Assembly (NCBI RefSeq): GCF_036711975.1 | Contig: NC_091971.1 | Location: 2,239,501 to 2,303,500, forward strand | Reading direction: 5' to 3' | Length of the DNA: 64,000 bases | Source of the DNA: Onthophagus taurus | Lineage: Eukaryota > Arthropoda > Insecta > Coleoptera > Scarabaeidae | In this document: positions 1 through 64,000 of the stretch, piece after piece | How positions within the stretch are numbered: the first letter of the stretch is position 1 | Layout of the letters: each line of letters opens with the position of its first letter | The notes under the pieces: generated by a model | What the model was told of the DNA's origin: nothing | What the model saw: only the letters and a program-made list of their open reading frames with translations | Databases searched by the model: none | Position numbers and translations under genes: made by a program

Positions 1-3000
1 TTGTTGCCGTATTTTACTAAACCAAAGAAAGTTTTGAAACCAGAATATGATAGACCACCTCCTCCTCCCTTACCAAAAGTTGTCAAGTAAGATCTTGTTA
101 TATCTAATCATTATATTTATTTGATTAATTTCCTGTTTTAGAGTAAAGGGTAAGAAAGGAAAAAAAGATAAGAAAGGTAAAAAGAGTTCCAAAGGAAGTA
201 AAAAAAGCTCGAAATCTTCAAAGAAGAGTGATAAAAGTTCGAAGAAAAGTAAAGGTAGCAAAGGAAGTAAAAAAAGTAAAGGAAGTAAAGGAAGTAAAAA
301 AAACAAAAAAGGAAGTAAAAAAGAAAAGAAAATGTTAATCAGTGTCCATTTTATTTTTTTCACGAATACAATTAATATTTTCTTTTTAGTGAGGAACCTC
401 CCGTTCCAGTTGAATCTCCCGAAGAACGTAGAGAAAGACTAATTAAGGAATCTTTAACAATAAGTCCAAAACAAAGTCTTAGATTAACGTCAGGAGCTAA
501 AGGTGGAATTATCATAACTTATTCTCCAAGAGAACGATTACAATCGTTTCATAAAAAAATTTATTATCAAATTCAAGACAAATTTGAGCCGCTTTGTGTT
601 GTTCAAGCTTCGTGTATTGCATCCGAATATTATATTGATAGAGATAAAATATCATTCGGTAGTGTGGTTAAAGGTTGTGAAAGTGAAGCAAAATTTTCGT
701 TGTATAATACAGGCGATATCGGTGGAAAGTAAGGATTTATTTATTTTTCCATATCATTTTTTTAATTAATTAATTTACAGATATAATTGGACAATTGATA
801 GATCTAGAATACCATTTGATACAAAAGTTAGTATCACACCGAGTCAAGGTTACATATCACCAGATACAATCGTATCGTTTTTGGTAAAATATCACCCATA
901 TTCGGTTCAATGTTACTTAAGAGCGAAAATATCGTGTAAGATTGAAAAATATAATAAAACTTTGGATGTAATATTAACGGGTTCTTGTACAAATACACCC
1001 CCACCAACTGCAACGATCGAATTTTCATGTCCCGTAAGATCGGAAGTGAAAAAAAAAATTACAATACAAAATAAGTACGATTTATGATCAAAATTAAAAA
1101 AAAATAATAATTTTTTTAATTTTTTAGAACCACGGTTAAATGGAAAATACACCCTCAACTTACAGGAAATAATTTTTCAGTCCCCGATATAATGTTTATC
1201 GAACCACACAGTGCAGGTACTTGCGAAATCACTTATAGTCCATTATTGATGTTAGGACCAGATTTATTCCATAAGGTGTTTTAATTATAACCCAATTTTA
1301 AACGAAATTTAAAATCGATTTGATTTGTAGGGGTCCGTATATTTCCCCCAACCGGATGGTTTTTGCACTTTATATTGTCTCAAAGGAGAAGTTACCGCTC
1401 CGGAACCTTTAGGTAAAATCCAAAAAGATATTCAGTGCAAAACTTACTTTACGGAAATATTGAAAATCATTAACTGGTCGAATATGCCACAAAAATTTAC
1501 GGTTATTACCGAGAATATGAAACCCTATAATACTGAAAAAATCTTATATAAATTAACCGGAAATAGTATGGTTGATGTTATGGGAAATACAGAAAAAGAT
1601 TATTATTGGGGAATTTATGTTTTAAATGAAGGCAGTCTTAATTTTCAGGTTATTATTAATGTTTAATAATTATTATTAATAATATTTAATTATAAATAGT
1701 GACATTTTCGCATATTAATAGATATTTTTAGTTCGATTCGTTTAGCCAGGCTTTTCTTAAAATGGCTAAATCTGAATGTTTTAAGTTCTAGTTTTAGTTC
1801 TGGCACTAAAACTAACACTAGATCTAGAACTGGAAACTTTCGGGTTTAGCCGCACATCTTTCAAGACGGCTAAACCGTAATCTAACGCTGAATAAGAATT
1901 AAAACCGTAAATTAAATGTACAGTAAATTTTTTACTTAAAGAACATGTTTTTCTATTACGCCAAAAAATAAAATAAAAAAATTTGTTGCACAATTGGTAG
2001 CAGTTGGCAAGAATAACAGGGAATTTTGTTATATTCATGTTTTAAGCTCAGTATGTCATTCTGACATTTCAACTTTCATTATTTAAAAAGAACTTTGATT
2101 ATATATAATATGGATTGAGCCAACGAGAGAAATAGCTTGCGCAAGGTGATCGAACCGAGATAGACATAGAAGCGTACTGACATATAAACAAAATTTAAAA
2201 CAAAATTAATAAATGAAAATAGAAAAAAAAATAAAATAAAATTTCCTTATTATTTATAATACTTACAGGTGATGTGAAACTGTATTATCGCGAACTTTGC
2301 ACACGAAACAATACATTTTTAAACATAACGGTGTGACTGGCTGTGACACAACAAAACGATAAACGTCAAATGGAAGAGGATTGACACTTTTGTGCGCATG
2401 CGCCCGTCTGTTTAGTACCGTTTTATGTCTATCTTTGTTACACTTTCACATTATCGCTTTCCATCTGCGTCTATTCACCTTGAGCCACATTTTTGTTAGT
2501 AGATATATTCAGTTAGCTCAATCCATATTATATATAATCAAAGAAAAAGAACAAAAGTCAATTTTTGGTATTACATTTATATAGAAATGAGTAAAATAAA
2601 ATAAACGTAAGAAAAACATACAACTTGTTGGAAGTTACTAAACATTACAAAAAAATTAAATAAATTTTATAAAGACCTTGCATAGTGCCAACAGAAACCG
2701 TAAAATTTGAATTTGACAGATATTAAAAAAAATAGGTTATGTTCATTTTTAAATTTCATTTTAGGTAATTTTCAAAAATGAATCAACTAAAGAATATTTA
2801 TTATACGAAATCGAATTAAACGTTACTCAAGGTGATCCTCAAGAAGAAATAAATTTGATTGCTTGCGTTCGTCAAAAAGTGACTCGTGAAATAGCGTTGG
2901 AAAATCCTACAAAAAATCCTGTTGATTATAAATTATCATGCACAACACCGCTTTTGCAATTTCCACCCACTATTACGGTGGAGCCTTTAATCGAAGAAAA

Positions 3001-3755
3001 AGTTACATTAATTTTTTCCCCATTATTTATTGACGAACAAGAAGGTGTTTTAACTGTGGAATGTCCTGAATTGGGGAAATATTTGTATAAAATAGTTTTA
3101 TCGGCAAAAGAACCGATTCCAGAACCTGCCGTTTATTTACGAAGCTGTCTCGGGCAAAGTTCCACACAAAAAGTACAAATTCATAATTTCACCACGGCGA
3201 AGTGCGAATACAAATTAAAAGTGGTTGAAGGAGAAGGTTTTAGTGTACGACCTGAATCTTTAACAATCGATCCTGAAGGGAATGGTTTTTTTGAAATCAC
3301 TTTTACACCCAATAGTTTAGGAAACGTTGATGGTGTTTTAAAAGCAACTTCTGCAACTGCTGGAGAATTCACGTAATATATAATTTAAATTTTCCTTTTT
3401 TAATTATTTTGTTGATTTATGTTTTAGATATCCCATAAGAGGAGTTGGTGAGTTACCTAAACCTCAAGGTCCCATAAAAATCTCACCAATATATGGTGCT
3501 TTTATATTATTTAAAAATCCATTTAATGACGAAGTTCTTTTCGATTTTTTGATTGAATCTCAAGTGTTTTTCGTACAAAATAAAAGAGAAATTATACAAC
3601 CCCTAGACACAGCTAGAATAGACCTTTACATGACACCTCCTGAATCTGAAATTTCAACAACAGATAAATATCCATATACAGGAAAATTAACAGTTGTTTG
3701 TTTAGAACCAACTTTGGGTAATATTAAGTGGGTTTATTATTTACAATCAGAATAA
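1..3755 (+). CDS. CFAP47/HYDIN-like ASH-domain ciliary protein, C-terminal part (5' end outside window)
   Basis: Eight exons join in frame: 1-86, 142-333, 390-728, 781-1074, 1128-1275, 1331-1648, 2765-3372 and 3428-3755, giving 770 residues ending ...WVYYLQSE. The product is a chain of beta-sandwich ASH/MSP-like modules. These are typical of the very long axonemal central-apparatus proteins CFAP47 and HYDIN, which act in motile cilia and sperm flagella. The repeated pattern 'ENPT.NPV.Y.L' followed by 'F.P...G...G.L' suits CFAP47 better than HYDIN, but I am not certain. Exon 2 encodes a highly charged Lys/Ser/Gly run (GSKKSK-type repeats) of about 50 residues. All introns are about 50 nt except the one at 1649-2764, which has been enlarged by transposon insertion. 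The stop codon lies 27 nt from the stop of the convergent primase gene, so the 3' UTRs probably overlap. The N-terminal part of the gene lies left of the window. Confidence 0.72.
1735..1905. repeat. Palindromic TAGTTCTAG/CGGGTTTAGCC repeat, copy 1
   Basis: This copy of the dispersed hairpin repeat lies in an intron of the CFAP47-like gene. It contains TTTAGCC...GGCTAAA arms, the word CTAACACTAGATCTAGAACT and CGGGTTTAGCCGCAC. It is more diverged than the copies near 28 kb and 44 kb. Confidence 0.7.
2093..2543. mobile_element. 451-bp non-autonomous DNA transposon (MITE), 8-bp target duplication
   Basis: Near-perfect terminal inverted repeats of about 28 bp begin CTTTGATTATATATAATATG on the left, and the right end is the reverse complement (2516-2543). 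The flanks carry an exact 8-bp direct duplication, AAAAAGAA, at 2085-2092 and 2544-2551. Eight-bp duplications are typical of the hAT and P superfamilies; I cannot choose between them from the ends. The interior contains the palindrome GCGCATGCGC and no long coding frame. The element sits in an intron of the CFAP47-like gene. Confidence 0.85.
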
Positions 3756-3782
3756 AAATATTTTTTTATTAATTAAAACAAA

Positions 3783-6519
3783 TTAGTTTTCTTCCATTTT
3801 CATTTCATCATCCCAATTGACATCGTTTACCATTAAATCAACTTCACTTTGCGTTATAGAATTAGAACTTGGAGTGTTCTTTTGTGGTACTCTTGTAGAT
3901 GATTTAGTTTCGTCGTTATTAGAAACACCACCTCGAATTTTTAAGCTTTCAGCAAAGTACTGATTTGGATGTGTCACTATCATTTTATTTTGTTGATCAT
4001 GTATTGAGTCAAAACATTTCGAACATGCAATTTGGTAATGGCCTTTACTTGACATTTCAACAATATCAAAAATATCTACGAAATAAAAATTAATTTATTG
4101 AAAATTAATACATTAAATCAGTGATTCCCAAACTGAGAGGCGCACCCCCCTGGGGGACGTGAAGTAATGTTAAGGGTCTTTAACTTTAAGGGTCTCTTAC
4201 AAATGTCATTGTACGTTAAACGTCATTTTGACGTTTAAATCTACAACACATTTTCCTAAAATGGTACCAACCTAAATTTTTGGAAATCTTGTTCAATAAA
4301 AAAAGATTAGTTCAATAAAAATATACAACAAACTAACGCTGAGTGACATCTAAAACTAGAACTAACACTAGACCTAGAACTAGAATCATTCGGGTTTAGC
4401 CGCACGTCTCTCAAGAGTTTCTAGTTCTAGGTCTAGTATTAGTTCAATAAAAATATGCAACATAGGAATATTGTATGCTAACTAGCGCTACCTACCACCT
4501 ACCAGCCGTCTTAAGAGAGGTACCGCTAAACGGATTAGTCTCGTTTTATTTGTTATGCAGCGATTATTGTATATTTTTGTCCACAACTACCTTATAATAT
4601 GTATATACTTTATAAATGAGATTTCTAAAACAAAAGGGTAGTTATTTTTCGCAGAATGAATAATAGCATACATTTACGGATAATCAACTTGACAGACTTG
4701 CATAATTATTTGAAACGTCAAAATTTCAAAAAACGTCAATTTAATTTTTTTAGGACTTTCTAAAGGTTTGACATTAAAAAACGTAAACAAATTCCTTTTT
4801 CCTATGATTTAAGCATAAATTAATTAATTCTCGTCAAAAAAAACATTACGTTTCATAAAATTGACATTTAATTTTCACAAATTGTGTGAAGTTGGTTACA
4901 GTTGGTAACATTGAATTTGTGTCACATTGACGTTTAAACTTTATTCAAAAATTTATTAAAAAAAAATTTATGAAATAGTCGTGGACAAAGTATTTTTTGA
5001 TTGATTTATTTTAATGGACATAGAATTTCCCATTTTATGGAAGAAATTCAGCACCGCCCTTCACATTAATGGTTCAATACTTAGATTTTTTGGTTAAATA
5101 AATTTGAATAAGTTAATAAAAAGTACAAGTTATCAATAAGCATTTTTTTAAGGCATGAGCATTATATGAAACCAGAAAGGGGACGCCATAGTAAAAAGTT
5201 TGGGAACCACTGCATTAAATGCTTACCTTGATCCCTAATTTTTGTTTCATGTAACTTAGCTTTTAAATTTGTTGGATCCCAATGTTTAAATGGACATCCA
5301 TGATGTTCCCCTGGTCCAACATTAGAGTTAATAATTGCGTTACAACTGTATGGGGTGAAATCAGTGCGGTTACCGACTTTTCCATACATATATTTCACCC
5401 AATAAGAGTACTGCTTTTCGAAAGTTCCACTATCAATCCTCTTAGTGAATTCATCATGAAAAAATGTCATCGCATCCTCAAAATTAATTCCTATTCCTTT
5501 TATAAATAACCCAAAATGTAATCTGCATGTATATTTTAAGCCGTGTTCTTGTTTGAGGATTTTGTAGATGTGATTCATACATAAAGGAAAGTTTTCTCTT
5601 GCATAATAATCAATGTTTTCAATGGAAACGTTTGTTGTATTCTTTGGTATTGTATAATCATTCCCTTTGTAAATTTGGTGAAGATTTGTTAAAAGGAAAT
5701 TGATACGGTCATCATCCATGGATGGTAAACGTTTACTTGCATACTAAAAAGAGTTAATATAAAAATTTGATTTATTTTTAAAATTATATTTACAGCCAAA
5801 GCTTCATTTAAAGATGATCTAAACATCCCAGATATACAAGTAATCAATTCATAACTTGGAATGTATGCGAATCCTGCTTTAACCAAAACACTCCTATTTC
5901 TAATTAAAGTTGGAACTTCAAAGCAATTTACTTTATAAAAATCAACTGAATCAATGACATAAGTTCCAGAAGTAGAATCATATAATTCTTCATATAATTT
6001 ACTTTTTTCTTCATCTGATATAGGTTTATAAACAAAGTTATTAATTTCCAGAAATTGTTCAATACTTTTTGAAGTTAATTGCGAATATCTTAACTTAAAC
6101 CACTCTAATTCTCTAATTACAAACCATTGTCTTAGCGGTTCAGCACGACAATGAGCCAATCGTAATATAAAATGAGAGATATGATCAGCTCTTCGAGCTT
6201 GTAAATCAAGATCAGTTGGGGCGTTAGTCCCTGTTGATTTAGCTAGTTTATAAAACTTCTTTAAATTATTTTTTATTAATTCCGAATAAACCCACTCTTT
6301 CCAATCAGCACTAAAGTGTTTAAATCCTTTTTGGGAAGCCTGTTCCAAAATTCTTAATAAATGTAACCGTTCCAAAGCTAATTCTTCAAATTCGGACAGT
6401 TGTATCTCATCGCCAGGAGGAGTTAAATACATTTGCAAATCGTGCGAATAAACATCTTTTAAAGAATTACTGATTATCGTTTTTTTAACTCGCTTTCGCC
6501 TATTTCCAATTAAATCCAT
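3783..6519 (-). CDS. PRIM2: DNA primase large subunit
   Basis: Three exons read on the minus strand: 6519-5794, 5743-5227 and 4075-3783, giving 511 residues (the human protein has 509). The product is the iron-sulfur regulatory subunit of the DNA polymerase alpha-primase complex, which makes RNA primers in the nucleus. The N-terminal half carries the family signature ...RRADHISHFILRLAHCR near residue 110. All four cysteines that bind the 4Fe-4S cluster can be found: FPLCMNH, PYSCNAI, HHGCPFKH and QIACSKC. I used the ATG at 6519 (MDLIGNRRK); an in-frame ATG at 6546 would add nine residues. The second intron (4076-5226) is over 1.1 kb because it holds a hAT element; the first is about 50 nt. 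The start faces Rpn8 across 321 bp. Confidence 0.95.
4119..5212. mobile_element. Non-autonomous hAT transposon, 1,094 bp, with perfect 8-bp target duplication
   Basis: The left end is CAGTGATTCCCAAAC and the right end is GTTTGGGAACCACTG, the canonical hAT terminal inverted repeat. The 8-bp duplication CATTAAAT flanks it exactly (4111-4118 and 5213-5220), so the ends are precise. No transposase frame is present. The interior includes a copy of the palindromic repeat (about 4318-4460). It lies inside the second intron of the primase gene, and splicing reads through it. Confidence 0.93.
4318..4460. repeat. Palindromic repeat, copy 2 (inside the hAT element)
   Basis: It contains CTAGAACTAACACTAGACCT, ATTCGGGTTTAGCCGCACG and the inverted TAGTTCTAGGTCTAGTATTA. 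Both sides carry TTCAATAAAAATATRCAAC, which also borders the copy near 28.2 kb in inverted form. Confidence 0.75.
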
Positions 6520-6840
6520 TATTTTTCTTACAAAATTTTTTAACAATTCGCGCTAAAACTAACCTTTAAAACATCACGTCGATAATACAGAAATTTTCTT
6601 TTAATATATTATTAATTATTTATTTTAATTATAATTGCGTTAATGTTGATCCTATAGAATTTATGTAAAAATAAAATAATAAAAAGACAAATAATTAATA
6701 ATTTAATAAATGAAAATTTAATTTTAAACTAGATAAAATAGATTCCTGCATCTAACTTAACCTAAAATAAATTTGACGTTTGACAGAACTGAAAAATTTG
6801 TTGTCATCTTCAATACCTTTCGTCAGTGTGTATATTAAAA
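6520..6840. promoter_or_regulatory. Shared divergent promoter region, primase / Rpn8
   Basis: Only 321 bp separate the two divergent start codons, so both promoters must lie here or overlap. No TATA box is evident. The words TTTGACGTTTGACAG (near 6773) and CGTCAGTGTG lie just upstream of Rpn8. I infer a bidirectional promoter from spacing alone. Confidence 0.5.
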
Positions 6841-7880
6841 ATGCCGAGTCAAGAGGTCACAACGAGCAAAGTGGTGGTTCACCCCCTTGTTTTATTAAGC
6901 GTGGTGGATCATTTTAATCGTATGGGAAAAATTGGTAATCAAAAACGTGTCGTCGGCGTGTTATTGGGTTGCTGGCGAGCTAAAGGGGTTCTTGATATAT
7001 CAAATAGCTTCGCAGGTCTTTATTACTTTAATATTTTATTATTAACAATAATTACTCATCAATTATAATATAATATACATAATATTTATAATTTGCAGTT
7101 CCCTTTGATGAAGATGATAAAGATAAATCTGTATGGTTCTTGGATCATGATTATTTAGAAAATATGTATGGGATGTTTAAGAAAGTTAATGCAAGGGAAA
7201 AAGTGGTTGGTTGGTACCATACAGGTCCAAAATTACATCAAAACGACATAGCCATAAATGAATTAATACGAAGATATTGTCCTAATTCAGTATTGGTGAT
7301 AATTGATGCAAAACCGAAAGACTTAGGATTACCTACCGAAGCATATCAAGCAGTTGAAGAGGTCCACGATGATGGTTCACCTACATCTAAAACGTTTGAA
7401 CATGTACCGAGTGAAATTGGTGCAGAAGAAGCTGAAGAAGTTGGAGTGGAACATCTTTTAAGAGATATAAAAGATACAACGGTTGGAACTTTATCTCAAA
7501 GAATAACAAATCAATTATTGGGTTTAAAAGGACTTCATTGTCAATTAAGGGACATTAGGGATTATTTGATACAAGTCAGCGAAGAAAAACTCCCCATTAA
7601 CCATCAAATCGTATATCAGCTACAAGACATTTTTAATTTACTACCAGATATTAACAAGGATACTTTTAATAAGTCTTTTTATGTTAAAAATAACGATCAA
7701 ATGCTTGTTGTTTATTTAGCAGCTATGGTCAGGTCAATTGTTGCCTTGCACAATTTGATTAATAACAAATTGACTAATAGGGATGCCGAGGAAGGTAAAA
7801 AGGAAGAGGCGAAAAAAGATAAGGACAACAAAGAAAAGGAAAAGGATAAAGATGCTAAGAAAGAAGAAAAGAAAAAATAA
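6841..7880 (+). CDS. Rpn8: 26S proteasome non-ATPase regulatory subunit 7 (Rpn8/Mov34)
   Basis: Two exons, 6841-7015 and 7099-7880, give 318 residues. Rpn8 is the structural MPN-domain partner of the deubiquitinase Rpn11 in the proteasome lid. It lacks the JAMM zinc ligands itself, as is normal for the family. The MPN domain (about residues 8-140) contains [17 protein letters not shown] and [20 protein letters not shown]. The central region [20 protein letters not shown] is almost invariant across animals. The C-terminal tail is a run of Lys/Glu/Asp, also normal. The start is fixed by homology (MPSQEV...KVVVHPL). The only intron (7016-7098) interrupts codon 59. AATAAA signals follow within 60 nt of the stop. 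Expression is presumably constitutive. Confidence 0.98.
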
Positions 7881-9976
7881 TTTTAAGAATTTTTTTTTGT
7901 CAATTTAATTTAATTATTTTGTAAGCTGGTCAATAAAAAAATAAATAATTGATAATAAATTTTAAAAAGGTTTTAGCTTTCTTTTTATTATTAAAGCGAA
8001 ATTTAATGAGATGATAAAATATTTTTATGCAACCCAAATCACATCTTTGCAAAATTTTAGTTTCAACCAAAATATTTCTAATAGTGTTAGTTTTTTATAG
8101 AGGTTAAACTCGATCAAGATCTTTGTTTTATATTATGAACATTATTAAGTCAAACTAACAACATATCAAAACAGGAATAGAATAAATTAAGCATTTGCTA
8201 ATACAAAGTGTGCAATAGTGGTTGCCTACCTATGCGTGACTATAACTAACAATTTAAATTTTTTCAAAAGCATCTAAGCTCATTTTCAAAATACTTAATG
8301 ATAGTATTTATTTAACAATACTTTATTATTTATGCGACTTTAACGACTACTATATTAAATAAAGGGTACCTTTACCCTTAAAATATCATATTCTAGGTGT
8401 CCTAAGACTTTAGAAGACAATTTATCGCCACTTTTCACTAGAGCGCTACCTCTTTTCATAAGCAGTCGCGTGTAAAATGAACATACCAAGCTCTGTTCTC
8501 AACAAGCACTTTGAGTTTGTTTTTGCAAGGAACAATTTGCGCTACGAAAATTTTTATTGTACTAAATTTAAAATAAGTGCCTTTTTGCATCGTTTTGCTT
8601 AAATTTATTGTTGTTAAAGTGTTAGTTAATAAATGATTAATGGTATGTAACTTTTAATTTTAAAATTTATTGCTAAATGCTTTATCATTTCATTTTTAAT
8701 GATTAATCAAATTTATTTCAAAAAAAGAAGTAAAAAGACAATACATTATTGTTTTTCCAGTCATTATCCACACTTTACGCTTTACGGTTTTTATAAATAG
8801 AACTTTCCCTAACAAATTTTATGGCAACTTATTTGTTTTCTAAGAACATCAGTAATAAACATTTTATCATAAACAAATCAAACAATTTTATTTGAAATCA
8901 TAACATTAAAAGTTTTTTTTTCGCACAATCCGGTAGAAAAGCCTTCAGGTGTAAAAAGTAGGTTTACTCTTCTTGTCTTTTCCACGCTTTCCGACGCTCT
9001 GTTACGTATACGACGATTAAAATTACGCGTCCGGGTCGTTTACGTTTAAATCTCCACTAAAAACTTTTAAGAAAACAAAAATGCTTTTACTTTCACTAAA
9101 AGAAGTAATTTGCAACTTCGTTAAACTTGGAATTAATTGGAATCCTATTTGAATTGGAAAATTTGGTTATGAATGAGTTGTTTTGAAGTATTTCTAGAAA
9201 TTTTTGAAAGTATTAAGTACTCAAAAACCGTACTTGAAAGAAAAAACGGTAGAAAATTTGTTCTTTTTATAATTTCACATTGCTTGGGTTGTGTAATGTC
9301 TTCGAGATTCCGCTAGGACATAAAATCAGTTTGACTAACGCACCATGACAGAACTTTAATTTCAAAGAGACATATTTTTTGAAAACGAAGTTAATTAAAA
9401 AAATCTATCCATTGTTCTTAAACTTCTGATTACGAGAATCTTCCTTTCAACAATCGGTTTGGTCATCAACAATAGCTTACAACACACAAAACGCATCCGT
9501 TGCATTGTGACAAAAATTGGCCCAGTTCATTTCTCAATTCGTTTCTAACAAGAAACACGAAAACTTATTAGTTCCGTCAACAATAACATCGTTTTTTCAA
9601 ACGAAAAAATAATACAATTTACAATCACGATTTCTTCATTTTTTTCCTTTTTACATAGAGAAATCTTTAGAATCATCTTTCCCCCCTTTAAAATACTTTA
9701 TACACAAACATTTTGCATTAGTATATTATTCCTCTCTTCAGTGAAATTCGGTTTTTCGAAACGGTCAGTTGCCCCAATAGAAAATAAATTAGTACCTAGT
9801 TGATTAGAATCGTTTATTCAATTTTGTTAACAATAGTATTGCATTTCAATACTTTTAGGTGTGGATGTAACATTAACGGAAATTACAAAAAGAATAAATA
9901 ATTACAAAAAACGATTTTTGAAACGTTTATTGGTGATCATGTTGTTGTGGAGAGAAGATACTCAAGAAGTTTTAAA
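7881..9976. other. Intergenic stretch, Rpn8 to artichoke
   Basis: I see no convincing coding sequence in these 2.1 kb. The segment about 8019-8105 (ATGCAACCCAAATCACATCT onward) is related to 11155-11245 in the artichoke intron, so it is a dispersed repeat fragment. The right-hand part probably holds the artichoke promoter and any 5' UTR exons. Confidence 0.6.
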
Positions 9977-12900
9977 ATGAAGAAATTTGTGGTGGTGTGG
10001 CTTTTAATTTGCATTAAGGGAATTATCTCGGAGTGTCCATCTCAAGAAACGATTTTACCATGTAGATGTCAAGAAAGAATTAATGATTATCAAATTTGGT
10101 AAATAATTTTTAATTATAATAATAATATACGGAAATTTTTATGATCTATACTTCTTAATATATAAAATAGTTAGAGCAAAGGATATGTTTTTACTTTTTC
10201 TCTTAATATGCACTGTTTTTGACTATGTTTTCTGAAGTACTAACACTGGATGGATTTTAATGTGGAGTGACTCAATAAAATGGTCCTTTTCCTACCACAT
10301 ACATTTCCTTGTGACTGTGTTATTTTAATACAATAAATGTACATTTGAATGTGGACTGCAATAAGACCAAAAATATTTTAGTATTTCTTTACTTTAAAAA
10401 AATGTAACTTAAAATTGACGTTTAATATGTCAAATATAACCTCAATTTAGTTGTCAACAAAAGATTAAAACTTTTCAGACAATTATTTTCTTTTTATAAT
10501 GGTAAATGTAAATGTTGTGTGTGCTTTCCTTTATTATATTCAAGCTGCACCATCCAGAATCAATAAAAAAATTGGTTTGAACTTTAATATCCACAATCCT
10601 ACTATTTATTATGATTTATCTTTCTGATTTAGAGACAATCAATTTACCATAAAAAGTATTATGAGATTGTGTCGATTAACCATCGCAAGTACTAAAAAGA
10701 ATTGAATTAATCTATGTACAAATTTAGGTAATAAACCGGTAAAAGAGGTAATAATAACAAAATGACATAAATGTATTACAAACTTTAACTGTCAACTTTC
10801 AGAGTTGCCAACCTACAATTTCATTCCTTACATCTCTTTAATTAAATTAATGATAACATATTGAAAAATTATTCACAACGGATTCTTTCTAAGACAAGCC
10901 ATATTGAAAATATTTAATATCTCAAAATATCTTAACTTTTAGAGCGCAATTTTAACTAATTACATTTTTTGTAACTCCCTTTATATTCGTAATAGTCAAT
11001 AAAAGATGGCGCTATTTTCACTACAAAATTAAACTTATTCATAATTAAGATGAAGGAAAATTATTAAAAAATTTCCGTATATTAATTTAATATGATTTAA
11101 ACTATTTTAGGTGTTAACATAGAAATTTAACAAAATTAATAAAATAAAAAATATGTTTATGCAACCCAAATTACATCTGTGCAAAATTTAAGTCTCAATA
11201 AACTAAACCAGAATATTTCTAGTCCTAGTGTTAGTTTTAGTAGAAACATTCGGGTTTAACCGTTCAAGAGTTGTAGGATGAAACCCAAATGCTACTAGTT
11301 CTAATGTTAATTTTAGTGCCAAACTAGAAACAATCTATAGAGAAAACTTGTTGGTTCAAAATTTCTTGGGATTTGTTAACAACATCTTTATGAATAAACC
11401 GGTAAAAGAGGTTACAAAAGTCACAAAATGACATATAAGTATTACAAAATTTAATTGTCAAATTTCAGAGTTGCCAACCTATAATTTAATTCCTTTACAT
11501 CTTTTTAATAAAATATAAGATCCTTGGTTATAGATATAAACGGATTCCGTCTAAGACAAGCCATATTGAAAATATTTAATATCCTGACTTTCAGATCCCA
11601 ATCTTAACTAATTAGTAATGACATTTTTTTGACTCCTTTATATTCGTGATACTCAATAAAAGATGGCGCTATTTTACTACAAAATTAAATTTATTCTTAA
11701 GATGAAAATTATTAAAAATCTCCGTATATTAATTTAATATGATTATTTTTATTAATTTAAACTATTTTAGGTGTTCACATAGTGATTTGACAAGAGTCCT
11801 TTCGGCGTTTCCATCAATCAATAAACAAATAGATCGTTCGATAGATGAATTAATCTTAGAGAATAACAATTTACCAGCACTTCCAGGAAAAACTTTTGCG
11901 AACTTAAAGGTTGTACGTTTAATGCTACGTTATAACCGATTAGAACGTGTCTCAAATTCTTGGTTAACCGGATTAGAAGATAGTTTGATGGAACTTTACT
12001 TAGTTGAGCCGGAATTAAAAAGTTTACCAGACGATTGCCTTTCAAGATTGGTTACTCTGGAAGCTGTGACGATTCAATCAAACATGTTGAAAAGATTACC
12101 CAGTTTTTCTTATTTACCAAATTTGAATTATTTGTTATTGGAATCCTCCATGTTAATGGAATTATCACCGAGAAATTTTAAGCAAGTTAATTCGTTAGAA
12201 AAAATTTTAATATCTGGGAGTTTGTTGTTAAATAAATTGGAAGAAGATGTGTTTCAAGATATACCAGCGTTAAAAGTTTTAAACATTTCTTATTGCGGGT
12301 TGTCTTTTATCCACCCAAGATCGATTACAAGATTACCATCGTTAACTCAACTTTCTTTAATTGGAAATAAATTAAATGATGCTCCAATGATTGGGAGAGC
12401 AATCAGGGATTTACCAAACTTACAAACATTACATTTAGATTGGAATAATATTGAAAAGTTAACTGAAGGAACATTTATTGATTTGCCATCGCTAAATTTA
12501 TTATCAATTTCGAATAATCGTATTAAAGAAATTAATCGAGGTGTTTTTCACCGATTACCTATGTTAAAAACGATTAATCTTAATTATAATAATATAAAGA
12601 ATATTCATCCGGAGAGTGTTTTAGCTTCAAATAGGATTCGAGATCTTTGGTTGAGTTATAACGAAATAACGTTAAATGGATTGGAAATTCGCGAGATTTT
12701 TGAGGCTTTCCCCAATTTAGCCTTTTTAGATTTGAGTTATAACCAGATTAAATCAATTCCTGGGGGGGCAATTCGGGGCCACTTAAATTTAGAGCGATTA
12801 AATTTAAATTACAACTTAATTAATGAGATTCATCAACTTGCATTTGTTGATTTACCCGTTTTGAGGGAGTTAAGTTTAAAAAATAATTCCTTATCGGATA

Positions 12901-15900
12901 GTTTTTATGAAAATGTTTATCCGTATTGGGATTTGCCAAATTTAAAAGGATTAGATTTATCTGGAAATTATTTTAATGTAATTGATGGGTGGTTTTTGAG
13001 GAATTTACCTTCGTTAAGAAGAATCGATTTGAGTTTAAACGGGATTAAGTTTATTAATCCTCGGGCGTTTTCGAATTCTCCTTTGTTGGAGTACGTCAAT
13101 GTTTCGCATAATAAATTGGAGGATTTGCGTGATTTAATTAATGATTTAGCTGGATTGTACGAACTTGATGTGGGGTATAATAAATTGAAACGATTTATAC
13201 CGTTTTTACCGAATGGTTTGGAGTATTTGCATTTAAAAAATAATGATATTTCGAATTTGCCGGATAAAAAGAGCCAAATTTTAGAGTTGCCTTATTTGAA
13301 ATTGTTGGATTTATCCGGGAATAAAATAAAATACATCGAAGAAAATGGATTGAGGAAATTAATAGGACTAAAAAAGTTGTTTTTAGGGAATAATTTAATA
13401 AGAAATGTAAATAATGCCGCTTTTGGTGGATTGATTAACTTGGAAATTTTGGATTTGCAACGAAACCAATTAAATCAAATCCCACAATATTTATTTTACG
13501 AATTGGTTCAATTGAAAGCGCTAAATTTGAAACGAAATAAGTTAATTGAGGTCGAAAAAAACGTTTTTAACAATAACGGGTACTTAAAAATGATCGATTT
13601 GAGCGAAAATCAAATTAAGCAACTTCCAATTTTTGAAAATAATAAAATCGAAACCATAAACGCTTCATTTAACCAATTAACAACTTTACCTCAAAGTTTA
13701 AGTAAATTGGAATCGTTAAAAAACTTAGATTTAACCAACAATAAAATAAAGGAGTTGATTAATTTATCAAGCTTAAAATCACTCGTTGAATTAAAAGTAT
13801 CAAACAATAAAATTCAAAATATTAAATCATCGACGTTTGAGGATTTGGAAAACATAAAAATTATTTATTTAAACAACAACGAAATCGTCCAAATCGAAAC
13901 GAATTCGTTTAATTCACTTCCCGCTTTAAAACACGTTAAATTAAACGATAACAAATTAAGTTATCTCCCTAATTTTGCCTTCAACAATCTCGGGAATCTC
14001 CAAATTATAGAGCTACAAAAAAATTTAATCGAAAAAATCGCCAAAAACGCGTTCCACCAAATCCCTCATATATTAATGTTAAATTTAAGCAATAACTTAA
14101 TTTTTGAAATGAACCAAGCCGGGTTGGGCACATTAAAAAGTCTCGAAATGTTAGATTTGAGTTATAATCGCCTGGTGGAGGTTGAAACAGAAAATTTAGA
14201 CAACATGGAGTGGTTGGTTGAGTTAAAAATTGATAATAACGCAATTTGTGGTGTAAAAGGGATTAGTTTTAATAAAATGCCCAGATTAAGAGTGTTAAGT
14301 TTAAGAAATAACAAAATGATGTCATTCCCTGAACGAGCTGTAAATAAATTGAGGGGGAATTTAGCTATTTTGGATATTGACGGAAATCCTTTAGCTTGTA
14401 CTTGTAGTCTTTTATGGTTAAGGGCTTGGTTGAAGGAGTCATTAACGAAAGGGCCAAGATGTATCGATGGAAATTTATTGATTGATTCAAGATTATCACG
14501 AGATGATTGCCTCCAAGAATCGCGCCTTTTAGATCCTGTAGCCGAAGGATGCGAAAGCGAATTGTTATCTTTACCGAATCCTTATGATGGGACTAATTTG
14601 TATACCCCATGGATGAAATCGAATAATTCTGAAAAAATTAACACAAAGAATCAAATTAATCCGGAAGATTCCGATTATTTTTATGACGAATACATCGATT
14701 ACCATCTTAACGAGACTTTAAACGACGTCAAAAATCTCCCAATCGAGCACAAATCTTCAACCGAAAAAATTAATTTGGGGAACACCCCCACTATTTACGC
14801 AGCAATAAATAAAAATCAAAATCACACGAAAAATATACCAAAAGAAATCGTTGGGTCACCGAGTTCGAGTGGATTTACATTTTTTGGGCTCCCACTCCCC
14901 ACGATTAATTTAAACAACATTTTTAATAATAGAAATTTAAATAAAAAGACTTTAGAAACAAAGCCGTTAAAAGTAATCGAAACTCCTCCGCAAGCTGAAC
15001 GAAAAATATCGATTTTAAATAAGCCTTCACGCGAAGATTCAAGTAGAAAAATGTTTCCGATTTTATCCAAACCGGAAATTCAATCTGGATTTATTCCGTT
15101 ATTACCCGAAAGTGGAGGGTTTAAACCGATTCCTAACCCGAATTTAAGAGGATCCGAAATACAAATTGAAAAGGCCGAAATAAATGTAACTAAATTTGAT
15201 CAATCTCAAACTGAAAGTTATCTTTTTACAAAAAATTTTCACCCTATACCAACGCCGAGTAATCAAATAATTCCTGCAACGACCGAAATTCCAAATAAAA
15301 TCAAAACGAATATTTTCGTTGAACCCAAAAACGAATCAACCACAAATAAGTCGAAATTAAAACCGGTTGAAATCGAACAAATCAAAAATATTTCCGAATT
15401 TCTCTCAACGACAACTTCGCTTCCGGTTAAATTAGAAAATACTACTTATCCCGATTTGGAGACGAGCGGGGATAATAAAAGTTTTGAGGATATTTTTAAA
15501 GATGTTGTTGATAACGTTTCTTTTCCGTCAATAATTAATTTGTCAACGATAAATTTTAACCAAGTCGCAACATCAACTACACCGATTCCTAATTTTGTGT
15601 CTAAATTGCATGATGAAAAAGTTGAGAAAAAATTGATTGTACAAAAACCTGCTTTATTAATTCCCGGGGGATTTCAACCGCCTTATAAGCCGTCGGGAAA
15701 GTCGAAAATTACTAAAGTTACGTCACCGTTTTCTACGAAACCACCGCCGAAATTACGGGAAAAAGAAACCGCCGAAAATGATTATGATCTAATCACTACT
15801 GATATCATGGAAATTGATAAAAGTTGGTATTTTGCTAGTTATAATGAAAAGAAGCAAGCGTCTAATTATAATTATTATGGACAAAATTGTTCGGGGAGAA

Positions 15901-15956
15901 AAGAAATTGTTAGTAGGTATATGTTCTTAATTGTATTTGTAAAATTATTTTTATAA
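9977..15956 (+). CDS. atk: Artichoke, secreted leucine-rich-repeat extracellular matrix protein
   Basis: Exon 1 (9977-10098) encodes a signal peptide and the first cysteines of the LRR N-cap (SECPSQETILPCRCQ). Exon 2 (11771-15956) supplies the rest, joining as ...YQIW|CSHSDL, for 1,435 residues. About 35 leucine-rich repeats follow, then a C-terminal cysteine cap (GNPLACTCSLLWLRAWL...). After that comes a long Pro/Ser/Thr/Asn-rich tail that includes the conserved SGFTFFGLPLPTINL segment. The order of repeats and this tail match insect artichoke, a matrix protein needed for normal ciliated chordotonal sense organs in Drosophila. No membrane segment ends the chain apart from a short hydrophobic C-terminus (MFLIVFVKLFL), so GPI attachment is conceivable but unproven. 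The 1.67-kb intron contains a tandem duplication with a decoy acceptor. Confidence 0.93.
10729..11135 (+). repeat. Tandem duplication in artichoke intron, copy 1 (decoy splice acceptor)
   Basis: This segment, starting AATAAACCGGTAAAAGAGG, is repeated at 11393-11790. The shared part includes AGAGTTGCCAACCTA, AAGATGGCGCTATTTT and the acceptor ACTATTTTAG|GTGTT at 11101-11115. After the acceptor, copy 1 reads GTGTTAACATAG in place of the true exon GTGTTCACATAGTGATTTG. It therefore holds a decayed piece of exon 2 behind an intact-looking acceptor. Confidence 0.85.
11155..11340. repeat. Dispersed repeat with palindromic copy 3
   Basis: It begins ATGCAACCCAAATTACATCT, matching 8031-8050, and continues into TAGTCCTAGTGTTAGTTTTAG and ATTCGGGTTTAACCG of the palindromic family. 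It sits between the two tandem copies in the artichoke intron. Confidence 0.7.
11393..11790 (+). repeat. Tandem duplication in artichoke intron, copy 2 (true acceptor)
   Basis: This is the second copy of the duplicated block. Its ACTATTTTAG at 11761-11770 is the functional acceptor for the large artichoke exon. The join to the first exon restores IWCSHSDL in frame. Confidence 0.85.
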
Positions 15957-17328
15957 AGTTATATATTATAATAAATTTATGTAGAATAAGAATAAAACTA
16001 AAATGATTGAATTAAAGTTTTATTTAACACATATTATTCATGGTTTGTCAGTTTGATAACCTCTTCGTGGAGAGATAAATTTGTATTTATCGTTCATTTC
16101 CCGAGTAAATAATAAATGTGATAAATGCGGTTTGTGTACAATGGTAATGAGCTAGACAATAACTGATAAATTTTATTTTAAAATATATTAAAAGATATTG
16201 TATACAAATAATAATATACAGTGACTTTCACTTGACCAAGTTTGGGGGTGATGGAAAAATTCAAGGGAGTACCTAATTAGGTACTCCCTTGATTAGAATT
16301 TTGCTAAATTCCAAGTTGTCTTTCTTCATAAAACCACGTGTATCATCCTTTCGTGATTTTAAGAGTCTAACACTGTATTTAACTATTCCTCATGTCCTAA
16401 TTTCTTTTTAAGAAAGTTTAAATATTTGTTATTACCCACCCTTCCAACTGTAAACATTCAGGTTTACCCGTCTTAAGAAACGTACGGTTAATTAATTTAA
16501 AAAATAATTCGATTTTTTAATTCGAAACGTCAATGTAGTTTTAATGTCAACTTTGACATTGATAGAAATGTTTTAGTTTGATATCAAATTGAACTAATTC
16601 TAAATTTGACGTTTGACGTTGACGAATTTAGTGATTTTGTAAATTAGATAAATTGCCATAAAAACAATTTAATGACAGCCAAAAGTTTCAGTTAAAGTTA
16701 AAACGTTTCTTTTTAATTTTTTTTCTTAAAAATTCTAAACCCGAATGTTTCTAGAACTAACATTAAATCTAGAACTAGAAACATTCGGGTTAATTTATTA
16801 GAGTTGTAATTATTGCCTGTCAATAATATCGAATCAGCTGTCGAACAAGAGATGGCGCTAGTGCGAAATAAGAAATTTAAATTAAGCGAACTGTCAATCC
16901 GCGTGCGTGTATTGAAAAGTTAATAGATCAAAGCAGTTTATAGAACACAGGATTCGTGATGCAGGATGAGTTTTCTGGATTTCAATAATAAATATTATAC
17001 TATTTTTGTGGTCGAAATAGTTCCTTGGGGAGGCAGAGTGTTAGCCCTAATTTGGCACACAATATTCTGTTTGAAGGGTCATCATCAGCCCATTATTTGT
17101 TACGCCATACTTGGCGCCTAGGCCTCTTCTCTGCCTGTAAAGTTGGCAGCTTACATTACATTACAGGTGGACCTACTGTTCATAGTGGATTATGAGATTT
17201 GCAAAGATATCAAAGAAGTCAAGTTACACAAGTTATCCCACAGTTTCTGAATATTGAAATATTTTATAAAGATTTTAAGAAATATCAGGAATTTCTGCAC
17301 AATATTTTTAGAAATTTCTAAAGGTATC
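15957..17328. other. Intergenic, repeat-derived
   Basis: It holds the artichoke polyadenylation region (AATAAATTTATG, AATAAAAC near 15970-15990). Two partial palindromic-repeat copies follow at about 16445-16490 and 16735-16797. I find no coding frame of note. The motif AGATGGCGCT occurs at 16850. Confidence 0.6.
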
Positions 17329-17332
17329 TTAA

Positions 17333-18648
17333 CCCTTTGAGTCCCAAGAAGTCAAATATTTTGAAACTTTGTGACAGAATTAAAACGCTATCAAAATACA
17401 CTCAGTAAAGGCCTTTGGAATACAAATTTAGCAAAATATGCAATCCCCCTATTTTCGCATAATCTAAGTGTCAAAAAAGATGCTAATTCAAAAATTCCTG
17501 GAAACCGTCTTTATTGAAATTAAGAAATAAAATTTATTTTAAATTGAAGCTTAAAGCTTTCTGTTTAAATCGATGTATAATAATTGATGGGTTGAATTAG
17601 AAAAATATTGAGAAAAAGAGTATTGAGTTAACTCAATACTCTTTTTCTAACATTTTAGTATAACCTAAAAGTGTCAAAAAAGATGCTAATTTAAAAATTC
17701 CTGGAAGCCGTATTTATTGAAATTAAGGAATGATACTTATTCTAAATTAAAGCTCAAAGCTTTCTTTTTAAAATGATGTATAATAATTGTTGGGTTGGAT
17801 TAGAAAAATATTGACAAAAAACATGTTGAAACAAAACTTACATTTTCGTATAACCTAAAAGTGTCAAAAAAGATGCTAATTTAAAAATTCCTGGAAAGCG
17901 TATTTATTGAAATTAAGGAATGAGACTTATTCTAAATTAAAGCTTAAAGCTTTCTCTTTACAATGATGTATAATAATTGTTGGGTTGGATTGGAAAAATA
18001 TAAAGAAAAAAAAAGTTGAAATAAAACTTACATTTTCGTATAACCTATGAGTGTCAAAAAAGATGCTAATTTAAAAATTCCTGGAAGCCGTATTTATTGA
18101 AATTAAGGAATGAAACTTCTTTTAAATTAAAGCTCAAAGCTTTCTCTTTAAAATGATGTATAATAATTGTTGGGTTGGATTGGAAAAATATAGAGAAAAA
18201 AAAAGTTGAAATAAAACTTACATTTTCGTATAACCTATGAGTGTCAAAAAAGATGCTAATTTAAAAATTCCTGGAAGCCATGTTTATTGAAATTACGGAA
18301 TGAGACTTATTTTAAATTAAAGCTCAATGTTTTCTTTTTAAAATGTAATAATCTCTCTGTAATAATCACACCTAATAACAATTTATCAAAGAAATATCTT
18401 TTTGAACAACAAAATTCAACAGCACCACTTTTCATTAAACTTCTAACCTCACATCTGGATGAATAAGTTTAAAGTGTACCTAAAAATCCTACAGTGCGAA
18501 TTGCGATGTTTTTTATACAGATTCTTTCTTGTATACACTTGTATAGTAGATATTACCGACAGCTCTAAATGTGCCGAATAAGTAACTACAGTTTAAAATG
18601 AGTGTTTAGAACTACCGGTACTTTAAAGTACCGTCGGGACACAAAGGG
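17333..18648. mobile_element. piggyBac-like non-autonomous element carrying a minisatellite
   Basis: The ends are CCCTTTGAGTCCC (left) and GGGACACAAAGGG (right), inverted with one mismatch. Each is bordered by TTAA (17329-17332 and 18649-18652), the hallmark target duplication of piggyBac transposons. The 1,316-bp interior has no transposase. Most of it is five tandem copies of a 190-bp unit (next entry), with short unique ends. The right subterminal region contains a small palindrome, ACCGGTACTTTAAAGTACCG. Confidence 0.85.
17468..18345. repeat. 190-bp tandem repeat, about 4.6 copies
   Basis: GTGTCAAAAAAGATGCTAAT recurs at about 17468, 17671, 17861, 18051 and 18241, a period of 190 bp after the first, longer unit (about 203 bp). 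The units share AAAATTCCTGGAA and ATGATGTATAATAATTG and differ by scattered substitutions. The array is entirely inside the piggyBac-like element. Confidence 0.92.
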
Positions 18649-18652
18649 TTAA

Positions 18653-19423
18653 GCACTTAAGATTTCCTCGGACTTTTTAGGTTTTCAACGATATCAAGAA
18701 GTTTCTAAACGTGGCCTGAGATTTATGGAGTGCTTTCAAAAAGTTTTAGAAGATTTGTGAAAAGAGATTCAAAAGATTTTCAAAAATGTTTCTTGGTACT
18801 TTTAGAGAATTAATTTAAAAATGACTTTTATAAAATAAACAATAATGTAAGCATCTGATAACGGTGAAACGAAATTTATTATTAACTGGGACACTGAGTA
18901 TTCTTTAACGTTGACCTCTAAACTAAGACCTTGTAACACAAAATAGAATGAGAGACAACAGAAACGCCTCCGGGGCATAAATAGTATTGATTACCACCTG
19001 AACAGGTTCAAAATGATGTCACCTTTCAAAAGGTTTCTCCCCACCCATAAAACCGCAATTAAAAATCATTTATTAAAATACGCATTACACTCAAAAAAGA
19101 ATTTATAGTTTTTAACGATTCCTCTTATAGTATTATTAGAAATCACTTCCTTTTCTGTTTAATCTCATTTTATGCTTTGGAAACATCGATGAATCACACT
19201 CTTGGACCGTGTATAAAATCAGTACGCAAGTTTAAATTGTCTTAGTGTGTCGGTTTTTCTTATCGAAGAATGTCGACTGGAGACGTTGAGTAATTTTTAA
19301 CACTTTTAATTTGAATTTCCGGGATGTGAGTGTGTTTGTTGGAGAAACGGAAAACCAGAACTTAATATCCCGCGAAATACTTGGTTGGTTTAGATAACGA
19401 AAGAATCCCGGAACGTTAACATC
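18653..19423. other. Spacer and promoter region of integrin beta gene A
   Basis: I see no gene here. A good TATA box (GTATAAAATC) lies at about 19211, some 212 nt before the integrin start codon, and a TCTTAGTGTG initiator-like site lies near 19238. Any 5' UTR would be about 180 nt and unspliced. Confidence 0.5.
19211..19220 (+). promoter_or_regulatory. Candidate TATA box of integrin beta gene A
   Basis: GTATAAAATC has a suitable distance (about 28 nt) to an initiator-like TCTTAGTG. This is inference from the motif only. Confidence 0.4.
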
Positions 19424-22198
19424 ATGAAGTGTACAACGTGTGTGTTAGGAATTTGTTTATTAATTATTTCGGTGGTTTATGGACAAAACGTTTTAAATTG
19501 TGAAGATCAAGAAAATTGTGGGAAATGTATACAACAACCTGGTTGTGTTTGGTGTTCAGCTCCGGTAAGTACAAAATTTATAATTTGAAATTTGAATCAT
19601 TTCTTTTATTGGAAGATTTTCTTACTCACAACAAATGTGAGTAATCCGTTTCTGATACACAAATGACTAATACCTTTTGGAAAGTTGAGTTTTGTCATGT
19701 TGAATACGTTAAAATTTCTAAGAAATTAATTTTGTAAATATTGAGTTAATGATCACAAAGTTAATAAAATTTGTTTATTTTTTCTTTTAGAATATACCAG
19801 GAACTCCTCAATGTCGTTTAGAGATCGAAATCAAATCGTTGAAAATAAATTCTAACTGGTGTCCAGAAAATGAAATAATATCACCCCAAATCGAATACAA
19901 CATCACGCAAAATATCGATTTAAACGATGGTAAAACTGGATCCGCCGTCCAAATTAAGCCGCAAAGAGTTAAATTGCGATTACGTCGTGGGGAAGAATAC
20001 AAACTTTCATTTCAATATTCAAAAGCAGCGAATTATCCGATCGATCTATACTATTTGATGGATCTTTCGAAATCGATGGCAGATCATAAAGATAAATTGG
20101 CTCAATTGGGTAACGAATTAGTGAGCGTTATGAAAAATATTACAACCGATTTTCGATTGGGTTTTGGTAGCTTTGTTGATAAAATTGCACTTCCATTTAC
20201 AAGTACTCATCCAAGCAAGTAAGATTATATTATTTTCTTTAATTACTTTAATTATACATTATTTTTTCTATTTTAGAATAAATGAACCTTGCACAGGTTG
20301 CGTCCCAGCTTACAGTTACAAAAATCACCTTTCCTTAACAAGGGATCATCAAAAATTTTCAACCCAAGTCGGTAATGCAAAAGTATCTGGTAATTTAGAC
20401 TTCCCCGAAGGCGGTTTTGACGCTTTAATGCAAGCCATCGTTTGCAAAAATGAAATCGGTTGGAGAGAAGATGCCAGACATATGTTGATCTTTTCAACGG
20501 ATGCGGATTCGCACGTTGCGGGCGATGGTCGATTAGCCGGAGCTATTGAACCAAACGATGCTATGTGTCACCTTGAAAATAATAGTTACACAACGAAAGC
20601 TTTGCAATACGATTACCCTTCAGTTTCACATCTGAATTATGTAGCTAAACAAAATAATATTAACATTATGTTTGCTATTGCCGGGACAAATCAGGGTAGT
20701 AGTGATAGAGTTGTTAAATGGTACAACGATTTAAAACCGAATATTGAAAATTCTGTGGTTGGGGTACTGGAAAGAGATTCGTCAAATGTTGTACAATTAG
20801 TTCTTGAAAATTATAATGTAAGTATACATTTTTTTCATTTTTAAAATTTTAAATTTCAAACTAGCGCCATCTTTTGTTGACTAGTTGTTTCAATGATTTT
20901 GACAATAAAATAACCTATAAAATTCATTATTTTTTTTTTAGAAAATTGTTGATTCAATTCGAATAACGGACAACTCATCCAGCACGATCGACATTAAATA
21001 CGAATCCCCATGTTTTACTTTAGACGATAACATTTGCAATAACATAACAGTCGGAAAATCAGTAAATTTCACCGCTGTTATAAAACCACTAGAATGTTCA
21101 TCGGGTAAACAATTAATTCAAATAAAACCTGAAGGAGTATCGGAATCTTTAATTGTTGAATTAGAAGTAGAATGTAGTTGTTCTTGTGAAAAACAAGGTG
21201 AATATGTAACTTCATCGCCGGATTGTTCTTATAACGGAACGAAAATTTGCGGCGTTTGCGAATGCGATAAAGGATTTTTTGGGAAAAATTGCGAATGTAA
21301 CCAAGAAACGGCATCTTCAACAGACGATTCTAGTTGTAAACGGAAACCTACCGATTCGGAAGTTTGTAGTGGATTGGGAACGTGTAAATGCGGAAAATGT
21401 ATCTGCCAAGATAGACCTGGACAAGAATTTATTTATGGAAAATATTGTGAATGTAATAATTATTCATGCAAACGTATTAAAGGATTACTTTGTTCGGGTG
21501 AAGATCGTGGAAAATGCGAATGTGGGCAATGTTCTTGTTTACCAGGATGGACCGGAGATGCTTGCGATTGCTCCAACAGAAACGATACCTGCATTTCACA
21601 AACTGGTAATGGGTTAATTTGCTCAGGACATGGAAATTGCGTTTGCGGAGAATGCCAGTGTAATCAAGACGGTTATAAATACTCAGGAAATCATTGCGAA
21701 GAATGCGCTTCTTGCCCAGGACAAAGATGTGAAGAATTACATCCTTGCGTTGAATGTCAAGTTTTCAAAACTGGAAAATACAACGAATCTCACTGCGAAA
21801 TGGTTTGTATCGATTTTAACACAACAACAGTTACTAAAATTGAAGAAGACACTGAAAATCATGATATAAAAACCTGTCGCGTTTTCGACGATGAAGGTTG
21901 TGCCATTTTATTCCAATATCAATACGGTGCGAACAAAGAACTGATTGTTGTTGCACAAGATCATAAAGAATGTCCGGAACCAGTTGATATTCTAGTCGTT
22001 ATTTTAAGTGTAATTGCAAGTATCGTACTTGGTGGATTAATTTTATTAATTATTTGGAAAGTTCTTACTTCTATTCACGATAAAATTGAGTACGAAAAAT
22101 TTGAGAAGGAACGTAAAGAAGCAAAATTCGATGTTGGGCAAAATCCTTTATATAAAGGTGCAAGTACTACCTTTCAAAATCCCACTTATAGAAAATAA
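19424..22198 (+). CDS. Integrin beta subunit, tandem gene A
   Basis: Four exons (19424-19564, 19791-20218, 20277-20817, 20942-22198) encode 788 residues. The order is signal peptide, PSI domain (CGKCIQQPGCVWC), beta-I domain, hybrid domain, four cysteine-rich EGF modules, beta-tail, one membrane span (ILVVILSVIASIVLGGLILL) and a short tail. The tail has the conserved HDK..YEKFEKER segment and two NPxY motifs (NPLY, NPTY) for talin and kindlin. The beta-I MIDAS motif is DLSKS (about residue 138). The synergy-site residues (FVDK; N.D.PEGG) are present. The ADMIDAS pair that is Asp-Asp in human beta3 is Asp-His here. Beta subunits pair with alpha chains for cell-matrix adhesion. The tail differs from the highly conserved betaPS C-terminus of insects, so orthology to myospheroid is not assured. 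Confidence 0.95.
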
Positions 22199-22650
22199 TT
22201 TGTATTTTAAAGAGACTGATATTAATAATAATAATAAGCTATTCCTAAATCGTACACAACAAATTTGCCAAGTAATTTAATTATTTAGGAACACAATCGT
22301 TTATTGCCATCTTAAATTTATAAATCTAGATGTGTCTTATTTATTAAAAAAACTTTTATGCCAAAAAATTAAAGTCAATATTTTAATGATTGTACAGTGA
22401 ATAAATTAATATATTTAAATAAAAGTTCTATCTCAATCGTTCGTCTTTCTTTAAACATTAAATTGTTTTCCTTCGATATAAACAATTAATTAAAATTCCA
22501 AGCACACACATTTAAGAAAAAGAATACCAACATCCGGTACGTCAAACAAAAAACGGAAACCAAATACCACAAACACCGCGTTACTCACCAAAAACGTATT
22601 ACAACGAGATATAGAAGCTTAAAATAATAGATTTGTGCCACAATTGCAAA
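22199..22650. other. Spacer between integrin genes A and B
   Basis: These 452 bp contain polyadenylation signals of gene A (AATAAATTAATA and AATAAAAG near 22400-22425). The compact promoter of gene B must also lie here. No other feature is seen. Confidence 0.6.
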
Positions 22651-25600
22651 ATGTTTCTAATAAGTGTGTTCTATCTTTTAAACGTGATTTTTGTGAGCGC
22701 CAATAATAATATTGATTGTGAGAGTTTAATAACTTGTAATAAATGTATTCAACAGTTTAATTGTATGTGGTGTTCGGAGCCGGTAAGAATTGTTTCAATT
22801 TTTTAAAACGATAAAATCAATACGTTATTTCTTTAAAGATTAACATTGAACATAAAAAATGTCGTTTAGATACAAACGATCAAAATTTAACATCGAAATG
22901 GTGTTTACCAGAAAAATTAATGCATCCTAAACAATCCGTTGAAATTATAAACGATAAAAATTTTAACGATGGAAAAGATGGTGTTGCAGTTCAATTAAAA
23001 CCGCAATTAATAAATTTAAAACTACGTCTAGGAGAATCGTTTAATCTGCCTTTTCAATATTCAAGGGCTGCTAATTATCCGGTTGATCTTTATTATTTAA
23101 TGGATATGTCACATTCGATGATTAATCATAAGGAGAATGTAGCAAATTTAGGGAAAAAATTAGCTGAAGTTATGGTTAACATTACAACCGATTTTCGTTT
23201 GGGATTTGGTACTTTTGTTGATAAAACGAGTGCACCTTTTATAAGTATGCATCCATATAAGTAAGTTTTGAGTAAATGAATTATGGTAAAACTTTGATAT
23301 AATGGATCTCGTTAAAACGGGCTATTTAGCGCTAGATTGTTTGAAAATGTAACTTTTTCTTCGATTAAAGATGCCACTGTAACAGCAGGTGGTAATTGTA
23401 AAAGCGGTTTAGCTGTGCGTCATCAGACCTGCACTACAACAAATTGTTGTCAACAATTTAGAAATGAATCACAGTTAAAACTAGAACTAGCACTAGAACT
23501 AGAAACATTCGGGTTTAGCCCCACGTCTCTTAAGACAGCTAAACCCGAATGTTTGTAGTTCTAGGTGTAGTGTTAGTTTTAATGTCAGAACTAAAACTAG
23601 AACTAACATTAGACCTAGAAAGTTTAGGGTTTGGAACTAGACTTTAAATCCCAAAACACATATTTTCGGTATGCTTAAATCGGAAATTCATTCTCGACCG
23701 AAAATCGAAGATGTTTACAAACCAAACTCTTCCAGATTCTTCTCTCTCATCACTAAATTCATATTATTTTATTTTTATTATTAAGTATGTGCTGCCATCT
23801 ATTATCACCTTTAAGTACTTGAAAAGTGAAATATTTTAAGTTATGAAAATAATTAATTAAAATTGAATTGAACATAAAAATTATTAAAATTATTACTCAT
23901 ATGTTAAGAAATACATAAAAAATTGTTATATTATAGGGATTGTATTAAAAATTATAGTTGGAAAAATTTTGAGGTTAAAATTTAAAATTGACAGATAACT
24001 GTCAGTTTGATTTGTCAAGTTTAACGTTTTAAATTTTAATTAAATAAAATTGAATTGAACAATTAAAATAATTAATCATATGTTAAGAAATACATCAAAA
24101 ATTCTAGTGTAGAACGAGTTTAGCAGTCTAGCGACAAATCTAGCGCTGAATAACAAGAATTTTTTGTTCGCATTAAAAATTTTTTATATAACAAACATTT
24201 AGTTATAACAAACAGTCCCTTCGCCATATTAATCCGTTATATCAAAGTTTTACTGTAATTACAAACGCAAATACAAAATTTTTAGGTTAAATAATCCATG
24301 TACGAAACGGATGGAAGCTGGAAAATTTAAGTGTATTAAACCATACAGTTATAAAAACTATTTAAGTTTAACTAACAACACAAGCATATTTTCACAAAAA
24401 GTACAATCAGCAAGGCCATCAAGCAACGTTGATAGTCCAGAAGGTGGTTTTGATGCTTTAATGCAAGCAATAGTTTGTAAAAATGCTATTGGATGGAGAG
24501 AAGATGCAAGGCATCTTTTAATATTTTCAACGGACGCCGAATCTCACATTGCCGGAGATGGTAGATTGGCCGGAGTGTATTCCCCAAACGACGGCCAATG
24601 CAGATTAAACAATAACGAATATTTATTAAATTTACAATATGATTACCCATCAGTTTCCCATTTAAATCACATAGCTAAAGAAAATAACATCATCGTAATT
24701 TTTGCGATCGCCAATACCGTTAAAACGCGTGTAAAAAAATTTTACGAAAATCTAATCAAACACAAATTGTTCGAAAATTCGAAACTTGGAATTTTAGATG
24801 CAAGTTCAAACAACATTCTTAAATTGATTGTGGATAATTACGAAGTAAGAATTTTAAATAATTCCACGGATTTTTTTATAGATTTATTTTAATTTCAGAA
24901 AATTGTTGATTCGGTTTTAATAACATCAAACGCCTCAAAATCGGTTGATATCACCTATAAATCATCGTGTGGACAAGATAATAGTTGCACAAATATTCAC
25001 ATCGGAGATGTTATTAATTTCACAGCGACAATAAAACCGACGGAATGCAAATCGGAAGTTATCCAATTAAAACCTGAAGGTGTTGCAGAATCAGTTTTAA
25101 TCAATCTAACCGTTATATGCGAATGTGAATGCGAAAAACCTGGTCATTCCGGATTTATTCCATCATCTCCGAAATGTTCCGGAAAAGGATCCGAGGTTTG
25201 TGGCGTTTGTCAATGCGATCAAGGTTATTTTGGAAACACATGCGAATGCGATAACAACAAAATCATCAATATCAACACAACCGTTTGCCAGAAAGACGAA
25301 AACAGCCCGGTTTGTTCAAACAATGGCATTTGTAAATGTGGTACTTGCATATGCGACAAATCAATGTATGGGAAATATTGCGAATGCAATAATTATTCTT
25401 GTAAGCGACGAAAAGAATTGTTGTGTTCCGGAGAAGATCATGGCCGATGCGATTGTGGTGAATGTAAATGTTTTCCGGGATGGAAAGGAGATGATTGCGG
25501 ATGTTTAGATAAAGATGATTTGTGTATTTCACCAAATGGAAATGGACAAATTTGTTCTGGACATGGTACGTGCGAATGCGGACAATGTGTATGTAAAAAC

Positions 25601-26439
25601 GATGAAAATAAATATTTTGGGAAGTTTTGTGAGGAGTGTCCAAGTTGTGAAGGTCAAAGGTAATTTAATAGTAATATGGGATGTTTTAAAATCAAAATTT
25701 AAGAAAAAAAAAATAATAAAGATAACCAATTTAAAGTAACGAAATATAGATATGTTTAAAGAATGATAAGATACGAAGAAGCCCGGATGTTATTCACACG
25801 TTAATCATAAAAAGTTGATAAAACCAGGTTGTGTACTTTTGCTTTTCCGGTTCGCTTTTGCTTTTGAAATATCCCATATTTATAAAAGAAAAAGAATTAA
25901 TAATATTTTCCTAGATGTAACGATCTTCGTCCATGCGTTGAATGTCAAATATTTAAAACAGGAATTTACAATCAAATTGAATGCAAAAATAAATGTACAG
26001 AATTCAAAGCGAGCGAAATAACCAAAATACGCGAAGACAACGAAGATCTCGATATTAAGATATGTTCCGTATTCAATAATGTTAACTGCACAATTTTGTT
26101 TCAATATAAATACAATTTGGAGAACGAACTCGTGGTTGAAGTTCAAACTGAAAAGAGATGCTTCACGCCTTTAGATCTATTTGGTAAATTTCTTGATATT
26201 TATGAGTTTTTAAATACATAATATTGTTTTTAGTAATCGGACTTAGCATTCTTGGTAGCGTAATTTTGATTGGAATAATTACACTTATCATATGGAAAAT
26301 TGTCACAACAATTCATGATAAAGCGGAGTATGAAAAGTTCGAAAAAGAACGTCAGGAATCGAAATGGAACCCCGGAGAGAATCCGCTTTATGTCGAAGCC
26401 ACCAGAACATTTCAAAATCCGACGTACAGATTTACATAA
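22651..26439 (+). CDS. Integrin beta subunit, tandem gene B
   Basis: Six exons (22651-22782, 22839-23260, 24286-24844, 24899-25659, 25915-26183, 26234-26439) encode 782 residues with the full integrin beta architecture. The first three introns match gene A exactly. Two extra introns occur here: one in the last EGF/tail junction (GQ|R) and one just before the membrane span. The MIDAS reads DMSHS, but the ADMIDAS pair is Asn-His. The disulfide-bounded specificity loop of the beta-I domain is enlarged (C-X10-C, against C-X2-C in genes A and C). The tail keeps NPLY and NPTY. The second intron (1,025 bp) carries a Tigger-like element and palindromic repeats; splicing across it restores HPYK|LNNPC in frame. 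It is most likely a functional paralogue of gene A. Confidence 0.93.
23465..23640. repeat. Palindromic repeat, copy 5
   Basis: Two arms, AACATTCGGGTTTAGCC and GGCTAAACCCGAATGTT-like (23506-23552), surround a short CACGTCTCTTAAGAC centre. They are flanked by TAGAACTAG / CTAGTTCTAG tracts. The hairpin could be extruded or transcribed. Confidence 0.85.
23640..24020 (-). repeat. AT-rich module shared with endophilin B intron
   Basis: The stretch starting AGACTTTAAATCCCAAAACA and ending near CAGTTTGATTTGTCAAGTTT is the reverse complement of 43797-44230 and 44694-45155. It shows that this is a dispersed repeat and not integrin sequence. Confidence 0.85.
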
Positions 26440-26651
26440 TAAATTGTAATAATTATAGAACGCCAATAAAAATTTAGATTTAATGCTTCTTTCCACTAAT
26501 TTATCTAAAAGGTGCGATACCACCTCTTGATAAAATTATCATTATCATTAACCAAACATTGAACTTATTCAGTCTGCAAATAAATATTTACCTTTTTATC
26601 AAAATTCAATTTGTACATTTATATTTCAAAAATGTATCAGTTATAATCAAA

Positions 26652-29506
26652 ATGTTAACGAAATTGATGGTACTTCTTCTGTTAGTTCAGATTAATATTG
26701 CGCAAAATAATGATTGTCAACATGTAGCAACGTGTGGTGAGTGCATTCAAAAACCAGAATGTGTTTGGTGTCATGATCCAGAAGTAAGTACGCCGATTCC
26801 ATTTAATTAATGTGTCAATAATAACATATAACCAAATACAGGATAATACAAGGCACTGTCAAATCAAGAACATCTCCCAATGTAAATCAAAAGAAATTGT
26901 AAATCATACCTTAACAATCATAAAAGACAACGATCTATCCTCCGATATAAATTCAAAATCATTCGTTCAAATACAACCTCAACACGTTAAACTAACGATC
27001 CCAAAAAATCAAGAACACAGTATAAAATTTAAATTTGCCAGGGCTCAAAATCCTCTTGATCTATACTTTTTGATGGATGCGTCTTATACGATGAAACAGT
27101 ACAAAACATTAATATCGGAGTTGGTGGAAAAATTGGTTAAAGAAATTAAAGGCCATACCACTGAGTATAAATTAGGATTCGGGACATTCGTCGATAAAAT
27201 CGTCCCACCATTCAATTATGATGGGTAAATCTTATAAAGAATTGTTGTTGAAAGTCTTTAATAAATGAAATTTCAGGTATTCATCAAACCAATGCAAAGA
27301 ATGTATGAATGGGTACACTTTTAAGAACCAATTAAGTCTTACAGAGGATGTCGACGAATTTAAAATAAAGATAAACAATACTCCAACGGCAACTAACATA
27401 GACGCACCCGAGGGGGGTTTAGAAGCACTATTACAAGTTATCGCTTGCAAGAAAAAGATCGGATGGAAAGATAATTCTACAAGACTGGTTGTTTTCACAA
27501 CGGACGATTATTCCCATATAGCAGGAGATGGTAGATTAGGTGGAGCCATTCATCCAAGTGACGGTACATGTTATACAAACGAGAACGACGCTCACATATA
27601 TGATTATCCTTCTATTTCCCATATAAGTTATCTAGCAGAAGAGCATGGCGTACATGTTATTTTTGCAATTGCTGAAGGTAGCACTCGTACTGCAGAAGAG
27701 AACTACAAAATACAACAGAGTTATAAAGAAATGAGCAACAATGCTAGATTATCAAAATACAGTAAATTAACTAATAATAGCAACGATATTATTAAACTTG
27801 TTACAGAGACATACACGGTAAGTAATAAGAACGGAAATAGAGATAAATACATACAGTGAATTCAACATGAACATTCGGGTTTTAGCCTGAACTTTCTAGT
27901 TCTAAGTTTAGTGTTTGGTTTTACACTAAGAGTATCACTAGAACTAACATAAAACCTAGAACTAGAATCATTCGGGTTTAGCCGTCTTTAGAGACGTGCG
28001 GCTAAATCCGAATGTTTCTAGTTCTTGGTCTAATGTTAGTTCTAGTTTTGCACTAGCGCTATCACTAGAACTAACATAAGACCTAGAACTAGAAACATTT
28101 GGGATTAGCCGTCTTGTATCTAGTTCTAGGTCTAATGTTAGTTCTAGTGACAGTGGTAGTAGCACTAGTTAGCATAAGATATAACTATGTTGCATATTTT
28201 TATTGACCTGTATTATAGGAAATTTTACGATCTGTAAAAATGTCTCATAATTTTGATAAATCAAAATTCGAAGTGAAATTCAAAGCGAAATGTTCAAAAA
28301 ATTCCGATGTTGAAGAGAAAGATAATTGTGATAACGTTAAAATCGGCAAAGAAATTGAATTCGAAGCGATAATTAAACCAGTCGATTGTTCTGGAACTAA
28401 GGAACAATACGTAATAAAAGCGGACGGTATCGATGAAAGTTTAATAGTAGATTTGGAGGTAATTTGCAACTGTACTTGTGAAAACGAGATATCAAAAAAC
28501 CCAGTTGAAAACTGCAGTAACGCTGGCTACAAAAAATGCGGACAATGTGTATGCAATGACGGGCATACCGGAATATATTGCGAATGTTCCACAGAAGACA
28601 AAGCCAAAAATGCCACGTGTATTGATTCTGATACGAAATTAACATGTAATAACAAAGGAATTTGTAATTGTGGTGTATGTGAATGCAACGCTAATTATTA
28701 TGGTACGTTTTGTTTGTGCGAAGACGTATCGTGTCCTAGAAAAAATGGTGAACTTTGTAGCGGAAAAGATCACGGAAATTGTAAATGTGGAAAATGCGAG
28801 TGTTTACCTAGTTGGAGCGGAGAAGATTGTTCATGTCTAAAAGCAAAAACTCCGTGTATTGCTCCTTATAGCGATGGGACACACTGTTCGGGACAAGGAG
28901 ACTGCATTTGTGGAAAATGTCAATGCAAAACTGATTATTTTGGAGAATTTTGTGAAGGCTGTAAAGGATGTGAATGGTACAAAAATTATTCATTATATTA
29001 TTTAAGTTTAATTTTATTTATATTATTTTAGGTGCGATGATTTAGATCCGTGTGTAAAAGCGTATTTAGAAGATTCAAACGTTGCAGAAGAAAAAAGAAT
29101 AAATTGCAGCAGTGTTAATATAATTCCAAGGAGTAATGCTAGCAGTGAGTTTTACGATAACGAATGGAAGAAATGTTTATTATCAGGAACGTTAGGCTGT
29201 AACACAGCTTATAAATATAAAATCGATGATAAACAAATTTTAATAGAAATTGGCGAAGAAATTTGTCCATTTGTAGCTAGTATAGAGGGGCTTTTATTAG
29301 TCACACTCCTACCAATCTTAATAGGAGGTATAATCGCTTTCTTAGCATGGAAAGCTATCGTTACCGTCAAAGACGGAAGAGAATACGCACGATTTTGTGA
29401 GAAAAAGAAACTAGAAAAATGGAGCGCTGAGGAAAATCCTTTGTACAAAGAAGTTAAAGTTTGTTATAAAAACCCAACATTTCATGATAAATCAACAAAA
29501 TCATAA
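26652..29506 (+). CDS. Integrin beta subunit, tandem gene C (divergent)
   Basis: Five exons (26652-26783, 26842-27224, 27277-27817, 28219-28976, 29032-29506) encode 762 residues. The layout is the same as genes A and B, with the EGF/tail intron shared with B (here EW|C). The start lies only 212 bp after the stop of gene B. This is the most diverged of the three. The beta-I MIDAS reads DASYT, with Thr replacing the second Ser, and the ADMIDAS pair is Gln-Tyr. Synergy-site residues (FVDK; N.D.PEGG) and the later MIDAS Asp (TTDD) are kept. The tail has NPLY but ends with NPTF in place of NPxY, and the membrane-proximal Asp of KDGREYARF is retained. It reads as an intact gene, so altered metal regulation is more likely than loss of function. 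Confidence 0.93.
27862..28165. repeat. Palindromic repeat, copy 6 (double)
   Basis: This copy lies in intron 3 of integrin gene C. At about 27964-28021 there is a nearly perfect hairpin: GAATCATTCGGGTTTAGCCG, loop TCTTTAGAGACGTG, then CGGCTAAATCCGAATGTTTC. TAGTTCTAGGTCTAATGTTA tracts occur on both sides in both orientations. Confidence 0.9.
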
Positions 29507-29582
29507 AGGATATGATTTTTATAAGGGAATAAATTTTTATAACTATATTCTAAATAAAAATTTTTAATTAAATAATTATTAT

Positions 29583-30390
29583 TTATTGTATATGATGTGA
29601 AACATTCTCATCTAAAGGATTTTTATGATCCGATGTATTCGCCCTTGCCTCATAAGTACAAATTGTAACCCCATGTCGATGAGCTTCTGTAAAATCACCT
29701 CTCAACCCAATATAATAAACTCTCGAAGTTTCAGCACCAAAATTAGTGGGAAAATGAATTGTCAAGTGATAAACCGTATTGAAAGTAACAACCCTACAAT
29801 TTCAACTCTATCAATACTTACCAAAAAATAAATGATCAACAATTAAGAGTGTAAAACCACTTACTTAGTGTTATACTCCAAAGTACCATTAACATCAGCA
29901 TGTAAATCAAATTCTTGATCCGGTGCACAACTTACATCATCGAAAGTCATTCTTGGTCTATTTTTAAACCTAAAACATATTTTAAAATTATAATAAATCT
30001 ATTAAATAATTTTATTTTTTTTAATACAATCTCATTTTTGAAGGATGTGAATCCGCATCTCCTCCGATAACAATAATCCCTTTCAATTTTACATTTCCAG
30101 TAAATGGGATATTAAACAATAACTCCTCATCCGCATCTGAATCTACAAACTTTAAAACAGCATTAAATTCAGCATAAACACAGAAAAAATATTACAATTT
30201 CAAAATTTAACCTCTCTTCCCAAGGTTTAAAAACAGTCTTTCCAGAACCGTCCACCGATTCATTTAAACATTCCAAATTGTCTTTATCGATTTTAGAATA
30301 TAGACTGTACTCAAGCCCCATTTCGGGGCTTTCATGGTGATCATGATCGCCTTCACAACTATGTTTACTTCCGTGACCGTGAGGTGCCAT
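29583..30390 (-). CDS. PITHD1: PITH domain-containing protein 1
   Basis: Four exons read on the minus strand (30390-30196, 30149-30028, 29969-29865, 29793-29583) encode 210 residues; the human protein has 211. It begins [20 protein letters not shown], the His/Gly-rich N-terminus of the family. The PITH domain follows ([42 protein letters not shown]...[12 protein letters not shown]). PITH domains bind proteasomes, and PITHD1 is a proteasome-associated protein in vertebrates. The first intron is only 46 nt (30150-30195). The protein length around it matches human exactly, which fixes the splice choice. It is convergent with integrin gene C; the stops are 76 nt apart. Confidence 0.95.
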
Positions 30391-31383
30391 TTTAACAACT
30401 TTTATAGGTTATGTTTTTAGCTTTTTTGTAATAAATAGCGAATATTACTCTTCTTTTACCTAATTAAGAATTTTGAAGTTGTAGATTACTTTTATAGTTT
30501 AGAATTCAATAAATTACTTATTATTATTAAATAAACAATAAGAATTAATGATAATTTCGGTAACTTTTTAAATTTTGCTCTCAAAAGTGACAGTCATCCG
30601 AAATACCAAAATTAAAAAAACTAAACATTACCAACCTAACATATAAAATAAGATTTCGGGTATTAAAAAATTATTATAATTTATTATTATTTTATTTATT
30701 TATAGTCTTGAAATATAAGAGAATATAAACTGCTGAATTTTTTAAATAAACAAAGAAAATCATTTCAATTACTTGTTATTAAATTACTCTGTAATGTTGG
30801 TTGCCTAATTTTTAATTTGACTTTTCTTGTAATTAAGAAATCATTAAAAATTCGAACAAAAGCAGGTAATTTATTAATATATGTATTATAATATCGTGTA
30901 CTATACATTCCATTTCGTTTCAAACGTTAATGTCAATCACAAAAATTGCTTTCACATTTAAAAATATTTAAGCTCCAAAATATAAAAACAATCTGATTTT
31001 GTCTGAAAAATTGATTCTTTTTATATATTATATACATATTCATACTTAAATGTACATACTCTGTAAGTGCTTACCAACAAAAACATTGTATATTGACTAG
31101 CATACAAATTATTCTATTTTTAAGCTACTCTATAGACCGTTTTTTTTGCAAATTTGCATAAATTAACAGTGTTTGGTAACAAACTTTTCTTCATTCACAT
31201 ATAATTAAATTTGGTTTTGCTAAGACTTAAACGAAAACACAAATACCACTTATATCTAAAAGAACAATTCGTAAGCACACTTAACTAGCGGTAAAAAAAT
31301 AAAAATCTTAAGTAGTCTCTTCAGTTTCATTCTTTTTTTCTACTTTTTCATTATCATATATAAATCGTTTATTTTAAGGCAAG
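30391..31383. other. Intergenic, PITHD1 promoter to TMEM18 3' end
   Basis: This is nearly 1 kb of AT-rich sequence with no recognisable gene or repeat. The right part is probably TMEM18 3' UTR on the minus strand. Confidence 0.6.
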
Positions 31384-32119
31384 TTAGTCGGATTTTAGGC
31401 GCTTTTGGTTCTCTTTTTCTTTTTTTTGAATCTCTTTGAGTTGTGCTATTTTTATATTTCTCATTAATTGTGTTGACTGCCACAACCAACTTCCCTAAAA
31501 CAAATATTAATTTTAAATAATAAATTCGTGAAGTAACAAACAAAGAACTTACGACCATTAGCATACAATTAAGTAATATTGGTATTGAAAACACTATAGA
31601 TATAAATAAACCGTTACTATCAAAGTATTGTTGCCTTGAGAACATTTTCCAATTTGCAGAAGCTATTTCATTGATACTTTCAGAAAAATAAACTAAGAGA
31701 ACTAGAAAAAATAAAATTTGAGGTTATGTTCGTTTAATGTCAGTGTCATTTACTTAAAAAGAAGAATAACAAAGCTTGTAAATTTCCATAATTTCTAGTT
31801 AAAAGAGCCATCAATGTGACCGTAAGATGAAATGCAATCAAACCAATAAGCCAAGGATCCCTCCAATCGATCTACCAACAAAATTAAAAACAACAAATTA
31901 AAATACATGGAAAACAATCCTTTTTTACATTAAAAAAAAACGTGTTTCTCAAACCGGATATTTTTAGATCGACCGGTTTCGATAAAAATTAAGATATTAT
32001 AATCTCAAATGAAAAACTTAAAACCGCACATTTTACCGCAGTTTCTTAGTACTTACGCTTAATATAAAGGAGGCGATTCCATTTATTTGATTAGCTTGTA
32101 TAAAATCCGTATCGGACAT
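31384..32119 (-). CDS. TMEM18: Transmembrane protein 18
   Basis: Four exons on the minus strand (32119-32057, 31871-31754, 31692-31553, 31494-31384) encode 143 residues; human TMEM18 has 140. The diagnostic segments are [48 protein letters not shown] and the basic tail ([15 protein letters not shown]). The family forms three to four membrane helices in the inner nuclear membrane with a DNA-binding basic tail. Phase consistency decides the last exon: frame 0 reads [20 protein letters not shown], which matches the family. The overlapping longer frame in the same region does not. The introns are short, and no unusual feature is seen. Confidence 0.93.
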
Positions 32120-33505
32120 CTTGTTTTACGTTTTTTTTTTAATACAAATTATTTATTCCAGTTTATTTTAACGTAAAAATCGCCCCATAACACCAAGTTG
32201 AAGTGTTAAATGTTATTGTCACCGATTGTCATGTGATGGCGCCATCTATTTTCATTTTTGACAGCCGAAACCTTGAACCGCTAAATTTAAATTTTAAAAT
32301 TTGTGACGTGTAAAATGATTCAGTGATTAATTATTGTAATTTTTATGTGTGTTTAAGGTTGTATAGTGTTTACTTTAATTATTTATAAACATATTTTATT
32401 AATAAAAAAAAATTATTAATATTAATACTTTTATTTATATCAATATAATTATAAATAAATTAAATTGTTATGGTTAAAAAATGGTTTTAAATGTTGAGTT
32501 GCTTTATTAATCAATTGTTTTTATTGGTGTTTGATTTTATTTAAAATGTTAATAATAATCGGAATGTTTAAATTCTTTTCCTGAAAGTTATGCAACCAAA
32601 TTAACTTTGGTGCAACTTTTAATTACTATGAAATATTCTAATTTATATTAAAAACAGAGGTGATAAGAGATAACAGGATCCTATTTGTAGAAACTCCAGG
32701 ATTTAAAACGCATAGTTACAAGAAATTAAAACCTTATCAATGAATAGATTAATTGAGGAGCGATTTACTCAATTTTCAATTTTTAAGGTCAAATTGTGTC
32801 ATCAGTTCCTTATCTTTTTAATTTTTTTGTTCACTTTCTCTTGATTTTATTGATACTTAACAAAGATGCTAAAGTTCATTATGTTATTCATATTAATCAT
32901 TAAAATCGTATTGATTGAATCATTCAATATATTGAGTATTACTCAATTTGGATGATTGTAATCAAAATTATTGCAATAAAACTATGAAATATAATTAAAT
33001 TACTATAAGCAACAAAAATGTAAGCAACAAAAATGTTTGCAAATATTTTTGATGACTCAAAAAAAAATGTTTCCACAATAAAATGTGTGGGATGTAAAAA
33101 AACCGTATAAAATTATCGATAAACGTATTAATTCTTATAATAAGAAGTTGTAACATGAATTCAGAATATAGTACAAAAATTTAAATGGTATATCTATATC
33201 AAAGATTACAAAGAATTCCTTAAACAACACCCATATCGTATTAACTAACGCTGACCAATCATTGAAACATAGTCCACATTACAACTTTTACAAAGAGCAT
33301 ATAAAGGTTCGTTAAAATTATTCACCAGTACGAACAGTTTTTTGATGACCTTTGGTAAAAGAGACAAAGTGTAGTAACGGCGTAAGAGATAAGAAAAACG
33401 AAGAAATAACCGGGATCGGATTATTTAAATTAGAATTCATTTCGATTTGTGCGTTGACGAGTGTTCCAAATCAATCGATTTAAAAAAAATCCAAAAGGAA
33501 AAGAA
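32120..33505. other. Intergenic, TMEM18 to CRAL-TRIO gene A
   Basis: The divergent spacer holds a perfect 12-bp palindrome, GATGGCGCCATC (32235-32246), close to the TMEM18 start. It is otherwise AT-rich with no coding potential. The promoter of CRAL-TRIO gene A should be in the last 200 bp. Confidence 0.5.
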
Positions 33506-34561
33506 ATGTCTGAAAAGTTTTGTTTACAATTAACTCTTTCCGATAATGCCAAATCGATTGCCGAAAAAGATCTTAATGAAACAGAAGAAAATGTGAAGAA
33601 TGCGTTAATTCAATTAAAAGAATTATTGGAAAACGATAAAACGATTTATTATAAAATTGATGATGAATTTCTTAAGATATTTCTTCGGCCATGTAAATTT
33701 TATGCAACAAGTGCTTATGAATTGGTGAGTTTTAAAGATTTTCAGTTTTTATTTAAAAAAAAATTAAAATGTTAAAATGGAAATGTGCGTGCATTGATAA
33801 TTATTAGGAAGAATCTTTATGTAATTATGTCGTAACCTTATAATTTTCTTTTGTTCGTTTAGATGAAACGCATCGCCAATTTTCGTGCTAAATACAAAAC
33901 TTTATTGTACGATTTAGTTCCATCTCAAGAACGCGATGCTATAGTTAATCACAACTTGATTAATGTTTTACCAGATAGGGATCAATTGGGAAGAAGAGTA
34001 ATGATTGTTTATTGTGGAGGTAATTTTTTATATCTACACAACTCAAAAAATAACAAAATTTTTTTTATTCCAGAAAATTGGAACACCTCAAAAGTTTCTT
34101 CAGATCAAATATTTCGATTATTTTATTTAATCCATTTATTAGCCATACTAGAGCCAGACACTCAAATAAATGGAACCGTTGTAATAATGGACTACAAAGG
34201 TATGGGATTAAAACAAGTGGCAGCTTTAACTCCAGCTTTTAGCATGAAACTTTTGGGATTTATCCAAGATGCTATGCCGTTAAGATTAAAAGAGATCCAC
34301 ATGGTGAATAACCCTTGGATTTTTAAAACGGTTTGGGCAGTCTTTAAACCTTTCATTAAGGAAAAATTGGGGAAAAGAATTCATTTCCATGAAAACAAAA
34401 TGCCTTCTTTGCATAAATTTATTGATAAATCATATTTGCCGAAAAATTACGGTGGAGATCTTCCTGAAATTAATTATGGTGGGAAGGAATGGTATCCGGT
34501 TATGGAGAAACATATCGACCATATAAAAGAATGGAACACTTATGGTTTAGTTGAAAAATAA
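33506..34561 (+). CDS. CRAL-TRIO (Sec14-like) lipid-transfer protein, tandem gene A
   Basis: Three exons (33506-33724, 33863-34019, 34074-34561) encode 287 residues. There is an N-terminal helical CRAL-TRIO-N region (to about residue 85), then the lipid-binding domain. That domain includes VVIMDYKGMGLKQVAALTP and IHMVNNPWIFKTVWAVFKPF, the signature of the alpha-tocopherol-transfer-protein/clavesin group of small cytosolic carriers. I chose the ATG at 33506 because it aligns with the paralogue at 36076; an in-frame ATG at 33461 would add 15 residues. The insect family is very large, so the ligand cannot be assigned. The 54-nt second intron is absent from the neighbouring copy. Confidence 0.93.
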
Positions 34562-36075
34562 TTAGAATTTTAAGAGCAGTTTTAGACTGATGAATATTTT
34601 AAGAGTACAAAAATTTTTATGTGAATAAATGCTTATTTGCTATTTTATTTTGAATTTATTTAATGTATAATCTCTTCTCTCTCACTAGATCCTCTCTAAT
34701 TTCTCTCCAGAGGACCTCTCACATTTTTCCATCATTCCATATCTCTTGAGTTGCCCTGACTGGGTTTTTTTTTCTTTTTACATAGAAACCAGCAGTAAAC
34801 CTAACCCAACCCAAATCTAAGCCACCCCAACCCAAATCGTATAACCCATCCGTAACGAATTGCGAAAGGCAGACAGAGTACCTTTTCAGTTCATTGAACA
34901 ATCAATGCTCTCCATGTAATTTTGTCGTATGTACTTACAAATTACGTAAATTTCTAGTGAATAAGACACCATCTTTCAGTTGAATAAGGGGATCTTCTTT
35001 CTCAATTTCTGGCTGTGCTTCAATAACTCTTCTAATTATGCCTTATCTAATGTTGAAAACATTACAGAAATAATTAATACGATGATATTAAAAATTTTCA
35101 AAATAAAAACATGTCAAAATACTCAAGATTAATTAAAATCAAAAATCAACTACACAGATAAATATATATACTTAAGATTACCTCGTTATATTTTTCCAAA
35201 CAATACGGTCGAATTCGCAATACCAAAAAACACAAAGATTTTTTGAAATCATTTTTGATAACTTAACAAAAGCGAAATTCTAAAACGTTATTATTATCGA
35301 AACAATGAGGGGGGTTTGTTTTTATAAATAAAAAATTAAAGTATTCTCGGTTAAAGTACACGTTAAATTCGCCGTAAAAAATCGTCCGTGATTAGATTAT
35401 TAAAGATAACCGGCGTTTTTTTAATAATAATTTTAATCTGCTTATGTAAGATGATGATTGATAGGAAGGTTGGAAAAAAAGCGTGCACTTAAAGGTTCCA
35501 CTTTAAAATGCCAGTCATTACGATTAAGAAAGTACACAAAAAAAATGTTTTTTGTAACAAAATCTTTAGAAATGTAAATAAAAAAATTAAAATACAGCAA
35601 GAATCGTTTTTAATTTTGTAAAATAATAATGCAATTATAATGTTGTCATAATAAAGTAATAACCGGTAGCGTTTACATAAAAGAAAATCGTTTAATAATT
35701 TTGTTGCATGACCATAAAATGGGCAAAATCGTTTCAAAACAGCTTAAAACGATTTTTTAAAACTGTTTTTTTTCTTTACGTTATGTAAAATAGGTAAAAA
35801 GGTAACGGTTGCTCAACGAGCGCTTAAACGCATTTATTTCAACCCAAAAATTTGAAACAATTACAAAATTAAACACAATTAAAAGAATTTTGAGTGAAAA
35901 AAATCAACTTGAACTGATAACGATAACAACTAGAAATCTATAAATACCGTTGTCGAGAATTCGGGGTCACTTTTTGGTGTCCTCCACTGATAATCAAGGT
36001 AAGTCAATTTTCTTAACTAATTTTATGATTATTTTATTTAAAATAATTTTTTTTTATGTAGAAGACCCAATTAAA
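34562..36075. other. Spacer between CRAL-TRIO genes, with promoter and 5' UTR of gene B
   Basis: No coding sequence is supported in 34562-35930. A TATA box (CTATAAATA, about 35937-35945) precedes a short non-coding exon that ends at 35998 (AATCAAG|GTAAGT). The acceptor at 36060-36061 leads to the coding exon. The same spacing and CGTTGWCGAG start-site word appear before gene A (about 33453), consistent with duplication of the promoter as well. Confidence 0.6.
35937..35945 (+). promoter_or_regulatory. TATA box of CRAL-TRIO gene B
   Basis: CTATAAATA lies about 60 nt before a spliced 5' UTR donor. It is a motif-based call. Confidence 0.5.
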
Positions 36076-36986
36076 ATGGCTTTTGTTATCGACACCTCAG
36101 CCCCATCGGCTGAAACTCAAAAAATTGCAGCTGAAGAACTTAGGGAAACCCCAGAAAATGTTGCAGCTGGTTTAAAAGAACTTAAAGATCTTTTGGCGGC
36201 TGATACATCCATAACTTACGATACCAGTGATGATTTCCTTATGATTTTCCTTCGCCCAACGAAATTCTATGCTAAAAGTGCTTATGAATTAGTGAGTTTT
36301 CTTTAAATATAATTCAAAATTTAAATTATAATTATTAATTATTTTAGATGAAAAGAATTGCTGATTTCAAAAAGAAACACTACGAGCTTTTCGGAGAATT
36401 ATCCCCAGAAATGGAAAAAGATGTCTTCATGAACACCGATGTCCTCAATATTTTCCCAAATCGTGATCATAAAGGACGTAGAATTCTTATGGTCAAAATG
36501 GGCGGAAACTGGAAACCATCCGAAATTAGCACCGATCAAATCTTAAAAATCTTGTATATGCTTCATTTGGCGGCTATGTTAGAACCGGAAACGCAAATTC
36601 GCGGGGCTGTAGTTATCATGGATTACAAAGACATGGGAATGAAGCAAGTAACAGCTGTCTCACCAGGATTCGCCATGAAATTAATGACTTTCATCCAAGA
36701 AGCTATGCCATTAAGATTGAAAGAAATTCACATGGTTAATAACCCAATGCTTTTTAATATGGTCTGGAAAATTATTAAACCATTGGTTAAAGAAAAATTA
36801 AACAAAAGAATTCATTTCCACGGCTCTAAAATGGATTCACTTCACGGTTTCATCCCACCAAGTCATTTACCAGAAGATTATGGCGGCCAATTACCAAAAA
36901 TCAATTATGGTGGTAAAGATTGGTACCCAGCTGTTGAAGGACATCTTGCTCACTTTGAAAGATGGAGGAAATGTGGAAAAAATTAA
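36076..36986 (+). CDS. CRAL-TRIO (Sec14-like) lipid-transfer protein, tandem gene B
   Basis: Two coding exons (36076-36291, 36348-36986) encode 284 residues. It is closely related to gene A throughout: both share MKRIA.F..K, EPETQI.G.VVIMDYK, MPLRLKEIHMVNNP and NYGGK.WYP. The family and likely role are the same, a cytosolic carrier of a hydrophobic ligand. It lacks the second intron of gene A, where the code runs MGG|NWKPSE without interruption, so an intron was lost here or gained in gene A. The codons are more GC-rich than those of gene A and the match to the family is stronger, which may mean higher expression. A spliced 5' UTR exon lies upstream. Confidence 0.95.
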
Positions 36987-37807
36987 ATAAATTTTGTTAA
37001 AATAAAACTTATTTGATTGATATTGTATTGTTTTAAATAAAACTTTTTTAAATTGTTATACATTTTTTTGTTTAAATTCCATAAATAATATTTATTATAC
37101 TTGGAAATAATGTTACAAAATAAATAGCACTTTGGACATGTTTTGAAAAAGATAAATAGCTTATCGAAGGATTTTTATTATTTTGTTTTGTTATCTTGAT
37201 CTAATATAGATATTATTGGTTTTTCAGATATAATTTATTTTCTTGTATCAACATATATCAACATACAAGATTTATTAAAATATTTGTGTTTGACGATTAT
37301 AATGATTGTTATACGTATTATAACGTTATTTTTTTAATACCAGCTCCTCCACCAAAAGTTTTGATTGTGGTAAACTTTCCCAGTGTCCAGATCTTGATGT
37401 AGAGACGATAATAATGATTTTTTAAATCTATTCTTATTTTAAATCAGTTGTCAGTATTTATTTTTTATGACCGAGCTGTATAAGACTTTCTGTCAAATAA
37501 TAAGTGAGGTTATGTACTTTTTAATGGAACTGTCAGTTAGAATACGAGCCTATCTAACGTCTACTGACTGATTTTAACGTTCTAAAAGGATTAAATATAT
37601 TAAACGTGCAATTAACATGATTAATACAATAGAAAAATGTTATTCCAAATCGGATTTCGAATATACACTTCGAAAAATCTGTTTTATGCCAATTGAATGA
37701 TAATTGGTGGTAAATCAATTATTACATTTAATGTTATCTAATCTTTTTTTATAATTCGTGCATTGGCGAACTAAAACGAATTAAAACTTAATGACCTTAT
37801 GAACTTA
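36987..37807. other. Intergenic, CRAL-TRIO gene B to inverted-repeat arm
   Basis: A polyadenylation signal for gene B lies at about 37000-37040. The rest shows no gene or recognisable element. Confidence 0.5.
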
Positions 37808-38080
37808 TGACGTTATAGGTTGTTATTGTTTATGTTAGGTTATGTTTATATGTCTGAATTAATTTAATATTTCATCAATTAAATATACCTTTTTGAAATT
37901 TGTCTATTAAATAAACATCAAAAATTAACAGATAATAACTTAAACTGATTCTTTGAAAGTAATATAAATCATTTATTCAAAAATTATAACAAAAACGTCA
38001 AAAATTTAGATTTAGCGCCATCTCCTAAACATTATATTAAACATAAAACATTTATAATTTAACAAAATTATAAATAAAAC
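37808..38080. repeat. Left arm of long inverted repeat flanking TFIIE-alpha
   Basis: TTATAGGTTGTTATTGTTTA through GTCAAAAATTTAGATTTAGC and ATTTATAATTTAACAAAATT is the reverse complement, with moderate divergence, of 39866-40123. Both arms include the AGATGGCGCT motif. Confidence 0.85.
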
Positions 38081-38341
38081 GATTTATTGTGTTTCTTTCA
38101 TTACAAGAAATAAATTCAGTAACCTCTTAAAGTAAAACTACAAAGTATAATAAAAATAAAGTAAATAATTATCAACGATTAACAAAAACAAAGTAGCGCC
38201 ACCTATTCATCAAACCTTTAAAGCTTAGATTGATGTTTATGAGTGTTTTTTGAGGTTAATTTGATTAGAAAAGCGAATTTCTTATAAATTACAATATTTA
38301 AAATGTTTGTTACATCCAAGAATTAATTTTAAAGTAATAAA

Positions 38342-39550
38342 ATGAGTGATGAAAAATTAGTAACGGAAATTCCGAGTAGTTTGAAACAACTGGCCCGGTT
38401 AGTTGTTCGAGGGTTTTATACCATAGAAGATGCCCTAATAATTGATATGTTGGTGAGAAATCCATGCATGAAAGAAGATGATATATGCGAGTTATTAAAA
38501 TTTGAACGAAAAATGTTACGTGCTCGTATAGCTATACTCAAAAATGATAAATTTATTCATGTAAGGTTACGAATGGAGACTGGTGCTGATGGTAAAGCAC
38601 AAAAAGTGAATTACTACTTTATAAATTACAAAACTTTCGTTAATGTCGTTAAGTATAAATTAGATTTAATGAGAAAAAGGTTAGAAACAGAGGAAAGGGA
38701 TGCTACAAGCCGAGCTAGTTTTAAATGCCCTGGTTGTATGAAAACGTTTACTGATCTCGAAGCCGATAGGTTATTTGATATGAGTACAATGGAATTTAGA
38801 TGTACATATTGTGGCGAAGTTGTGGAAGAGGATCAATCAGCTTTACCAAAAAAAGATTCTCGTTTATTATTAGCTAAGTTTAATGAACAGTTAGAACCGT
38901 TGTATATTTTATTAAGAGAAGTAGAAGGAATCAAACTTGCTCCAGAAGTATTAGAACCAGAACCGGTTGATATCAACACATTGAAAGGACTCGATAAGAA
39001 ATCAAATAATCCTGATCAAATTTGGTCAGGGGATGCTACAAGAACAGGTGGATTTATGGTTGAAGAAACTCGTGTTGATGTTACTATAGGTGATGATACA
39101 AGAAAAGAAGTTACCAATAGAAAGGAAGCTCCAATTTGGATGATGGAATCAACAGTTTTAACAAACGCCGATCAATCACAAAACAAAGATTTAGATAATA
39201 TTGTTGATACCACAACAGAAACAGTTAGTAGTGGAAAAGGTGATGACATTATGAGTGTGCTATTAGCACATGAGAAAAGAGCAACAAGTAATGTTGCTGC
39301 AAAAGGTTTGTCAAATGAATCAGATTCGAGTGATGAAGAAATGGCAGATGTTGCTGATGCTGGTATGCCAGAGGTTGAAACTATGGATTCTGAAGAAGAA
39401 GATGATTCAAATATTCCTACTGTTATGGTTGGAAATAAAACATATACCATCACTGATATTAATGATGAAATTATTGCTGAAATGACTCAAGCTGAGAAGG
39501 AGGTTTATGTGCAAGTTTTCCAAGATTATTATTCGCACATGACATATTAA
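38342..39550 (+). CDS. GTF2E1: General transcription factor IIE subunit alpha (single exon)
   Basis: One uninterrupted frame of 402 residues starts MSDEKLVTEIPSSLKQLARL. TFIIE-alpha recruits TFIIH to the RNA polymerase II pre-initiation complex. The N-terminal winged-helix region (residues about 10-110: VVRGFYTIEDALIIDMLV...) is followed by the C4 zinc ribbon (CPGC ... CTYC, about residues 129-157). After that come a linker and an acidic C-terminal region (EEDDSNIPTVMVGNKTYTIT) that contacts TFIIH. The full set of domains is intact. The absence of introns is unusual next to its intron-rich neighbours, and the gene is bracketed by an inverted repeat. A retrocopy origin is possible, but no poly-A tract or decay is visible. 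Confidence 0.96.
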   Translation: MSDEKLVTEIPSSLKQLARLVVRGFYTIEDALIIDMLVRNPCMKEDDICELLKFERKMLRARIAILKNDKFIHVRLRMETGADGKAQKVNYYFINYKTFVNVVKYKLDLMRKRLETEERDATSRASFKCPGCMKTFTDLEADRLFDMSTMEFRCTYCGEVVEEDQSALPKKDSRLLLAKFNEQLEPLYILLREVEGIKLAPEVLEPEPVDINTLKGLDKKSNNPDQIWSGDATRTGGFMVEETRVDVTIGDDTRKEVTNRKEAPIWMMESTVLTNADQSQNKDLDNIVDTTTETVSSGKGDDIMSVLLAHEKRATSNVAAKGLSNESDSSDEEMADVADAGMPEVETMDSEEEDDSNIPTVMVGNKTYTITDINDEIIAEMTQAEKEVYVQVFQDYYSHMTY

Positions 39551-39734
39551 GAAAAATTAAATTTAATTTAGTAATAAAATTAAGAATAAGTGTGTAAATA
39601 AACATATTTTTGTAGAGAATTTTGTTTATTTAGAATTTTACCTATTAAAGTTATCTTTCTTTTTATCTTCTTTTTTATTTAATACATATATAAGTGCCAA
39701 AATTATTATGTTACTTTTGCTCAATATTCTTTAC

Positions 39735-39855
39735 AACAAACCGAATGTTTCTAGTTCTAGGTCTTATGTTAGTTCTTGTCAAAGTGCTAGTGTAAAACTA
39801 GAACTAGAATCATTCAGGTTTGCCGCCTTGAGAGACATACATTCGACTAACATTA
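39735..39855. repeat. Palindromic repeat, copy 7
   Basis: CGAATGTTTCTAGTTCTAGG on the left and CTAGAACTAGAATCATTCAG on the right form the inverted arms. The second half is truncated. Confidence 0.75.
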
Positions 39856-39865
39856 GTAATTTAAA

Positions 39866-40123
39866 TCATTTTATTTATAATTTTGTAAATGTTTATGTTT
39901 ATAATAATTTTTAAGAGATGGCGCTAAATCTAAATTTTTGACGTTTTCGTGTAAATAATTTATATTACTTTCAAAAAATCAGTTTAAGTTATTATCTGTT
40001 CATTTTTGAAGTTTATTTATTATAAAAATTCCAAAAAAGTATATTTAATAGATGAAACATTAAATTAATTCAAAAATACAAACATAACCTAACATAAACA
40101 ATAACATAACCTATAACGTCATT
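39866..40123. repeat. Right arm of long inverted repeat flanking TFIIE-alpha
   Basis: It is the inverted partner of 37808-38080. It reads ATTTATAATTTTGTAAATGT, AGAGATGGCGCTAAATCTAA, then AACATAACCTAACATAAACA up to CTATAACGTCAT. Confidence 0.85.
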
Positions 40124-40192
40124 GTTGTGTTTAGATAGTAAAGGAATTAATAAATTGTAAATGTTTTTTTTATAAAAACCAATATGTAATTA

Positions 40193-42893
40193 ATGAAAAT
40201 GTGTACTGAACATCATTATTGGCATCACGATTATGTTCGTTTGGCTTTTGACTCGGGATTTTGCTTCGATTCGAATAAATCGAAAACAAATTTAGACCGT
40301 AGCATCCTGAGTATCATTGATATCGAAACGGTGGTTAAAGATAGAGATGTTGGGGTTATAGAAAAACATTTAAACACTATTATTAATTATTATTTAGAGC
40401 CGGAGCACACCAAAATTTTAGATCCAACGTTCGTTAAAGTTTTTAGATTGAGCCAACTTTCCGTTGAATATTTACAGTTTTGTAAACGTTACTTGGATAA
40501 TACAGTTGTGGTTGTAAAAAAGGAGCTGGCGCAATATAAAGAGGTAAGAATTTCGATTTGTTTAAAACGATTCTAATGAAGAAGTTGTAGGAAAATAATC
40601 ATTTAAAAAATTATACAGAAGAATTAAAATCGGAAATAAATGAGTTAAAAGAGAGGATTACTTTATTAAAAGAATCTTTGGAGAAACAAAAAGTTACATT
40701 GGAAAATAATCAAGGTTTTAAATGTCCTACTTGCTTAAAAGTTTTTGTAACAGAAGAATATTTATTGAGCCACATTAAAAGACGACATGAAACTGTTTCA
40801 TTTCAATTGGAAACTGATAAATTGCAATTAGAAATTAAAGAACTTAAGGAACGCTTAAACACCACAGAAAAATATATTAAAAGTGATAATAACTTAAAAA
40901 TAACTGAGAAGTTGGAAAATATTCCTGATAATAACCAACCTGTTGTTAATGAAAAATTAGAAAGAGTAGATTTATTATTAACAAAATTTGAAGAGTTAAA
41001 ACAATTTGTGGAAAAAGAATTGAGCTTGTTAAAAGCGGAAAATAACAATGATAAGTATGAACGGTGGTTAGAAACAGTTTTTAAAAGGTTGGATAGTTCT
41101 AAAAAGGAACTTCAAAGTGAAAGGTATGGAGATGGTGATACTTTTTCTACGGGTGATAAGACTGAATGTCAAAAAATTGATAATGTTACTCAAACAGGAA
41201 TTATTGAATACAAAGATAGTGAGGTTATGACTGAAGAAATTGAATGTAAAATTGAAGACTCAAATAAACAACAAATTTCGGAAATTGAAACTGAAATTAA
41301 AAAATTACAAGAAGAATTATATATTAACACAGAGAATCATTTAGGATTAATACAAAATGCCTTAGAAAAAAAGGTTTTTATTAGGTAAACAATTAATTTT
41401 GTTCTGATTTATTTAATTTGTAGTTAACTGGTGGATTAGAACTAATTCAAACGCAAATAAATACGTTTTATGAAAAAATTAATAAATTTGAATTTGAAAA
41501 ACGCGCCGAAATTAAAGAAGAAAATGTAGCGCCACTTAAATGTGAAAAAAGCGATCAAATAATCCAAGTAGGAATTGAACCTCGGCCATTGCCAAGAACA
41601 ACAAAAAGTTTGCCCTTTATAAAAGAGAAAAAAGTGCTTACAAATAAAAGAAGCGCCCCAAAACTTGAAAATAAACCGTTCGTTAAAAACGTAACTTGTG
41701 GGTTAAACTCGCAGGTTTCTAGTTTTTCCTCAATATCCGATGATGAAAAAGTTTTACTTCCAAAATCTATTAAAGAAAATATTAGTTTTAAACCTAAATT
41801 AGTTAGTGAGAAAAAAGAAATTAAAAAGAATTTGGAAGTTAAAACTTTATATGATAAAAATATTAAGGTTGGCACTATGTTTTGTGACAGTAATGATACT
41901 GAGGAGGAAGAAATTGTTGAGAAGATTCCAGGAAAACCGTCTAATTCTACTTTAGGAAGGAGATCAATATCAAGGTAACTACAATTTTATTTAATTAATT
42001 TAAAAGAAATTTAGATTAAGTATTTTTTTTAGTTTAAAACAAGTTGGAAAAGATAAACAGGTTTTGGAAGGTTTAAAAAAAGAACTTGAAGAAATGTTAT
42101 GTTTGAGATTAAAAGGAGTTGGTGTGTCTCCTACTTGGAAAAGATTGCCAAAAAATTCTTATATAAAGGCAATGAAAATTGTACAACATCAAATGGAATT
42201 AACAACAAAAGTAAATTACATAATAAATCATAACAATTAAATACTTTTATTCTTTTTTTGTTTTAGAAATATCCGGATTACTATAAAATCAGAGAAAAAC
42301 TATTAAAACAAATTAATAAAACATTAAGAAAGGCAACAAAAAAAAATATTACCGCTAAACCGCAAATAATAGAAAAATTAAACAAGTAACACATCAAATG
42401 ATTTAATTAAATGATTACCTTCAATTATTCTTTTTATTTTAGATCTAAAACTCTAACAAAAAAATTAAAACCGCAAATAGAAACAAAAAAAATTTTAATT
42501 TATGATTCTGGCGATGAATCAAATTCAAAGAAATCATTTGTAACGTCACCAAAAGAAATTTTTGAAACTAAAACGGGGAAAAAGAAAGTTCTCTTCGATT
42601 TAGAAGGGAAAGATAAATTAAAAGATAAAAGTAAATTAAAAGTGCAAGATAAATTAACGGAAAGAGATAAAATTCAAACTTTAACTAAAGTTAAGTCTAA
42701 AAAAGATGAAAATGTTAGGGATAAGATTCAAATTTTGAATGATGATAGCGATGCAACCAGCGTGAGTATTACAAGTTCGATTCTTGATGCTCCCAAGCCA
42801 CAATCTAGTCAAAATAAAGATGAAAAGGATCGCCGTTTTCATGAATCTGATAAAATCGAGATTTCTGATTGGGAAATAAGTGATATTTCTTAA
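40193..42893 (+). CDS. DZIP1: DZIP1 (Iguana) zinc-finger cilium protein
   Basis: Six exons (40193-40543, 40591-41373, 41424-41974, 42033-42210, 42267-42385, 42443-42893) encode 810 residues. The N-terminal Dzip-like domain includes LDRSILSIIDIETVVKDRDV and PTFVKVFRLSQLSVEYLQFC. A coiled coil and a single C2H2 finger (CPTCLKVFVTEEYLLSHIKRRH) follow, then long coiled-coil and Lys/Glu-rich segments. DZIP1 works at the basal body and ciliary transition zone, and controls Gli/Ci in Hedgehog signalling in vertebrates. In Drosophila it is needed for ciliogenesis. The donor of exon 2 (AAG|GTTTTT) is weak; I chose it because it alone keeps phase with LTGGLELIQTQI. Two in-frame ATGs lie close together at 40193 and 40199. 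Confidence 0.9.
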
Positions 42894-43420
42894 TTATTTG
42901 TGTGTACGTTTTAAATTTTAAAATAAATTGGTTTTGTATTAATTATAATTTTCATTATACTCTTTATTTTTCACAATGAACTTTAACTATTAATATTACA
43001 ATATAAGTTAAATGGCTAGCAACAATACGAGAGATAATGCAATTGATTTTTAAATACTATTTTTTTTTAAAGCATGAGCATCAATTGCACTGTTTTCTTT
43101 TATTATTATTGACTATTTTAGGTAAATTTATTGCGTTTAATTATTTTTAACAGGCATGAAATAGCATTTATTAGGCCAAGAAATTTCTGAATAAAACACT
43201 AATTATAAATTATTCCTATGTTTAAACGATAAAAATATCAACATGGGAAATTCATCGAATGAGATTTCTTTGATTAAAAATTTCTAAATTTAAAACGTGG
43301 AATAATTCTTAGATCTTAATATAAATAAAATTCTTATAAATATAAACAATTTAAAATATAGTTAGGAGTACTTAATAATGAGTAATGTTTTTCGAGGAAA
43401 GAGAGTAACGGAGAAAGATT
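42894..43420. other. Convergent 3' spacer, DZIP1 / endophilin B
   Basis: These 527 bp of AT-rich sequence are presumably both 3' UTRs. I see no other feature. Confidence 0.6.
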
Positions 43421-46174
43421 TTATGCAAACATCTCTAAAAACGCTCGAGGGATCCTTCCAGCGTCTTGTCCACGAACGCCCCACATATAATCTTCATCAT
43501 TAGGTATATCTTTAACAAAAATTACCTGTAACAAAAAATAATTAATGATTTAGAATTTCTTATTTTGTGAATATACCTCTCCTGTATGCGCACTTAACTC
43601 ATTTCCATCCTTTGCATCATAATCATACAAGACTTTTGCCCTTTTCAAGTGTGCCAAAGCATCCTCGGCATTATTTTGGGAATTATTAACACTTGCTGAC
43701 TGGGAAAATGGGGCTACTCCGGATATAGAGGCTAAACTGTGTAGGAAAAAAACAAAAATCACTACATCATGCTTAAATAATAACCCAAGCAGTTTTAAAA
43801 CGTTAAATTTGACAAATCAAAATGACAGTTAATCTGTCAATTTTAAATTTTAACCTCAAAATTTTTCCAATTATAATTTTTAATACATTCCCTATGATAT
43901 ATCAATTTTTTATGTATTTCTTTACATATGATTAATAATTTTAATTGTTCAATTCAATTTTAATTAATTATATTCATAACTTAAAATATTTTCATTTCGA
44001 AGTACTTAAAGATGATAATAGATGGCAGTGCATACTTAAAATAAAAAAATAAATGATAAGAAATTACTGATGAGAGATAAAAAGAGCGATTTACTAAAAC
44101 AATTTAGGATCATTAATAGAAATAATTGGAATAGTATGGAATCTGGAAGAGTTTGGTTTGTAAACATCTAGAATGAGTTTCCCATTTAGGCATACTGAAA
44201 ATATGTGTTTTGGGATTTAAAGTCTAAATCAACAAATAAATTACCTAAACAAATTTTGTTTTAATCCGGACATCAATGTGACACACTGTTCATAATAATA
44301 TTCTTTCTAGTTCTAGTGTTAGTTCTAGTCACAGTGCAAGTGTAAAATTAGAATTAACACTATTTCTAGAACTAGAATCATTTGGGTTTAGCCGTCTTTA
44401 GAGACGTGCGGCTAAACCCAAATGATTCTAGTTCTAGGTATAGTGTTAGTTCTACAGAGTAACAGTGGTAGTGTAAAACTAGAACTAACACTAGACCTAG
44501 AACTAATAGTTTCGGGTTAAACCCGACTATTAGTTCTAGTTTTAAGTGTTATTCAGCGCTAGATTTGTCGCTAGACAGCGAAACCCGATATTTAGATATT
44601 AGTTCTAGTTTTACACCAAAATTTTGTATGCATTTCTTAACATATGATTAATAATTTTAATGGTTCAATTCAATTTTGATTAATTAAAATTTAAAATGTT
44701 AAATTTGACAAATCAAAATGACAGTTATCTGTCAATTTTAAATTTTAACCTCAAAATTTTTCCAATTATAATTTTTAATATAATCCATATAATAATATAA
44801 TTTTTTATGTATTTCTTAACGTATGATTAATAACTTTAATAATTTTTATGTTCAATTCAATTTTAATTAATTATTTTCATAACTTAAAATATTTTACTTT
44901 CAAAGTACTTAAAGGTGATAATAGATGGCAGTGCATACTTAATAACAATTAAAAATAAAATAATAATATGAAATTAATGATGAGAGATAAAAAGAGTGAT
45001 TTACTAAAACTATTCGGGATCATCTATAGAAATAATTGGAATAGTATGGAATCTGGAAGAGTTTGGTTTGTAAACATCTTCGATTTTCGGACGAGAATGA
45101 GTTTCCGATTTAGGCATACTGAAAATATGTGTTTTGGGATTTAAAGTCTAAATCAAAAAAGAAATTACCTAGACAAATCCTGTTTTAATTCGGACATCAA
45201 TGCGACACACTGCTCATAATAACGAGATTGAGATTCTACAAGTTCCATTAAACACCTCAAATGAGACGCATGAGAGGTTCCAATACCTTCCAAAAGAAGT
45301 TTCGTTATTTCCGCTTGTCGATCAAATTCTGATTGAGCTACACGTAAATCCCTTTCCGCCTGTTAAAAGAAAATTGTAATACTTTTTTGAATGAATTTAT
45401 AATAAAATTATTTTTTGAGGTTAATTTCGGTTTTATGAAGATACCTGGTCAAGTAAAACTTCAGGTGGGACACCATCCTTCTATTTAAGCAGCATTTAAA
45501 TGTTGTGCTTAATAAAATTAATTTTTTAATTTTTATATACTTACTATTGGGGTACCAAGTAAATTCCGCGCCTTTCTCACACGATTTTTACAAGCGTCAA
45601 GATCTAATCGTTTTAATTCTAACAAATTTTTCTCTTTAATAATCGTTTTCATTTCACCATCTAAAAATTTGTGTAAAGGTTGGGTAAAACAAGCAGCAGT
45701 AGATCCAATAAAATCCCTCTCAGTTTGGCCCAATTTTTGTTCCGTCAGACCAACTTTAATCAAAGTACTCCCATAAGCAGTTCCTGGACCAAACTCATTC
45801 CCAGCCTCGATCATATCCAAACCCAAATACTCCAAATTACTTAACCGCGATGGTCGCTTTTTATCAATCTTTTCATAGATAAAGTCTTCGATGCGGAAAC
45901 CTGGGTTTGGAATAAGAACCGACTCTGTGTTTCTGACCAATTTTTCCGTCCATGCTCTCGTGGTATCCGCACGTTCCCACAAATTTTCGAAATGAGCATC
46001 TAATTCCGTTTTTTCCGACGTGCCCAATCGCTCCTCAGTTAGCTATAAGACGATATAAAATCAATAAATAATAGCGACCTAATTAATCTCAAAATCGGGT
46101 GATTATTTTACTTGAACAACTCTGCTGATCGCCGCACCGGCATCTTTAACGATTTTTTTCACATTAAAATCCAT
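43421..46174 (-). CDS. EndoB: Endophilin B (N-BAR and SH3 protein)
   Basis: Six exons on the minus strand (46174-46112, 46042-45545, 45480-45445, 45359-45169, 43736-43577, 43525-43421) encode 350 residues. It starts MDFNVKKIVKDAGAAISRVV, the amphipathic helix of the N-BAR domain. The BAR core is KTELDAHFENLWERADTTRA ... FGPGTAYGSTLIKVG ... SEFDRQAEITKLLLEGI. A linker and a C-terminal SH3 domain (AKVLYDYDAKDGNELSAHTG ... GRIPRAFLEMFA) follow. Endophilin B bends membranes of Golgi, endosomes, mitochondria and autophagosomes. The 36-nt third exon (KDGVPPEVLLDQ) could be alternatively used. Intron 4 (43737-45168) contains a tandem duplication that copied the end of exon 4. Confidence 0.95.
43797..44300. 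repeat. Duplicated module in endophilin B intron, copy 1, with exon remnant
   Basis: It is about 80-90% like 44694-45226. At its right end (about 44244-44300) it holds a diverged copy of the last 57 nt of exon 4, reading YYEQCVTLMSGLKQN on the minus strand. A donor site follows, but no acceptor precedes it. The remainder matches the AT-rich module in integrin gene B. Confidence 0.85.
44305..44620. repeat. Palindromic repeat, copy 8 (best hairpin)
   Basis: At about 44377-44432 AGAATCATTTGGGTTTAGCC pairs with GGCTAAACCCAAATGATTCT around TCTTTAGAGACG. CTAGTTCTAGTGTTAGTTCT tracts flank both sides. A second inverted pair (CTAATAGTTTCGGGTTAAAC and CCGACTATTAG) follows, then AGCGCTAGATTTGTCGCTAG, which also occurs near 24120 in reverse. 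Confidence 0.9.
44694..45226. repeat. Duplicated module in endophilin B, copy 2, including true exon end
   Basis: This is the parental or second copy of the block at 43797-44300. It overlaps the true end of exon 4 (45169-45226). Confidence 0.85.
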
Positions 46175-46601
46175 TGTAATCACAAAAATTCAATTCTTGC
46201 GATGACTAATTAGCGGTGGAGATAAAATTTGTTGAGTTGACGGATCGAAAACAATATTTTGACGGCAACTGTCAAAACTAAAATTAAAACTTTATGTTGG
46301 TATTGCCATTCGTACGTTGTTCACATTAATAATTTAAAATTAATAGTAAAAATTTTATTTGTTTATTAAAAAAGAACATAAATACTATAATACAAAATAT
46401 GCAACTACTTAATTATTATATTAATTAATTATAACGTCACGGGGAAAATGTACAAGAAAACTAAAATAAAAAAAAATTATAAAGATGAAATTTTAACACA
46501 TTCCTATTTACAGGTTCGGTTTTGAGAAAGTTTCGCTTGCGAGAGCGATCAAACGCACTTATATACATTAAATTAAATGTTAGCGAGATGGCAATTGCGG
46601 A
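46175..46601. promoter_or_regulatory. Endophilin B promoter and FAS1-gene 3' UTR
   Basis: This 427-bp spacer lies between two genes read on the same (minus) strand. There is no TATA box near the endophilin start. The TGTCAAAACT words near 46270 resemble those at other promoters in the window. Confidence 0.4.
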
Positions 46602-49600
46602 TTACAGCAAATAGTCGATCGCGTGGACGACTCCGTTCGTCGCTGGAATGTTTTGCGTCGCCAAAAGATTGTTGTTCACCTTAACTTTTCCTGCACAAAA
46701 AAAACACGCAAAGTTATGTATTATAAACAACTAGGTATAGATTAAACAAGTTAAAGTATTTGCGGAGGCGTAACCTTTCTCTCTATGACCGGCTAAGGAA
46801 AGAAGAAGTCTCCCGGTGAAAATCTATCTCAATCGACTTGCTTGAAAAGAAAGTGAAATCAGCGAAGAACGCCATGTGAAATTTTCCAACCACTTAATGA
46901 TCTTATTTGTAAGTTAATGTTGGGAATAATCGTTATAGGTACAGGTTGTCCTAAAGCTTATTTATTTTCCCCTAATACCTTAATAATATTTATCGTGTAC
47001 TGAGTTAAAATTAACTGAAAAAGAAACTAAATCGTGAAATTTAATTATTAACTCGTCACTTCTAGGAAGTTACTTTCATTTGATGGTCAACAACTACAAT
47101 TTTCTAGTAGGGGAACTTTTACACATGAAGTCACTTTTAAATTTTATAGTTTCACTCTTATGTGCTTGCCTTGTACGATGATAAAATGCACTTTAAAGAT
47201 AATTCTTACAATACAAAGGAATGAAATTTTAAATCGAGCTGGATTTCTTGATTTCAATATGATCAACGATGTTATTTAAATTTTTTTTGGTCAACAATAG
47301 ATGATGGTGAAAGGAGAAACATACTTTCATCTCTAAACGAACGCTGACACATGTATAGTTTTCGCTCTCCTTGCGAATCTATTGTATTCCACACTTTTAC
47401 GTGGGAAAAACATTTCCAAACAATCTCCGATTTTTAAACCGTAAAAAAAGTATCTACAAGAATTCGTTACAATTACCTGAGTTCTTGGTGATCGTGATCT
47501 GTTTCTCCGCCGCTAAACTGTCCTTGGTCTGATAGTAGGTCATTCCGTTCGAGTACAACGTTCCGGGAATGGTGTGCCTTAAAACTAACTCTTTCGCTAA
47601 CAATTTATCGTTCACCATTTGAGATAAATCGTTTGGTGGTAGAACGGAAAATGCACGATCGGTTGGTGCAAATATTGTTAAAGTTTTTGAACCTAAATCA
47701 AAACAATTAATAAAAAACTTTTTTATACATTATATTTTTGTTATTTTCAACCTTGTAAAGTTTCAGCTAAACCAGCTGTAAAAATCGCACGAAGAAACGA
47801 AGTAAATCTTCGTTCTCTATCCGATTGTAACGTTTGCAGGATATCACCGACCGGAAGTGGAAACATTACTTTATCAACACCGTGTGCAACACCTTGAGGA
47901 ATATCTATATCTTGTTTATCATCTAAGATTTTTGCTCCATTTATTGTGGTAACCTAAAAGACTCATATTTGAATTCTCATTATACCAATTTTTTAACATT
48001 TCATAATTCAAAAAATTATCTTAATACTTAACTTATCACTCTTAAAAGTGATTTAGAAATAATTTGGGTCTCCAAAAGTAATTTTTATCGAAATTTTCCT
48101 GATTAAAATTTGACATTTTCTATGACTTTAAAAATGTCAATCCTCGTTTAATGACATATGTCAAAAATGAAGTGATTGATTTCTATTATTTTAATTTACT
48201 TTTAAATATACAAAAATTTATTGATAGACTTTATTTGAATTATAAATGAGTCAAATTAACCTATTTTCATGAATAAATTAATGAAAACATTAAAAATAAA
48301 ATTGTATGTAACGAACATCATTCATGAATAAAAGTCGACATTAAACTCCATAGATGGCGGTAAGTTTATACTTTATATGCGAATTAATTTAAAACCGGTT
48401 TATAAATGAAAAGAGCAACCTCAATTTTAATACACTCTTTAGAATTAAATACGATTTTCAAGTCGTAAAAATTATATTTTTGCAATAATATAATTATGAA
48501 ATTGTCTAAAAGAATTACCGCCATCTATTGATATTAATTGCTACTAAAATTCGTAAATTCAGATTGAAACACAATTTTATAATTAATTTATATTTTATAT
48601 TCATTTGTTTGCGAAAATAGACAAATCTATTAAAAAAAATAATGTATATTTAAAAATAAATCAAGATTATAAGTTTCAAATTACCTCATTGTAGTTAGTA
48701 ACTAACTTCAGTTTATTTATACTTTGTGATTGTGTCAGAAATTTCAAGTTTATACTGAAAATTTTCATTAAAAAATACTTCGGAAAACCCAAATACATTT
48801 TAAAACGTTCACGGAGGTGCTAAATTAAGTATCTTTTACATGAAAATGAAAACGAAACGCCTAGACGAGATTTTCAAAATTTTAAAAAATATAACCTAAA
48901 AATTAAATTTGACGGTTCTATTTTTTTTAACCTTACCTTAACATCATTCCATTCCTCATCATGCATATTATATTGATTCACCCTCAATTGTGTTCCAGCT
49001 AATGAAACTCCAGTCATCTCATCTTGTAACGAATTGATTTGAAAAGAACCCGGAATTACATGATGAAGGAGCAACTAAAATAAACTTTTTTTGAACCGAA
49101 TTTATGCCACAACAAATTTTTTTACCCCACTTAATAACCTTGGATTATCCTTAAATTTCTCCTCGGCCTTTTCGGGTCCACCCAATTGAACCAACAAAGT
49201 CCTAAAAGCTTTATCATTCGGCGCAAAAAGCGTATACGGCCCGGTTTCATTTAAAATCGTGTCCAAACCAGATTGTTTTAAATATTTAGCCATCGCGTAC
49301 AAACCGTTTTTTTTCAAAATTCCCGCAAGATCTGATTGGTAATGATGATTTAATGAAGAAACATCATCAAAAGTTGTAGTTTTAAAAATCGTTAATGTTG
49401 ACGTTGGATAATTTTCAGTTGTTGATTTTTCTTCTTTGATGAATTGTATTTTTTGATTATTTGAAGCTTGATTAAATAAATCGTTTGTTGTTTGGATGTT
49501 TTGCTCTGTTGGTTTTGGAGATGATAACGTTGATGGTGTTGCAACAAAATGAGTTCCTATATTTGTTTTTAAAATCGGCGTTGAACTAGAAATGAAATCT

Positions 49601-52600
49601 TCATTTGAAGCGAAAGAATTTGGACTTATTGTAACCGATTTTAAGTTTGTGTTAAAAAGATCAGATTTTTCAGTTGATGATGTCAAAAATAATTTTGGAT
49701 TAATTGTTGTTGTTGATGTAGTTGAACTTGTAGGAGTTGATGATCTTGAAATTATTGGAGTTGTTGAAGTTGAAATAATTTTATCTGATTTAATTAAATC
49801 TGGATTAATTGTTGGATTAATCTTTTTTAATTCTTCTCTGGGGGGTAATTTAATCTCCCCGGCTTTAATTTTTTTTAAAATCGAATCAACATCGACCGAT
49901 TTATCGGAATCGTTTCCTTTAACACCTTGAACTTTGAAGCTGCCATCGTTTTGTTCTTCCAAAAGCACGAAAGTGACTTGTTTTTGATCTGGTAAACCTT
50001 GAATAGCTTCCAAACCAGCTTTTCCTTCCTTTAAAATTTGGAAATTATCCACACCTAAATCGTTAATTATTTGTTTAATCGGCGGTTTTGATGTTGTTGT
50101 TTGCTGAACGGAAATCGTCGAGGGTTTCGCTGATAAATCAAATTCCTTAACTAAACTCGACAAATCAGATCCGGCTTCGATTTTTTTCGCATCCGGAATT
50201 ACTAAATTCGGATCAGTCGTGCGAATAATCTCAATTTTTTGCCCATTTGGTAATGATATTTCCCTCGATGTGATATTTTTACCAATTTCTTGACCCCCTT
50301 CGCTTATTGCCAATTTTAATTGGGCGATTAAATCATCTTTACCGATTTGTTGGGTTTTATATTGAGTTTTTAATTTGTTTAGGTCATCCAAAGATTTTAT
50401 TTGGGTTACTTTTGGAATCACTGTGGGTCTAAAACTTTGAGTTTGACTCGATAAAAATATTTCAGCACTATTTTTTAGGTTCAATATCTTTCCTTGTCGA
50501 GAATCCGAATCAATTTTAATTTTTTCTTTAATTTCATCTTCATCGATTTCAATTTCTTCGTCTTCTTCTTCTTGGATGGGTTTTATTGTTGTTGTTGTAG
50601 TCGTGGTTGTTGTTGTGGTTGTGGTTGGGTGTTCCTCGTAATATTTCTTAACCGCCAATTCGAATAAATCTCTTTCTTCGGGATAAATATATCTCGGATT
50701 ATTTTGCCTGTAACGATAAATTTGATTCCTCGTTGGTTTATACAGTTTTTGATACAATTTTTTCTTCTCATCCTGTTGTTTCTTCAAAAATTCCTCATGA
50801 TCCGCTTGAGCTTTCTCCAAAGCTTTGTTGTATTGCTTTTCAACAAATTGATTATGCTTCTCAATTATGCTTTGTTTATCATGCAACTCCTTTAATCGCT
50901 GTTTTTCTTTTTCAGGATCAATCGTAGGTTGTGGAATAGCTGTTGGTCGATTTATTTCATCACCACTCAATAAAAATTGATTATTATTAAACGATGATGG
51001 TCTAAAAGCGGTTTGGGTATGGTGTTGTTGCACTTTTTGGCGTAATTCCGGTGTGGGAATCGTTGAAAATGGTGGTTGTAATTGCTGACGAATCTGTTGT
51101 TGTTGTTGCAAATATTGTTGTTGTAAAAAGTGATTTTCAGGGGATGATTGAGGTAAAAAATTGTGTTGGGCCGCAAATCGGTGCTGGTGTTGTTGAATAT
51201 CGCTTAAAATGTGGCTCTGTTGAACCGGAGATAAATGTTGAGGTTCATTAAACTATTGAACAAAAAAGAAAGATATAATCTCTAGATTACCTTTAGAAAG
51301 TGGTTCGTTTTTTAAAAGAGATGATGATTGAGATTCAAGGAAATAAAATTGGATTGGGAATGTGAACGTTTTCTGTGTGTAACTTCGATGTATATTTAGC
51401 GATTGTTCGCTAAGAAAACGAGGTTTGTGAAGGCATCTCGCATTTACAAAACTTGTAATGTAATTATTACGTAATCGCGTTTTAACTTTTCATTTAAGCT
51501 TAAAATCTATCTTAGAAAGGTAACCAGTTCATGCACAAATATTTTTTTTGCATCGAAACCCAAGTATTTACATTTTACGCCGAGAAAATTTCTTCGTAAA
51601 GCTGAAACGATGAAAAGAAAGAAAAAACACGATGACGTGAGTGGAGAAAGTAACAAATCTCACTTCTCTCTTCGGTATGTGTGGGTCAAAAGATGCTGCG
51701 TTCAGAAGATTCACTTGACCTTGAGACCTTTAAACAACGATTTCTCTAAAACACTCTGTTAAAATAAACATTCTTAATAATTTTTATAAAAAATTATTGC
51801 TACTAATAAATATATGCTGCCATCTATCGCTTTTAATTTGATTTGAATTCGAAATGAAGTTAGAATCAAACTTAAATTTGGATTAATTTGTTTATGATCG
51901 TTATTAAATTTAGTTTCTAAATAAAATTTTAAATAATTTACATAGTTAACAATAAATTAATGCAATAAAAGATAAATTTTTATAAATTCGGCGTAGTGTA
52001 ACTCACTTCACTTTATTTATGGTATGTTGTTATCTGGTTGTCATTCAATAAATGTCAATTAAATGTCATTTAAAAATATAAACTTTTAAATAGGAATATT
52101 TAGTTAAAAATTATTTTAAGAAACCTAAATTTCTTCTAAATATAATTATAATTAATATTTTTAGCATTAATTGAAATCAGTTAGAATAAATATTTTTTAT
52201 AAAACGTTATCAATTAAAATATGCTGCCATCTATCGCTTTTAATTTGATTTGAATTCCAAATGAAGTTAGTTTATTATCAAATTTAATTCTTTTGTATTA
52301 ATTTATTTATAATCGTAATTAAATTTAGTTTTTAAATAAAACTTTAAATAATTTAGATATATAACAATAAAATTAAAATAATAAAAGTTATATTTTAGAT
52401 TGGGTGTAATGTACCTTACTTCAGTTTTATTATAATTCAGTAAATGTCAGTTTAGACGTCATTTAAAATTATAACATTTTCTTTAAAAATTAAAAAGAGA
52501 CTCTTAAATATGAAAAAAAGCTATTTTAATCCATTTTGTCCTTCGCCGACAACAAAAGGACCAACGTAACTCATTGTCAAAAACGTTCCCAACGCTACAA

Positions 52601-52979
52601 AGTCGAGAGCAAAGATTGCGTCTTTTTGCTGTTATTTCGTTACTCGAAGGAACGTTTGGGAAAAACGTCTTGAGGATTGCTCAACGATGAACCAGATTTA
52701 TAGCTTGCAAAGAAAAATTCATCGTCGTCTTTCTTACCTTTCACATTATCCACCTGTTCTTAACTTAAAATTTAGAATTGCCAGAATCAAAAATGAGGTG
52801 ATGAGGAATTTTTGTGATTTGGAATAAGATTAGAAGAAGATGGTAAAAAAATTAAAGGAGGTTAAAAAATGGAATTGTTTTGCTTTTACCTGAAGGGTCT
52901 GTCCACCGAATATCTGCGCAAACGCATGGTGAAGATACAGAACCAGGAGAACATGAAGAGTGAAGAAAAGTCGTTTCAT
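46602..52979 (-). CDS. Secreted Gln/Thr-rich protein with two FAS1 domains
   Basis: Six exons on the minus strand (52979-52890, 51252-49126, 49074-48937, 47953-47752, 47692-47477, 46690-46602) encode 953 residues. Exon 1 is a signal peptide (MKRLFFTLHVLLVLYLHHAF) and exon 2 is 2.1 kb. The first 60 residues after the signal are Gln/His-rich. A charged coiled-coil stretch, a run of 13 threonines, an acidic patch and a long Ser/Thr-rich mucin-like region follow. The C-terminal 280 residues form two FAS1 (fasciclin/periostin-type) domains: GLDTILNETGPYTLFAPNDK...LLLHHVIPG and TLTIFAPTDRAFSVLP...ELVLRHTIPG, with NGVVHAIDYLL at the end. FAS1 domains mediate extracellular adhesion. I know no named Drosophila orthologue; a cuticle or matrix role is inference. 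Confidence 0.9.
47954..48936. other. Long intron of the FAS1 gene with inverted 14-mer pair
   Basis: Coding sequence is absent. ATAGATGGCGGTAA (48350-48363) and its exact inverse TTACCGCCATCTAT (48515-48528) lie 151 bp apart. The stretch around 48530-48760 is distantly like the duplicated block at 51.8 and 52.2 kb. Confidence 0.6.
51785..52025. repeat. Tandemly duplicated block in FAS1-gene intron 1, copy 1
   Basis: TATGCTGCCATCTATCGCTT followed by TTAATTTGATTTGAATTCGA and GAAGTTAG, up to ...TAACTCACTTCACTTTATT. A second copy lies at about 52200-52440. Confidence 0.85.
52200..52440. repeat. Tandemly duplicated block in FAS1-gene intron 1, copy 2
   Basis: It is the same block as 51785-52025 with scattered differences (for example GAATTCCAAATGAAGTTAG). 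The period is about 410 bp. Confidence 0.85.
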
Positions 52980-53554
52980 AGTCGCTGTTGGTAACGCGCG
53001 AAGAAAGGCACACTTTCAACTTCTTCTTCTTCACAAGACTGAACTGAAGAGATTGTCTTTCACGTTTAACTAAAACTACTGCGGTTTCTTCTTGTTGTTC
53101 GCGACGATGAAGAAGAGAGGACGGTCGCAAAACTTTCCTTTTGAACGGGTCCTCCCGCTAAGCTTAAATAAAACCTTTTACCCCCTCCTTTTTATCCTAA
53201 ACGAATTCATTAGGATTCATTTTGAAGAAGAATAGAAAAGAAAAAAATTTGGCTACGCCTTAACTTCCTTATTTTATTATAAATCGTTAAGATTGGTTTC
53301 TCTTTAATTTACATGATTTATTTTAAACTCTCCGTTATAAAGAAAATAAAAAAAAAAGTTTGATGTGGTACTTTCTTTCTTCAAAGATAAGTGATAATTT
53401 TTAATGTCAATAATAATAATAATTGTACAAAAAAAGGTTTAACCTACTTTACGTAATGAAAAATAGAAAAGTAAATCAATCACATTCAATTTAATTTTAT
53501 AGATATTGGAGAAATCACAAAGTGAATAAAAAAAATAATAAAATAAGTAATAAT
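52980..53554. promoter_or_regulatory. FAS1-gene promoter and tektin 3' UTR
   Basis: These 575 bp lie between the FAS1 start and the tektin stop, both on the minus strand. Part next to the FAS1 start is GC-richer (53000-53160) and would be the 5' UTR and promoter. No other gene is seen. Confidence 0.4.
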
Positions 53555-56128
53555 TTATGAATTTCCTGTGAGAGCATTTGCAGATGGGAAATGAGTGCGA
53601 ACAAGTTGAGTTCGATCACGATCGATCTCCAATGTTTTCCTTTTCAACATAATCTCCTTTTCCAAATCACTCCTAGCCTTCATTAATTTTGACTGCGACT
53701 CTTGCGCTTGAGTTAACTGCGATCTTAAGGCGGCAACATTTTCAGCAATCATCTTAACTTCCTCGACCAGTCCAAACTGTGGAACATCCCGACAATTTTC
53801 AACACGCGGTCGTTCATTTCTATTGGCCAATCTAGTTTGGGCCTTCTTCATGGGTATATCCATTCTTCTTATAGCATCGCGACAATCTTTGATGATACTT
53901 TCAACGTCTGCCAAACGTTGAAGAACTTTTTTCAAATCATTTTCTAATCGAATACGAATTTCTTCCGTGCAAGCTATTCGCCTTGATAAAGCCGCTTCAA
54001 CTTTATCAGCTTGAGAACGAAGATCGCGAGCTGCATTGAGAAGAATCGCCGATAATGTACCACGTAACGCAACCGATCTTTGTCTTGTTGCTTCAGATTC
54101 TTGAAGAGTTTCTCTTGTAAATGTTTCCCAATGATCAGCTGATGATTGACTAAAACAATTAAGATTAATTAAGCATTAAGATTAATTTGATGGGTTTACT
54201 TGTCAGGAAATCGAACAGCTCCTGGTTTAAATAACATCATATTAGATTTATTGTTTAAAGCTACGTTGATTACTTCAGTTTCATGAGCTTGCTTTTTATC
54301 GCTCCAATCGTATTCTAAACGTTGTTTAGCTGTTTTATCTTCTAATAATTGCTTTTCAACGTCTTTGAGAGTTTTTTCAAATGTTAAACGTATCTCGGCT
54401 GTTAGTGCCATTTCTTTAATCAGTTCTTCTTCAACTTCATCTCTGACAAGTTCAGGATCTAATCGTCCACTTCTTCTTTCAATACATTCTCCGGCTAAAA
54501 TTAATAAAAAAACATTAATAAGTTTTATTATTAAAAAAATATTTTTTAATACAAATAGCTTCTGGTAGCATTAAAACAGCCGAAGCTGATTTAAGCCTTC
54601 GCCTTTCGCTTTCCATTAATGCAATTTCTTCCATAGCCGCACCAATGGACCTTTCAAGTTCGCATTTCCATCTAAACACTTCTTGTTCGCGAAGTTTTAG
54701 TCGTGTTGTGGAATCTTCTTGGTTTTTGTCGGTGTCAGCGCGAGTTTTTTCCAAGCATTGTCTTCCGTTGAATTCGATTAGGTTTGCACGGTGTAATTCA
54801 TCGTGGGTTCTATCTAAAATTTCTTTATTATGCGTTCTCCATTCACCCACACTAAGTCTTGTTATTGAATATTTATCAACAATAGGTCGAGTTCCGGTAA
54901 GATCAGCTAATGGCCCCCAATCAAGTCTTCCAGTTGCCCAAGGGCCTAAATTTCCCCATTCAGGTTTTATGGCAATTTGATCTTCCGGCTGGGGGAGATA
55001 ACAAGGTGGTTTTCCCAGTTGACTCACATCAACTGGTCGTAATTCGTTTGGAACTGGTGGTTTTGAGTGAGGATCTTGATTTAATGGTGTACAATCGTCT
55101 GGTGGGCCCATTTTTTCTTCACAAGGACACGGAACTTTAGAGTCCCTATAATTTTTTAAGATTCCCTTTAAAGGTTTATCAGAAGAATTTGGAGAATTTG
55201 GTTGTTGTTGATGAGGACTCATTTGTTGTGGTTGTTGTTCCGCAGCCGCTTGAGCTTGATCGGCTAAAGCACTAATATCAACTTTTAAATTCCTAAAATA
55301 ACAGCAAATAGATTAAATTAAACAATTTTTATTTATTAAAATCGTTTGTGCGAGAAAACTTCATGTTATTAAATTAAACGAACTTCATAGCTAATCATAG
55401 ATGATTATGATTGTGACAGGTTGTCATTTAAAACGATATAAAGGTTATAACGTTCAAGGTCATCTTAAAGATTTGTGTTTAATTTTTAAATTTCTAAAAT
55501 AAAAATATGTAACTAAGTTAAAACATAAAAATTTTTTTAAAACGTTAAATAAAATTATTTTTGTTTATAAAAATCGTTTATGCGAGAAAACTTCATATTA
55601 TTAAATTAAACGAACTTCATATCTAACCAAAGACGATTATGACAGCTGTCATCGAAAACGATATATAGGTTAATTTTTTAATAAATTTAAAAAAATCTTA
55701 CACTGGTCTTGAATCTGTTACATTTTCTGGACAAATTTTCCCCGCTTTTTCATTCAGACCACGAATATTTTCTTTTAAACTATATTGTGTTTCTGGACAC
55801 GGAGGTTCCGATGCATTTGCAACTTTGGGCGGGCTACACGAGCAATCGTCATGGGCAATTGGTACCGGGGGATGTCGAAGATCCGGATGTTCGTAAGTTG
55901 AGGGAACTCCCAGAGCGTGATCTTGCAACGTGACGTGCTTATCGTTGAGAATTTCTGGTTTCGGAATAGTGTTCTCGTGCAAATAGTCGCCCCCCTGCTG
56001 TTTCGCCTAAAAGGAATCGATTATTTTTTGCTTAATTTTGAACTAAGAGGTCATCATTAGCTTACGACAGCGTCGAACTTTCCCAGATACTTGCAAGGCC
56101 CACACTCCCTGGTTGGATACTCTGCCAT
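53555..56128 (-). CDS. Tektin with extended N-terminus
   Basis: Five exons on the minus strand (56128-56066, 56006-55702, 55292-54553, 54494-54200, 54149-53555) encode 665 residues. Tektins are coiled-coil filaments inside the doublet microtubules of cilia and sperm flagella. The tektin domain fills about residues 265-655 (SVGEWRTHNKEILDRTHDEL ... EYDWSDKKQAH ... ) and ends with the diagnostic loop RPRVENCRD, a variant of the family's RPNVELCRD. Usual tektins are about 430 residues. This one carries some 230 extra residues rich in Pro, Cys and Gln (PPCPETQ, HDDCSCSPP, KVPCPCEE, AEQQPQQMSPHQQQP). I cannot assign it to a numbered paralogue. The frame stays open through all joins, so the extension is real unless there are alternative starts. 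Confidence 0.9.
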
Positions 56129-56824
56129 AAATTCGTTTTATATACAGAAAAGAAGAGAAAGGGTAAAATTAGTTGTTTGATCGATTGAAATTGATTAAAC
56201 AAACATAAACGGGGTTGAAAATTCTCGTTTTATTTCGTTTCATAGCAACTATCTTGTCAGTTATGTCTAAAATTGATTAAAAAGAAATTTAATTCTATCA
56301 AATTCTTTTAATTGCAGGTATTTTTAGATGCAGCATTTTCCCACAATACAAATTACAAAGAAAACAATAATAATTTATAAATGTTTTTAATGACTTATTC
56401 TTTTAATAACATATAATTAGTATGTTTAGTCTATTATATACAAGAATTTCTAATTGTCTACTGGTCTTTTGTTAGCACAAAAAGAACGTGACTAATTAAA
56501 GTTTAATTTAAACTTGGGATTATATTTGTAAAGAATGATTTGAAAGTGGCTACAAATTATGTAAAATGAAGACCCATTTCTCAATCCTCCGTACACACAT
56601 TCTTACGCAATTAAACTAACGCAGTGGCCAATATTGGTTTAGAAAACCAGATGGTCACTCAGCAAGTCTTAAAAATAATCTAAATGTTTAAAATAAGTTG
56701 TGCCACCTAACAAATAAATCTTGCACTAATATTGGATTTAAATGACTTTACAGTTTCCTGTAATTTTAACCAACTTGGTCGATGTGTACAACAACAAAAA
56801 ATTCCAACCCAATTAAAGCGAAAA
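56129..56824. promoter_or_regulatory. Divergent promoter region, tektin / Vps52
   Basis: It contains 696 bp between two divergent starts. A possible acceptor (GACTTTACAG, ending 56751) suggests Vps52 may have a spliced 5' UTR. No TATA box stands out. Confidence 0.4.
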
Positions 56825-58983
56825 ATGAGTAAATTAACCGGATTTTTAGAAAATCCCAATGCAAAATTAGAAGAAAACCTCGAAGATGATGTTGTACAAG
56901 ATATTTTAAAAACAGGTACTGACTTAAGACATTATTCCAGGCAAATAGAGAAAGAATTGAAACAAGTCGAGAATAAATCCATACAAGATTACATTAAAGA
57001 GAGCCAAAACATAGCAAATCTTCACGGACAGATTTCGGCATGTGATCAAATCCTTGAACGAATGGAAAACATGTTATTGGGTTTTCAAAATGATTTAGGA
57101 AGCATAAGTAGCGAAATATTGTCCTTACAAAAGAAATCGATCAGTATGAGTCAAGAATTAAGTAATCGACAAGCTATTAGAGGACAATTAAGTCAATTTA
57201 TTGACGATATAACCGTACCTGAATCTTTAATATCAGGAATTATGGAAACTCCGGTTACTGATAAAGATTTCTTGACACATTTACAAGTATTAAATCATAA
57301 AATCAGTTTTGTTAAAGAACAAAGCTTTAAAGAATCGAAATCTTGCACGGACGTTAAGGACATTTTAGAAAAACTCAAAATCAAGGCAATGTCTAAAATA
57401 AGAACGTATTTACTCGAACAAGTTTACAAGTTTCGAAAACCAATGGCAAATTACCAAATGCCCCAAAACGCTATGTTAAAGAATAAATTTTTCTTCGAGT
57501 TTATTTTATCAAATGAAAGAAATGTAGCTCAAGAAATTTCTAATGAATACGTCGATACAATGAGCAAAGTTTACTTTTCTTATTTTAAATCATATTCAGG
57601 AAGAATTATGAAATTGCAATTTGAAGAAACTGCAACTAAGGAAGATTTAATGGGTATTGAAGATACTGCGAATAGAGGGTTGTTTCATAAAAGTAGTTTA
57701 AAACATAAAGGAACTGTTTTTACAATTGGGAATAGAGGTGATGTTTTAGCACAACAATTAGAAGCACCGATTATTGTTCCACATGTACAATCGAAAACAA
57801 GGGTTATTAAGAAATATCAATTAGTTAATATTAATTAATAATATATCCTTTTTTAGTATTACTATGAGGCTTTATTTCGTAGTGAACAATACGCTTTAGT
57901 GGATAATGCTTGTCGGGAGTACTTATTTGTGAGCGAATTTTTTATGGTGAGGGGCCAAGCTGCTTTAGGAATATTCAATCAAATAATGGGAAAAACTTTA
58001 CAGCTTTTAACAGTTGAGTTATTTTAATTAAATAAAAATAACATCCTTTACTTTTATTTATTTTAGAAAAATTTAGAAGCTTTTGTATCAGATTGTTATG
58101 ACACAATAGCATTATTTTTATGTTTCCATTTAATACTTCGTTACCAATTAATGTGTCATAAAAGATGCGTCCCTGCTTTAGATAAATATTGGGAATATCT
58201 CCAAGGAATCATTTTACCCAGATTTGAAAGTGTTTTTCGCTTAAATATCGGAAGTATTAGAGATTGTGATCCATCTAAATTTAACAGAGAAATGGGGCCA
58301 CATTATGTACGTTATTAAAATAATTTTAAAACTAAAATAATTATTTTTTAACTTAGATTACAAGAAGATACGCTGAATTTAGTGCTGCATTAGTAGGAAT
58401 AAGTGAAAATTTCCCCAATGAATTAGTAAACAGACTTTTAGCTGAGCTTCAAGAAGAAGTGGAATTATTTATATTACGAATGGCGGGGATTTTTCCACAA
58501 CGAAAAGAGCAATTAATTTTTTTAATCAACAATTACGACATGGTTTTAAATATAATAATGGAACGAACGCGAGATAATTCGAAAGAAGCGGAGTCGTTTC
58601 GGGCTCGTTTGTCCACGAAAAGTTCCGAATACGTCGAAGAGATTTTAAGCCCTCATTTCGGCGAAATGATGCAATTCGTTAAAGAATGCGAAAGAAATCA
58701 GGAAAAAAATGTGCAAGATCCAAAAAGAATCGAATCAAAAGCGATCATTTTGGTACAAAATTTCTCGTCAAATTGGAAAAAATCACTTGAAGAATTAAAC
58801 AGAGAGGTTTTGTTATCGTTTCCAAATTTAGTTACTGGTTCTGGTTTATTACAGTTAGCTTTAACACAACTTGTACAGTATTATCATAGATTTCATAAAT
58901 TGTTAAGTCCTAATTTAAAAACTCAATTGACTAACATTCATCATATTATGATTGAAATGAAAAAATATAAAACTAATTATTAA
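56825..58983 (+). CDS. Vps52: Vacuolar protein sorting-associated protein 52
   Basis: Four exons (56825-57802, 57857-58012, 58067-58306, 58357-58983) encode 666 residues (human 723). Vps52 is a core subunit of the GARP and EARP tethering complexes, which capture endosome-derived vesicles at the trans-Golgi and recycling endosomes. Diagnostic segments are TGTDLRHYSRQIEKEL, ENIANLHGQI-like SQNIANLHGQISACD, VYKFRKPMANYQMPQ, EALFRSEQYALVDNACREY and ITRRYAEFSAALV. The start is the first ATG in the frame (MSKLTGFLENPNAK), giving a shorter N-terminus than human; upstream codons remain open but lack an ATG. The first donor is ambiguous: AGG|GTTATT at 57803 restores the conserved R-Y junction, while TTA|GTTAAT 21 nt later also keeps phase. 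Confidence 0.93.
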
Positions 58984-59119
58984 AAAATTATTGCAAAAAC
59001 ATAATTCGTTTTTTTTTAACACAAATATGCTACAAATATCAGTTAGATGGAGTGATCTTTTCACTGCCTTTAACACTTCTGTGTTATAGACTTATCAAGA
59101 AAGTTATTCAGATCCTTTT
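58984..59119 (+). other. Vps52 3' flank, left direct repeat of the satellite
   Basis: TTATTGCAAAAACATAATTC and GCTACAAATATCA (58987-59062) recur in related form at 60700-60772 on the other side of the satellite array. They are best read as a duplicated flank. Confidence 0.65.
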
Positions 59120-60605
59120 CACACTTTCAAGTATGTATCTTTAAGAATCGTTGATTTAATTTGACATTTGTTAAAAGTGAGGTTAATTAAATAAATGTTT
59201 GCTCTCTAAAGAATATAACTTTTAGAGCTTATAAAAGAACGTTTGAGCTTAGGTTGTATCAAATTTTAAGCTTCCGTGGTATATAATTCATTTGCTATAT
59301 TGTTTTATAATCGCCGATGTGATTTGACGTTTGTTGAAAGTGAGGTTAGAAAAAAAAATATTAATCTTCGAAACGGTGAGAATTTAAAGAATATAACTTT
59401 TAAGCTCTAAAAGGAACATTTGAGGTTAAGTTGTAGCAAATTCTAAGCTTTCGTGGTGTATAATTTATTTGATATAGTATTTTAAAAACCGCCTTTTTAA
59501 ATTGACGTTTGTTGAAAGTGAGGTTAAAGCAAAAAATTATTTTCTTCGAAACGATAAGGATTTAAAAAATACAACTTCTTAAGCTTATAAAAGTCCATTT
59601 GAGGTTATCTAATACCAAAATTTAAGTTTCCAGAATGGATAATTCATTTGATATATCTTTTTGAAAATCGCCGATGTAATTTGACATTTGTTGAAAGTGA
59701 GGTTAAAGAAAAAAATTATTTTCTTCGAAATGGTAAGGATTTAAACAATATAACTTTTAAACGCTAAAACGAACATTTGAGGTTAAGTTGTACCAAATTC
59801 TAAGCTTCCGTGGTAAATAATTTATTTGGTATAGTTTTAAAAACAGCCTTTTTAAATTGACGTTTGTTGAAAGTGAGGTTAAAGCAAAAAATTATTTTCT
59901 TCGAAACGATGAAGATTTAAAGAATACAACTTCTTGAGCTTATAAAAGACCATTTGAGGTTATCTAATACCAAAATTTAAGTTTCCAGAATGGATAATTC
60001 ATTTGATATATCTTTTTGAAAATCGCCGATGTAATTTGACATTTGTTGAAAGTGAGGTTAAAGAAAAAAATTATTTTCTTCGAAATGGTAAGGATTTAAA
60101 CAATATAACTTTTAAACGCTAAAACGAACATTTGAGGTTAAGTTGTACCAAATTCTAAGCTTCCGTGGTATATAATTTATTTGGTATAGTTTTAAAAACC
60201 GCCTTTTTAAATTGACGTTTGTTGAAAGTGAGGTTAAAGCAAAAAATTATTTTCTTCGAAACGATGAAGATTTAAAGAATACAACTTCTTGGGCTTATAA
60301 AAGACATTTGAGCTTATCTTATACCAAAATTTAAGTTTCCAGAGTGGATAATTCATTTGATATATTTTTCTGAAAATCGCCGATGTAATTTGACATTTGT
60401 TGGTAGTGAGGTTAAAGAAAAAAATTATTTTCTTCGAAATGGTGAGGAATTAAAGAATATAACTTCTAGAGCTTATAAAAGATCATTTGAGGATACATTA
60501 TACCAAAATTTAAGTTTCCAGAATAGATAATTCATTTGATATATCTTTTTGAAAATCGTCAATGTAATTTGACATTTGTTGAATGTGGGGTTGAAGAAAA
60601 AAATT
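59120..60605. repeat. About 178-bp satellite array with alternating (dimeric) units
   Basis: TTGACRTTTGTTGAAAGTGA recurs at about 59160, 59323, 59502, 59680, 59858, 60038, 60214, 60390 and 60570. The first interval is about 163 bp and the later ones 176-180 bp. Two unit types alternate in the centre: one with AAAATCGCCGATGTAATTTG before the box, the other with ACCGCCTTTTTAAATTGACG. They make a higher-order period of about 356 bp. Units also share GTTTCCAGAATGGATAATTC or TAAGCTTCCGTGGTATATAA. End units are more diverged than central ones. Confidence 0.93.
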
Positions 60606-62479
60606 AATTTCTCCGAAACGGCAATGATTTTATGACTTTATTTCACATATACAGTGTGATTCTCAACCTATCCCCAATCTGTATATGAAATGAAAAAATT
60701 ATTGCAAAAAAATTATCCGTTTTTTTTAAATTTATTTATTTACACAAACTATGTGGCTACAAATATCATCGATGAGTGTTCAATCCTTTAGCGTTCTCAT
60801 GTTGTTACAACACTTCGCTGCACAATAATACAAGGTGTAAGTGAAAAATCGGATCTAATACGAATCAAAAAACGAAAAAAGTAATCAAAATTAACTATTT
60901 ATAAAGAGAAATGTGGAATGACTAGTTTATATTTTTTATATCACCAACACCTCGTATGTTTCAAAGGCGATTGTGCTAAAATTATCGAGGTTATATTTAA
61001 ATATTTGGAGTTATTGTACACACAATTTCAAAATTGTCAATGCCACCTTTACTAATGTATAATATATGTATATATTTACTCTCCAGATATTTAATTATAC
61101 AAGTCGATTCCTAAAACCGAACGAAAAAAATAATCCATATAAAACTATCGTCATTGTTTTATATTCAGATTCACATTTATATATTTATATAGTTTTTTTT
61201 ATTTTCTTTTTAATTTCAGAATAGGACCTATATGTACAGAGATTTTTATATATCACACTCTTTTTTGCAAGTTTCTTTTCCTTTTCTTTTTATTTTGTTT
61301 GTTACTTTTCAAAAGGACTCGAAGATAATAACGCGTACCCAATTTTTTCCGTTATTATTTTATGTCTTGGTACGTGGTCATAAGATTATATAGAGAATAA
61401 GATTGGTTTAATAGATAATTCTTTTTTGATTATACCGTTAAATTTTTTTTTAGTAATCGATCCGACAGAAAAATAATTTTTAGCCAAAGGCACTATTTCG
61501 TAGAGCGGGAAAGAAAATCACCTTTCTAGAAATTTAAAAATTCCAATTCGATCACAAAGATTTACATGTGAAAATTAATAATTGGAGTACTTCCAAAGAA
61601 AGTTTTAAATAAATTCGAAAATGCTTTATATAAAGATTGTAAACTTGTATCATCTTTGGAATTTTAAATAAAACTACTTAACATGATATGTGCATAATTT
61701 AGATAAATAAACAACAGATTTATAGTAATAAATTATTTTCTTTTAACAATCTTTTTTCTTAATTTCGATTGCATAACTAATTACTTAATTAATAATAATG
61801 TAATAATAGAAGTATTTCAAAAATTGAGAAATGTGCACTTTGACTTGGCACCTAAATCCAAACTAAAAACTACTCATCGAGAATTGGCAGTGTTCCTTTC
61901 CAAAAAAACTATCATTATAGTAAATCGTTGCCATGTGAATTCTTCATCAACTGTAGCTTATAAATATTCACCTATTGTTTCGTTTTTTCTTTAAAATCTG
62001 CTTTTTTTTAAATATAGTTACAACCTGGGATGAACAATAACTTTTTCGTTTTTAAAAACAGCGTTTGAAACGTATTTAAACATTACAATACATTTAGATA
62101 ATAATCTTGAATCAATATATTAAAAAACACATCACATCGTCTCGAACAAACAATACTTCGTCGGCGGCTGGTGTTTAGTAGGTAAAGAGTTAAGAGTAAT
62201 AACAATAAGCTCCTTAAAATTTACAGAATAACGCAGTACGTAGTATAAGACTAGAAGACAAAAAAACACCGTCACAGAAATAGATTCCGTGCGCTTCTTG
62301 TGTAACTCATTTTTTTGTGTAGTTTTCTTGTGTCTTGTATTTTTTTTTGTATATATTTTCTTTTTGATCACAATGCTTTCGACAATCGCTCCGGTTCCTA
62401 TTTATTGTCACTACAAAAAGTGGCGGCCCGCGATTAAATTTTCACAAAAAAAAAATTTTAAATGAGCGTAACGAATTCT
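60606..62479. other. Spacer, probably TMEM198 3' UTR region
   Basis: Near 60647-60697 there is a short inverted pair, TTTCACATATACAG and CTGTATATGAAA. The remainder, up to the TMEM198 stop at 62480, is AT-rich without coding frames that resemble proteins. AATAAA-type signals for minus-strand transcripts are present at several places. Confidence 0.5.
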
Positions 62480-63513
62480 TCATCGCTGCGTTTGAATTTC
62501 CGTATGGCTATCGTCTTCGCTCTCCGTTAACGCCGCCAATTGTGCATCCGGCAAAATTGTTAAGTGCGTTGCATCCGATTGTAATGTACTACATTCGCCT
62601 GTACTCGGTTCAGAATCTTTTTTTTGCAAAGCTTGCACAAAATTCTATAAAACAAATTAATTTATTAAAACATTTTAGATTTAAAAAAGAATAATCACCT
62701 GGCTGATAACATCACCGTGAGCTGTTCGTACTTGATACAAGTACCTGTACTTTTTCTGTCGCATTTCCGCCCGATCAATTCTCGTTCGACCATTTCCGTT
62801 CGGTCGCGGTTTTTTCCTTCCAGCTGCCACTAAAAAAATCGTTATCAAAAAAAAAATTAACAATTAAAATTAAATTACTATCAGCATGATGTGTCCCCCT
62901 TCCGGTTATAGCACATTGTATAACCAACCCCGCCAGCACAAACGAAGGCCAGGCGGCAAAAACGAACCAAGAAAACCAACAAGGTGGGGGGACGACGGGT
63001 TTTAACGATATCCGATCCAAAATCCAATAAACCATCGCTAATCTTTCAATGAAATAATCGATTGAAGCGGTTAAAATGGCTCCGCCATAGGCGCTTGTTC
63101 CCAATATTGTCAAACCTTTTCTAAAGTATAGGTTTAAAATGGCAAATAACAAAGCGCTAGATAGTAGAATTCCCACGCAAAGCCAAACTTGACCGTTAGG
63201 GGTGGTTTCTACGACGTGATCCGCGATTGTCAACGCAGCAACGGCTGCTAAAACTCCGGTGTGTAATCCGGCCATAAAAAGCCCGACGTATTGAACTAAA
63301 GTTGTTATTAAACCGAAAAGAACACCAGCGAAAAGAGCTACACCTATAAAAAATTACAAAAAGTAGTTATACAATTGCAATACGTAATTGAAAAAATTTT
63401 ACCTGCATTTCCGTAAGGTGGCATCAAAACTCCTTGTAAACATATCATATAAACTATACAAGATGCAAAAATAAATCCAGTAAGGAACATAACTGTTTTA
63501 AAACATCGATATC
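62480..63513 (-). CDS. TMEM198: Transmembrane protein 198 (N-terminal exon(s) outside window)
   Basis: Five exons on the minus strand (63513-63403, 63343-62879, 62829-62699, 62644-62480) are visible as four coding blocks plus an upstream part beyond the window; the first visible block begins mid-codon at GYRCFKTVMFLTGFIF. Several membrane segments follow (VALFAGVLFGLITTLV, MAGLHTGVLAAVAAL, VWLCVGILLSSALLF), then DYFIERLAMVYWILDRI, CWFSWFVFAAWPSFVL and a basic cytosolic tail (RRxKxR...RQKKYRYLYQVRTAHGD). The order matches the seven-pass TMEM198 family, which acts in Wnt signalling through LRP6 phosphorylation in vertebrates. The last block, NFVQALQKKDSEPSTGE, ends at 62480. Splicing phases agree at every join. 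The number of missing N-terminal residues is roughly 60 by comparison with human. Confidence 0.92.
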
Positions 63514-63574
63514 CTAAAAAAAAGGAAAAATATATATTAATATAATAACTTTTTATTTCATTTTATTTTCATTT

Positions 63575-64000
63575 TAAGAATGAGAGTGCATTAAGGTTTT
63601 GTAAATATTGGCCAACAGCAATCCGGGATCCTTTTATGGAACAATTACACAATGATGAATTACAGCAAGATGGAATTGCTGCTCATATTTCAGAAAGAAC
63701 ATTAAAATATTTGCAACTTGATGAACAAACAACACTGTACAGCCTACATTTTGGTGATGACCAAGTGGAAGTAGCCCAGGAGAAAGAAGACTTTGAAAGA
63801 TCTGGTACTAAATGATAACACCTTAATTAAAGGATGCCAAGAGTGCACTTACTTTGGAATTAATATCGATCACAGTGGCAGATATAAAGCAGAAATACGA
63901 AGTAATCGGATTCGTATTTCTGCTTCATCAAGGGCAACAACAACTATATTTCACTATCTTTATCCCCGTGGCGCTGTATGGATGCGAAACCCGACATTTA
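63575..64000 (+). mobile_element. Non-LTR retrotransposon (LINE) reverse-transcriptase fragment
   Basis: In shifting frames the sequence reads TTLYSLHFGDDQVEVAQEKE (the F.DD catalytic block, usually FADD), CTYFGINIDHSGRYKAEIRS and FIPVALYGCETRHL. These are three successive landmarks of LINE reverse transcriptases. Frame changes and a short spacing between blocks show that it is a decayed, internally shortened copy. It runs off the right edge of the window and probably lies in an intron of TMEM198, in the opposite orientation. Confidence 0.85.

Follow-up and report, generated by a model that had tools for sequence, protein, structure and literature searches.

We analysed a 64,000-nucleotide stretch of the Onthophagus taurus genome (contig NC_091971.1, positions 2,239,501 to 2,303,500), hereafter the window, in which three intact integrin β genes lie head-to-tail at positions 19424–29506. 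Each of the three genes, designated A, B, and C, joins into a single open frame, and all introns have GT-AG borders. The spliced frames, introns, and Pfam integrin domains bear out the first-pass annotation, which had read the locus as three complete head-to-tail integrin β genes within ca. 10 kb (Table 1). The PF00362 matches identify the βI (VWA) domain, whose coding sequence an intron interrupts, in all three, accompanied by EGF repeats, a tail domain, and a cytoplasmic domain with NPxY/F motifs, as in integrin β subunits. Gene C has no Integrin_B_tail match in Pfam at the cut-off of E ≤ 1e-5, which genes A and B pass. Among the 56 alignment columns with Cys in at least seven of nine β subunits, A and B retain all 56 and C retains 54. 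The cytoplasmic tails carry NPLY/NPTY in A and B and NPLY/NPTF in C. The NPTF motif, previously singled out as a change in gene C, is present as described but is no abnormality, as human β7 has NPRF. The insect βPS (Drosophila mys type, with an O. taurus copy on contig C1) has the same domain order, the conserved Cys columns, and two NPxY/F tail motifs in common with the triplet.

Table 1. Features of the integrin β triplet, with positions in the window
Feature	Position	Strand	Description
Gene A, integrin β	19424..22198	+	788 aa, 4 exons; spliced ORF; Pfam Integrin_beta (PF00362) 328.1 bits, Integrin_B_tail, Integrin_b_cyt
Gene A exons	19424-19564, 19791-20218, 20277-20817, 20942-22198	+	
Gene A MIDAS/ADMIDAS motif	20061..20087	+	DLSKSMADH; ADMIDAS codons 20082-20087 GAT CAT = D-H
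Gene A β5-α6 loop	20680..20706	+	Ala at T311; 7 residues longer than βPS (alignment)
Gene B, integrin β	22651..26439	+	782 aa, 6 exons; spliced ORF; Pfam Integrin_beta (PF00362) 320.5 bits, Integrin_B_tail, Integrin_b_cyt
Gene B exons	22651-22782, 22839-23260, 24286-24844, 24899-25659, 25915-26183, 26234-26439	+	
Gene B MIDAS/ADMIDAS motif	23103..23129	+	DMSHSMINH; ADMIDAS codons 23124-23129 AAT CAT = N-H
Gene B β5-α6 loop	24710..24727	+	Ala at T311; 4 residues longer than βPS (alignment)
Gene C, integrin β	26652..29506	+	762 aa, 5 exons; spliced ORF; Pfam Integrin_beta (PF00362) 238.8 bits, Integrin_b_cyt
Gene C exons	26652-26783, 26842-27224, 27277-27817, 28219-28976, 29032-29506	+	
Gene C MIDAS/ADMIDAS motif	27076..27102	+	DASYTMKQY; ADMIDAS codons 27097-27102 CAG TAC = Q-Y; S123T
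Gene C β5-α6 loop	27671..27721	+	Ala at T311; 10 residues longer than βPS (alignment)

Metal sites of the βI domains

We aligned nine β subunits, namely A, B, and C, the βPS-type and βν-like proteins of the same genome, and human β1, β3, β6, and β7, and use human β3 numbering. Codons and alignment agree with the MIDAS/ADMIDAS motifs read in the first pass. The ADMIDAS pair, D126/D127, retains one acid in gene A and neither in B and C. A graded loss of acids, as proposed earlier, holds for the stepwise series D/H, N/H, Q/Y, except that gene A has only one of the two Asp residues changed. Because the βPS-type, βν-like, and human β1, β3, β6, and β7 proteins all keep Asp-Asp, the ADMIDAS change is a derived state among the nine aligned sequences, and in this one-species comparison the same residues are not already absent from an ordinary βPS. 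The MIDAS reads DxSxS in A and B and DxSxT in C, confirming that the last MIDAS Ser of gene C is Thr. D158, N215, D217, P219, E220, and D251 are retained in all three genes; those within FVDK and N.D.PEGG had been called “synergy-site” residues, but the correct name is the SyMBS/LIMBS cation site.

D127 is one of 85 βI columns invariant in five ordinary β subunits, of which 14 differ in A, 14 in B, and 28 in C. In the Pfam model, His costs 2.3 and 2.2 bits at D126 and D127 versus 3.0–4.4 bits at D119, D158, N215, D217, E220, and D251, so conservation of the ADMIDAS pair across the family is not strict. Residue 252 is Ala in A and B and Asp in C, and the (Asp/Asn)-Ser motif of the β6-α7 loop reads Asp-Ser in A, Ser-Ser in B, and Asn-Ser in C. 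Since gene A keeps D126 together with Asp-Ser, cation binding at its site may persist.

Position 311 is Thr in βPS and the four human subunits, Lys in the βν-like protein, and Ala in A, B, and C. The shared T311A with a longer β5-α6 loop, absent from the first-pass annotation, is a stronger indication that the site was rebuilt. Neither trait of a typical ADMIDAS-bearing β subunit, the acid pair at 126/127 and the β5-α6 Thr, is found in the triplet, unlike βPS, which keeps D126/D127 and T311.

As the gene models come from genomic sequence alone, a wrong exon, an alternative exon, or an assembly error at the ADMIDAS codons might mimic such changes. Two 85-nt exons that look interchangeable lie shortly downstream of the ADMIDAS site in the βPS-type gene, an example of alternative exons in the family; the βPS specificity loop has two alternative-looking exons, whereas that of the triplet has one version inside a larger exon. 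However, each motif lies within an exon of 383–428 nt with GT-AG borders at βPS intron positions, tblastn with the ADMIDAS segment gave strong matches at just three sites of the window (remaining matches E 0.1 or worse), and the same trend recurs in three separate genes, which makes an artefact exceedingly improbable.

The site could also have been retuned rather than lost, with His or Asn at 126/127 still binding a cation or sensing pH, and only the metal preference changed. Histidine is a ligand of transition metals; gene A has D126 beside H127, gene B has Asn-His, and H127 is common to A and B at a protein identity of 55.9%. Asn is able to coordinate Ca2+, according to the β8 study PMC6889490. 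However, one common residue is expected from the overall identity of A and B, Gln-Tyr of gene C is unlikely to bind, and no ADMIDAS ion was seen in β8 with Asn-Asn in the same study (PMC6889490). We regard retuning as distinctly unlikely.

Origin of the triplet and rates of change

A genome-wide PF00362 search gave at least 11 exon matches belonging to at least five genes. In an unrooted tree with βPS, βν-like, and human β subunits for comparison, the triplet forms one clade with a support of 100/99. The branch separating the triplet and βPS from the rest, in the unrooted tree with insect rows from this genome only, has a support of 90/88, or 88/87 without gene C. Each of the three gene A introns has a βPS counterpart at the same place and in the same phase, and the βν-like gene lacks two of them. 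At columns 211 (phase 2) and 406 (phase 0), A, B, C, and βPS have introns that the βν-like gene lacks, at a match tolerance of 3 columns, with one gene C intron sitting one column off. The triplet most likely derives from a βPS (mys)-type gene, the tree support for the βPS link being moderate. Five β subunits are also reported for Spodoptera litura and Bombyx mori (PMC10379305, PMC9218073); S. litura β2, β3, and β5 are placed there in the βν group and β4 on its own branch, whereas the triplet probably groups with βPS. For the order of splitting inside the triplet, neither B+C (p-AU 0.34) nor A+B (p-AU 0.39) is rejected in the tree without the βν-like row. The intron at column 694 (phase 2), common to B and C alone, favors the B+C grouping or reflects a loss in A.

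Among the triplet pairs, pN is 0.30–0.43 and pS 0.72–0.76; because the A–B comparison is saturated at synonymous sites (pS 0.757), we claim only that pN lies well below pS, which holds for every pair. Gene C evolves clearly fastest, with the longest triplet branch (3.19 versus 0.29 for A) and relative-rate counts of 145 versus 61 for A with βPS as the outgroup (p 4.5e-9). Gene B counts 86 versus 45 for A with the same outgroup (p 0.0004) but is not faster with human β1 (60 versus 55, p 0.71).

Such unequal speeds are what redundant duplicates drifting under relaxed constraint would show, in which case the ADMIDAS change would be one of many losses with no regulatory meaning. The branch and counts of gene C, the βPS-outgroup count of B, the 28 differing βI columns, and the two missing Cys columns of C fit this explanation, and even gene A has the non-conservative changes E108A, Y281T, and S353D at invariant columns in addition to D127H and T311A. 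Yet gene A is slow and keeps all 56 Cys and 71 of the 85 invariant βI columns, with D127 and T311 already gone. Gene C keeps D119, S121, D158, N215, D217, P219, E220, and D251 despite only 38% identity of its βI domain to βPS. Together with the low pN and the human β1 comparison of B, this makes relaxed constraint a somewhat unlikely explanation.

Comparison with human β8 and β7

ADMIDAS acids are replaced in human β8 (ITGB8) as in the triplet, one in A and both in B and C. β8 has Asn-Asn and an altered β6-α7 loop (PMC6889490), whereas the triplet has D/H, N/H, and Q/Y and a longer β5-α6 loop. The Asn at the D127 position of β8 bonds Gln-302, which stands for the Thr of other human integrins (PMC6889490); the β5-α6 Thr is thus replaced in both, by Gln in β8 and by Ala in the triplet, T311 being matched to Gln-302 by loop position and not by superposition. 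The residues at position 302 of β8 in the species listed there are all capable of hydrogen bonding, whereas Ala is not. In fish β8, invariance is limited to the Asn at D127, and Asp may occur at D126 (PMC6889490); gene A shows this pattern. β8 is further described as using a distinctive cytoskeletal adaptor, whereas the triplet has NPxY/F tails. Taken trait by trait, the lack of an acid side chain at both ADMIDAS positions is found in B and C and not in A, the replaced β5-α6 Thr in all three, and a replaced Asp/Asn of the β6-α7 motif is not a trait of the triplet, as A and C keep it and B has Ser-Ser. Judged from these residues, the triplet may work partly like β8; we do not file it as a member of the β8 class. 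Gene C shares Asp252 with human β7 in our alignment and with β2 according to PMC3792891, as well as an NPxF second tail motif with human β7, which, unlike gene C, keeps the ADMIDAS acid pair.

Predicted regulation of the triplet integrins

According to PMC3792891, ADMIDAS mutations raised binding in α4β7 and αLβ2, which have Asp at 252, and lowered it in α2β1, α5β1, αVβ3, and αIIbβ3, which have Ala at 252. In PMC6889490, changing DD to NN in αVβ6 raised affinity 6-fold in Mg2+, Ala at the pair lowered affinity in αVβ6 and αVβ8, and Asp restored in β8 raised affinity 2-fold without regaining headpiece opening. The sign of the effect therefore varies with the substituting residue and with the subunit, and the ADMIDAS alone does not explain β8. 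The affinity gain in Mn2+ was 12-fold for αVβ6, 3-fold for its NN mutant, and 2-fold for αVβ8 (PMC6889490). A coral β subunit has DDL changed to EDL (PMC2397394). A search of the titles and abstract openings of the papers listed, with most subscription journals outside its coverage, found no insect β subunit lacking ADMIDAS acids. The earlier suggestion of constitutively primed paralogues finds only partial support: A and B are of the A252 type, and published ADMIDAS mutations lower binding in several integrins of that type, whereas C is of the D252 type, in which they raise it, although exceptions exist.

We tentatively favor, at close to even confidence, a reading of the triplet as βPS-derived tandem β subunits, probably functional, in which the ligand grip is kept, the Ca2+ clamp altered, and the affinity set-point shifted. 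A βPS (mys)-type gene would have duplicated, followed by tandem duplication into three probably functional subunits. D127 would have become His, and Thr311 Ala with a longer β5-α6 loop, early in the triplet ancestor, with loss of the first Asp (D126) following in B and C. On the α1 helix, the Ca2+ clamp would be weakened in A and probably absent in B and C, so that the triplet integrins are predicted to answer poorly to Ca2+/Mn2+ exchange, with a shifted set-point somewhat like that of human β8. The direction of the shift may not be the same in A and B, which resemble β1/β3 at residue 252, as in C, which resembles β2/β7. Because MIDAS, SyMBS, and both NPxY/F motifs are kept, with S123T in C, ligand binding via Mg2+ and talin/kindlin coupling are expected, and the three copies look like intact receptors with a predicted change in control. 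The sequence, gene structure, clade, and derived state among the nine sequences are observed, whereas the order of changes, the ion loss, the affinity effect, the partner α subunit, and the cell type are matters of inference. Two α-subunit models matched the same loci, at least two.

An extended form of this reading, which we consider unlikely, is that in an insect βPS-derived class the whole ADMIDAS was rebuilt in concert (D127 and T311 together, then D126), converging on vertebrate β8 with talin-type tails kept. It would form a graded Ca2+-insensitive set with diverging set-points, gene C having moved to a D252 (β2/β7-like) background, where adhesion rises when the ADMIDAS is lost.

In the papers compared here, whether the ADMIDAS restrains or supports is judged from engineered mutants and one natural exception, β8. 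Tandem copies in which one, two, and two acids have changed, together with an intact βPS-type control in the same genome, provide a natural experiment, which could test whether residue 252 and the β5-α6 Thr set the sign of ADMIDAS loss. If the favored reading is true, an animal lineage tunes β-subunit affinity by changing a regulatory metal site.

An alignment of three window exons and one βν-like exon retrieved 116 pattern stretches in viral contigs and 220 in genome contigs, none of which was confirmed as a relative; this null is weak because the collections hold viral and prokaryote DNA by their descriptions. Two stretches of the window had no match in the prokaryote library NCBIfam. The window has a GC content of 30%. 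TTGGG repeats occur in three of the seven contig-end stretches examined, a motif reported for some beetles, a lacewing, a damselfly, and a bee (PMC8233369, PMC12564400).

Cation-site residues of the triplet

In an alignment of nine integrin betas (genes A, B and C of the triplet, the betaPS-type and betanu-like genes of the same genome, and human beta1, beta3, beta6 and beta7; human beta3 numbering), positions 126/127, the acid pair of the ADMIDAS calcium site, read D-H in A, N-H in B and Q-Y in C. Since the pair is D-D in the betaPS-type, the betanu-like and the four human betas, the ADMIDAS change is, on the evidence of the nine sequences compared, a derived state of the triplet. The residues D119, S121 and S123 are all present in A and B, and C carries S123T; D158, N215, D217, P219, E220 and D251 are retained in all three.

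Of 85 betaI columns invariant among five ordinary betas (betaPS and the four human), 14 are altered in A, 14 in B, 28 in C and 27 in betanu-like. Nine changes in A are mild (V161A, I226L, L245M, V247I, I265A, G271A, S284A, I307M and V310I) and the remaining five are E108A, D127H, Y281T, T311A and S353D. Since eight columns are altered in every copy (108, 127, 226, 265, 284, 310, 311 and 353), the shared changes of the triplet extend beyond D127 and T311, but it is these two that come together at the metal site. Residue 311, in the beta5-alpha6 loop, is Ala in the triplet and Thr in betaPS and the human betas, and the loop exceeds that of betaPS by 7 (A), 4 (B) and 10 (C) residues; these features form a second change, linked to that of the ADMIDAS.

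In human beta8, both ADMIDAS residues are Asn and no ion is bound; the beta5-alpha6 Thr is replaced by Gln-302, with which the Asn equivalent to D127 forms a hydrogen bond (PMC6889490). Among the fish beta8 sequences given there, only this Asn is invariant; the D126 position carries Asp in two of them and otherwise Glu or Ala. Gene A resembles this pattern, with D127 replaced and D126 kept. In the beta8 sequences listed, residue 302 is always capable of hydrogen bonding, unlike the Ala of the triplet, T311 having been matched to the Thr by loop position rather than superposition.

We scored single substitutions in a betaPS segment against the Pfam model. Replacement by His cost 2.3 bits at D126 and 2.2 bits at D127, compared with 4.2 at D119, 3.2 at D158, 3.7 at N215, 4.4 at D217, 3.7 at E220 and 3.0 at D251, so the ADMIDAS pair is conserved, with a weaker constraint than at the other cation positions that were scored. 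The neighbours E125 and K128 cost 0.3 and 1.0 bits to His. The remaining substitutions cost 1.5 bits (Asn at D126 or D127), 1.8 (Gln at D126), 2.9 (Tyr at D127) and 2.3 (Thr at S123). A coral beta has EDL in place of DDL (PMC2397394).

Gene structure, origin and rates

The gene models of the triplet, which lies on contig C6, were assembled from raw sequence with GT-AG introns. The stop of A lies 452 bp from the start of B and that of B 212 bp from the start of C, with AATAAA hexamers downstream of each stop codon. Pfam integrin betaI, EGF-type and beta cytoplasmic domains are present in all three; the tail domain was matched in A and B, with no match in C at E <= 1e-5. Of 56 columns with Cys in at least seven of the nine betas, A and B keep 56 and C 54. 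The palindromic repeat in introns of B and C (arms of ~45-48 nt, 87-90% complementary) is very common genome-wide (2675 first-look candidates; 126 matches from 40 scored).

Coordinates and models of the features (G000:C1, contig C1 of the genome; L010, a stretch with the betanu-like gene)
Feature	Location	Strand	Description
Gene A		+	788 aa, 4 exons; rebuilt spliced model
Gene B		+	782 aa, 6 exons; rebuilt spliced model
Gene C		+	762 aa, 5 exons; rebuilt spliced model
Palindromic repeat copies	window 23474-23620 and 27890-28160		inside introns of B and C
CRAL-TRIO domain genes	window 33863-34558 and 36348-36983		adjoining; another tandem pair
betaPS-type specificity-loop exons	G000:C1:36930484-36930400 and 36926963-36926879		two 85-nt exons, one phase, AG/GT borders
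betanu-like gene	G000:C1:40757655-40773788
Tandem array	L010:21-3410		large betanu-like intron; ~423 bp units, 7.8 copies, 91% matches

An unrooted maximum-likelihood tree of the nine betas united A, B and C (100/99), and a 90/88 branch separated the triplet and betaPS from the rest. The long branches are betanu-like and C; omission of C gave A, B and betaPS together (88/87), and omission of betanu-like again gave the triplet as one group (100/100). All three introns of A match betaPS introns in place and phase, two being missing from betanu-like. One extra intron is common to B and C and lacking in A, betaPS and betanu-like. As for the splitting order within the triplet, neither B+C (p-AU 0.34) nor A+B (p-AU 0.39) was rejected. 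The H127 common to A and B suggests that D127H preceded the loss of D126.

End branches in this tree were 0.29 (A), 0.90 (B) and 3.19 (C). With betaPS as outgroup, relative-rate counts were 86 for B to 45 for A, 145 for C to 61 for A and 114 for C to 66 for B (all p < 0.001). With human beta1, B and A were even (60 to 55, p 0.71) but C was still fast (124 to 54 for A, 120 to 52 for B), so faster evolution is robust for C and not for B. The pN/pS values of 0.295/0.757 (A-B), 0.427/0.715 (A-C) and 0.431/0.737 (B-C) point to purifying selection overall, although synonymous sites are saturated or close to it.

Other betas of the genome

A PF00362 genome search gave at least 11 exon matches, assignable to at least five integrin beta genes. 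Two genes on C1 were modelled, with the motifs DLSKSMEDDK (betaPS-type) and DLTYSMKDD (betanu-like). Both names are putative, based on the tree, the introns and background on Drosophila integrins. The two 85-nt betaPS-type exons encode alternative-looking specificity-loop segments, probably used alternatively, and resemble the Drosophila 4A/4B exons. The name betaps4B is mentioned in PMC9218073.

The betanu-like gene keeps the ADMIDAS Asp pair but departs from the usual residues at D251 (Gly), P219 (Leu), T311 (Lys) and the beta6-alpha7 tip (Lys), a mirror image of the triplet. A fully ordinary site occurs in just one of the five betas identified, the betaPS-type gene. The array unit in the betanu-like intron is itself composed of 21-bp units, and similar ORFs recur at the end of L009, another stretch of this gene region. 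In the genome scan, an exact 25-base TTAGG pattern occurred at one internal place and the TCAGG pattern nowhere; TTGGG repeats were present in three of seven contig-end stretches fetched (L016, L019 and L020).

Predicted consequences for ligand binding

The triplet keeps the ligand-binding and cytoskeleton-coupling parts, and the part letting calcium hold the alpha1 helix is most likely weakened or gone. ADMIDAS mutation raised binding in integrins with Asp at residue 252 (alpha4beta7, alphaLbeta2) and lowered it in those with Ala (alpha2beta1, alpha5beta1, alphaVbeta3, alphaIIbbeta3) (PMC3792891). Relative to wild type, beta3 A252D with a single ADMIDAS Ala showed slightly higher binding in Ca2+ and lower binding in Mn2+, with wild-type-like adhesion and poor spreading; with both Ala, binding and adhesion were nearly abolished (PMC3792891). 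Residue 252 is Ala in A and B and Asp in C. Comparison across the family predicts weaker binding for A and B and stronger binding for C; the beta3 triple mutant predicts little binding by C. In alphaVbeta6, whose beta6 carries A252 in our alignment, Asn-Asn at the ADMIDAS gave a 6-fold affinity gain and Ala a loss, and restoring Asp in beta8 gave a 2-fold gain (PMC6889490). As the published mutants in alphaVbeta6, beta8 and the 252 classes go both ways, the constitutively primed state proposed in the first-pass annotation is one option among several, the direction of the effect not being readable from sequence. The NPTF of C, listed there as a change in the second tail motif, is no defect and resembles the NPRF of human beta7 at the same place.
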